Source: Candidatus Poribacteria bacterium (GTDB taxonomy: Bacteria > Poribacteria > WGA-4E > WGA-3G). Taken from it: 42,684 bases of DNA. The notes beneath the pieces are model-generated. The model saw nothing but the letters and a program-made list of their open reading frames with translations. It was not told the DNA's origin and searched no databases. The DNA lies in the NCBI GenBank assembly GCA_021295715.1, contig JAGWBV010000014.1, positions 13,640 through 56,323 on the forward strand, given 5' to 3'. The position numbers and the translations under genes were made by a program. Positions 1 through 42,684 of the stretch are shown one piece after another (positions within the stretch are counted from its first letter, which is position 1; every line of letters begins with the position of its first letter).

Positions 1-102
1 ATGCCGAATACACTCCTATTAAACCACATTTTAGACTGAATGTCAAGGAAAAAATGAACGTTTTGGTCCTTTCCAAGAGGGCGGTGTCGTAGGAAAATCA
101 GG

Positions 103-171
103 CATCTGCAACGAAGTGGCAGATGGTAACGGTTTCGTTGGAGAACCGACCGAAGGAAACCCAACGAAACC
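103..171. repeat. Two adjacent hairpins in the 249-nt leader before nrnA
   Basis: The first 249 bases contain no convincing gene. They hold two perfect inverted repeats: CATCTGC at 103-109 with GCAGATG at 119-125 (9-nt loop), and GGTTTCGTTGG at 131-141 with CCAACGAAACC at 161-171 (19-nt loop). Neither is followed by a T-tract in either direction, so a simple terminator is unlikely. They look like a REP-type palindromic repeat or the end of a small mobile element. The window edge prevents seeing whether a gene such as rbfA or truB lies just upstream. Confidence 0.5.
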
Positions 172-249
172 CCCGATTTTCCTAAACATCCCAAACCTAA
201 AGGATTGGGTTTTGACACCGAAGTTAGATAAGAAACGCAGCGATGCTTC

Positions 250-1281
250 ATGAACACCCTACAGATGGATAATACACACGAATACCAAGCACTCCTTACC
301 TTATTTGACCAATACCATACCTTCGCGCTTTCAACGCACATTAATCCCGATGGTGATGCAATCGGTTCCGAATTGGGACTTTACCTTTTCCTTAGAAAAT
401 TGGGTAAATCCGTAAAGATATTTAACTCGGATGTCGTCCCACCTAACTACCGATTCCTCCCGTTTTGGGATAGCATTGAGAACACGCATTCCGTTGGAAC
501 ATATCGTCCTGAAGTGTTGATTGTGTTAGACGCAAGTACCCTGGAGCGAATTGGAAAGGGACTTTCCCGATCCTTGTATCCTATACACAACCTCATTAAC
601 ATTGACCATCACGCCACTGCAGAGGCATTCGGCGACATTAACCTCATTGTCCCTACAGCTTCTTCCACTTCAGAGATCGTTTACAAACTCATTAAACACC
701 ATCAACTCCCGATATGCGAAGCGTGTGCGCTTTGTCTCTACACAGGGTTGATGTTTGATACCGGCTGTTTTCGACATAGTAATACCACAGCCGAGACCCA
801 TCAAATTGCCGCAGAATTAATTGGGATTGGCGGCTTCACTCCGGATGAAGTCTATCGGAATGTCTATGAACAGGTCCCTGTTGCTAAAATGCACCTGTTG
901 AGTGAGGTCCTCAGTACGTTGCAAATAACAGATGATGGAAAGATAGCATCGGTGTATGCAACACAAGCAATGTTTCGCAAAACTGGAACGGCTGCTGATG
1001 CGGTGGAGGGTGTTGTGAATCAGATCCAAGCCATTGCGGGTGTTGAGGTGGCACTCTGTGTGTCTGAGATGACGAATCGAAGTACAAAAGTGAGCCTGCG
1101 AAGCCAGGAATACGTTGATGTGAGTCAACTTGCCGCAGAGTTTCAAGGTGGCGGACACGCCCGCGCCGCAGGATGCCGGATTGCCATGCCCTACCCATTA
1201 GCCATTGCCACCCTTGTTCAAGCTTCACAACGCTACATTGATCCAAATCATCTGAGATATGGTGATTGCCAGAAGGATTGA
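250..1281 (+). CDS. nrnA: DHH/DHHA1 phosphoesterase, NrnA-like oligoribonuclease / pAp phosphatase
   Basis: A 343-residue cytoplasmic Mn-dependent phosphoesterase of the NrnA type. Such enzymes degrade nanoRNAs and/or dephosphorylate 3'-phosphoadenosine 5'-phosphate. Visible motifs: NPDGDAIGS near residue 33, a VLDAS aspartate near 92, the diagnostic IDHHAT near 118, LMFDTGCFRHS near 167, and the DHHA1 glycine motif GGGHARAAG near 300. The length is normal. The neighbours ribF, rpsO and pnp match the conserved bacterial block where nrnA normally sits (rbfA-nrnA-truB-ribF-rpsO-pnp), although truB is missing here. Its stop lies among the possible ribF starts, so the two genes are translationally coupled. 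The ATG at 250 has no strong Shine-Dalgarno; an in-frame ATG at 268 is an alternative. Confidence 0.93.
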   Translation: MNTLQMDNTHEYQALLTLFDQYHTFALSTHINPDGDAIGSELGLYLFLRKLGKSVKIFNSDVVPPNYRFLPFWDSIENTHSVGTYRPEVLIVLDASTLERIGKGLSRSLYPIHNLINIDHHATAEAFGDINLIVPTASSTSEIVYKLIKHHQLPICEACALCLYTGLMFDTGCFRHSNTTAETHQIAAELIGIGGFTPDEVYRNVYEQVPVAKMHLLSEVLSTLQITDDGKIASVYATQAMFRKTGTAADAVEGVVNQIQAIAGVEVALCVSEMTNRSTKVSLRSQEYVDVSQLAAEFQGGGHARAAGCRIAMPYPLAIATLVQASQRYIDPNHLRYGDCQKD

Positions 1282-1286
1282 GCAAC

Positions 1287-2258
1287 GTGGAAAATGCCGG
1301 TAGTGGGAGCGATTCACAGGTCGCAATCACATCTTATAATCTGACGGATATAGTTGAATTTGACAGAGAGACGGCTGTCACTTTCGGTGTGTTTGATGGA
1401 ATCCATCTTGGACACCAAGCCGTTATTAATGCCCTTCTTAAACGCGCTGCGCATGATAACCTTACGAGTGTATTGGTTGGTTTCTACCCACACCCACTTG
1501 CCTTCCTGGCTCCAGAGCGGTGCCCCGCTATCCTGACCCCCCTCTCCAAGCGTGTCGAAATACTTCACCAATTTGGTGTTGATGAGATCGTCATGCTCAG
1601 TTTTGATGCCCAGATTGCATCAATGTCTCCTGAATCCTTTGTAGCGCGCGTGCTTTTAGATAAATGTCGAGCAAAACACATCGTTGTTGGATATGCGTGC
1701 CAATTTGGAAAAAATCGGGGCGGCAATGCAGAACGATTGGTGGAACTTAGCAAGGAATATGCATTTGATGTTTCTATCGTGCCTCCGACAGAAGTCGATG
1801 GAGCTCCCGTCCATAGCACTCGGATCCGAGAAGCACTCGCACAAGGTGATCTTCAGCAGAGTTCCGAGTTATTGGGACGCCCCTATTCCTTGATCGGCAC
1901 TGTCGTTCATGGTGAGGGACGTGGCAGGGAAATTGGGTTTCCTACTGCGAATATAGAGACCCAGAATCAAGTCTATCCGCCTAATGGTGTTTATGCTATC
2001 CGGGCAAAGTTAGAGGAACGGTGGTTGGACGGGGTATTGAATATCGGCATGCGTCCTACGTTTAACGGTGTAAATATTCAGGTGGAGGGACACTTCTTCA
2101 ATTTTGATGAAATTATCTACGGTAAATGCGTAGAAATATTCTTCGTGGAGAAGATTAGAAGTGAAAAGAAATTCGCACGTCCAGAATTTCTGATTCAACA
2201 GATACACCGCGACATCGCAGCAGCGACGGAAATTCTCGCGTCGCCGACTTCCTCGTAG
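1287..2258 (+). CDS. ribF: Bifunctional riboflavin kinase / FAD synthetase
   Basis: Makes FMN from riboflavin and then FAD from FMN. The N-terminal nucleotidyltransferase domain shows GVFDGIHLGH and the STRIREAL (ISST.IR type) motif. The C-terminal kinase domain shows GREIGFPTANI, GVLNIGMRPTF and a (V)EGHFFNFDEIIYG version of the usual E.HIFDF..D.YG motif. Start choice: an in-frame TTG at 1266 would overlap nrnA by 16 nt, and TTG 1278 is too close to the AGAAGGA box at 1271-1277. GTG at 1287, 9 nt after that box and 5 nt past the nrnA stop, is the best-placed start. The product is then about 323 residues, normal for RibF. It supplies flavin for NuoF and PdxH encoded downstream. Confidence 0.93.
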   Translation: MENAGSGSDSQVAITSYNLTDIVEFDRETAVTFGVFDGIHLGHQAVINALLKRAAHDNLTSVLVGFYPHPLAFLAPERCPAILTPLSKRVEILHQFGVDEIVMLSFDAQIASMSPESFVARVLLDKCRAKHIVVGYACQFGKNRGGNAERLVELSKEYAFDVSIVPPTEVDGAPVHSTRIREALAQGDLQQSSELLGRPYSLIGTVVHGEGRGREIGFPTANIETQNQVYPPNGVYAIRAKLEERWLDGVLNIGMRPTFNGVNIQVEGHFFNFDEIIYGKCVEIFFVEKIRSEKKFARPEFLIQQIHRDIAAATEILASPTSS

Positions 2259-2305
2259 GTGATGCTCTTTAAACGTAGGTGTCACCAAAGGATGATGAGT
2301 TTAAT

Positions 2306-2334
2306 TTGAATTTTGCGTTGATTTGTGATATTAT
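2306..2334 (+). promoter_or_regulatory. Sigma70-type promoter for rpsO(-pnp)
   Basis: TTGAAT at 2306-2311 and TATTAT at 2329-2334 are separated by exactly 17 bp. The start would fall about 190 nt before rpsO, leaving a long 5' untranslated region. That is compatible with the S15 autoregulation known in other bacteria, although no specific S15-binding fold was established here. Confidence 0.55.
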
Positions 2335-2526
2335 ATATGTATCAAATATAGGTAGAGAAGGGAACGATCTCCCGAATGCGACTTAGTTTTCATCCATAGA
2401 TAATGTTTTATCAAGCCCGGATGTCTCGTCGTATTACCTTTACGAGATATCTCGCCTTGGATTTAGCAAGTTTCGTAAACTTGCTATAACAAAAGTGAGT
2501 TGTTCCACCCAAAGGAGGTGACGTAA

Positions 2527-2817
2527 TTGGCAATTGATGCAGCAGAGAAGAAGGAATTAATCCAAAAGTACCAGACCCATCAACAAGACACTGGTTCCCC
2601 GGAGACTCAAGTGGCAATTTTGAATGCGCGTATTAAACAGTTGACTACGCATTTTCAGACCCACCGAAAAGACTATCACTCGCGCCATGGGCTTTTCCGA
2701 TTGGTTGGCAAGCAGCGCCGCTTGTTACGGTATCTTTACAAGAAAGACGCAACACGCTATTACCGTTTAATTAATGAGCTTGGAATTCGTGACACTATCG
2801 GATCGAGGAGGAGTTAG
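2527..2817 (+). CDS. rpsO: 30S ribosomal protein S15
   Basis: Primary 16S rRNA-binding protein of the small subunit platform. The 96-residue sequence carries the S15 signature: TGSPETQVAILNARI near residue 21, the H..D.HSR motif and GLFRLVGKQRRLLRYL. It is about 7 residues longer than the usual 89, with a short tail after ELGIRDTIG. The start is TTG at 2527, fixed by a near-perfect Shine-Dalgarno (AAAGGAGGTGA, 2511-2521). The first residue after it (ALA-type 'AIDAAEKK') agrees with the family N-terminus. A TTG start behind so strong a site may help keep translation tunable; S15 represses its own translation in other bacteria. Confidence 0.97.
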   Translation: MAIDAAEKKELIQKYQTHQQDTGSPETQVAILNARIKQLTTHFQTHRKDYHSRHGLFRLVGKQRRLLRYLYKKDATRYYRLINELGIRDTIGSRRS

Positions 2818-2827
2818 ATTTTATACG

Positions 2828-2857
2828 GGTACCGAGCGAGTTTGTCGTCTCGGTGCC
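2828..2857 (+). other. Hairpin between rpsO and pnp
   Basis: GGTACCGAG (2828-2836) pairs with CTCGGTGCC (2849-2857), a 9-bp stem with one G-U pair and a 12-nt loop. There is no T-tract after it, so it is not a classical terminator. In E. coli a stem between rpsO and pnp is cut by RNase III and is used by PNPase to repress itself; this hairpin is in the equivalent place (inference by position). The rest of the 238-nt gap shows no gene. Confidence 0.45.
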
Positions 2858-3055
2858 AAGCGGGCCCACACCAGTCTTATCTTGCGATACATGTCGTAGG
2901 AATTGTCAGAGCGGTATTGTATGATGTTTAAAGATTAGACACATTGCTTGCAAATCGACGAGACTTTTCCGGTGACGGCTGTTCTTAACCGCTTTTTACA
3001 GTCTATACTTGGTGACACGACGAAATAAATAGGAAATACAGGAGTAGTATATAGA

Positions 3056-5425
3056 ATGAAAGTTGAAATGCAACTTGGGAGCGAAAAGTTATCAATTGAA
3101 ACCGGAAAAGTTGCGAAACAGGCAGATGGTGCCGTTTGGGTGCAATACGGTGGAACGGTTGTTTTAGTCACGGTGGTAGCCGATGATGCTGAACATGACC
3201 TCGATTTCTTTCCTTTAACCGTAGATTACCGTGAAAGGGCATACGCCACTGGAAGGATACCGACAGTTTACGGTAGGCGCGAACCACGTCCAGGAACATC
3301 AGAACAGTTGGTCGCTCGTTTAATTGACCACTGCATTCGCCCTCTCTTTCCAAAGGACTTTAAAGCTGAAGTACAAGTTTTATGTAACGTGTTTTCATCG
3401 GATGGTATTCATCCAGCAGATGTTCCTGCTCTTATCGGAACCTCTGCGGCATTGTCGATTTCCGATATCCCCTTTAATGGACCCGTTGCTGCTGTCACCG
3501 TCGGAAAAGTTGAAGACCGGGTAATCATCAACCCGACTTACGAAGAGTTGCACGCCTCAAGTATAGAATTGTTCGTCAGTGGCAAAGCGGATGCCGTTAT
3601 GTCTGTCGAAGGTGGTGGACATGAAATCCCTGAAGATGAAGTCATTGAAACAATTATCACCGCCCACACGCAGATACAAGAAATCATCAAACTTCAAGAG
3701 GGGTTAGCTGCGGGTTGTAGTAACACAAAACGCGACTATGCCTCTAAAAGTGTCAAGTCTGACCTGAGTAGTCGTGTTCGAGATCTCGCGACGACCCGTA
3801 TTCGGGAATCGATCGGGATGTCAGACAAGAAGTCGCGTGAGGATTACCTCGAACAGGTGCAGACAGAAGTACTCTCAGAAATTCTTGAGGATACACCAGA
3901 GGAAGTCGATCCGAATGCAACAAAAGATACCATCACCATCTTAAGTGAAATCGAAAAAGAAGAGATGCGTGAAGCGATTCTTACGCAGGGGAAACGTGTT
4001 GATGGTCGAGGTGTAACCGACATTCGCCCGATTTCAGGAGAAGTGGCATTACTTCCACACACTCACGGCTCCGCTTTGTTTAGCAGAGGGCAAACACAGG
4101 CACTCTGTGTAACAACACTCGGTACATCCGGTGATGAAGATGTACAACGCGGTCTTGATGGCGAAGTAAGACGCTCCTTCTTTTTACATTATAACTTCCC
4201 ACCCTTCAGTACGGGGGAAGTCAAACGCATGATGGGACCCGGGCGCCGCGAAATCGGACACGGGGCACTCGCGCAAAAGGCACTGGAACCGGTCATCCCG
4301 GATAAAGAAGATTTTCATTATACCATTCGAATCGTCTCTGAGATTTTGGAATCTAACGCCTCATCTTCAATGGCAACTGTCTGCGGTGCAACACTCGCAC
4401 TGTTAGATGCAGGTGTCCCACTTAAAAGACCCGTTGCGGGGATCGGTGTCGGTCTTATCAAGGAAGGTGAACAGGAAGCCATCCTTACCGATATGCTCGG
4501 AACTGAAGACTTTCTCGGCGATATGGACTTCAAAGTAGCCGGAACCAGTGAAGGTGTCACGGCTATACAGATGGACATCAAGATTGAGGGTGTTACGCCT
4601 GAGTTGATGCGTCGGGCAATTCATCAGGCAAGAGAGGCGCGTCTTTCAGTCATCGAACAGATGAATGCTGTCATAGCTGAACCGCGTGCGGAGTTGTCCC
4701 CCTACGCCCCTCGCATTTATTCTCTCCAAATTGCGCAGCAGAAGATCAAAGATCTCATTGGTCCGCGTGGTAAAACTGTGCAGGGCATCCAAGAAGAAAC
4801 AAACACGACCATCAATATCGAAGATGATGGGACTGTCGAAGTTGCTGCGACAAGCGCAGAAGATGTGAAACGTGCAGAAGAGAAGATTCGGGCAATCACC
4901 GCTATGCCTGAGATTGGCAAGGAATACACCGGTAAGGTGGTCCGCACGGCACCCTTTGGAGCGTTTGTTGAAATCCTGCCCGGTAAAGATGGACTTGTTC
5001 ATATTTCACAGATGGGAGACGGATATGTCCGTCGCGCAGAGGATGTTATGCAGGTTGGTGACGAGGTTACCGTTCGCATTCTCACGATTGACGACCAGGA
5101 TCGCGTAGATCTGACACTTGTTGCCGCAGGTGGTGTCCCTGTTGCGGAACTGAATATTGGATCAGATGACGATCGCGGCGAGGTCGGATCCGATTGGAAT
5201 GCTTCCAGAGAATCCCGAGACTCCGGTGGGCGCTCTAACTACCGTGATAATCGTGATAACCGTGATAATCGTGATAATCGTGATAATCGTGATAATCGTG
5301 ATTACCGTGACAGACGTTCTAATGACTCACGCGAACGGCGCGGGAATCGCTATGATCAACGTGACAATTCTCGCGATTTCCGGAATCAACGCTCACCGCG
5401 CATTCCCAAAGGGCGTTCTCGGTAG
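3056..5425 (+). CDS. pnp: Polyribonucleotide nucleotidyltransferase (PNPase)
   Basis: Phosphorolytic 3'-5' exoribonuclease of mRNA decay. The 789 residues hold two RNase PH domains separated by the helical domain. The catalytic D..D.K set is in FLGDMDFKVAGTSEG (about residues 480-500). A KH domain spans about 548-610 with GPRGK at its loop, and an S1 domain about 618-690 (GKVVRTAPFGAFVEI). The tail from about 695 is highly charged and contains a run of R-D-N triplets at about 730-752 encoded by a 9-bp DNA repeat; PNPases are usually near 700 residues, so this tail is an extension. The start ATG at 3056 follows GGAG at 3041-3044. Confidence 0.97.
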   Translation: MKVEMQLGSEKLSIETGKVAKQADGAVWVQYGGTVVLVTVVADDAEHDLDFFPLTVDYRERAYATGRIPTVYGRREPRPGTSEQLVARLIDHCIRPLFPKDFKAEVQVLCNVFSSDGIHPADVPALIGTSAALSISDIPFNGPVAAVTVGKVEDRVIINPTYEELHASSIELFVSGKADAVMSVEGGGHEIPEDEVIETIITAHTQIQEIIKLQEGLAAGCSNTKRDYASKSVKSDLSSRVRDLATTRIRESIGMSDKKSREDYLEQVQTEVLSEILEDTPEEVDPNATKDTITILSEIEKEEMREAILTQGKRVDGRGVTDIRPISGEVALLPHTHGSALFSRGQTQALCVTTLGTSGDEDVQRGLDGEVRRSFFLHYNFPPFSTGEVKRMMGPGRREIGHGALAQKALEPVIPDKEDFHYTIRIVSEILESNASSSMATVCGATLALLDAGVPLKRPVAGIGVGLIKEGEQEAILTDMLGTEDFLGDMDFKVAGTSEGVTAIQMDIKIEGVTPELMRRAIHQAREARLSVIEQMNAVIAEPRAELSPYAPRIYSLQIAQQKIKDLIGPRGKTVQGIQEETNTTINIEDDGTVEVAATSAEDVKRAEEKIRAITAMPEIGKEYTGKVVRTAPFGAFVEILPGKDGLVHISQMGDGYVRRAEDVMQVGDEVTVRILTIDDQDRVDLTLVAAGGVPVAELNIGSDDDRGEVGSDWNASRESRDSGGRSNYRDNRDNRDNRDNRDNRDNRDYRDRRSNDSRERRGNRYDQRDNSRDFRNQRSPRIPKGRSR
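5243..5311 (+). repeat. 9-bp tandem repeat inside pnp
   Basis: Six near-identical copies of CGTGATAAT in a row, then two degenerate copies (CGTGATTAC, CGTGACAGA). The period is three codons, so gain or loss of units keeps the frame. It encodes the RDN-rich stretch of the PNPase tail. Confidence 0.9.
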
Positions 5426-5467
5426 TACAAAACGCATTGTAACAACCAACTCACATAGAAATCGAAG

Positions 5468-5500
5468 TAGGGTGAAGGGCAGTTCCTTTACCCTATTTTT
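5468..5500 (+). terminator. Rho-independent terminator after pnp
   Basis: TAGGGTGAAGG (5468-5478) pairs with CCTTTACCCTA (5485-5495), an 11-bp stem with one G-U pair and a 6-nt loop, followed directly by TTTTT (5496-5500). It closes the nrnA-ribF-rpsO-pnp block. Confidence 0.88.
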
Positions 5501-5565
5501 ATATTTAAGCCCCAATACCATTGGCTTTCGGTAATTGATCTTGTAGTCAAATCGGATTAAATATT

Positions 5566-5594
5566 TTGCATGTTCCCCGCACTTATGCTATAAT
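5566..5594 (+). promoter_or_regulatory. Extended -10 promoter for the envelope genes
   Basis: TTGCAT at 5566-5571, a 17-bp spacer and TATAAT at 5589-5594, with TG one base before the -10 (TGCTATAAT). The transcription start would be near 5602, giving a leader of about 87 nt before the small membrane-protein gene at 5689. The same TGC-TAWAAT -10 recurs elsewhere in the window. Confidence 0.75.
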
Positions 5595-5688
5595 ATGAAC
5601 ATTATAAAGCGATCTGATCTTTAGGCAAAAACGATACAGCCGCCCGTATAGACGAAGTAAAACACACCACCGAAATGAGGATAAACCG

Positions 5689-5949
5689 ATGAGATCACGA
5701 CGGAATCTAACGAAACACGCTTTTGATAAAGGCGATTTACTCGATCAGAGATGGCTCACCTATCTTTTAGCCGTTGTTCTAATACTCCTTGTTCTTGTCT
5801 TTGTTGTGCTATTGTCGCCGACTTATAAACGGTACGTTGTTGATACTGTCAAATCTGTGTTTTATGGTGGAAAACAGACAGCACCACGACCGAGAGCTGC
5901 CCCAGTAAATTTTCAGCGACCTGTCTTAATAAAGGGGCTAATGTTTTAA
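5689..5949 (+). CDS. Small single-pass membrane protein of unknown function
   Basis: An 86-residue protein with a basic N-terminus, one strong transmembrane helix at about residues 25-43 (rich in L, V and I), and a basic C-terminal tail with several prolines. The pattern suggests an inner-membrane protein with a short soluble segment. I do not recognise the family. It has its own promoter 95 nt upstream and is followed after 94 nt by the LptE-like lipoprotein gene, so it may be the first gene of an envelope operon. The charged start and good promoter support it being real; function is unknown. Confidence 0.6.
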   Translation: MRSRRNLTKHAFDKGDLLDQRWLTYLLAVVLILLVLVFVVLLSPTYKRYVVDTVKSVFYGGKQTAPRPRAAPVNFQRPVLIKGLMF

Positions 5950-6043
5950 ACGGAACAGACAAAAATTGGGCGATTCGGAGGCACGAAACTAACTTTAGGA
6001 CACCCGTCGGATCGCGTTTTCCGACAAAATTCGGGAGAGAAAA

Positions 6044-6562
6044 ATGTCTAAAACGTTGTTCATCTTAGTAGGATTACCGATTTTGTTAATTTTGATTTCT
6101 GGGTGCGGTTATGTTTCCAAATCAGAGTATCTGGAACACATTTCAACCATTCGTATTACACCTATTGAAATCCTGGATGCTGATTTTGCTTATGATAACG
6201 CCTCACAGCGCCCTAATGATGAAGTCATCCATGAGAAACTCACCCAACGCTTCAACCGTAAATGGCGAGACGGAAACGATGCCGAATTTACGATGCGGAT
6301 ACAGGATTACAATGTAAAGGAGCACGGATTCGGACCTAACGGCGAGGTCGAACTCGTGCGGATGACGCTTCAGATAGAGTATCAATTTATAGATAGGATC
6401 CGGGGTCAAATTATTGACGAAAGTGATAACTACCTCCAAGTTCACGATTTCTATATTGTCCCAAATCGGGCTGAACCGATGGAATCCGGTGAAGAAGCCA
6501 GAAGGCTTATTGTAGAAGAGTTGATTGAGGACCTTTACAATCAGTTGGCTGAGCAGTGGTAG
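6044..6562 (+). CDS. lptE: LptE-like outer-membrane lipoprotein (LPS assembly)
   Basis: A 172-residue lipoprotein: hydrophobic signal at 1-20 with lipobox L-I-S-G and lipidated C21 followed by GY, the GCGY start typical of LptE/RlpB proteins. The remainder is a soluble alternating-strand domain (STIRITPIEI, AEFTMRIQDY, VRMTLQIEYQF) ending in a helix (VEELIEDLYNQLAEQW) like the LptE C-terminus. LptE plugs the LptD barrel and receives LPS at the outer membrane. Family assignment rests on architecture and end motifs rather than strong identity. ATG 6044 follows GGGAGAGA. A small hairpin (GTCGGA 6006-6011 with TCCGAC 6020-6025) lies in the leader. The next gene starts 31 nt downstream. Confidence 0.6.
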   Translation: MSKTLFILVGLPILLILISGCGYVSKSEYLEHISTIRITPIEILDADFAYDNASQRPNDEVIHEKLTQRFNRKWRDGNDAEFTMRIQDYNVKEHGFGPNGEVELVRMTLQIEYQFIDRIRGQIIDESDNYLQVHDFYIVPNRAEPMESGEEARRLIVEELIEDLYNQLAEQW

Positions 6563-6593
6563 TAGCAGAGCTGAGTGCTGGAGTCCTCGTCCC

Positions 6594-7637
6594 ATGAAAC
6601 ATAAAACAGAATTCCCTTCTCAAAGACTTCATCGTTTTTCACTTTGCTTGGCTTTTTTTTGCAGTTTGGTGCTGATCTCGTGCGGTGAAGAGCACGGAAA
6701 TTGGACGGCTGTTCAACAGGAGGGTGCGTATATTTACGGGGTCTGGCACAGCACGACCTTGAAGAGAGCGGAACAGGCGATGCAGGAGGTTTTTGAAAAC
6801 ATTCGGAGCACATCGATACAGCCGACAGAATCGCGAAAGGTGCGAGACGTTGGGAAAACAGATACTTCGCCTGAACTTCTCTTACCGAGCGATGGTGAAA
6901 TATTGGATTGGGTACAGTCGCGCGCACCATCAACCAACGAAGGCAAAACCCTTTATCGGTATAGAGCCGCGGAACCGGATTTGTTCTACGCTTACGGTTT
7001 CCAGCGGCAGGCGGAGGTGGAGTACCAAACGCCTCGATTCGGTTCAAAGCCTTTGATTTTGCTCGAAATTTTCGATATGGACACACCTGAAAATGCATTT
7101 GGGATTTATAACTTTCACATCTATCCGCAAGTAAAATTTGAATGGGTGGGCAGCAAGGCGATCCTTTCGGGCGGGTATCTCCGGTTCTCAAAAGGGAAAT
7201 ATTTTATTCAGATCGAAGGCTACGAATTCGCGACGGGTATTCGTGAAGCGATGATTCTACTCGCCAAAAATATCGCCTCACGGATTAAAGAACCTGCTTC
7301 AGAATCACCAATGCTTACTTTACTTCCAAGCAATAAGATGAGTGGAAGCGTCAAGTTATTCCGATCGAATTGGGCACTGCGTCAAATTTACAACACGTTG
7401 CCCGTCAATGTGCCAGAACTGAGTGATACAGCCGTCGGCGTATCTGCTCGTTATCAGGATAATCCAGATTTAAAAAATTGGATGGAGGCACAGATCGTTT
7501 TTATCATCCGTTTTCCCGACGCTTCAGTGGCAGAATCTGCCTATACTGCTTACCAAGATTCTGTGATGGAGAAGGCTCTGCCTCTTGAAGTTGGCACAAC
7601 TGGACCGATCCTTGTGAACGAACCTTTAATTCCCTAA
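6594..7637 (+). CDS. DUF6599-type lipoprotein
   Basis: A 347-residue predicted lipoprotein. From the ATG at 6594 the signal peptide runs to a lipobox L-I-S-C with C30. An earlier in-frame ATG at 6525 lies inside lptE and would put about 23 residues before the signal, so 6594 with GGAG at 6580-6583 is preferred. The body contains LLPSDGEILDW, YRYRAAEPDLFYAYGF and EIFDMDTPENAFGIYNF, which match what I know of the DUF6599 family in spacing and in the D(M)..P.NAFGI motif. The biochemical role of the family is unknown. Context with an LptE-like protein suggests an envelope function (inference). Confidence 0.65.
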   Translation: MKHKTEFPSQRLHRFSLCLAFFCSLVLISCGEEHGNWTAVQQEGAYIYGVWHSTTLKRAEQAMQEVFENIRSTSIQPTESRKVRDVGKTDTSPELLLPSDGEILDWVQSRAPSTNEGKTLYRYRAAEPDLFYAYGFQRQAEVEYQTPRFGSKPLILLEIFDMDTPENAFGIYNFHIYPQVKFEWVGSKAILSGGYLRFSKGKYFIQIEGYEFATGIREAMILLAKNIASRIKEPASESPMLTLLPSNKMSGSVKLFRSNWALRQIYNTLPVNVPELSDTAVGVSARYQDNPDLKNWMEAQIVFIIRFPDASVAESAYTAYQDSVMEKALPLEVGTTGPILVNEPLIP

Positions 7638-7649
7638 AGTTTTAACTCA

Positions 7650-7679
7650 CGTCGTTTCTCCGCAAGGAAAATTAAAAAT
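7650..7679 (+). repeat. Leader-module copy upstream of the amidohydrolase gene
   Basis: CGTCGTTTCTCCGCAAGG followed by an A/T-rich run matches the 3' end of the composite repeats described at 13.0, 26.6 and 28.4 kb. Here a second, ordinary Shine-Dalgarno (AGGAG, 7680-7684) has been added between the module and the start codon at 7691. Confidence 0.6.
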
Positions 7680-7690
7680 AGGAGTTTCTC

Positions 7691-8443
7691 ATGCGAGGAG
7701 ATTTTGAAGCGTATCTCAACGATTCATTTCGTGATGAAGATGGAAACCTGAATTTAGCATCACTGTTGGCATTAGAAGATGAAGCCGACATGGATGTTGC
7801 GGTTATAATGCCGAATACCCAACCCCTTCCCCAAAATAGTGAACTTGCCGAGGCAATCCGCGGTAATTCGCGTGCACTCGGCTGTGCACTCGTGCATCCA
7901 ACGGAACCAGAACCCGTTGAGCAGGTTAAGTTGGCAGCCGAGGCATGGGGAATGCGCGGCATCAAACTGATGCCTGCAGTTCACAACTACAACGTGGATG
8001 ATGAAATGGTGCGTCCTATCGTTGAAGCTGCCCGTGATTACGGACTTATTGTCTCAATTCATTCCGGACCCAACAATTGCCATCCCAACCGGATCGGAAC
8101 TGTGGCAAGTTGGGTGCCAGAAACCCCAGTTATCATGGATCACATGGGATTTCCGGACGATTTAGATTCTGCCATCACTGTCGCAAAAGCGAACAAAAAT
8201 ATATCGTTGGGGACGACTATCTTACGCTTTCATCGGCGGTGGGGAACGGATCCAGACGCGGTTGTTCCAACGGAAGTAAAAGACGCAGTTGATGCGCTTG
8301 GACCTGAACAGATAGTCTTCGGTTCTAATTTGCCTGAGTACCGTCCCATTCAGGTTATCAACGCCCTGAAGCGTTTGGAACTCGGCGATGATGCTGAAGC
8401 ACAGATTTTCGGTGGAAATCTCGCTCGTATCTATGGACTTTAA
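7691..8443 (+). CDS. Amidohydrolase-fold (amidohydrolase_2) protein, probably lacking a complete metal site
   Basis: A 250-residue TIM-barrel protein of the amidohydrolase_2/TatD-like type: RGIKLMPA near residue 94, VSIHSGP near 120, VIMDHMG near 149, FGSNLPEYRP near 213 and a C-terminal FGGNLARIYGL typical of the family. Two departures are visible: the N-terminal H-x-H metal motif is absent (the chain begins MRGDFEAYLN and stop codons upstream rule out a longer frame), and the usual catalytic aspartate in the G-S-D-(Y/F)-P motif is N here. It may be catalytically altered or dead. The gene ends 5 nt before gcvT and so is probably co-transcribed with the glycine cleavage genes. Substrate unknown. 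Confidence 0.8.
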   Translation: MRGDFEAYLNDSFRDEDGNLNLASLLALEDEADMDVAVIMPNTQPLPQNSELAEAIRGNSRALGCALVHPTEPEPVEQVKLAAEAWGMRGIKLMPAVHNYNVDDEMVRPIVEAARDYGLIVSIHSGPNNCHPNRIGTVASWVPETPVIMDHMGFPDDLDSAITVAKANKNISLGTTILRFHRRWGTDPDAVVPTEVKDAVDALGPEQIVFGSNLPEYRPIQVINALKRLELGDDAEAQIFGGNLARIYGL

Positions 8444-8448
8444 AAAAA

Positions 8449-9537
8449 ATGAAACGAACGCCCCTTTATGAGGTTCACAAAGGTCTCAATGCGAAATTCA
8501 CTGAATTCGGCTCTTGGGAGATGCCTCTCCAGTATAGCAGCATTGTTAAGGAACATTTGGCTGTCCGGAGCATCGTCGGTTTGTTTGACCTCTCGCATAT
8601 GGGAGAGATTGAAGTTTCTGGACAAGGCGCGAACGAATTGGTGCAGAAACTCAGCACAAACGATGTGAGTCGTTTAAGCAACGGGCGTGTGTTGTACACC
8701 CTATTCTGCAATGAAACAGGTGGAATCGTTGACGATTTACTCGTTTACCGACATGCTGATAACTGTTATATGCTTGTGGTCAACGCCGCCAATATTGAAA
8801 AAGATCTGGCGTGGGTGGAGACCTATAATGATACAGGCACAGAAGTAAAAGACATATCTCAGGATACGGCTCTCATTGCGCTACAAGGTCCACAGGCAAT
8901 AGACCTTCTGAATTCTTTCGTTCCTGAACGAGATGTCTCCGAGATTCCGTATTTTCGGTTTGTGCTCGGTGAAGTTGCGGGCATCCCTACCGTCATTTCA
9001 CGGACAGGTTATACAGGGGAAGTTGGCTTTGAGTTATATGTTCCTGCAGCGGACGCCGAGCGCTTGTGGGATGCTCTGTATCCTGTGGTCATCGCGGTAG
9101 GCGGTCAACCCGTTGGGCTTGGTGCGCGCGACACATTGCGTCTTGAAGCCGGACTTCGTCTCTACGGCATGGATATGAACGACAACACGAATCCGTTTGA
9201 GGTTGGACTGGGTCGATTCGTGAGACTTAAGAACCGACAATGTATCGGCAAGAGTGCACTCCTTGCACAGAAAAGGAAGGGCATCACGAAACAACTCATT
9301 GGATTTCAAATGCTTGATCGTGCTGTGGCGCGTGCTGGCTATACTATTTATCAAGGCGATGAACGCATAGGTTGCGTGACCAGCGGTGCTCCTTCGCCGA
9401 GTCTCAAATGTAGTATCGGTTTCGCCGCTATCGAATTGCGAGCTGGATCTGAAAATGAAAAAATTGATGTGGAAATTCGTGGTAAACTGCACCCCGCTAA
9501 GATTGTGGAGGTGCCTTTTGTTTCAATGGGAACGTAA
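8449..9537 (+). CDS. gcvT: Glycine cleavage system T protein (aminomethyltransferase)
   Basis: Takes the aminomethyl group from lipoylated H protein, releases ammonia and gives 5,10-methylene-tetrahydrofolate. The 362 residues match GcvT along their whole length: TPLYEVHKGLNAKFTEFGSWEMPLQY at the start, VGLFDLSHMGEIEVSG, TGYTGEVGFELYVP near residue 186, GLGARDTLRLEAGLRLYG near 223 and a C-terminal G.VTSGAPSPSL motif. It is first in gcvT-gcvH-gcvP, 5 nt after the amidohydrolase gene and 32 nt before gcvH. No glycine riboswitch could be recognised upstream; the leader before the amidohydrolase gene is too short for the usual tandem aptamers. Confidence 0.97.
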   Translation: MKRTPLYEVHKGLNAKFTEFGSWEMPLQYSSIVKEHLAVRSIVGLFDLSHMGEIEVSGQGANELVQKLSTNDVSRLSNGRVLYTLFCNETGGIVDDLLVYRHADNCYMLVVNAANIEKDLAWVETYNDTGTEVKDISQDTALIALQGPQAIDLLNSFVPERDVSEIPYFRFVLGEVAGIPTVISRTGYTGEVGFELYVPAADAERLWDALYPVVIAVGGQPVGLGARDTLRLEAGLRLYGMDMNDNTNPFEVGLGRFVRLKNRQCIGKSALLAQKRKGITKQLIGFQMLDRAVARAGYTIYQGDERIGCVTSGAPSPSLKCSIGFAAIELRAGSENEKIDVEIRGKLHPAKIVEVPFVSMGT

Positions 9538-9569
9538 TTTTTTTATAAACATACAATAGAGAACATAAT

Positions 9570-9956
9570 ATGATTCCACAAAATTTAAGATATATGGAAA
9601 GCCATGAGTGGGTTAGACAGCAGGACGACATTGCTACTATCGGTATCAGCGATTATGCGCAATCGGAAATTCAGGATATCGTCTATGTTGAATTGCCTGA
9701 AGCTGGCACTGAACTCACACAGAAAACGGAATTTGGCGTGATAGAATCTGTCAAAGCCGCATTTGACCTCTATGCCCCTGTCAGTGGGGAAGTTATTGAG
9801 GTAAACGAATCCCTCCTTGATGCGCCAGAACAGGTCAATGAATCCCCTTATGATGAAGGATGGTTTCTCAAAATCAGGATGACTGACGCCAGCGAACTTG
9901 ACGCGCTTCTTGATGCTGATAGTTATCAGGCACATATTGAGGCGGAACATGGATAA
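9570..9956 (+). CDS. gcvH: Glycine cleavage system H protein (lipoyl carrier)
   Basis: A 128-residue carrier whose lipoyl arm moves the aminomethyl group from GcvP to GcvT. The lipoylated lysine is K62 in [18 protein letters not shown], and the N-terminus (RYMESHEWV) and C-terminal GWFLKI are typical. Length is normal. It overlaps gcvP by 8 nt, which indicates coupled translation. No lipoate synthesis gene or lipoamide dehydrogenase (L protein) is in the window, so these must be encoded elsewhere. Confidence 0.97.
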
Positions 9957-12819
9957 AAAACAGAAAAACGGAAGATCTTTCACAGATCGACACATCGGTC
10001 CTCGTTCAGAAGATATTGAATTGATGTTGTCAACGCTCGGTTATTCTTCAATGACTGATTTCATCGAAGATGTTGTGCCGGCGGACGTTCGTTTATCTTC
10101 CTCTTTCAGTTTAGATGGAGATGTCTCTGGGTTTTCAGAGTCGGAGGTGCTTGTTGCACTAAAGAAACTCGCTTCTCAAAACCAGGTCTTTCGCTCTTTT
10201 ATTGGAATGGGGTACTATAATTGCTTTGTTCCACCAGTCATCCAGCGAAATATTCTGGAAAACCCGGGTTGGTATACCCAATACACACCCTATCAAGCCG
10301 AGATTTCACAGGGACGTTTGGAGGCACTGCTTAACTTCCAAACAATGGTGATTGATTTAACCGGTTTACCGGTCGCGAATGCTTCTCTTCTGGACGAAGC
10401 AACTGCCGCGGCTGAGGCGATGGGAATGTGCGTGGCAAATGCACCGAAAAAGATCAGTCGAAACTTTTTTGTGTCAGAAACCTGTCATCCACAAACAATC
10501 GCTGTTCTACAAACCCGCGCTGAACCCCTCGGCATTGAATTACAAATCGGGGACCATCGTGATGTCAATTTTGACACACCGATCTTAGGCGCTATCGTGC
10601 AATATCCCGCCACAGATGGTGCTATCTACGATTACAGTGAGTTTGCTGAACAAGTGCATGCCGCTGGCGGTTTATTCGTTACTGCGACGGACCTGTTGGC
10701 ACTAACGCTCTTACGTCCTCCCAGTGAGTTTGGTGCTGACATCGCTATCGGTAGCGCACAACGGTTTGGTGTGCCGCTCGGATATGGCGGTCCCCACGCA
10801 GCCTTTCTTTCCACACATGAAGAGCTTAAACGGAGTATCCCCGGACGGATTGCGGGTGTTTCTCAAGATGCGACCGGCAAACCGGCTATCCGCTTGGCAC
10901 TCCAAACGCGGGAGCAGCATATCCGACGCGAAAAAGCGACGAGTAACATTTGCACCGCACAGGTTCTGCTCGCTGTGATGGCGGGGATGTATGCAGTTTA
11001 TCATGGACCCACAGGACTTAAGCAGATCGCTGAACGCGTCCACTCCCTCACTTGCACATTACGGGCAGGACTTGACAAACTTGGGTTTGCAACAGGGAAA
11101 TCACCCTGTTTTGATACCCTCTGCGTTGGTGTTCCGTCAGGAACAGTTGAGGCGTTACTCGAATCTGCACGTGCAAAACAAATCAATCTGCGGGCAATTG
11201 ATTCAACACATATCGGTATCTCTTTAGACGAAACGACAACATCTGCTGATGTCGAAGAAATCCTGCGGGTATTTGGTGCGCGGACGAGTTTGGAAAGCGT
11301 TCCTGTAGGGGCAGGTCTTGTGCCTGTCCTTCCAATAGATTTGCAACGGAAGAGTTCCTACCTTACGCATCCTGTTTTCAATAGTTACCATTCCGAAACC
11401 GAGATGCTTCGCTATATCCACAAGCTTCAAACCAAAGATCTTTCCCTCGTGAATGCTATGATACCGCTCGGTTCTTGTACGATGAAACTCAACGCAACAG
11501 CAGAGATGGTACCGGTAACATGGAATGAATTTGGCGAACTCCACCCGTTCGCACCACAAGAACAAGCAGAGGGGTATCAGACACTATTTTCACAATTGGA
11601 GACGTGGTTAGCTGAAATAACCGGCTATAGTGGTATCTCATTGCAACCGAACGCGGGTTCACAAGGGGAATATGCTGGACTGTTAGTCATACGAAAATAC
11701 CACCAGAGTCACGGAGCGTCACATCGGAATGTCTGTCTCATACCAACATCTGCTCACGGCACAAATCCCGCGAGTGCAGTGATGGCAGGTATGCAAGTTG
11801 TCGTTGTCACGTGCGATACGGATGGAAATATTGATCTCGAAGATCTCCAATTAAAAGCTGACAAGCATCGTGAAAATCTCGCTGCTGCCATGATTACATA
11901 TCCTTCAACACACGGGGTTTTTGAAGAGAAAATTCGAGAAATTTGCGATATTGTCCATCAATCCGGTGGACAAATCTATATGGACGGCGCGAATCTGAAT
12001 GCCCTTGTTGGCATCGGACAGCCAGCAGATATTGGCGCGGATGTATGCCATTTGAACCTCCACAAAACTTTCTGTATCCCACACGGTGGCGGCGGACCGG
12101 GGATGGGACCCATTGGAGTTAAAGCGCATCTGACAGATTTTCTACCGACACATCCACTTGTCTCTGTCGGTGGTGATGCTGGAATTGGTGCCGTGTCTGC
12201 TGCGCCGTGGGGAAGTCCGGGAATTTTGCCGATCTCTTGGGCATATATTGCGATGATGGGAACGCAAGGACTTACAGCCGCGACAGAAGTTGCAATTTTG
12301 AACGCTAACTATATTGCCAAACGGCTTGCCCCGCATTATCCTGTCCTTTATACTGGAAAGAACGGCTTAGTTGCTCATGAGTGTATCATTGATTTGCGTA
12401 CCTTCAAGAAGAGTGCTGATATAGATGTGACGGATGTCGCAAAGCGACTGATGGATTATGGATTCCACGCACCGACTGTCTCTTGGCCCGTCCTGGGAAC
12501 GATGATGATTGAACCGACGGAAAGCGAATCGAGAGCGGAATTAGAACGGTTCTGTGACGCTCTCATCTCAATACGTGAAGAGATAGCGGAGATTGAGGCG
12601 GGTGTCGCTGATCGGGTAGACAATGTGTTGAAGAACGCTCCGCACACTGTAGAGATGGTTACACAATCTGAGTGGCGGCACTCCTATTCCCGTGAGAGCG
12701 CTGCGTTTCCGAAACCTTGGGTCCGCGAGGCTAAATTCTGGCCAGCAGTCGCACGTATCAATGAGGTTTACGGAGATAGGAATCTTATGTGCGCCTGCCC
12801 ACCACTTGACGAATATTAA
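9949..12819 (+). CDS. gcvP: Glycine dehydrogenase (decarboxylating), P protein, single-chain form
   Basis: PLP enzyme that decarboxylates glycine and loads the aminomethyl group on GcvH. At 956 residues it is the fused, homodimeric form rather than the split GcvPA/GcvPB pair. Seen: [15 protein letters not shown] at the start, [22 protein letters not shown] near 117, [30 protein letters not shown], and the PLP-binding lysine K706 in [22 protein letters not shown] 9949, inside the end of gcvH, is chosen because the family begins a few residues before DRHIGP; an earlier in-frame start at 9898 would add 17 unrelated residues. PLP-making pdxH lies 3.3 kb downstream. Confidence 0.97.
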
Positions 12820-12858
12820 AACGCAAACTAAACCAGTATCGGATTTATGTACCAAAAA

Positions 12859-12894
12859 GTTGAAACGTCCATTGTTCCTCCGCAAGGTACAATT
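12859..12894 (+). repeat. Solo leader-module repeat after gcvP
   Basis: GTTGAAACGTCCATTGTTCC, then TCCGCAAGG and a short A/T stretch. It closely matches the module before trkA (13025-13060) but no start codon follows; another repeat copy begins directly after it at 12895. Two nested or tandem copies therefore fill the 245-nt gcvP-trkA gap. Confidence 0.65.
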
Positions 12895-13064
12895 GGCAGT
12901 TAGCGATTAGCGGTTAGCAGTCAGTAAAGAGGTCTTAGTCTCACACAGTTTACTTCTTAAGATAGCATCAAGACCCGTAGCTCACAATGTAATGGAGAGC
13001 GGATTTAAGGGACGCATTCGATAGTTGAAACGTCCTTTGTTCCTCCACAAGGTAAAATGAAAAA
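12895..13064 (+). repeat. Composite intergenic repeat, copy A, ending at the trkA start
   Basis: The left part is a low-complexity run of TTAGC/GTCAG units ending in AGTCAGTAAAGAGGT. The middle has CCGTAGCTCACAATGTAATG and GCGGATTTAAGGGACGC. The right end is GTTGAAACGTCCTTTGTTCC + TCCACAAGG + A-rich. Copies at 26414-26611 and 28254-28421 share this order. The right end supplies AAGG at 13049-13052, 12 nt before the trkA ATG. Confidence 0.75.
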
Positions 13065-14471
13065 ATGAAAGCGATAATTATAGGCGCAGGAGAGGTTGGA
13101 TTCCATATTGCCAAACTTCTCACTGTCCAAGCTAACGATGTTGTTCTCATTGATGAGTCCGAGGCTGCCTGCGACCGAGTGAATGAACAATTGGACTTGC
13201 AAACGCTGCACGGATCCGGGGCATCCCCGCGTCTCCTGAAAACCGCTGGGATTGACGAAGCGGATCTCATCATTGCCGTTACGAATAGTGATGAGATTAA
13301 TATACTCGCTTGTCAGATAGCCGGCAGATCCGGTGTCCACACAAAGATCGCGCGGGTCTCAAATCCTGACTACTTCTCCACGGAGAGTGGACTCACGCCT
13401 AAAGATTTCGGTATTGATCTTCTGGTGAATCCAGAGCAGCGCTGTGTTGCTGAATTTGTCCGACTCTTGCAGATCCCTGAGGCACGGGAGATTGTTGAAT
13501 TTGAAGAAGGAAGAGTCCAGCTTGTTTCCTTTCGGACCAAACAGTCAAACCCGTTAATAGGAAAACCGCTCGCAGAGCTGGATGCAAGTGGTCTGCTTGC
13601 TGATATTCGTTTTGCTGCTATTAGTCGTCGTGGAAACCCCAATAACGGTAACCCGATCAGTAACGGCAGCAGACACATTATCATTCCAAGGGGAGCTGAT
13701 GCTTTGCGACAAGGCGACGAGGTCTTTGTTATCGGCAGTGCGTTGGCAGTTGAGCAATTATTACGCATTAGCGGTATTACATTTAACCAGCAGCTGGACC
13801 GTGTTATCATTGTGGGTGCGAGTCCCATCGGTATTGGACTCGCCCGTGCGCTTGAAGAAAACGATACCAACGTCAAACTCATTGAAGCCGATCAAACACA
13901 AGCGCGACTTGCATCCCAAATGCTAAAGCGCACCACCGTTTTGCAAGGCGATTATCTTCAATTCAGACTCCTTGAAGAGGCAGGTATAGAGGGCGTTAAC
14001 GGATTCGTCTCCGTTACAGGGGACGATGAAAACGATATTATGGCATGTATGACTGCCAAAGAGAACGGTGCTCAGCGTGTCCTCGCGCTCGTTCAACGAC
14101 CAAGTTATCTTCCCTTGTTGGCACGGATTCCAAGACTTGATGGTGCCGTCAGTCGACATCTCACAGTTGTTAGCAATATCCTGCGGCTCATCCGTCGTGG
14201 CAATATAATTTCTGTTGCCTCGCTTCACGGTATAGATGCCGAAGTCATTGAAATTGTTGCTGGCGTCAACGCGAAGATTGTCCACAAGGAACTCTCCTCT
14301 TTCAGTACAAAATTTCCGGAAAATGCATTTATCGGTGCCGTTATTCGACGGGAAAAACTCATTATCCCGACCGGTCAATCTGTTATCCAACCTGCAGACC
14401 GCGTTATTGTCTTTAGTATGCCCGGTGCGATTCCGATTGTTGAAGATCTGTTCGAGGAGCGGAGAGACTAA
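13065..14471 (+). CDS. trkA: Trk potassium uptake system, NAD-binding regulatory protein TrkA
   Basis: Peripheral cytoplasmic subunit that gates the K+ channel TrkH in response to nucleotides. The 468 residues contain two RCK units: the first begins with the Rossmann motif IIGAGEVGFHIAK and the acidic VLIDESEAA; the second begins near residue 245 with VIIVGASPIGIGLA. Each is followed by a RCK_C domain (NPLIGKPLAELD and KELSSFSTKFPENAFIGAVIRRE). Length matches the E. coli protein (about 458). The ribosome-binding AAGG comes from the repeat directly upstream. trkH follows after a 140-nt gap filled by another repeat. Confidence 0.95.
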   Translation: MKAIIIGAGEVGFHIAKLLTVQANDVVLIDESEAACDRVNEQLDLQTLHGSGASPRLLKTAGIDEADLIIAVTNSDEINILACQIAGRSGVHTKIARVSNPDYFSTESGLTPKDFGIDLLVNPEQRCVAEFVRLLQIPEAREIVEFEEGRVQLVSFRTKQSNPLIGKPLAELDASGLLADIRFAAISRRGNPNNGNPISNGSRHIIIPRGADALRQGDEVFVIGSALAVEQLLRISGITFNQQLDRVIIVGASPIGIGLARALEENDTNVKLIEADQTQARLASQMLKRTTVLQGDYLQFRLLEEAGIEGVNGFVSVTGDDENDIMACMTAKENGAQRVLALVQRPSYLPLLARIPRLDGAVSRHLTVVSNILRLIRRGNIISVASLHGIDAEVIEIVAGVNAKIVHKELSSFSTKFPENAFIGAVIRREKLIIPTGQSVIQPADRVIVFSMPGAIPIVEDLFEERRD

Positions 14472-14472
14472 A

Positions 14473-14611
14473 TGGTTGTCAGTCGTCAGCGGTCAGTTAT
14501 CGGTAAAGAGATGCTCTTGTGAAATCTATCCCAGTTCGGAGTATTCCAATAAACCGCAAATTGTTACATCAAGCCCTCCCAACCCACAACTGATAACCGA
14601 TAACTATTAAA
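14473..14611 (+). repeat. Repeat with perfect 10-bp inverted ends between trkA and trkH
   Basis: Starts 2 nt after the trkA stop and ends at the trkH start. AGTTATCGGT (14495-14504) is matched exactly by ACCGATAACT (14596-14605), flanked on the outside by more GTCAG/CTGAT-type units. The middle (about 90 nt) has TAAAGAGATG, which recurs in the copy at 38.9 kb. The RNA could fold into a long-range hairpin separating the two cistrons. Confidence 0.7.
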
Positions 14612-16117
14612 ATGAGTCTTAAATTAATCGCCTATACGCTTGGGAATCTGCTAATTTGTCTCGCGGGAACGATGCTGCTTCCTTTGGGAGTGGCTATCTA
14701 TTATCAGGTCCATGCGGGTGAAACCGAGAGCAATTTGATGGCATTCGTCATCTCGACAATATTCACCTTAATTGTTGGTTTGGCTCTCCGTTTTAGTATT
14801 CGCGCACGACAGGAAGAACTCGGCATCCGTGAAGGTTTCGCAGTCGTTGCTTTGGGATGGGTGACAGTTGCCCTGTTCGGCTCACTGCCCTACATATTTG
14901 CGGATGTGTTTCACGTTGATGGTCGCTCATCGTGGGTAGAGTTTTCCTTCTGTTATTTTGAATCTATGGCGGGATTCTCGACTACAGGTGCAACTGTCCT
15001 CACCGAAATTGAACATCTTTCACACGCCGTGCTTTTCTGGCGGAGTCTTTCCCACTGGCTCGGTGGGATGGGAATTGTTGTGCTTGCCGTCGCGATTCTT
15101 CCAATGCTCGGCATCGGGGGTATGCAGCTTTTTCGCGCTGAGGCTCCGGGACCGCAGACCGATCGACTCACGCCCCGTATTGCACAAACCGCTAAACTTC
15201 TCTGGGGCGTTTATCTCCTGCTCTCTCTTTTAGAAACAGTGCTACTCATGCTCGGCGGAATGTCGCTTTTTGACGCCCTCTGCCATACCTTTGGAACGAT
15301 GGCAACAGGCGGATTTTCAACGAAAAACCAAAGCATTGGATACTACAATAGTGTTTATATCGATATGGTTATCAGCGTCTTTATGTTTCTTGCCGGAACT
15401 AATTTCGCTCTTCATTACCGCGCCCTACGTGGTGATGTCAAAGCCTATTTCCAAGATACAGAATTCAAATTCTATTGTATCGTTATCGCAGTGAGTATCA
15501 CCTTAATCTCATGGAATACCATTAGATTTCAGGTCGATGGGGAAATCCCGTATGATTCCATGTGGACATCGCTACGCTATTCTACATTTCAGGTCATGTC
15601 TATCATCACGACTACTGGCTATGGGACTGCTGACTTTGAACAGTGGCCCGCCCTGTCCCAATTTATCCTTGTAACACTTATGTTCTACGGCGGATGCGCC
15701 GGTTCCACTGGTGGCGGTATAAAGCAGGTTCGATTCCTACTCCTTATCAAACAGAGTGGTGCCGAAATTAAACGCCTCCTCTTCCCACACGCTGTGCTGC
15801 CTATTCGCGTTAACGATCGAGTCGTCCCTCCCGAAGTGATGACAAATGTTCTCGGTTTCTTTTTCTTTTTTATCGGGATTTTTGCGATTGTAACGTGTAT
15901 TATGGCAACTTTGGGGCTTGACCTTGTGAGTGCCGCTGGCGCGACAATCGCTACGATGGGAAACATCGGTCCTGGTCTCGGCAGTGTGGGACCAACTGAT
16001 AACTACGCGCATATTCATACAGCTGGAAAATATGTTCTATCCTTCTGTATGTTACTCGGACGTTTAGAACTTTATACCGTCCTTATCCTCTTTTCACCGA
16101 ATTTCTGGAAAAAATAA
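14612..16117 (+). CDS. trkH: Trk potassium uptake system membrane protein TrkH
   Basis: The pore-forming K+ transporter subunit, 501 residues with many transmembrane helices. All four selectivity-filter loops of the superfamily are visible: STTGATVL near residue 125, MATGGFSTK near 229, TTTGYGTADF near 334 and MGNIGPGLGSVGP near 449. SHWLGGMGIVVLAVAILPMLGIGG between the first two is highly conserved in TrkH. The gene follows trkA in the usual pairing and ends in a TAATG overlap with pdxH (1 nt shared), so pdxH is translated from the same message. Confidence 0.96.
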   Translation: MSLKLIAYTLGNLLICLAGTMLLPLGVAIYYQVHAGETESNLMAFVISTIFTLIVGLALRFSIRARQEELGIREGFAVVALGWVTVALFGSLPYIFADVFHVDGRSSWVEFSFCYFESMAGFSTTGATVLTEIEHLSHAVLFWRSLSHWLGGMGIVVLAVAILPMLGIGGMQLFRAEAPGPQTDRLTPRIAQTAKLLWGVYLLLSLLETVLLMLGGMSLFDALCHTFGTMATGGFSTKNQSIGYYNSVYIDMVISVFMFLAGTNFALHYRALRGDVKAYFQDTEFKFYCIVIAVSITLISWNTIRFQVDGEIPYDSMWTSLRYSTFQVMSIITTTGYGTADFEQWPALSQFILVTLMFYGGCAGSTGGGIKQVRFLLLIKQSGAEIKRLLFPHAVLPIRVNDRVVPPEVMTNVLGFFFFFIGIFAIVTCIMATLGLDLVSAAGATIATMGNIGPGLGSVGPTDNYAHIHTAGKYVLSFCMLLGRLELYTVLILFSPNFWKK

Positions 16118-16770
16118 TGAAAAAAACGAACACTGATAAACTACGCAGAGAATATAGAGCAGATGATGGACACCTGCTTGAAGAGAATGCTTCTCCTGAT
16201 CCGTTTGAACAATTTGAAAAATGGTTCTCAGATGCGATTGCCGCCAAACTCGATCTGCCAGATGCCATGACCTTAGCAACGGCAACGCCACAAGGTATTC
16301 CATCTGCTCGAATGGTGGTTCTCAGAGGCTTTGATGCAAGAGGCTTCTGTTTCTACACCGATTATGAGAGCCAAAAGGGAAAGGAACTTGCGGAGAATCC
16401 GAACGCTGCGTTGGTATTCTATTGGCGTGAACTTGATCGGCAGGTCCGCAGCAGCGGCACTGTCGAAAAAATGAATGCTGAAGAATCAGATGCTTACTTT
16501 GCCTCCCGACCTCTCAGCAGTCAACTCGCCGTGTGGACGGAACGCCAAAGCCTTGTAATTACGGGGCGAGAAAATCTCACGGAGGGGTATCAGCAAGCAG
16601 AACAGACATATTCACAGGATACCATTCGGCGTCCGGCGCATTGGGGTGGATACCGACTCGTGCCGAATCTGTTTGAATTTTGGCAAGGGTGTCCAAACCG
16701 CCTCCATGATCGGCTCTGTTATACGCTACTGCCTGATGGAACATGGGAGATGAAACGTCTATCACCGTGA
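16117..16770 (+). CDS. pdxH: Pyridoxamine 5'-phosphate oxidase
   Basis: FMN-dependent oxidation of pyridoxine- or pyridoxamine-phosphate to PLP. The 217-residue length is normal. Motifs: ATPQGIPSARMVVLRGFDARGF near 49, YTDYESQKGKEL near 75 (FMN phosphate site), RPLSSQLAVWTERQS near 126 and the C-terminal RPAHWGGYRLVP...EFWQG..NRLHDRLCY with the substrate-binding R-L-H. ATG at 16117 overlaps the trkH stop by one base. Its position with trkAH looks like chance operon membership; a link with PLP-dependent GcvP upstream is metabolic only. Confidence 0.95.
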   Translation: MKKTNTDKLRREYRADDGHLLEENASPDPFEQFEKWFSDAIAAKLDLPDAMTLATATPQGIPSARMVVLRGFDARGFCFYTDYESQKGKELAENPNAALVFYWRELDRQVRSSGTVEKMNAEESDAYFASRPLSSQLAVWTERQSLVITGRENLTEGYQQAEQTYSQDTIRRPAHWGGYRLVPNLFEFWQGCPNRLHDRLCYTLLPDGTWEMKRLSP

Positions 16771-16869
16771 GTCCATCGTCCTGAAATTACAATGTAGCAT
16801 GAACTATTAGTTTGTGATACGATAGGACGTATCAGTATATTGTGGATTTTGCTATAAAGGAGACTGGAG

Positions 16870-17568
16870 ATGCAACTCACATCCATTATAGTCCTACTTT
16901 TTCTGCTTCCCTTTTCTGTCTTGGCAGGAACATTTTTGGAAACATTTGATGACAAAGATTTACAAGATTGGCAGGCTCTTACCATGGTGAATCTTGATGC
17001 TGCTCAAGCTGCTTGGGAGGTCCTTGATGGCCAACTTCAGGGGATAAGTCAGGCATCCTTGGTGAGTTTACTTACGATAGGGGATAAGGCATGGAAAGAT
17101 TACATCGTCGAATTTGATGTCAAACCTATAAAAAAACATGGTCCAGGAAGCATAGCGATTGCGGTACGAAAGAAAAAGACATGGATCATAACATGTATGA
17201 TCGGTGACATGGAGTTTCCAGATCCAGAATCAAAGGCTATCTGTTTCAGCGGTGACTTTCACGATAATAGATATGTGGTTCTCAACAGCGAAGCCGCTCC
17301 GTTGTTAACATTGGAAACATGGTCACATCTGAAATTGAGCGTTCATGGTACAACCTTTACCTTCTGGATTAATGGTAAGCGGATATTGGAAGCTAGAGAT
17401 CAGGAAGCTAATTTTCTGACAGGTGGTATCGGTTTTGGGCTAGCGAACTATACGGCGCGCTTTGATAACATCACTATCACCGGCGACACTATTCCGAATA
17501 AGGGGCGGTTAGCCGTAACGCCCCAAGGAAAACTCGCGGCAACGTGGGGAAACTTGAAGCGGTTTTAG
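16870..17568 (+). CDS. Secreted LamG-like / DUF1080-like beta-sandwich protein
   Basis: A 232-residue exported protein: signal peptide at 1-18 (cleavage after VLA), then FLETFDDKDLQDWQAL, a typical opening of concanavalin A-like domains found in DUF1080 and LamG proteins. It continues with YIVEFDVKPIK, WSHLKLSVHGTTFTFWINGKRI and GGIGFGLANYTARFDNITITG, the normal strand pattern and closing motif of that fold. Such domains usually bind or cleave carbohydrates; no catalytic residues can be named here. The tail (VTPQGKLAATWGNLKRF) is outside the fold. An AAAGGAGA box before ATG 16870 gives strong initiation. It seems to be monocistronic. Confidence 0.7.
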   Translation: MQLTSIIVLLFLLPFSVLAGTFLETFDDKDLQDWQALTMVNLDAAQAAWEVLDGQLQGISQASLVSLLTIGDKAWKDYIVEFDVKPIKKHGPGSIAIAVRKKKTWIITCMIGDMEFPDPESKAICFSGDFHDNRYVVLNSEAAPLLTLETWSHLKLSVHGTTFTFWINGKRILEARDQEANFLTGGIGFGLANYTARFDNITITGDTIPNKGRLAVTPQGKLAATWGNLKRF

Positions 17569-17682
17569 CCATCAGGATCCCGTGCCAATGCTGGAGCACG
17601 TCCCACGATCTGTCTTAACAGAGAAGTAGATTAGCGCGGATAACGCAGATTTTGCGGATTTAGCAGTCGTTTGTATTTTGCT

Positions 17683-17711
17683 TTTTCTTTATTTGAAAAA
17701 TATGCTAAAAT
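17683..17711 (+). promoter_or_regulatory. Probable extended -10 promoter for the coiled-coil/TPR pair
   Basis: TGC-TAAAAT with the -10 hexamer at 17706-17711 has the same extended form as the promoters at 5.6 and 38.8 kb. The -35 is poor (TTTCTT at 17683-17688 at 17-bp spacing). The next gene starts at 17750. Upstream, 17630-17665 carries a short GCGGATAACGCAGATTTTGC stretch resembling repeat fragments seen elsewhere. Confidence 0.45.
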
Positions 17712-17749
17712 AATCTAACCTATTAACTAACCGAAAACGGAGATTTACC

Positions 17750-18292
17750 ATGCGAAATAGGCGAGCTATACTCATCGGAATTCTGTGTGTTCTTTCTGTT
17801 GTCTCTGCTGCGTATGGGCAAGCTCCATCGGATTCGGGCGTTATAACGGTTACCAAAGATATAGATGTGTCGAAACTCGCCGAAAATGTAGAAGAATTGA
17901 ACAGGAATATGAAAACTTTGACTGAAACTATTACGAAACTCGAAGGGAGTGTAACTGCCTTGAATACAACTGTGGTCGATATGCAAATAAGAATCGCAGG
18001 AATTGAGCGAGACACAAAAAATAACACTCGCTGGCAGTATGTAATCCTTGCAGGGATTTTCGGTCCCTTGTTGCTTTCTGTTTATGAAAAGAGGAAAAGG
18101 AACAAGGACGATAAGACCACTTCTACTCAAGTTGTTCAACCTAATCAGAGCACGGCTGCTGCTACGAATCCCGCACCGATAAGTGAGGACAAAACTGCTC
18201 CCTCCCCAACAGTGCCCTCAAAGTTCCCCGAAGGAAAAGAGTTGGAAGAGTACTTAAAGTCCGATTCTCATGCCACAAGCGAGAAAGTCTAA
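17750..18292 (+). CDS. Exported coiled-coil protein with one membrane anchor, unknown function
   Basis: A 180-residue protein with a signal peptide (about 1-23, ending AYG), a heptad-like coiled-coil segment at about 38-88 (KLAENVEELNRNMKTL, then TITKLEGSVTAL), a transmembrane helix at about 95-112 followed by a strongly basic stop (YEKRKRNKDD), and a T/P/Q-rich disordered tail. The topology suggests an external coiled coil with a cytoplasmic tail. The family is not recognised. The stop codon overlaps the start of the TPR gene (TAATG), so the two are translationally coupled; the cytoplasmic tail is a plausible partner for the TPR protein (inference). Confidence 0.65.
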   Translation: MRNRRAILIGILCVLSVVSAAYGQAPSDSGVITVTKDIDVSKLAENVEELNRNMKTLTETITKLEGSVTALNTTVVDMQIRIAGIERDTKNNTRWQYVILAGIFGPLLLSVYEKRKRNKDDKTTSTQVVQPNQSTAAATNPAPISEDKTAPSPTVPSKFPEGKELEEYLKSDSHATSEKV

Positions 18293-19002
18293 TGGAAAGC
18301 ATTAACAATGCAAATGGCAATGTCGAACCTGCCGAGAGCTACCTTAATAAAGGTAATGTGCTGCTCGATCAGAAAGATTATGAAGCTGCTATTTCGGCGT
18401 ATGATAAAGCACTCGACCTAAACCCTAACCTTGCTGATGCCTATTTTAAGCGAGGGAATGCCAAGGACGAGATTGGACACTACTTTGAGGCTATTTCGGA
18501 TTATGACGCTACTATCCGTCTCGACCCTGACGCTGCAAATGCCTACTACAATCGAGGGGTCTCGAAATCTAAGTTAGGGCATCCTGAAGCCGCTATTTCG
18601 GACTACAATGCATCTATCCGTCTCAATCCAAACAATGCAAATGCCTATAACAACCGAGGGATTGCGAAGGACGAGATTGGACACTACTTTGAGGCTATTT
18701 CCGACTATGATGCCGCTATCCGTCTCAATCCAAACGATGTAAATGCCTATAACAATCGAGGGATCTCGAAATCTAAGTTAGGGCATCCTAAAGCCGCTAT
18801 CCTTGACTATGATGCGGCTATCCGTCTCAATCCAAACCCTGTAAATGCCTACTACAACCGAGGGAATGCCAAGACGAAGTTAGGGCTCACAGATGATGCC
18901 AAGCGAGATTTTCAGACAGCATTAAATTTGGCGGAAAAGATGGAAGACGAAGAACTGAAGTCCAAAATTATGAAAAGATTAGAGGATTTAGAGACGCGAT
19001 AA
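18292..19002 (+). CDS. Tetratricopeptide repeat protein
   Basis: A 236-residue soluble protein with about six consecutive 34-residue TPR units and no signal peptide. Units from residue 49 alternate in type: KDEIGHYFEAISDYDA (A) and SKSKLGHPEAAISDYNA (B) occur in order A-B-A-B, followed by a diverged unit with KLGLTDDAKRDF. TPRs are protein-binding scaffolds; a specific partner cannot be named, but the gene overlaps the coiled-coil membrane protein by one base. The DNA of the A-B pairs is nearly identical, which points to a recent 204-bp duplication. Confidence 0.88.
   Translation: MESINNANGNVEPAESYLNKGNVLLDQKDYEAAISAYDKALDLNPNLADAYFKRGNAKDEIGHYFEAISDYDATIRLDPDAANAYYNRGVSKSKLGHPEAAISDYNASIRLNPNNANAYNNRGIAKDEIGHYFEAISDYDAAIRLNPNDVNAYNNRGISKSKLGHPKAAILDYDAAIRLNPNPVNAYYNRGNAKTKLGLTDDAKRDFQTALNLAEKMEDEELKSKIMKRLEDLETR
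18442..18849 (+). repeat. 204-bp tandem duplication inside the TPR gene
   Basis: Two tandem copies of a 68-codon unit (an A-type plus a B-type TPR). Stretches such as GACGAGATTGGACACTACTT and TCTAAGTTAGGGCATCCT recur 204 bp apart. The frame is kept. Confidence 0.8.
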
Positions 19003-19029
19003 TCCTTGTAACCGATGTGGTTCGTAGTC

Positions 19030-19045
19030 GCGCAATTCATTGCGC
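19030..19045. terminator. Small hairpin between convergent genes
   Basis: GCGCAA (19030-19035) and TTGCGC (19040-19045) form a 6-bp GC-rich hairpin with loop TTCA, in the 52-nt space between the TPR gene and the minus-strand gene ending at 19055. It could act in both directions, but there is no long T-tract, so this is tentative. Confidence 0.4.
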
Positions 19046-19054
19046 ATTTCTGGC

Positions 19055-20071
19055 TCAAAGCTCCGGCAAATTCCCAACAATCTCCACCGTCCGCAGACTC
19101 ACATCAATAACCCGCCCAATCAAATCCACAATATACCGCGGCTCGGTTTCACGATTCGGGTCGTTCACGATCCCAGTCCGTTTGTCCGTCTTGACGCGAT
19201 ACTGGTCCACGACCCACTCCAACGCCGAACGCGTGCCTAACCGATAATCATGTACCTCCGCGGGGATGGCGTCCAGCGTCAAAAAATCGTTGTATTGCAA
19301 CTGCGTCTTGTCTTTCGACAATTTCATTTTCTCGACCCGCCAATCGACCCGCATCCCCGGCGTTTCAATATATTTCAACTCATCATATTTCGGAACGGAT
19401 TCATAGTTAACGTGGATGTCTGCCAACGCCTCGCCTGCGGTGGCAAATCCCCAAAAGTCTTCAGCGAACGGGATATGTGGCAAATCGCGCTTCAGGTTCA
19501 TCTCGTATTTCTCGCGATAGGCGGGGTGATGCAAGAGACCGTAATTATAGTGGAAGATGTCCCACTTGGTGAGGGTGTCGTCGCCATAGTGGGTTCGGAA
19601 TTCTGCCAATGCCCAATCGGTGATGTTCTCTTGTCGGTTCGTGCCGTCCTCGTCGTAGGTGTAGAACGGGAAGCATTGAGAATCGCCTGTAATATGGAGA
19701 TCTGGAATTACATCAATCATCAAGGCATGAAAGGATAACTTTGTCCCTGGAGGGCTAACACAAATGACTTGATTTTCCGATTCTGGTGTGATGAGGTTAT
19801 CCTCTATATCTTTCGCTTCCCAGTAGGCAAAGGGGAGTCCGTATTCGTCGAGGATTACACCGTCAATGACGATGCGGTTTCCCGCTACCGTGTGCATGGA
19901 ATATTGCGGAACAAGTGTGGCGTTTACCTGCTGCGCGCAGGCTTGCAGTAGCGTATCAAAAGGCGAGCTAACCGCCCCTTCGTGTGTGATCGTGTGTTGT
20001 TTGTAATGCTGCAGCGTGGTATAATAGTCTCGGATTGCTTTATGATTGGGTTTGAGATTGAATTTCGGCAT
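19055..20071 (-). pseudogene. Type ISP restriction-modification enzyme remnant: N-terminal nuclease fused to C-terminal part by internal deletion
   Basis: The 338-residue frame joins the two ends of a much larger family. Residues 1-92 match the N-terminal nuclease domain of type ISP/DEAD-box restriction enzymes, including THEGAVSSPFDTLLQ and the nuclease motif D70...D75...E85-x-K87 in YWEAKD. From about residue 97 the sequence matches the extreme C-terminus: PDLHITGDSQCFPFYTYDEDG, ENITDWALAEFRTHYGDD, WDIFHYNYGLLHHPAYREKYE, RSALEWVVDQYRVKTDKRTGI and PRYIVDLIGRVIDVSLRTVEIV. The helicase, methyltransferase and most of the specificity region are missing, with the join near 19780-19795. The reading frame is open and has a promoter, so a small product may still be made. 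Start at ATG 20071 is favoured by the promoter position; an ATG at 20113 lies upstream of it. Confidence 0.8.
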
Positions 20072-20077
20072 GAAGAT

Positions 20078-20106
20078 ATAATAGCAGATTGAGGGAAATA
20101 CGTCAA
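20078..20106 (-). promoter_or_regulatory. Strong minus-strand promoter, apparently leaderless
   Basis: Reading the minus strand, TTGACG (20106-20101), a 17-bp spacer and TATTAT (20083-20078) preceded by TGC. Only six bases (ATCTTC) separate the -10 from the ATG at 20071, so transcription should begin at or next to the start codon. No Shine-Dalgarno precedes that ATG, consistent with a leaderless message. Confidence 0.65.
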
Positions 20107-20269
20107 TTTTCATTTTTTTCTAAAAAAACTTGACAATGTTTTTGAAATATGAGAAACTATTAATCATATTAGAAAATTGTGTGTCTGAGTCGGCATTAAC
20201 CTTTCACTTTGGCAAAGTTCTCAAGCCAAAATTTTAGATGTGTGAGGGAAACCAAATAGATTAGAAACA

Positions 20270-20638
20270 ATGTTAATAGATTATCTTCCAATCTTACTAC
20301 TGGGACTCTTCGCAGTCCTCTTTGCGGGTATTAATCTCGCCCTAACCCATATTCTTGGACCCAAACGCCCGAATCGCGTTAAACTCTCCGTTTACGAATC
20401 TGGTGTCCAACCAATCGGCGATGCGAGACAACGATTTACGATTCGTTTCGATCTCATCGCGATGCTCTTTATCATCTTCGATATCGAGGTGGTGTTTCTC
20501 TACCCGTGGGCTGTGGTCTTCAAGAAATTCTCTGAAACGAGTGGTTTATTTATTTTAGTTGAAATGCTGGTGTTTATTGGTATTCTTCTTCTTGGCTATA
20601 TCTATGCTTGGAAGAAAGGAGGCTTAACATGGGATTAG
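20270..20638 (+). CDS. nuoA: NADH-quinone oxidoreductase subunit A
   Basis: Small membrane subunit of complex I near the quinone site. 122 residues with three transmembrane helices and the conserved loop [45 protein letters not shown], where the acidic residues in FDIEV are invariant in the family. First gene of the nuo operon; the stop overlaps the nuoB start by 10 nt. A TTGACA element at 20130-20135 lies upstream, but no well-spaced -10 for the operon could be fixed. Confidence 0.96.
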
Positions 20639-21141
20639 ATTTTGTTGGACAAGGTGCCGATCAGACGGATGGGAATATCATCACAACGACTATTGATAAG
20701 GTTGTTAACTGGGGACGCAAGAATTCGTTATGGCCCATGCCGTTCGGGACAGCGTGCTGTGCAATTGAGATGATGGCGACCTTGGCTTCCAAATTCGATC
20801 TCTCCCGATTCGGTTCTGAAGCAATCCGTTTTTCACCCCGCCAATCTGATCTGCTCATCGTTTCCGGCAGGATTTCCATCAAGATGATGCCTGTGCTAAA
20901 ACGTATCTATGACCAGATGCCAGATCCGAAATGGGTGATTTCTATGGGGGCATGCGCTTCCTGCGGCGGTGTGTTTGACACCTATACTCTCATCCAAGGC
21001 GTTGATCAGTTCATTCCTGTAGATGTCTACATACCCGGATGTCCGCCACGCCCCGAAGATCTCATTGATGCGGTGCTACAGGTGCAGCAGAAAATCACCA
21101 GTGGTGCCTCACCTAAAGGAGTCGAGGTTGTTTATGAATGA
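20629..21141 (+). CDS. nuoB: NADH-quinone oxidoreductase subunit B
   Basis: Carries the terminal [4Fe-4S] cluster N2, which reduces quinone. Ligand motifs are intact: [11 protein letters not shown] (adjacent cysteines), MGACASCGG and IPGCPPRPE. 170 residues from ATG 20629, which follows AAAGGAGG and lies in the last codons of nuoA; an earlier in-frame ATG at 20608 would ignore that site. The gene overlaps nuoC by 8 nt. Confidence 0.97.
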
Positions 21142-21682
21142 AGAGCAAGAAGTCGAAGAACAATCGAAACCTCTCGTCCTTGAAAAATTAGAGGAACACT
21201 ACGCAGATGCCCTTTTGGCGCAAGACGAAATGCGTGGTACTGCCGTCGTTGTTGTCCGGAAAGAACAGGCTTACGCTGTTTTGGAGTATCTGAAAACTGA
21301 CGCTGAACTCGCTTATTCCTTTCTCGTTGATGTTACCGCAGTCGACAATTCTCAGATGGAATCCGAATTGATGCAGTTTGACTATGCGAGGTTTATGGTC
21401 GTCTATCAGCTCTATTCCTATCAGGGACAGTGCCGCCTCCGAGTAAAGGTGCCTGTCCATGAAAATGACCTGAATATTCCATCTGTTGCTCCATTGTGGA
21501 AAGGTGCGAACTGGTTGGAGCGTGAAACTTATGATATGTTCGGTATCAATTTTGAGGGACATCCTGACCTTCACCGGATCTTGATGCCGGACGATTTTGA
21601 AGGACACCCGCTGCGAAAGGATTATCCACTCCGCGGACGTGGCGAGCGCGAACGCTTTAATTTTGATAAACAGAATGCGTAA
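21134..21682 (+). CDS. nuoC: NADH-quinone oxidoreductase subunit C
   Basis: Hydrophilic 30-kDa-type subunit of the complex I connecting module; 182 residues, not fused to NuoD. The family signature is present near the C-terminus: [43 protein letters not shown] 21134 overlaps the nuoB stop and follows GAGG at 21124-21127; a longer frame from 21023 would run through nuoB and is rejected. Unlike the other early genes it is followed by a large 578-nt gap before nuoD. Confidence 0.96.
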
Positions 21683-21691
21683 GACAAAATA

Positions 21692-21826
21692 GCGATCAGC
21701 CATCAGCCATCGGCAGAAGATGTTATTGTTTAACGAGGGAAACACTCAAGCAAAAACACCTCTTTGCTGATTGCTGAAAGGATTTTTTGAAAAAAATCCG
21801 ACCTGACTGCTGATAAAAAAGGAGTC
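21692..21826 (+). repeat. Composite repeat, core type, in the nuoC-nuoD gap
   Basis: Begins about 9 nt after nuoC with GATCAGCCATCAGCCATCGGC. It continues with GTTTAACGAGGGAAACACTC, AAGCAA and CACCTCTTTGCTGATTGCTGA, and ends in the hairpin GGATTTTTT (21780-21788) with AAAAAATCC (21791-21799). The same series of parts occurs at 38868-39020. Confidence 0.75.
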
Positions 21827-21872
21827 GTTTCTAAATAGGGCTTTTTCTGTGCTTTCTTTGGTATTTCTATGT

Positions 21873-21919
21873 TACGGCATTCGGAGGCGTTTTGAGAGGT
21901 TCAAGTCCTCTCTGCCGTA
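21873..21919 (+). other. tRNA acceptor/T-arm-like hairpin
   Basis: TACGGCA (21873-21879) pairs with TGCCGTA (21913-21919), a 7-bp acceptor-like stem. Inside it GAGAGG (21894-21899) and CCTCTC (21907-21912) form a T-arm with the canonical 7-nt loop TTCAAGT. Only 14 nt lie where D-arm and anticodon arm should be, and no CCA follows. It is therefore not a working tRNA gene; it may be a tRNA remnant or part of the adjoining structured element. Confidence 0.5.
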
Positions 21920-21967
21920 TTCAGTCGTGTTGTGTAAAAACCAAGCACACCTGACAAAAACCACGTC

Positions 21968-22192
21968 GGTTCGGCTGGAAGGGTTCATATACGAGTGAGA
22001 CGAACCCTGACAGTGTGAGGACACTCGGTAGTGATAAAGCGTCAGTCTTTCGAGGCTGACTTTGTGGGTTCCACCATACCACGCGTTTCCTTGTGGTATG
22101 CAGTTCGTGTGTGATTTCTGGCTATCGTGGTCAGGCAACACTGATTACACACAGGATTAGAACACGACGGTGTTCGTAAAAGGGGGTAGGAT
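21968..22192 (+). ncRNA. Structured RNA resembling an IscB omega RNA (HEARO), without iscB
   Basis: About 220 nt with successive hairpins: GGTTCG 21968-21973 / CGAACC 22001-22006; GTCAGTC 22041-22047 / GGCTGAC 22054-22060; CATACCAC 22075-22082 / GTGGTATG 22093-22100; GAACAC 22160-22165 / GTGTTC 22170-22175. The single-stranded segment ACAGTGTGAGGACACTCGG (22010 on) closely follows a segment of the OgeuIscB omega RNA as I recall it (ACAGGCTGAGACATTCG). Further shared features are a hairpin followed by CAGTT, and a last hairpin followed by an A-run and a G-rich run (GTAAAAGGGGG). In IscB loci such a run is the iscB ribosome site; here nuoD follows and no iscB is present. The match is from memory and by eye. 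Confidence 0.6.
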
Positions 22193-22260
22193 CCCTCTAA
22201 AAACCTATTGCTTTCCATAGATATACACGGAAAAATGTAGTTTTTTAGGAACAGTATTTT

Positions 22261-23457
22261 ATGCAAGGTGGGCTGGAACGCGCCACAGGTGAGAGGATGG
22301 TTCTCAATTTCGGTCCGCAACATCCGGCAACACACGGCACCCTCCGTATCGTGTTGGAGCTTGACGGTGAATCCGTCTTGAAGGCGACACCACATGCCGG
22401 CTACCTGCATACCGGATTTGAGAAACTCGGTGAACATTTGGATTACAACCAGTACATTGTTGTAACCGACCGGATGAACTATCTGTCACCGTTGTCTAAC
22501 AATTTCGGATATGTACTTGCTGTTGAGCAGTTGCTCGATATTGAAGTTCCAAAACGGTGTCAATACATCCGTATTTTGATGGCGGAGCTTTCACGCGTCG
22601 CAGATCACTTATTATGGTTGGGAACTGCTGCGTTGGACTTAGGAGCATTCTCTGTATTCCTCTATAGTTTCCGCGAACGTGAAAAGTTGTATAGCATCTT
22701 TGAAAAGACGACTGGCGCACGGTTGACGACCAGTTACACGCGTATTGGCGGTGTGCTTCGCGACCTCTACGCTGGGTGTGAAGAAGATATACGTCAATTC
22801 GTCAGTAACTTCCCGAAGGCGTTGAAGGAGACACATACGCTCCTCACACGAAACCGTATCTGGATGGATCGCACGAAAGGTGTCGGGTCCATTTCAGCTG
22901 ATGATGCTATTAGCTACGGGTTAACGGGTCCCTGCCTCCGAGCCACCGGTGTAGCGCATGACATACGCAAGGCTGAACCGTACTCCAGTTACGATGAAGT
23001 CACATTTGATGTGCCAGTTGGAACCAACGGCGATGCCTACGACCGCTACCTTGTCCGGATGGAAGAGATGATTCAGAGTTGTGGTGTCATTACCCAAGTC
23101 TTGGATAATATGCCTGACGGACCCGTCAACCTCGAAGATAACAAGATTACGATGCCGAATAAGTCCGATGCGTATGGGCATATTGAGGGATTAATCCACC
23201 ACTTTAAGGTTGTTATGGACGGACACGGCGTAGAGACGCCAACGGGTGAGCATTATTGTGCAACCGAGTCACCGAACGGGGAACTCGGATTTTATATTGT
23301 CAGTGATGGCAGCGGAACCGCTTACCGCATCCGTATTCGTCCACCGAGTTTCTTTCACTTCCAAGCACTCCCCCACATGTTAGAGGGCGGAATGGTTTCT
23401 GATACTGTGGCTGTTTTGGGAAGTCTGAATGTTATTGCTGGGGAATTAGACAGATAA
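22261..23457 (+). CDS. nuoD: NADH-quinone oxidoreductase subunit D
   Basis: 49-kDa-type subunit that lines the quinone pocket together with NuoB. 398 residues with NFGPQHPATHGTLR near 16, HAGYLHTGFEKLGE near 46, DRMNYLSPLSNNFGY near 70, the RIGGVLRDL motif and the C-terminal GELGFYIVSDGSGTAYRIRIRPPSFFHFQALPHM. The ATG at 22261 follows AGGA at 22247-22250. It is separated from nuoC by a repeat and the HEARO-like element, which is unusual in an operon whose other early genes overlap. Confidence 0.97.
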   Translation: MQGGLERATGERMVLNFGPQHPATHGTLRIVLELDGESVLKATPHAGYLHTGFEKLGEHLDYNQYIVVTDRMNYLSPLSNNFGYVLAVEQLLDIEVPKRCQYIRILMAELSRVADHLLWLGTAALDLGAFSVFLYSFREREKLYSIFEKTTGARLTTSYTRIGGVLRDLYAGCEEDIRQFVSNFPKALKETHTLLTRNRIWMDRTKGVGSISADDAISYGLTGPCLRATGVAHDIRKAEPYSSYDEVTFDVPVGTNGDAYDRYLVRMEEMIQSCGVITQVLDNMPDGPVNLEDNKITMPNKSDAYGHIEGLIHHFKVVMDGHGVETPTGEHYCATESPNGELGFYIVSDGSGTAYRIRIRPPSFFHFQALPHMLEGGMVSDTVAVLGSLNVIAGELDR

Positions 23458-23511
23458 CAGTAGGATGGGTTGAAAGAAGAGAGCGCAGCACACTACCTCA
23501 AGGAAAATGAA

Positions 23512-23859
23512 ATGGAAATGCATCTCGGATCTATTATGCTTTTTGTTAAGGATATGAAGTCTGTCATCGCATTCTATAGGGATGTCGTCGGATTAGTACC
23601 AGAGGAAGATCAGCCGTTCCCAGAACATCGTTTTTTTCGCTTTGATACAGGTGCTTGCAAATTGTGCCTCCATAGCGCAAGCAAACCGAACGAGGGGCGA
23701 CAAAAACTGGTCTTCCACGTTAAGAGCGTCAGTGCCGTTCATCAGCACCTGAAGTCGAAAGGGAAGCGATTACGAAAACTTGAAAATGAGGATGGGCGCG
23801 CCATTTTCGACATCCGAGATCCAGAAGGTAACCGTATTCAGTTTCACGGCAACTACTAA
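23512..23859 (+). CDS. VOC (glyoxalase/bleomycin-resistance fold) family protein
   Basis: A 115-residue single-chain VOC protein inserted between nuoD and nuoE. Motifs: GSIMLFVKDMKSVIAFYRDVVGL at the start, FFRFDTGACKLCLHS, and the closing IFDIRDPEGNRIQFHG. These enzymes use a metal for varied reactions (lyase, dioxygenase, epimerase, antibiotic or thiol chemistry); the substrate cannot be told. An in-frame TTG at 23470 would add 14 residues, but ATG 23512 after AAGGAAAA is better placed and matches the family start. No role in complex I is known for the family. Confidence 0.82.
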   Translation: MEMHLGSIMLFVKDMKSVIAFYRDVVGLVPEEDQPFPEHRFFRFDTGACKLCLHSASKPNEGRQKLVFHVKSVSAVHQHLKSKGKRLRKLENEDGRAIFDIRDPEGNRIQFHGNY

Positions 23860-24026
23860 AACGAACGATATTTGGTAATTTAAGTTAAGAGAGACCATTT
23901 ACGAAGCATTCATAGAATGTTCCACTTTTCGCCAAATTACTTTTTTTTGCAGTGGAAAATTAAATAAAAAAACATCGATAAACCCTTGTAGTTAGAGGGT
24001 TCTCTGGCGAATATCTTTTGTGCACT

Positions 24027-24052
24027 AAATGTTACACTATCGTAACATTTTT
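24027..24052 (+). terminator. Terminator-like hairpin abutting the next start codon
   Basis: AAATGTTAC (24027-24035) pairs with GTAACATTT (24042-24050), a 9-bp stem with a 6-nt loop and trailing Ts (to 24052). The ATG of the next gene is at 24055. A second hairpin, AACCCT (23981-23986) with AGGGTT (23996-24001), lies upstream in the same 195-nt gap. The pair could be an attenuator inside the nuo operon. Confidence 0.55.
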
Positions 24053-24054
24053 AA

Positions 24055-24285
24055 ATGAAAAAGAAACTATTAGAAACCCAATTCGCGCTTTGCATCAAAA
24101 ACAGCGGTTGTGAAGACATAGAGAAGCGAAAATTCTACCAAATTCTGCCTGATGAGGAAGCGGCTTGTGAGGGGTATCTTCGAGTCATTGATGAATCTTT
24201 GGAAGACTATTTATATCCCGAATCCTATTTCATCTTTATTGAACTACCTCCCAAAGTACAGGAGGCGTTCATAGCGGCAGTCTAA
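24055..24285 (+). CDS. Conserved small protein of unknown function
   Basis: A 76-residue acidic protein without signal or membrane segment. Its layout (F.LCI.N.G.ED...RK.YQ.LPDEEA...G..RVIDES.EDYL.P..YF..I.LP..V.EA) matches a family of small proteins I have seen in cyanobacteria, planctomycetes and other environmental bacteria, with no known function. Only one start is possible, ATG 24055, which has no Shine-Dalgarno and sits 2 nt after a terminator-like hairpin. Either a promoter lies within the hairpins or translation is leaderless. It lies between the VOC gene and nuoE. Confidence 0.65.
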   Translation: MKKKLLETQFALCIKNSGCEDIEKRKFYQILPDEEAACEGYLRVIDESLEDYLYPESYFIFIELPPKVQEAFIAAV

Positions 24286-24401
24286 GTATTCTATGATCCA
24301 GTTAGCGGCGTTTTGTTTTATGTTTTGCCATTTTAGTTCAGAAGTCGTGAACCGGAGTTCGCTCTCGCTAAATGTCGATTGCCCAATAAAGGAAAACGTA
24401 G

Positions 24402-24920
24402 ATGTCAGATGCACTCATTCAAATTGAAACGCCTTTCGCGTTTAATGAAGAAAATCAACGTGAATTCGACGCGTTGATAGGGCGGTATCCCGTTAAAGAA
24501 GCGGCGATGCTTCCAACACTCCATATCGCGCAAAGACAGGCAGGGTACATTACCCCTGCTGTCATGAAGTATGTCGCAGAGCAACTTGAGGTCTCTGTGA
24601 TGAAAGTCAAGGATGTCGTCACTTTCTATCCGATGTTCTTTGAGGAACCGGTAGGAGAGTACGTCATTCGGATATGTCACACCCTTCCTTGTGCATTGCG
24701 AGACTGTAAGGGCGTTTTGGAACATCTTAAGACGAAACTAGACACGGATGTCGCTTCCGAAACCAATCTCGCGAAAGGCACAACTGCTGACGGAAAGTTC
24801 ACGATTATGAAAGTGGAATGTCTTGCTTCCTGCGATGTCGCTCCTGTTATTATGGTAAACGACGATTTACATAAAAATTTAACCCCGGAAAAGGTTGATG
24901 AAATCTTAGACAATCTGTAG
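24402..24920 (+). CDS. nuoE: NADH-quinone oxidoreductase subunit E
   Basis: 24-kDa-type subunit of the NADH-oxidising module with the [2Fe-2S] cluster N1a. 172 residues. The ligands are in CHTLPC (C-x4-C) and CLASCDVAPV (C-x3-C), and the helical N-terminal region AAMLPTLHIAQRQAGYI is typical. ATG 24402 follows AAGGA at 24389-24393. It is 10 nt from nuoF. Confidence 0.96.
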   Translation: MSDALIQIETPFAFNEENQREFDALIGRYPVKEAAMLPTLHIAQRQAGYITPAVMKYVAEQLEVSVMKVKDVVTFYPMFFEEPVGEYVIRICHTLPCALRDCKGVLEHLKTKLDTDVASETNLAKGTTADGKFTIMKVECLASCDVAPVIMVNDDLHKNLTPEKVDEILDNL

Positions 24921-24930
24921 AGGAGAAAGT

Positions 24931-26406
24931 ATGGTTCAAGAGAGACGAATTCTCTACGAGCATCTGGATGTGCCTGATATAAACACGTTCGATGTCTTTC
25001 GACAATACGACGGTTACACGCGTTTTGAAAAGGCAATCGCCGAATATCAACCAGACGATATTGCTAAAATGGTAATGGATTCCGGGTTGAAAGGTAGAGG
25101 TGGTGCCGGATTTTCAACAGGCTTGAAATGGAGTTTTGTTCCAAAAGACATAAAACCGTGTTACCTCTGTTGCAACGCTGACGAAAGTGAACCCGGAACA
25201 TTCAGTAACCGCTACGTTTTAGAAAAGAATCCACACCTATTAATTGAGGGTATCCTGATTTGCTGCTATGCGATGGGCATTGAGACGACTTATATCTACA
25301 TTCGCGGTGAATTCACACTCGGGAAAAAGATGTTGGATGCCGCTATCAAGGAAGCCTACGAGAAGGGATACCTCGGTAAAGACATCCGTGGAACTGGACT
25401 TAACGTTGACATCTATTCGCACCCAGGTGCCGGTGCCTATATCTGTGGCGAGGAGACAGGACTCATTGAATCGCTTGAGGGTAAACGCGGGCAACCTCGG
25501 AACAAACCGCCGTTCCCTGCAGTTGAAGGTGTGTTTGGGAAACCAACGGTCGTCCAGAATGTTGAGACACTGTGCAACCTACCCTTCATCGTTGGTAACG
25601 GTGTTGAGTGGTACACCCAAATGGGACCGACATACGCCGATACGCGTTCTGATCCGCCGACACCCGATCCCAACACGGGCACGAAACTCTATTGCATCAG
25701 TGGTGATGTTAACAAACCCGGTGTTTATGAACTCGATCTTGGTTTGACCTGTTCGGAACTCATTGAGGTGGCAGGTGGATTGCGCGGCGAAGAGGTGAAA
25801 GCGGTTATCCCTGGTGGTAGCTCCGCACCGATTTTAACGCACTATGAGTTGGACACGCGACTTGATTTTACTTCCCTCACGCTTGCCAAATCAATGCTCG
25901 GTTCCGGCGGTATCATTGTCATGAACGAGACTCGGAATATCGTCGATTGCCTGCTCAATATCATGAAGTTCTACGCCCATGAATCGTGTGGACAGTGCAC
26001 GCCGTGCCGCTGGGGAACCCCATGGGTGCGAGATATTGTCCAACGCATTGCCGACGGAAACGGACGAAAAGACACGATGACACGTCCCAAATTCGGTGTC
26101 GCTGAAAATGGTAGATGGGGTGATACCGGTGAGACAGAAGAAATCTACGAAGACTTGGATTTACTGGAAAGTGTCGCCAATAACATTGCAAATGTGGATA
26201 CGATGACGTGGAATACGATTTGTGTCTTTGGTATCGCGGTTTCCTGGCCCGCCGTGAGTTATATGCGTAAGTTCCGACCGGAATTTGAAGCCACCATCCG
26301 AGAAGGTAAACTCGTGACGCTACCTGTTGCTGAAGCAACCGTGCCACCGGAGGAAAATTACGCGTATCAACAGCGGTTTGTTCCGAAAGAGTTCGCTGAC
26401 CTGTAA
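24931..26406 (+). CDS. nuoF: NADH-quinone oxidoreductase subunit F (NADH/FMN-binding)
   Basis: Oxidises NADH through FMN and passes electrons to cluster N3. Motifs: GLKGRGGAGFSTGLKWSF near 53 (NADH), CNADESEPGTFSNR near 80 (FMN), GAGAYICGEETGLIESLEG near 168 and the N3 set SCGQCTPCR plus a later C in TICVFGIAVSWP. At 491 residues it is about 50 longer than usual. The extra length includes an insertion of roughly 25 residues between the N3 cysteine groups (around KFGVAENGRWGDTGETEE). Strong AGGAG site before ATG 24931. The 205-nt gap to nuoG is a repeat. Confidence 0.96.
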   Translation: MVQERRILYEHLDVPDINTFDVFRQYDGYTRFEKAIAEYQPDDIAKMVMDSGLKGRGGAGFSTGLKWSFVPKDIKPCYLCCNADESEPGTFSNRYVLEKNPHLLIEGILICCYAMGIETTYIYIRGEFTLGKKMLDAAIKEAYEKGYLGKDIRGTGLNVDIYSHPGAGAYICGEETGLIESLEGKRGQPRNKPPFPAVEGVFGKPTVVQNVETLCNLPFIVGNGVEWYTQMGPTYADTRSDPPTPDPNTGTKLYCISGDVNKPGVYELDLGLTCSELIEVAGGLRGEEVKAVIPGGSSAPILTHYELDTRLDFTSLTLAKSMLGSGGIIVMNETRNIVDCLLNIMKFYAHESCGQCTPCRWGTPWVRDIVQRIADGNGRKDTMTRPKFGVAENGRWGDTGETEEIYEDLDLLESVANNIANVDTMTWNTICVFGIAVSWPAVSYMRKFRPEFEATIREGKLVTLPVAEATVPPEENYAYQQRFVPKEFADL

Positions 26407-26413
26407 GACTAAC

Positions 26414-26611
26414 CTTAGTCAGCAATTAACGGTACTGGTCAGCAGTCGGTAAAGAGGGTTTCGTTAGTTCCAAAGCAGTAGCCTGCAACAATACGCAGAA
26501 ATCCGCAGAAACGCCCAAGCAAAAACCCCAAGCAAAAACACGCAGGCGGATTTACGGAACGCACGAGAAAGTCGGAGCGTCCATTATTCCTCCGCAAGGA
26601 AAAATTAAAAT
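26414..26611 (+). repeat. Composite intergenic repeat, copy D, ending at the nuoG start
   Basis: Left: TTAGTCAGCAATTAACGG and AGCAGTCGGTAAAGAGGG. Middle: AATACGCAGAAATCCGCAG and CGCCCAAGCAAAAACC, shared with the copy at 38.9 kb. Right: GCGGATTTACGGAACGC, then AGCGTCCATTATTCC, TCCGCAAGGA and an A/T run ending at the nuoG ATG. AAGGA at 26596-26600 is the only ribosome site for nuoG. Confidence 0.75.
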
Positions 26612-28270
26612 ATGGCATTTGTTAAACTAAATGACCTTGAGATAGAGGTTGAAGACGGAACGAATGTAGTCGAAGCAGCAAGGGAACACGGTATTGAAGT
26701 CCCTCACTACTGTTATCACCCTGGGTTGAGCCGACCTGCAAATTGCAGAATGTGTCTCGTTGAGCCACACGTTTTCTTCCCACCTGCTGGTGCAATCGTC
26801 CCGGATCGGCAGCTCGCAACGGGATGTACGACCGTGCTAAGAACAGCACCACCGGATAGGAAACTTGACGGGAAATATGACTTTATTGTTCGGACAGATA
26901 GCCCGCGTGTGCAGAAGGCACGAGCGGATATACTTGAATTTCTCCTTGTCCATCATCCTCTTGATTGTCCAGTCTGTGATCAGGCGGGTGAGTGTGACCT
27001 GCAAGACTACTCACATCGACACGGATACGATAAGAGTCGTTATCTTGAGGTGAAAAATGTTCCACCCAAGAAAGACTTAGGACCCGATGTACTGCTCTAC
27101 GCAACACGCTGTGTTGTCTGCACCCGATGTATTCGATTTGCGGATGAGGTATCTGGAACGGGCGAATTAGGCTTAGTCCACCGCGGCTCGCATGACGAAA
27201 TTGATATTCCAAGAAGTCATGAAGGTATCCCTTTGCAACTGCTGGATAACAAATTGGCAGGAAATGTCGTTGATATTTGTCCTGTTGGTGCGCTGATTAG
27301 CAAGGATTTCTTGTTCAAGTCTCGTCCGTGGTTTTTGGAAAAAGCGAATAGTGTCTGTTCAGGTTGTAGTGTCGGCTGTAATATCACCGTAGAATATAAA
27401 GCCGATGGCGTCTACAGGATCAAGCCACGCTTCCATGAAGACATTAACCAACATTGGATGTGTGACGATGGTCGCCTCGGTTACCACTATGTCAACAGCG
27501 ATGACCGGCTCCAACTCCCACTTAAACGGGTTGATGACGAACTCACTCCGACACATTGGGCAGATGCCTTAGGGACGATTACAGAAAAATTGTCGGACAT
27601 AGAAACTGAAGATATTGTTGTTATCGGCTCTGCACAGGGGACAAATGAAGACAACTACGTTTTACAGCAGTTCGCTCATGATGTCCTGAAAACAACGCAG
27701 TTGGGACTCTTTGGGCAGCTGCCCGGTGAAGAACACAAGTTCCCACAATTTACGATTGAAGCCGACAAGAACCCAAATACGGCAGGCGCGCGAACGATAC
27801 TCGGTTCTGCGAATGGGAATGTCGTTTTAGAGGGTGATACGCTTTGGGAAAAGGTATCGGGTGCAAAAGTCGTTTACCTCGTGAGTGGTGGACCGGAACG
27901 TCCTCTCGAAGATGCTGAAAAAACCGCATTGGAGAGCGTTGATTTCCTTATCGTGCAAGATGTTTTGCCTTCAGAAGCAACGCAGTTAGCTGATGTGGTG
28001 CTACCCGGAACAACTTTCGCCGAGAAAGATGGCACCTTCACTAACTCGACAGGTTGGGTGCAGCGGATTCGTAAGGCAATTGATCCACCGGGCGAAGCGC
28101 GTGTGGATTGGGAAATTACGCAGCAGATTGCCCAGCAGCTCGGTGGTGAGATGAACTATCACTTCGCGGGTGAGATTGCATTGGCTATTGCAGAGCATGT
28201 GCCGGGCTATACTGACACAACACATCAAAAAATTGGAGATGCAGGAATTAAATTGGCGATTAGCAATTAG
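26612..28270 (+). CDS. nuoG: NADH-quinone oxidoreductase subunit G
   Basis: 75-kDa-type iron-sulfur subunit. Ligand sets visible: N1b at C34, C45, C48, C72; N5 at H115, C119, C122, C128; N4 at C167, C170, C173, C223; and N7 as C249-x2-C252-x3-C256-x27-C284, an extra cluster present only in some bacteria. The following molybdopterin-type domain is short, giving 552 residues where many bacteria have 700-900. The last codons (LAISN, stop) are written by the downstream repeat, so the native C-terminus may have been lost. No nuoI follows. Confidence 0.95.
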   Translation: MAFVKLNDLEIEVEDGTNVVEAAREHGIEVPHYCYHPGLSRPANCRMCLVEPHVFFPPAGAIVPDRQLATGCTTVLRTAPPDRKLDGKYDFIVRTDSPRVQKARADILEFLLVHHPLDCPVCDQAGECDLQDYSHRHGYDKSRYLEVKNVPPKKDLGPDVLLYATRCVVCTRCIRFADEVSGTGELGLVHRGSHDEIDIPRSHEGIPLQLLDNKLAGNVVDICPVGALISKDFLFKSRPWFLEKANSVCSGCSVGCNITVEYKADGVYRIKPRFHEDINQHWMCDDGRLGYHYVNSDDRLQLPLKRVDDELTPTHWADALGTITEKLSDIETEDIVVIGSAQGTNEDNYVLQQFAHDVLKTTQLGLFGQLPGEEHKFPQFTIEADKNPNTAGARTILGSANGNVVLEGDTLWEKVSGAKVVYLVSGGPERPLEDAEKTALESVDFLIVQDVLPSEATQLADVVLPGTTFAEKDGTFTNSTGWVQRIRKAIDPPGEARVDWEITQQIAQQLGGEMNYHFAGEIALAIAEHVPGYTDTTHQKIGDAGIKLAISN

Positions 28271-28421
28271 CAGTTAGTTGTTAGTTAAGAGGTTTGGTTC
28301 AACAGAGGGTTCTTCAGATAACCTCAAAATCCGTAGCTCGTAATGTAGTAGAGAGCGGATTCGAGGAACGCCCGTCAACGTAGAAACGCATGTTATTTAA
28401 CCGCAAGGAATAATTTAAAAA
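28254..28421 (+). repeat. Composite intergenic repeat, copy E, from the nuoG 3' end to the nuoH start
   Basis: Left: GGCGATTAGCAATTAGCAG and GTTAGTTAAGAGGT (the nuoG stop is inside this part). Middle: ATCCGTAGCTCGTAATGTAG and GAGAGCGGATTCGAGGAACG, matching copy A at 12.97 kb. Right: GTAGAAACGCATGTTATTTA, CCGCAAGGAA and an A/T run to the nuoH ATG. AAGGA at 28405-28409 is the nuoH ribosome site. Confidence 0.78.
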
Positions 28422-29606
28422 ATGGAAAATTTCCCTCTCGTTTTAGTCATCAGTTCAATCGTCAAGATTCTCATCGTCGTCCATATGTTGCTTATTGGCG
28501 TGATGTTAATGATCTGGGCGGAACGGCGGGTGAGCGGATGGATGCAGGATCGGTTGGGACCTAACAGGGTTGGACCACAAGGACTGCTCCAACCTGTCGC
28601 AGATGGGCTTAAGTTCTTGTTTAAAGAGGACCTTATCCCAGATCATGTAGATAAACCGCTTTATGTAATGGCACCCGCAATGCTGTTAGTCCCAGCGCTT
28701 GTTACAGTTGCTGTTGTGCCATTTGGGAGTTCTATTACGGTATTCGGACATGAAATACCGCTCCAGATTGCAGATATCAACATCGGTATTCTGTATGTAT
28801 TGGCGATAACATCCCTTGGGGTCTACGGTGTTGTCCTCGGGGCATGGGCATCTAATAACAAATATTCACTGCTGGGCGGTTTACGTTCCTCTGCACAGAT
28901 GATTAGTTACGAGCTAACACTCGGGTTGGCAATCATCGGTCTGCTGATGCTAACGAGTTCTCTCAGCCTTCGTGAAATCGCAAACGAGCAAGGCGCGTAC
29001 CCATGGCAGTGGAATTTCCTGATTCATTTCCCTGCATTTCTGGCGTTTACAACAGCGATGTTTGCGGAAACGAATCGATTGCCTTTTGATCTCGCTGAAG
29101 CGGAGCAGGAGCTTGTCGCAGGGTATCACACTGAATACAGTAGCATGAAATTTGCGATGTTTTTTATGGCTGAATATATGAACATGATTGTCGGTTCTGC
29201 CGTAACAGTGACGCTCTTCTTAGGCGGATGGCATTTCTTTGGTTTAGAAAATATGGGCGGTCCTGTATGGAGCGGACTCATCTCGTTCGGCATCTTTTTT
29301 GTTAAAACAGCGATTTTCCTGTTCGTATTTATCTGGGTGCGTTGGACGCTTCCTCGATTCCGCTATGACCAACTCATGAACTTGGGTTGGAAATTCCTAT
29401 TGCCTGTTGCCTTGAGTTCAATCGTCGTAACCGGCATTTTATGGATAACGACCAACTCTCGTCTGATCGTAGGTATCGGAAATGTGGTTTCCGCGTTTAT
29501 TGTTGTATCCATTGTCGCAGGACTCCTTGTCATGAGCACACCTAAGCCGGCAATCCAAGATAGTGACAATCAGCTTACCCCAACCGCTCTCGACGCAATA
29601 GAATAG
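28422..29606 (+). CDS. nuoH: NADH-quinone oxidoreductase subunit H
   Basis: Membrane subunit joining the peripheral arm to the proton-pumping arm and forming part of the quinone channel. 394 residues with about eight to nine helices. Family motifs: WAERRVSGWMQDRLGPNRVGPQGLLQPVADGLKFLFKED near 28 and the charged loop FAETNRLPFDLAEAEQELVAGYHTEYSSMKFAMFFMAEY near 210. nuoI would normally follow, but the next gene here is nuoJ, beginning only 11 nt after the nuoH stop. Confidence 0.97.
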   Translation: MENFPLVLVISSIVKILIVVHMLLIGVMLMIWAERRVSGWMQDRLGPNRVGPQGLLQPVADGLKFLFKEDLIPDHVDKPLYVMAPAMLLVPALVTVAVVPFGSSITVFGHEIPLQIADINIGILYVLAITSLGVYGVVLGAWASNNKYSLLGGLRSSAQMISYELTLGLAIIGLLMLTSSLSLREIANEQGAYPWQWNFLIHFPAFLAFTTAMFAETNRLPFDLAEAEQELVAGYHTEYSSMKFAMFFMAEYMNMIVGSAVTVTLFLGGWHFFGLENMGGPVWSGLISFGIFFVKTAIFLFVFIWVRWTLPRFRYDQLMNLGWKFLLPVALSSIVVTGILWITTNSRLIVGIGNVVSAFIVVSIVAGLLVMSTPKPAIQDSDNQLTPTALDAIE

Positions 29607-29617
29607 GAGGCATGCTT

Positions 29618-30142
29618 ATGAATGCAGAACAGATTCTATTTATTCTCTTTGGAGCGGTCTCGCTGATTGGCGCGATTGCTGTCATCTCGTTTCGACATCC
29701 GATTTATAGCGCGCTGTCGCTTATTGTAACGTTTTTCGCACAAGCAGGTCTTTTTGTCCTGCTGGGTGCACATTTCGTTGCAGCTGTGCAAGTCATCGTC
29801 TATGCCGGCGCGATTATGGTCCTGTTCCTCTTTGTGATTATGCTCTTGAACCTGGGGACACTCTCGGCGAAAGGGGCTATTGGAACGAAACTGAAGGGAT
29901 TCGCTGTTATTTTGGGCATCCTCCTTGCCGCCGAAGGCATTTATATTGCAATGAATGCACTCAACGATACCGCAGTGGCAGCGGCAGAACCTGCGGCAGC
30001 GGTAACGACAACCACTTATGATATTGGTGAACTCTTGTTCAGCAAGTACCTTTTACCGTTTGAGGTTACCTCGCTTATCTTGTTGGCAGCATTGATTGGC
30101 GTTATCGTTTTGGTAAAACGCGAAGGGCAAGAAGAAAACTAA
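29618..30142 (+). CDS. nuoJ: NADH-quinone oxidoreductase subunit J
   Basis: Membrane subunit with a pi-bulge helix important for coupling. 174 residues and five predicted helices. ISFRHPIYSALSLIVTFFAQAGLFVLLGAHFVAAVQVIVYAGAIMVLFLFVIMLLN is the typical central block. Of two close ATGs, 29618 lies 7 nt after AGGAGG (29605-29610); 29612 is only 1 nt away and unlikely. A 172-nt gap with an inverted repeat (AACAACG 30185-30191 / CGTTGTT 30217-30223) separates it from nuoK. Confidence 0.95.
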   Translation: MNAEQILFILFGAVSLIGAIAVISFRHPIYSALSLIVTFFAQAGLFVLLGAHFVAAVQVIVYAGAIMVLFLFVIMLLNLGTLSAKGAIGTKLKGFAVILGILLAAEGIYIAMNALNDTAVAAAEPAAAVTTTTYDIGELLFSKYLLPFEVTSLILLAALIGVIVLVKREGQEEN

Positions 30143-30314
30143 ATTTTTAATGATTCGCAAAGCGTTCAATCAAGCAATTGGTTTAACAACGATCCTCGCT
30201 TAAGAATCGCCTGCGCCGTTGTTGCAGGCTACCATCACTCTTCAGCTCTGTAAAGGCGGTATATTTATAGATCGGGCTATAATGCCTACAACTGTTAAGG
30301 GAAAAGGTTTTTAT

Positions 30315-30614
30315 ATGTCATTAGAGTATTATCTCATATTGAGCGCACTCTTGTTTACAACGGGAGTCATCGGCGTCCTCATCCGCAGGAACGCTATTAT
30401 CATCTTTATGTGTATTGAGTTGATGCTGAATGCGGCGAATCTTGCCTTTGTGGCAATCAGTCGTAGTCTCGGTGAGGCAACCGGACAGGTGTTCGTTTTC
30501 TTTGTCATGACTGTTGCTGCCGCTGAGGTGGCGATTGGACTCGCAATTATTGTGAGTGTTTTCAAACATCGACAAACAATCAATGTAGATGAAGTTAATT
30601 CGTTGAAGGGCTAA
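30315..30614 (+). CDS. nuoK: NADH-quinone oxidoreductase subunit K
   Basis: Three-helix membrane subunit, 99 residues. The two conserved membrane glutamates are visible in [16 protein letters not shown] and in [14 protein letters not shown]. The frame is open further upstream (to 30219), but the family begins at this ATG ([20 protein letters not shown]), which follows AAGGGAAAAGG. nuoL starts 54 nt later. Confidence 0.96.
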
Positions 30615-30668
30615 GCAAAATTGGTTATCAGTTAAAGAAGATTCTGAGAACCAATACAAGGATAAAAA

Positions 30669-32570
30669 ATGACAATAGAATTAATTGTTATCCTGTTAGT
30701 TGCCCCACTTGTTGGGTTCCTGATTAACGGGTTATTAGGACTTGCAGAAAATAAGGGGCTAAAAGGTAACGAGCAACTCAGCGGCTGGATAGGTTCGCTT
30801 GCGGTGCTTGTCTCTTTAGTCTGCTCGATTATCGCTTTTGCCAGTTTGCACGGCGGTGCTGCCCCGTTCGATGAAACCCTGTATGAATGGATTACAGGCG
30901 AGTCGTTCGCGTTCAATATCGGGTTCCGTGTAGACGCACTAACGTCAGTGATGTTGTTAGTGATTACGGGTGTCGGCTTTCTCATCCACGTCTATTCGAT
31001 TGGCTACATGCATGGCGATGAAGGATATACACGCTATTTTGCCTATCTGAACCTATTCGTCTTTGCAATGTTAATCTTGGTCCTCGGAAATAACTATCTG
31101 ATGATGTTCGTTGGGTGGGAGGGTGTTGGACTCTGCTCATATCTTCTCATAGGATTTTGGTATGAGAAGCAAACGGCGACGGATGCTGGAAAAAAGGCGT
31201 TCATCGTGAACCGGATTGGCGACTTCGGGTTCTTGCTGGGTATGTTTACGCTGTTCGCTGCGTTCGGAACCCTCGATTTCGCATCAATATTTGATGCCGC
31301 TGAGGCAGATAATTTTCAGAAAGTTTTTGGTGCCAGTACCCTCGTAATTGCTACTTTGCTACTCTTCGTTGGCGCGATAGGTAAATCGGCGCAGATTCCG
31401 CTCTATGTATGGCTCCCCGACGCAATGGAAGGTCCCACACCTGTCAGTGCTTTGATTCACGCTGCTACAATGGTGACAGCGGGTGTATATATGATAGCAC
31501 GCTCGGCTGTGCTTTATAATATCGCACATACCGGCGAAGTGGTCGCGTGGGTCGGTGTTTTAACTGCCTTCTTCGCCGCAACGATCGCACTTACCCAGAA
31601 CGATATAAAACGTATCCTCGCCTATTCTACTGTGAGTCAACTCGGTTATATGTTCCTTGGTGTTGGTGTTGGTGCTTATGCATCTGGTGTTTTCCACTTA
31701 GTGACACATGCCTTCTTTAAAGGGTTGATGTTCCTCACCGCTGGTAGTGTGATGCACGCGATGGCGAATGAATTGGATATGCGAAGGATGGGCGGCTTAA
31801 AGGCAAAGATGCCGATAACGCATTGGACTTTTTTAGTCGGTGCTCTTGCTATTGCGGGGTTTCCGTTTCTGAGCGGTTTCTGGAGCAAGGATGAAATCTT
31901 ACACAGTGCATGGGGGAGTTCGCCACTTATTTACGTCATCGGCTTAGTCACGGCATTCTTGACGGCGTTTTATATGTTCCGTCTAATCTTTGTGACGTTT
32001 TATGGTGAATCTCGTGTTGAACCTGAAGTCGCTTCGCATCTGCACGAGTCACCACCCGTCATGTGGGTACCGCTCGCAATTCTGGCGATTCCTTCTGCCT
32101 TGATTGGCTTACTTTTGGGTTGGGGTGGACATGAAAGTTGGTTCCACCACTTCACGAAGAGTGTTTTTCCAGAGGCGCACCATGAGGCATCGGGTAATGT
32201 CATCTTATTTATGGTGATTTCATCTGTGGTCGGTTTGGCGGGAATTGCGTTTGCTTGGTCGCGCTATCGTGAAAGAACGCCATCTGAGGCGCCTACCAAT
32301 GCGCTACACAAACTTCTTGTGAACAAGTACTATGTAGACGAGGTATACAACGCGCTCATTGTGCAACCGATTAAAAACGGTTCTCATTATCTGCTCTGGC
32401 GAATTGTCGATAACGGCATTATTGATGGGATTGTCAACGGTGTAGGATCTATTATCCGATTTATTGGTGGAACGTTGCGCCGCCTCCAGACAGGAATTGT
32501 CCAAGCGTATATTGTATCAATGGTTCTCGGAATAGTGTTATTCCTCGCATACTATCTGTTTTTTACGTAG
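30669..32570 (+). CDS. nuoL: NADH-quinone oxidoreductase subunit L
   Basis: Antiporter-like proton-pumping subunit with the long lateral helix. 633 residues. Typical motifs: YSIGYMHGDEGYTRYFAYLNLFVFAM near 111, LMMFVGWEGVGLCSYLLIGFW near 144, YVWLPDAMEGPTPVSALIHAATMVTAGVY near 245 and ILAYSTVSQLGYM near 316, with pump residues E and K in the expected helices. Normally nuoM follows directly; here a DUF5069 gene intervenes. Confidence 0.97.
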   Translation: MTIELIVILLVAPLVGFLINGLLGLAENKGLKGNEQLSGWIGSLAVLVSLVCSIIAFASLHGGAAPFDETLYEWITGESFAFNIGFRVDALTSVMLLVITGVGFLIHVYSIGYMHGDEGYTRYFAYLNLFVFAMLILVLGNNYLMMFVGWEGVGLCSYLLIGFWYEKQTATDAGKKAFIVNRIGDFGFLLGMFTLFAAFGTLDFASIFDAAEADNFQKVFGASTLVIATLLLFVGAIGKSAQIPLYVWLPDAMEGPTPVSALIHAATMVTAGVYMIARSAVLYNIAHTGEVVAWVGVLTAFFAATIALTQNDIKRILAYSTVSQLGYMFLGVGVGAYASGVFHLVTHAFFKGLMFLTAGSVMHAMANELDMRRMGGLKAKMPITHWTFLVGALAIAGFPFLSGFWSKDEILHSAWGSSPLIYVIGLVTAFLTAFYMFRLIFVTFYGESRVEPEVASHLHESPPVMWVPLAILAIPSALIGLLLGWGGHESWFHHFTKSVFPEAHHEASGNVILFMVISSVVGLAGIAFAWSRYRERTPSEAPTNALHKLLVNKYYVDEVYNALIVQPIKNGSHYLLWRIVDNGIIDGIVNGVGSIIRFIGGTLRRLQTGIVQAYIVSMVLGIVLFLAYYLFFT

Positions 32571-32629
32571 CCCGTTTGTATTTTAAATGTGAACCCTCCT
32601 TCTTTGAGGAACACTGATGGAGGAAGAAA

Positions 32630-33040
32630 ATGAAACAGAAAACTTTTCGACCACGGGATATGCTCAACAAAGAAGTTGCCGTGATCTGTGGGGTCGCCAG
32701 GTTGACAGATAAAGCACGAGCTGCCCACGCTGGAGAAATCGGACGTTATAAATACGGTGCTGATTCCAAACAAGATACTGCGATTTTATCCTTTCTCAAT
32801 ATCTCAGCGGAGGCTTTTCAGGAAGTTGCTGTGCAAATCGACAATGATGTCAAATTGGGTGCGTGGATTCTGGACAACTGTGGAAGATCAGATAAAGATA
32901 TTTCCACCTTCAACCGTAAGTTAAGAACTTGGTGGAAAAATAAAATACCTGCAGACAGTTTCTCGAAACGCCGCCGCGAATTGGGGCAGCAAGAAGAAAA
33001 TAGGATGCGGTATTGGCTTTACCCTTGGTTCTGGCGGTGA
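32630..33040 (+). CDS. DUF5069-type protein within the nuo operon
   Basis: A 136-residue soluble protein. The first 100 residues match DUF5069 by pattern: GVARLTDKARAAHAGEIGRYKYGADS (family: L.R..DKARA...G..GEY), ILSFLNISAEAFQEVAV, and a C-terminal D..L..WI......S..DI..FN..L. The last 35 residues are basic and tryptophan-rich. The function of DUF5069 is unknown. Strong GGAGGAAG site before ATG 32630; the gene has the same strand as nuoL (59 nt before) and nuoM (80 nt after), so it should be made together with complex I. Confidence 0.75.
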   Translation: MKQKTFRPRDMLNKEVAVICGVARLTDKARAAHAGEIGRYKYGADSKQDTAILSFLNISAEAFQEVAVQIDNDVKLGAWILDNCGRSDKDISTFNRKLRTWWKNKIPADSFSKRRRELGQQEENRMRYWLYPWFWR

Positions 33041-33120
33041 TTTATTCCTTTAAGAGAGGAAATCGCGATCGGTAGGTTGTGCCTATCGACGGAAGTTAAG
33101 ATACCCTAAAGGAGGTTTCC

Positions 33121-34686
33121 TTGTTACTTTCGATAGTCATCTTTTTACCACTGCTCGGCGTGATAGCGATCGCGTTGCTCAGAGGACTCGGTGCGTCCGC
33201 TGTCAAAGGCATTGCACTTGTCATTGGACTCCTGACGTTTATTGTCTCGTTAGGACTATACACCGGGTTTGACGCAACGACGGCAACGTTCCAAAACGTC
33301 ACACAGCAGGCATGGATTCCCGGTTTAGGTACAAGTTACCACATCGGCATCGATGGCATTTCACTATGGTTAGTGTTGCTTACAACTTTCCTGACACCGG
33401 TGTGTATCCTTGCGGCATGGAACTCAATCGAGAAAGGGCTAAGCGGTTTTATGATGTCGCTCCTCGCTCTTGAGACCGGGATGTTGGGTGTCTTCTGTGC
33501 TTTGGATCTGTTCCTCTTCTTTGTATTTTGGGAGTCGATGCTGATTCCGATGTACTTCCTCATCGGTATTTGGGGCGGAGAACGTCGAATTTATGCTACT
33601 GTGAAGTTCGTGCTTTATACAATGGCAGGCAGTGCGCTCATGCTGGTTGGCATCTTAGCACTCTACTTCCAAAACAACAATAGTTTCGACCTCACGACGC
33701 TCAGCGGTCCATTTGAACATTCAAATCTATTGTTCCTTGCGTTTTTCATTGCATTTGCCATTAAGGTTCCGCTCTTTCCCTTCCATACGTGGCTACCGGA
33801 TGCCCACGTTGAAGCCCCCACGGTGGGAAGTGTAATCCTTGCCGGGGTGCTACTGAAAATGGGGACCTATGGGATCATCCGATTTTGTCTGCCACTTTTT
33901 CCCGATGCAGCGACTGAATTCACGCCCTTGATTGTGCCGCTCGCTGTAATTGGCATCATTTACGGCGCATTGGTGGCGATGGTTCAACCGGACCTGAAAA
34001 AACTGGTCGCATATTCCAGCGTAAGCCATCTTGGATTTGTTGTGTTGGGGTTGTTCTCTAAAAATCCCGCCGCTATTCAAGGAAGTGTCTTACAAATGAT
34101 AAACCATGGCTTGAGCACGGGTGCGTTGTTCCTTTTGGTTGGAATGATTTATGAACGACGACACAGCAGAATGATTGTGGATTTCGGGGGCTTGGCGAAG
34201 GGTATGCCGATCTTTGCTACGATTTTTATGGTGGTGACGCTATCGTCAATCGGGCTACCGGGTCTGAATGGATTCGTTGGCGAATATATGATACTGTTCG
34301 GCAGTTTTGTTCAGGGAGCTTTCTCAAAGACATATGTAGTGATAGCAACAGCAGGTGTCATTCTGGCAGCTGTGTATATGCTGTGGATGTTCCAACGGGT
34401 GATGTTTGGGACACTGGATAAGACAAATGAAGCCTTACCAGATCTGAACGCACGCGAGATCGTTGTGATGCTGCCGATACTGCTGTTTATCGTCTGGATC
34501 GGCGTTTATCCAAAACCTTTCCTGAGTAAGATGGAAAAATCAGTGGGACTTGTCGTGACGCAGGTGCAAACCGAATCTGCTGTGGGACGCGCCGGAGAAC
34601 AGACACTACAAGGCACCGAACTCGCTCTACACGGAACACAGCGTGCAGAAAATGAAAAGATTGAAAAGGAGGCAGAGACGAAGTAA
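33121..34686 (+). CDS. nuoM: NADH-quinone oxidoreductase subunit M
   Basis: Second antiporter-like pump subunit. 521 residues. Motifs: YHIGIDGISLWLVLLTTFLTP near 75, FFVFWESMLIPMYFLIGIWGG near 134, FPFHTWLPDAHVEAPTVGSVILAGVLLKMGTYG near 219 and LKKLVAYSSVSHLGFV near 290. Translation starts at TTG 33121, fixed by AAAGGAGG about 5-6 nt upstream and by the family N-terminus. The last 40 residues are a polar, glutamate-rich extension. The stop is followed without any gap by the GTG of the antiporter gene. Confidence 0.96.
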   Translation: MLLSIVIFLPLLGVIAIALLRGLGASAVKGIALVIGLLTFIVSLGLYTGFDATTATFQNVTQQAWIPGLGTSYHIGIDGISLWLVLLTTFLTPVCILAAWNSIEKGLSGFMMSLLALETGMLGVFCALDLFLFFVFWESMLIPMYFLIGIWGGERRIYATVKFVLYTMAGSALMLVGILALYFQNNNSFDLTTLSGPFEHSNLLFLAFFIAFAIKVPLFPFHTWLPDAHVEAPTVGSVILAGVLLKMGTYGIIRFCLPLFPDAATEFTPLIVPLAVIGIIYGALVAMVQPDLKKLVAYSSVSHLGFVVLGLFSKNPAAIQGSVLQMINHGLSTGALFLLVGMIYERRHSRMIVDFGGLAKGMPIFATIFMVVTLSSIGLPGLNGFVGEYMILFGSFVQGAFSKTYVVIATAGVILAAVYMLWMFQRVMFGTLDKTNEALPDLNAREIVVMLPILLFIVWIGVYPKPFLSKMEKSVGLVVTQVQTESAVGRAGEQTLQGTELALHGTQRAENEKIEKEAETK

Positions 34687-36177
34687 GTGAAGTTTAAACT
34701 TGCATCAGGGCTTATTCTTTGTGTGATTTTGGGACTTATGCTGTCGGTTTCAATGGAAGCCTTCGGCGCAGATGACGCACATGGCGGCGATGCGCATCAC
34801 GGTCATGGAGTTGACGGTGCGAAATTGCCTATTTGGAGTATCATTCCGTTCGTTGGTATACTCCTCTCTATTGCAATTTTCCCACTCGTGTTGGATTCCC
34901 ATTTTCTGGTCCACCACGGCGGAAAAATGTCATTGGTTTGGGCGTTAGCCTTCGCTATTCCGTATCTCATAGCGTTTCAAGGAGAAGCGTTTTACGACAT
35001 TCTGCATATCTATCTGATAGACTATATCCCCTTCATTATTCTGTTATGGGGATTGTTCACGGTTGCGGGTGGGATTCTCGTGCGTGGGACATTGCGTGGC
35101 ACACCGATAGTTAACACACTCTTACTACTTATCGGCACTGCTATCGCCTCATGGGTAGGGACAACTGGCGCATCAATGCTCCTCATCCGCCCGCTAATCC
35201 GAGCAAATGCATATCGGCAGAACAAGATTCATCTGGTTATCTTCTTCATCTTTCTCGTGAGTAACATCGGTGGTTCTTTAACACCGTTGGGCGATCCGCC
35301 GCTGTTTTTGGGATTCCTGCACAACGTCCCTTTCTTCTGGACGACGACAGCTCTCTTTCCACACATGCTGTTTATTAGTGTGATCTTAATTGCGCTTTTC
35401 TTTGTGATAGACACATTCATGTTTAAACGGGAAGGCGGTGTCGTGCCAGACGACGGGACTAACGAACCCATCGGCGTTGACGGACTTTTCAATCTCGTCT
35501 TCCTCCTCGGCATCGTCGTTGCTGTCTTAATGAGCGGCAGTTTCAAGTGGGGAGAAGTCAATATCTTTGGTGTGCATGTATACTGGCAGAATATTGCACG
35601 CGACGTGTTGATTGTTGTCATGGGGCTGCTATCCCTCAGATTCACACCCTTTAGTGGTGAGTTACGTCAGGCGAACGAGTTTTCGTGGGAGCCGATTGAA
35701 GAGGTAGCAAAGGTGTTCGCTGGCATTTTTATGACCATTATTCCGGCGTTAGCGATTCTAAAAGCCGGTGAAAACGGCGCGTTACGTGGGTTAATTGGGG
35801 CGATAAAAGAACCGATGCACTATTTCTGGATAACGGGTATTCTGTCAAGTTTCTTAGATAATGCCCCGACTTATCTGACCTTTTTCAACACAGCACTCGG
35901 AAAATTGCACCTCACTGAAGCCGTAATACCGGAAATTTTGTCTGGACAATTAACGGGTCCCGAACACTTAGAGTTCGTCAAATTGCTAACGGCTATTTCT
36001 GTTGGAGCAGTGTTTATGGGTGCAAATACATACATCGGCAATGCACCCAATTTCATGGTGAAGGCAATCGCGGAACAAAGCGGTATCCGCATGCCGAGTT
36101 TCTTCGGATATATGCTCTGGTCGGTGGTAATTTTAGTCCCGCTCTTTGTGATTGTGACGCTTGTGTTCCTGCGCTAA
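34687..36177 (+). CDS. nhaD: NhaD-type sodium/proton antiporter inside the nuo operon
   Basis: A 496-residue ion transporter (IT) superfamily protein of the NhaD/CitM-like sort. It has a cleavable-looking N-terminus, then a histidine-rich external stretch (DDAHGGDAHHGHG, about 28-40) and about 12 helices. Family motifs: VGTTGASMLLIRPLIRAN near 156, FLVSNIGGSLTPLGDPPLFLGFLHNVPFFW near 192, SSFLDNAPTYLTFFN near 384 and MGANTYIGNAPNFMVKAIAEQSG near 445. Start GTG 34687 comes immediately after the nuoM stop; an AAGGAGG lies 14 nt upstream within nuoM. NhaD-like proteins exchange Na+ for H+; which ions move here is not shown by sequence. Confidence 0.85.
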   Translation: MKFKLASGLILCVILGLMLSVSMEAFGADDAHGGDAHHGHGVDGAKLPIWSIIPFVGILLSIAIFPLVLDSHFLVHHGGKMSLVWALAFAIPYLIAFQGEAFYDILHIYLIDYIPFIILLWGLFTVAGGILVRGTLRGTPIVNTLLLLIGTAIASWVGTTGASMLLIRPLIRANAYRQNKIHLVIFFIFLVSNIGGSLTPLGDPPLFLGFLHNVPFFWTTTALFPHMLFISVILIALFFVIDTFMFKREGGVVPDDGTNEPIGVDGLFNLVFLLGIVVAVLMSGSFKWGEVNIFGVHVYWQNIARDVLIVVMGLLSLRFTPFSGELRQANEFSWEPIEEVAKVFAGIFMTIIPALAILKAGENGALRGLIGAIKEPMHYFWITGILSSFLDNAPTYLTFFNTALGKLHLTEAVIPEILSGQLTGPEHLEFVKLLTAISVGAVFMGANTYIGNAPNFMVKAIAEQSGIRMPSFFGYMLWSVVILVPLFVIVTLVFLR

Positions 36178-36207
36178 CGCACTTAAGACTACAAAAGGAG
36201 GTTTTAA

Positions 36208-37641
36208 ATGCCAATAGAGATTAACTGGCAGTTACTGATGCCGGAGCTGATCATTGCTTTAACGTTGCTCATCGTCCTCGTTTTTGATCTGTTTGACTCC
36301 ATTTCAAAATCGATTCTCGGCTGGATGACGATCGTTGGGGCTGGAATCGCGCTATGGGTCTCTATCCAGATGCATCAAGCAGGCACAGTTGGCACCCAGT
36401 TCAACGATATGTTCAAGGTGGATAATTTCTCCCTCTTCTTCAACATTATTTTCCTCGTTTCGACGATTTTGGTCGCTTTGATTTCGATGAGTTATTTGGA
36501 CAGGGACGACAGGAAACAGGGACCTTACTACCTACTTATTCTGCTGGCGACCCTCGGTATGATGTTGATGGCCGCAGGCAATGAGTTGATTATTGTCTTC
36601 CTCGGCTTAGAACTGATGTCATTATCGTTGTATGTATTGGCAGGCTATTTTCGAGATAATCCTGCTTCAAGTGAGGCGGGCATGAAATACCTATTGCTCG
36701 GTGCGTTTGCCAGCGCGTTCTTCCTTTACGGAATCGCTCTGATTTACGGGGGTGCGGGAACGACGAATGTCCCTGCGATCGCTGAGGCGATTACTGCTCC
36801 AAATAAATCACCACTGTTGTTAGCAGGCATGTTCCTTCTTATTGTTGGATTTGGATTTAAGGTCGCTATTGTTCCGTTCCATCAATGGGCACCGGATGTT
36901 TACGAAGGCGCGCCTACAACAATAGCCGCGTTTATCTCTGCTGGACCAAAGGCGGCTGGGTTCGCAGCATTCCTCAGAATTTTTATGGAAGCACTCCCAA
37001 GCCTACAAGTCGAATGGAGTGGCGTTGTCATTGTATTGGCGATGTTAACGATGACTGTCGGAAATGTCATTGCGATTGCGCAGACGAGCATCAAGCGGAT
37101 GCTCGCGTATTCAAGTATCGCCCACGCGGGTTACGTACTCATAGGTTTAGCGGCGGCAAATAATGACGGAATTTCGAGTGCGATGCTTTATCTGCTCGTT
37201 TATTGTGTAATGAACATCGGCGCGTTCGGTGCGGTCATCTTGGCGAAAACAGAGGACGGCGAGAGTCTCATGATTTCCGATTACGCTGGACTCGGTCTTC
37301 GTAAACCGTTACTTGCTATGTTTATGACGATAATGCTTTTATCACTCGCCGGTTTTCCACCGACTGCTGGTTTCGTCGGAAAATTCTATGTTTTCAAATC
37401 AGCAGTCCAAGCAGGACATATCTGGCTTGTCATTATTGGTGCCATCAATACAGCAATATCGGCGTTCTACTATCTCCGTGTTGTTGTGACGATGTATATG
37501 CGTGAACCGGAAGAGGAGTTGCCATTCGCGTCGTATCCGAGCACGCTTGTTGTGGGATTGGTTCTCGCGGCGATCGGTGTATTGCTCATAGGGGTCCTGC
37601 CATCGCTCATGCTCGCTCCGGCACAGAATTCAGTTTTTTAA
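36208..37641 (+). CDS. nuoN: NADH-quinone oxidoreductase subunit N
   Basis: Third antiporter-like pump subunit, last gene of the nuo operon. 477 residues. Motifs: LIVFLGLELMSLSLYVLAGYFRDNPASSEAGMKYLLLGAFASAFFLYG near 130 with the key glutamate, FKVAIVPFHQWAPDVYEGAPTTIAAFISAGPKAAG near 217, and IKRMLAYSSIAHAGYVLIG near 292. ATG 36208 has a perfect AAAAGGAGG site. Two hairpins follow the stop and end the operon. Confidence 0.97.
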   Translation: MPIEINWQLLMPELIIALTLLIVLVFDLFDSISKSILGWMTIVGAGIALWVSIQMHQAGTVGTQFNDMFKVDNFSLFFNIIFLVSTILVALISMSYLDRDDRKQGPYYLLILLATLGMMLMAAGNELIIVFLGLELMSLSLYVLAGYFRDNPASSEAGMKYLLLGAFASAFFLYGIALIYGGAGTTNVPAIAEAITAPNKSPLLLAGMFLLIVGFGFKVAIVPFHQWAPDVYEGAPTTIAAFISAGPKAAGFAAFLRIFMEALPSLQVEWSGVVIVLAMLTMTVGNVIAIAQTSIKRMLAYSSIAHAGYVLIGLAAANNDGISSAMLYLLVYCVMNIGAFGAVILAKTEDGESLMISDYAGLGLRKPLLAMFMTIMLLSLAGFPPTAGFVGKFYVFKSAVQAGHIWLVIIGAINTAISAFYYLRVVVTMYMREPEEELPFASYPSTLVVGLVLAAIGVLLIGVLPSLMLAPAQNSVF

Positions 37642-37647
37642 TAGTTT

Positions 37648-37680
37648 TCAGTTCGGATTTTTTCTCACGAAAAAATCCTT
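37648..37680 (+). repeat. Hairpin fragment of the repeat family after nuoN, inverted orientation
   Basis: GGATTTTTTC (37655-37664) pairs with GAAAAAATCC (37669-37678), preceded by AGTTC. Read in reverse, the same AGTTCGGATTTT...AAAATCC part ends the repeats at 21.8 and 39.0 kb. In this place it can serve as a terminator. Confidence 0.6.
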
Positions 37681-37707
37681 TCATTAAAAATAGGGTTTAA
37701 ATTATTG

Positions 37708-37760
37708 AAGTGTGGAAGGATGGAAGGTGGATTCCTCTGTCTTCCACACTTTTGTTTTTC
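37708..37760 (+). terminator. Strong Rho-independent terminator of the nuo operon
   Basis: AAGTGTGGAAG (37708-37718) pairs perfectly with CTTCCACACTT (37741-37751), followed by TTGTTTTTCTCTT. The 22-nt loop is large, but the 11-bp stem and T-rich tail are convincing. It sits 67 nt after nuoN and 65 nt before the next gene. Confidence 0.8.
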
Positions 37761-37824
37761 TCTTGCCGAAATACAAAGCAAGGGATTTTGCATAAGTCTT
37801 AAGAAAAACGAAAAAGAGGACGTT

Positions 37825-38793
37825 ATGTCAGATGTTAGGTTAGGTTTTATCGGCACGGGTGGCAATATGAATCGCCATTTGCGTGAATTAACCGAGATCG
37901 GCGGCACAAAATTCGTCGCCTTCTGTGATATTGTCATCGACAAAGCGGATCAGGCTGTCACCCAATATGGTGGTAAAGCCTATGCAGACTATAATCAGAT
38001 GCTCGCGAGCGAGGAATTGGATGCCGTTTATATTTCGATTCCGCCGTTTGCACATGGTGCCCCCGAGCGCGCTGTCATTGCTGCCGGACTGCCGATGTTT
38101 GTAGAGAAACCGGTGCACATGGATGCCGACGAAGCAAAAGAAATCGCCGCTGAAGTCGAAGATAAAGGGATTATCACCGCTACTGGGTATCAGGAACGTT
38201 ATCTTGATATTATCGACAAGGCGCAGGAACTTCTTGCTTCTCGTCGCGTTGGGTTCTTTATGGGCTACTGGATGGGTGGCATGCCCGGTGGATGGTGGCG
38301 CGAGAAGGCGAAATCCGGCGGGCAGCTTATGGAGCAGACGACGCACGAATTTGATATGGCGAGATACCTCTTTGGTGAAGTCAAAACCGTCTATGCTGTC
38401 GCACGCAACGATATGATCCCGAATACCGATTACGATATTGAGGAAGCTTCTGCTGTCTCGTTACAATTTGAGAGTGGTGTCTTTGGTATTATGTTCTCCG
38501 CCTGCTTCACAACGAATGGGTTGCGGCGTTCCGGCTTAGACATTTTCTGTGAGGACGGTTCACTTGAATACCATCTCCGCAGTGCGCTTGTGCTCTCTAC
38601 TGCTGATGAGACGACTACGTGGAATCCTCAAAACAATTGCACAATTGAAATGGATAGCACTTTCATTGAAGCAGTCCGCACAGGCGATGGCAGCGCGATC
38701 CGATCCCCGTATTCGGATGCCGCTAAAACCGCTATTTTGTCAATCGCTGCCAATGAATCTCTTGAAACGGGTCTACCTGTCCATTTAGGCTAA
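37825..38793 (+). CDS. Gfo/Idh/MocA family NAD(P)-dependent oxidoreductase
   Basis: A 322-residue dehydrogenase with the N-terminal Rossmann domain (LGFIGTGGNMNRHL, AFCDIVIDKAD) and the family motifs YISIPPFAHG and MFVEKPVHMD, where the lysine of EKP is the usual catalytic residue. The C-terminal sheet domain carries GQLMEQTTHEFDMARYLFGEV with the conserved D/H helix and the G.IMFS strand. Such enzymes oxidise sugars or inositols; the substrate is not predictable. Start ATG 37825 follows AGAGGA; the frame extends upstream through the terminator, which is rejected. Probably monocistronic. Confidence 0.9.
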   Translation: MSDVRLGFIGTGGNMNRHLRELTEIGGTKFVAFCDIVIDKADQAVTQYGGKAYADYNQMLASEELDAVYISIPPFAHGAPERAVIAAGLPMFVEKPVHMDADEAKEIAAEVEDKGIITATGYQERYLDIIDKAQELLASRRVGFFMGYWMGGMPGGWWREKAKSGGQLMEQTTHEFDMARYLFGEVKTVYAVARNDMIPNTDYDIEEASAVSLQFESGVFGIMFSACFTTNGLRRSGLDIFCEDGSLEYHLRSALVLSTADETTTWNPQNNCTIEMDSTFIEAVRTGDGSAIRSPYSDAAKTAILSIAANESLETGLPVHLG

Positions 38794-38825
38794 CCCAGAG
38801 ATTTTCGCATTATTATATCCAATCC

Positions 38826-38855
38826 TTGCATCCCTTGTCCGCGATGTGCTAAAAT
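38826..38855 (+). promoter_or_regulatory. Extended -10 promoter upstream of copA
   Basis: TTGCAT at 38826-38831, an 18-bp spacer and TAAAAT at 38850-38855 with TGC directly before the -10. The start would be near 38862, so the whole repeat at 38868-39020 would be the untranslated leader of the copper ATPase message. Confidence 0.65.
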
Positions 38856-38867
38856 ATTGGTAAAAAG

Positions 38868-39020
38868 GCTATTAGCAATCAGTTATCGGTTGTCGGTGAA
38901 GAGATGTTTGTTAAATGAGGGAAACACCCAAGCAATACGCAGAAATACCCAAGCAAAACACACCTCTTAACTGATAACTGAAAACCGAATGGATTTTCGG
39001 AGAAAATCCGAACTAACAAC
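38868..39020 (+). repeat. Composite repeat, core type, in the copA leader
   Basis: Parts in order: TTAGCAATCAGTTATCGGTT, GAAGAGATGT, GAGGGAAACACCCAAGCAA, AATACGCAGAAATACCCAAG, CACCTCTTAACTGATAACTG, and the hairpin GGATTTTCGGAGAAAATCC. The same order occurs in the nuoC-nuoD gap (21692-21826), and the AATACGCAGAAAT part in the nuoF-nuoG gap. Confidence 0.75.
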
Positions 39021-39028
39021 GAAAAAAA

Positions 39029-41260
39029 ATGGAATATCAACTTAACCTCCCCATCACTGGGATGCACTGCGAAAACTGTGCAAGCACTATCACACGACAT
39101 CTAAAAAAAATGGAGGGTATCCTTGCCGCAGAGGTCAGCCTCGCGACTGAATATGCCGCGGTTACCTTTGAAGCATCCACACTCAGCGAGGAAGCCATCG
39201 TCGATAAGATCCGAGATCTCGGCTTTGACGTAGTTGATGCGGACGAAGAAGACGCAGCTCGCGCTGAGGAGTTCCGACGGCAAAAGATGCAATTCATCGT
39301 CGGGATCATCTTCACGCTCCCACTTTTCCTGATCAGCATGGGTAGAGATATGAACCTGTTAGGCGCGTGGGCAGCAGCAAACTGGGTTAACTGGCTCATG
39401 TTTGGTTTAGCGTTACCTGTGCAGGGTTATGTTGCTTGGGACTATTACATTGGCGGATTTAAAGCCTTACGCAACCGATCTGCCAATATGGATGTCCTTG
39501 TCGCTATGGGTTCATCTGTGGCGTTTCTCTATAGCCTCACTGTAACGATCGCATTAGGGGGCGAGGGAGCGCGCTTCGGGACTCACGTCTATTTTGAGAC
39601 TGCCGCTGTTATCATTACATTGATTAAGTTAGGGAAACTTCTTGAAGCACGTGCCAAAGGTAAAATAAACGCAGCCCTCAAAAAACTTCCTCAACTTTCC
39701 CCTAAAATAGCGTGCCGTTTAGAAAACGGCGAAGAACAGCACATCCCTATCGAACAGGTCGGCGTAGGAGATGTCCTTCTGGTGCGTCCCGGCGAAAGTA
39801 TTCCTGTTGACGGTGTGGTGCGGAGCGGCAAAAGTGCCATCGATGAAAGCGTTTTTACCGGAGAAAGCCTGCCCGTAGATAAGGGACCCGGCGACCTTGT
39901 GACCGTAGCGACGATGAACCAGAGTGGAATGCTCACAATGGAAGCCACGCATATCGGGGCGGAAACGGCACTTGCCCGTCTTGTCCAATTGGTACATACA
40001 ACACAACAGAGCAAACCTCCTATCCAACGCGCTGCCGATGCGGTCACAAATGTGTTTGTGCCTGTCGTCAGCGGGATCGCCATTGTGACGTTTCTCGTAT
40101 GGTGGTTCCTTATCGGAGCAGGTTTCACCCCGGCAATGCTCCGCTTAGTTGCTATCCTCGTCACAGCCTGCCCGTGTGCGTTGGGACTTGCCACGCCAAC
40201 TGCCGTTATGATGGGAACCGGTATTGGTGCGCAGCGCGGCATCCTCTTCCGAAACGGCGAAGCACTTGAGCGCGCTGGAGAGTTAACCACAATTGTCCTC
40301 GATAAAACAGGCACCTTGACAGAGGGGAAACTCACACTTACGGATATTCTCACGGATAGAGACGAATCGGAACTCCTACAACTCTCTGCCGCTGCAGAAC
40401 GTGGCAGTGAACATCCCATCGGAAAAGCAGTTGTCCAAGCGGCTAAGGAACGTGGACTGGATATCGCTACACCGAGTCAGTTTGAAGCCGTCACTGGACA
40501 CGGTATCGCCGCACAGGTCGGTGAAAATAGTGTCATCATCGGCAATTTACCCTTAATTCAACAACACAACATTCCGACAAGGAGATTTGAAGAAGACGCA
40601 GAACGTCTACAGACCGAGGCAAAAACAGTCCTATGGATTGCCGTTAATGGAGACGTTGTAGGACTTCTCGCGGTCGCCGACACCTTGAAATCCGAAGCGC
40701 AGGCTGCAGTCTCGGAACTCTACGAACTTGGATGTACGGTATCAATGATGACAGGGGATAACCGCGTTACGGCTGATGCAATCGCCAAGGCTGTCCGGAT
40801 TAGCGATGTCATGGCAGAACTCAAACCCGAGGATAAAGCAGCAGCCGTTAAAAAGCTACAGTCGGAAAATAGTGGACTTGTCGCGATGGTAGGCGACGGT
40901 ATCAACGATACCCCCGCATTGGCACAAGCCGATATCGGAATCTCACTCGGCACCGGCACCGATATTGCCAGGGAAACAGCACACGTGACCCTCATGCACA
41001 GCGATTTGCGTGGACTCGCCGATGCAATTCGACTCAGCCGCTCGACGATGCGCACGATTAAACAGAACCTTTTCTGGGCGTTCTTCTACAATGTCCTTCT
41101 CATTCCTGTCGCCGCGGGCGCGCTGTATCCACTACCTTTCGTGCCGATGATGTTTCGGGAGTTACACCCGATGCTTGCGGCGTTCGCTATGGCATTTAGC
41201 AGTGTATCTGTTGTGCTAAACAGCCTGCGTCTGCAATGGCGACAAAATTCTCATTTTTAA
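39029..41260 (+). CDS. copA: Copper-exporting P1B-type ATPase
   Basis: 743 residues. One N-terminal heavy-metal domain with GMHCENC (C14, C17), then eight helices. Membrane metal site CPC at C381-P382-C383 ([18 protein letters not shown]), phosphorylation site DKTGT at D425, HP motif in SEHPIGKAV and hinge [18 protein letters not shown]. The later helices have YN-x4-P (YNVLLIP) and M-x2-SS (MAFSS), the Cu+ signature of the P1B-1 group, so Cu+ export is the likely role. ATG 39029 has no good Shine-Dalgarno; it follows the repeat's A-run. No CopZ or CueR gene is adjacent. Confidence 0.95.
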
Positions 41261-41292
41261 TCAAAATGTAGTTAAGGATGTTCCAAAACCCC

Positions 41293-41321
41293 TTGCTATC
41301 TCATGGTTCTTGTGATATAAT
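41293..41321 (+). promoter_or_regulatory. Extended -10 promoter for the Uma2 gene
   Basis: TTGCTA at 41293-41298, a 17-bp spacer and TATAAT at 41316-41321, with TG placed as in extended -10 promoters (TGATATAAT). The Uma2 start is at 41365 after GGGAGG. Confidence 0.72.
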
Positions 41322-41364
41322 CATCTCACAAATTGATGTTATGATAGGGACGGGAGGTAAGACG

Positions 41365-42010
41365 ATGCAGGAAAACGTAAAAGCTGCACCGACGGTCATC
41401 TATCCTGAGTCGGACGGGAAACCTATGGCAGAGACCGAATACCATCGAGACATCATGATAGATTTCATTCAGATGCTCAAACACTATTTTCGTAATGTTA
41501 ACGATGTGCATGGAAGAAGGCAACCCAAGGAAATCGGTTTCTCCAGATGTGTTCGTCGCCTTCGGGGTCAGTAAAAAACGGCGACGCACCTATAAAATAT
41601 GGGAAGAAGGACAGGCTCCCGATTTTGTGTTGGAAGTCGCGAGTCCAAGCACATACAGGCACGATCTAACACGTAAAAAGGACCTGTATGCGTCGGTTCT
41701 CGGTGTCCGCGAGTATTATATCTACGATCCGTATCACGAAGTCAATCCCTATTTCCTCGGATACCGTCTTGTAGACGGGATATACCAAGAGATAGAAATT
41801 GTGAATGGTCGTATGCCATCGGTTGTTTTGGGTTTGGAATTAGGTGAGCGTGAGGGTGTTTTCGGACTCTATGATCCGACGCGTTCAGTTTGGTTGCAAC
41901 CACTGGAACAACAAGTTAAACAAGAAGTGGAGGCACGACAACGCGCTGAAGCAGAACTCGCTAAGGCTTTAGCTGCGCTTAAACGTCTTCAAGAAGATAC
42001 AGATGTCTGA
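41365..42010 (+). pseudogene. Uma2-family endonuclease, frameshifted
   Basis: The Uma2 family (PD-(D/E)XK fold, common in multicopy families). The N-terminal part, MQENVKAAPTVIYPESDGKPM to IDFIQMLKHYF, is in one frame from ATG 41365 (GGGAGG at 41352-41357). The rest, EEGNPRKSVSPDVFVAFGV onward with PDFVLEVASPST, DLYASVLGVREYYIYDP and a C-terminal coiled coil (QQVKQEVEARQRAEAELAKAL), is in another frame. The change falls near 41490, where about ten family residues also seem to be missing, so a small deletion is the likely cause. The first frame ends at 41574 in unrelated residues. Confidence 0.75.
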
Positions 42011-42027
42011 CACAGAGGTCCAGTATC

Positions 42028-42684
42028 TCAAGCAACAGAAATATAACGTTCTACTGCTGCTAATACTTGCTCCGTTGTAATCCCCGCAATCACTGCACAA
42101 CTACCAACGTCACACCCCCCTGGATGCCGCCCCGGATGGCAAGGATTGCATCCTAAATTTATCCCGCTCTGCAAAACTGTATGTGGGTCCCCGTAGGGAC
42201 CGCTCCGCATATGGTTCGTTGAACCGAAAAGCGCGACGACAGGAGTTCCCACAGCTGCTGCAATATGCATCGGTCCCGTGTCATTTCCAATATACACATC
42301 GCATGCGGAGATTAACGCCGCGAGGTGCCGAAGATCGCCCGTTTTGACGAGCATCGGTGGGACTTCCATCATTTCTGCAACCTGCGTTTGGAGGTGCCGT
42401 TCGTTCGGACCGGCAAAGAGTAAAATCGTTGCGTTTCGTTTTTCTGCTAAAATACTCGCGACATCCGCATAGTTCTTTCCGTCCCACAACTTATATTCCC
42501 AGTTCCCGCCGGGATGGATCCCGATTAACAGTCGTTCTGACTTAAGGTCAGCCTTGGTAAGAAAATTATGCGCAGCAGTCCGTTCCGCTTGTGTCAATTC
42601 TAAGCATGGGTGGGCATCCGTTGTGTCAACGTCATGTCCCTGAAGCACTTCCAAGTATCGAGTGACAGCATGCCGGTTGCCGTC
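42028..42684 (-). CDS. Glycosyltransferase family 9 protein (heptosyltransferase type), partial
   Basis: The C-terminal ~218 residues of an ADP-heptose:LPS heptosyltransferase-like GT9 enzyme; the frame continues past the right edge with no start, reading RHAVTRYLEVL before the first possible internal start. Motifs: LLIGIHPGGNWEYKLWDGKNYADVA (nucleotide-sugar loop), TILLFAGPNE, KTGDLRHLAALISACDVYIGNDTGPMHIAAAVGTPVVALFGST (donor-binding site) and a cysteine-rich CNPCHPGRHPGGCDVGSC segment. GT9 enzymes build the LPS inner core, in line with the LptE-like gene at 6 kb. Convergent with the Uma2 gene, 17 nt apart. Confidence 0.88.
   Translation of the reverse strand, partial: DGNRHAVTRYLEVLQGHDVDTTDAHPCLELTQAERTAAHNFLTKADLKSERLLIGIHPGGNWEYKLWDGKNYADVASILAEKRNATILLFAGPNERHLQTQVAEMMEVPPMLVKTGDLRHLAALISACDVYIGNDTGPMHIAAAVGTPVVALFGSTNHMRSGPYGDPHTVLQSGINLGCNPCHPGRHPGGCDVGSCAVIAGITTEQVLAAVERYISVA

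Follow-up and report, generated by a model that had tools for sequence, protein, structure and literature searches.

The DNA analysed here (the window, 42,684 nucleotides, G000:C14:13640-56323) comes from a sponge-associated Candidatus Poribacteria bacterium with a 5.1-Mb draft genome in 175 contigs (G000), and all relatives used for comparison are Candidatus Poribacteria metagenome-assembled genomes. On its reverse strand an open reading frame (ORF) of 338 amino acids extends over positions 19055..20071 (stop codon 19055-19057), which its sequence identifies as an internally deleted DrdV-like type IIG restriction-modification (R-M) gene. Translation is taken to start at the ATG at 20071, as used across the family, and a further ATG at 20113 sits upstream of the promoter -35 box. 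The gene is flanked by the divergent nuoA (20270..20638, forward strand) and, on its 3' side, by a convergent gene encoding a TPR protein (18292..19002, forward strand). Compared with a complete nuclease-methylase-specificity protein of 1022 residues from a relative (L037), the ORF consists of residues 1-94 (19790..20071, reverse strand) joined to residues 779-1022 (19058..19789, reverse strand; PF18135 match), and identity to this reference is 84% on each side of the join (ORF residues 1-94 and 95-338). Residues 95-778, corresponding to 684 codons, are absent. The junction lies at 19785..19793 on the reverse strand, and at the DNA level the similarity switches from the N-terminal to the C-terminal part of the parent within about 4 nt, around window position 19789. 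The initial annotation, made from the sequence of the window, had described an in-frame internal deletion with a join near 19780-19795, and both statements are borne out; the loss of more than 1,000 residues that it had assumed is an overestimate. It had also raised short direct repeats at the join. None of useful length is found there, as only about 1 nt is common to both sides, and a direct-repeat-mediated deletion was dropped for this reason.

The parent of the short ORF had been taken for a type ISP enzyme that lost its helicase. In L037 (1022 residues) the only Pfam domains are ISP_coupler, N6_Mtase/Eco57I and Type_ISP_C, the last covering profile positions 2-342, and Pfam reveals no helicase or ATPase motor in this chain. 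Residues 29-1020 of L037 align with residues 23-1025 of DrdV (PDB 7lo5/7lvv) with an E-value of 1.4e-222, that is from end to end, while the type ISP enzymes LlaGI and LlaBIII match the parent only from residue 153, in the coupler domain, onward. The type ISP reading and the supposed loss of a helicase are therefore wrong, as the parent never carried a motor, and by these alignments it is a DrdV-like type IIG/IIL single-chain R-M enzyme. Both class names are in use for DrdV, which is termed type IIL with reference to structure 7LO5 (PMC11842806) and type IIG elsewhere (PMC10201449).

The state of the domains left in the short ORF was judged against an AlphaFold model of the first 200 residues of the intact protein (pLDDT 88.9), which superimposes on DrdV and on a 143-residue chain of the DrdV nuclease domain alone with a TM score of 0.91. 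In this model helices at residues 11-25 and 31-48 are followed by strands at 52-60, 66-74 and 80-86, which carry D70, E85 and then K87, and beyond the position of the junction the domain continues with a helix (93-103), three strands (109-113, 117-122, 125-131) and a further helix (135-147). The ORF follows the nuclease domain, which extends to about residue 147, through residue 94 only; of the PD-(D/E)xK nuclease it retains two helices, three strands and the residues D70, E85 and K87, and it lacks K100, G104, Y105, P106, N109, Q113 and P115, all invariant among 70 sequences. The D...D...ExK residues are thus present as the initial annotation had stated, but the nuclease that it had called intact is cut at 94 of about 147 residues. 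On the other side of the join, the C-terminal part corresponds to PF18135 (Type_ISP_C) profile positions 108-342 of 342 (E-value 2.5e-70), so that the ORF ends not in the extreme C-terminus of the family, as supposed, but in the last two thirds of an incomplete specificity domain. The methylase domain, with its SAM motif and NPPY motif, went with residues 95-778. The claim that helicase, methylase and specificity region are all missing accordingly stands for the methylase; a helicase never existed, and two thirds of the specificity domain remain. AlphaFold prediction of the fused protein, with relatives as alignment, yields a pLDDT of 52 and a pTM of 0.28 with values mostly below 50 after residue 88. 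No credible fold is predicted, and the fused product most likely makes no working nuclease.

A promoter-like site is kept upstream of the ORF (20078..20106, reverse strand), consisting of a -35 box TTGACG at 20101-20106, a 17-nt spacer ending in TGC and a -10 box TATTAT at 20078-20083, which stands 6 nt before the ATG in a leaderless arrangement. The good promoter described earlier is therefore confirmed, and it is conserved in the family: an extended -10 element TGYTATYAT near the ATG is present in 53 of 71 family copies when at most one mismatch is permitted, compared with 0-1 in control windows, the distance from the -10 box to the ATG is exactly 6 nt in 51 copies, and TTGAC occurs at the right distance in 52. 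A Shine-Dalgarno sequence precedes the gene in only one of the 71. This pattern suggests leaderless mRNAs across the whole DrdV-like family. The extended -10 element six nucleotides before the ATG recurs at otherwise unrelated loci (71 copies, e.g., L037, L126 and L110).

The origin of the short copy was addressed by comparing the region upstream of nuoA across 31 related genomes. Four of these (G001, G006, G007 and G035) contain a complete copy of 1022 residues upstream of nuoA in the same divergent orientation, and the intergenic sequence on the nuoA side can be aligned among the window and all four. The complete copies of G007 and G006 are also flanked by the TPR gene and its partner, in an order like that in the window. 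Where enough sequence was available, the remaining sampled genomes have no family copy at this site. The complete genes at the same site and the common upstream sequence show that the window copy is a deletion of a gene native to the locus. The junction itself appears to be confined to this genome, as a search with a 73-residue query spanning the join in the 59 genomes of the taxonomic family matched both sides only in G000; the same fused short form, for which the initial annotation had proposed a search, was not found in any other of these 59.

Besides the short copy, the genome holds two further copies of the family only, and in both the nuclease region is damaged. In the copy on contig C78 (G000:C78:7806-10894) the frame shifts between residues 58 and 62, and the copy on contig C44 (G000:C44:3923-6790) has multiple lesions within its first 55 residues, one of them a stop. 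In both, the methylase and specificity regions are still open, as if they were turning into orphan methylases. A complete copy elsewhere in the genome, which had also been considered, was accordingly not found in G000. These observations bear on the idea that the ORF encodes a dominant-negative or regulatory fragment able to join sister enzymes that are complete. In DrdV, cleavage is carried out by a multi-subunit assembly whose nuclease domains act in trans (PMC10201449), the fragment holds part of the nuclease together with part of the DNA-recognition domain, and related full-length genes are present in the genus. However, in G000 such a fragment would find no intact family copy as its target, and the interaction surfaces that would be needed are incomplete in the fragment, and we regard such a role as extremely unlikely.

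Internal deletions of this kind are frequent in related genomes. With residues 1-184 as query, about two dozen N-terminal stubs were recovered from 30 genomes, most of them with a C-terminal stub directly behind, and at least 18 further copies consist of a 5' stub and a 3' stub after an internal deletion. Examples are remnants composed of residues 1-57/989-1022, 1-56/152-179/848-1022, 1-85/889-1022 and 1-61/966-1022; in L065, at another locus in G008, residues about 87-678 are deleted and the frame is shifted. By hand count, 6 of 19 readable junctions are in frame (the window copy, L162, L172, L173, L181 and L185), or 5 of 18 if L172 and L185, which have a common locus and junction, are counted once. 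Frame retention among the remnants is thus at the level of one third that is expected by chance. In eight genomes, a hand count with the whole protein as query gave about 28 complete copies; at least 19 others were damaged, although contig ends may truncate some of these. The R-M genes of this family are commonly lost by internal deletion. The idea of a hot spot for breakpoints directly behind the ExK motif, which the first cases (residues 86-94) had made likely, was dropped, as in further remnants the 5' breakpoints range over residues about 32-104 with one at 121. L065 and L163 are independent deletions in two species at one locus, the same as that of the complete copy L074; their 5' breakpoints are about 10 nt apart and their 3' ends very different. 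Copy number is very high in the family, each genome of the genus giving 4-33 C-terminal matches and G040 giving 44 matches to the junction query, where both ends of one copy may count separately, and tandem arrays occur as a triple in L110 and as pairs in L055 and L105.

Such remnants also speak to the possibility that a complete gene was collapsed in a short-read metagenome assembly. While a draft of 175 contigs and a multi-copy family are circumstances in which this could happen, the two sides share only about 1 nt at the join, so that an assembler would find no repeat there to collapse, full-length copies reach no more than about 80% DNA identity at best and the other copies in G000 are more distant, and equivalent deletions are found in near-complete assemblies of one to three contigs (G034, G035 and G036). 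An assembly artefact is thus judged very unlikely.

Among the in-frame derivatives, L162 (711-3284, reverse strand; G036:C1:1408210-1410783) is an 875-codon deletion copy in which the region around the SAM-binding motif is lost, while the NPPY motif is kept along with the nuclease region. L172 (2818-3090, reverse strand) and L185 (860-1084, forward strand) carry an identical in-frame fusion of residues 1-57/989-1022 at one locus in two species. This fusion of 80-92 residues has a dN/dS of 0.09 over 71 codons; the neighbouring gene groups the two copies together, whereas the mini-ORF itself does not, and their common junction may go back to shared descent, to gene conversion or to deletions that arose independently at a 7-nt microhomology. 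That some in-frame internally deleted R-M derivatives are retained as small proteins is very improbable in our judgement, and the best hint for it comes from L172/L185 and not from the window copy.

Selection on the short copy was assessed in a tree of 29 copies, in which its terminal branch has a length of about 0.125 substitutions per site. The dN/dS of this branch, derived from distances fitted to the tree, is 0.128 (bootstrap 0.08-0.19) compared with a median of 0.12 for intact copies, at a branch dS of about 0.39. Of 128 near-invariant positions, 2 differ in the short copy, which places it at rank 37 of 70 for conservation, and its ORF contains no stop, frameshift or excess change at conserved sites. 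If the copy evolved at the rate of intact ones until the deletion and neutrally from then on, no more than about 8% of the branch (dS about 0.03) can have been neutral at the upper bootstrap limit. The dN/dS comparison proposed earlier hence reveals no relaxed constraint, but a value equal to that of intact copies fits either a recent deletion or a maintained product. An inference of function from the low dN/dS was rejected, as the terminal branch is probably dominated by the time before the deletion. A recent deletion is favoured over a kept product because the join is found in no second genome and because frame retention is at chance level.

The same evidence weighs on the proposal that the fusion encodes a small protein with a function, such as a site-directed nuclease or a component of anti-phage defence equipped with a DNA-binding tail of its own. 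The open frame, the conserved promoter, the presence of D70, E85 and K87 and the lack of relaxed constraint would all agree with it; yet the deletion runs into both domains, invariant nuclease residues beyond the junction are gone, no credible fold is predicted, the form is unique in 59 genomes and in-frame retention equals chance. Neither the new small nuclease nor the anti-phage part put forward in the initial annotation is therefore supported, and a functional small protein of this type seems to us scarcely credible. The third reading offered there, a recent deletion, is the one supported, given complete genes at the nuoA site in four relatives, a unique junction and no decay as yet.

We conclude that the ORF is very probably a recent pseudogene formed by in-frame internal deletion rather than a new nuclease. 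An illegitimate internal deletion took 684 codons out of a complete DrdV-like gene divergent from nuoA, and its length was by chance a multiple of three, leaving the frame open. As promoter and frame survive, a product of 338 residues may still be made. It would lack coupler and methylase and comprise about two thirds of the nuclease domain joined to two thirds of the specificity domain, and it is most likely unfolded, non-cutting and without function; the whole would represent a recent event rather than a maintained product. Against the pseudogene reading it counts that an undamaged ORF on a branch with a dS of about 0.39 would also be expected if the product were maintained, and that the promoter is intact.

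R-M genes are enriched in sponge symbionts (PMC5649159). Taken alone, the window copy is of minor significance, an R-M gene caught during its loss that would merit one line in a survey of R-M turnover in these symbionts. The copy number of the family, the repeated deletions that spare both ends and the nuclease damage in all three copies of G000 make Poribacteria a good natural system to study the rates at which single-chain R-M genes are gained and lost.

Among known systems, DrdV has the same order of nuclease, methylase and specificity domains as the parent family, with a nuclease domain of the same fold and no helicase, and compared with DrdV the window ORF lacks the end of the nuclease, the coupler, the methylase and the first third of the specificity domain. 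The type ISP enzymes LlaGI (5ffj) and LlaBIII (4xqk) have a coupler, a methylase and a Type_ISP_C domain homologous to those of the parent family. In LlaGI and LlaBIII a helicase-like motor sits between nuclease and methylase, and this motor has no counterpart in the parent family. In decaying R-M genes and remnants of the genus (such as L065, L166, L170-L173, L176-L181, L185 and L186), a 5' stub and a 3' stub from this gene family are likewise joined; they differ from the window copy in their breakpoints, about two thirds of them are out of frame and several have extra stops or frameshifts, and the window copy retains more of the gene than most of them.
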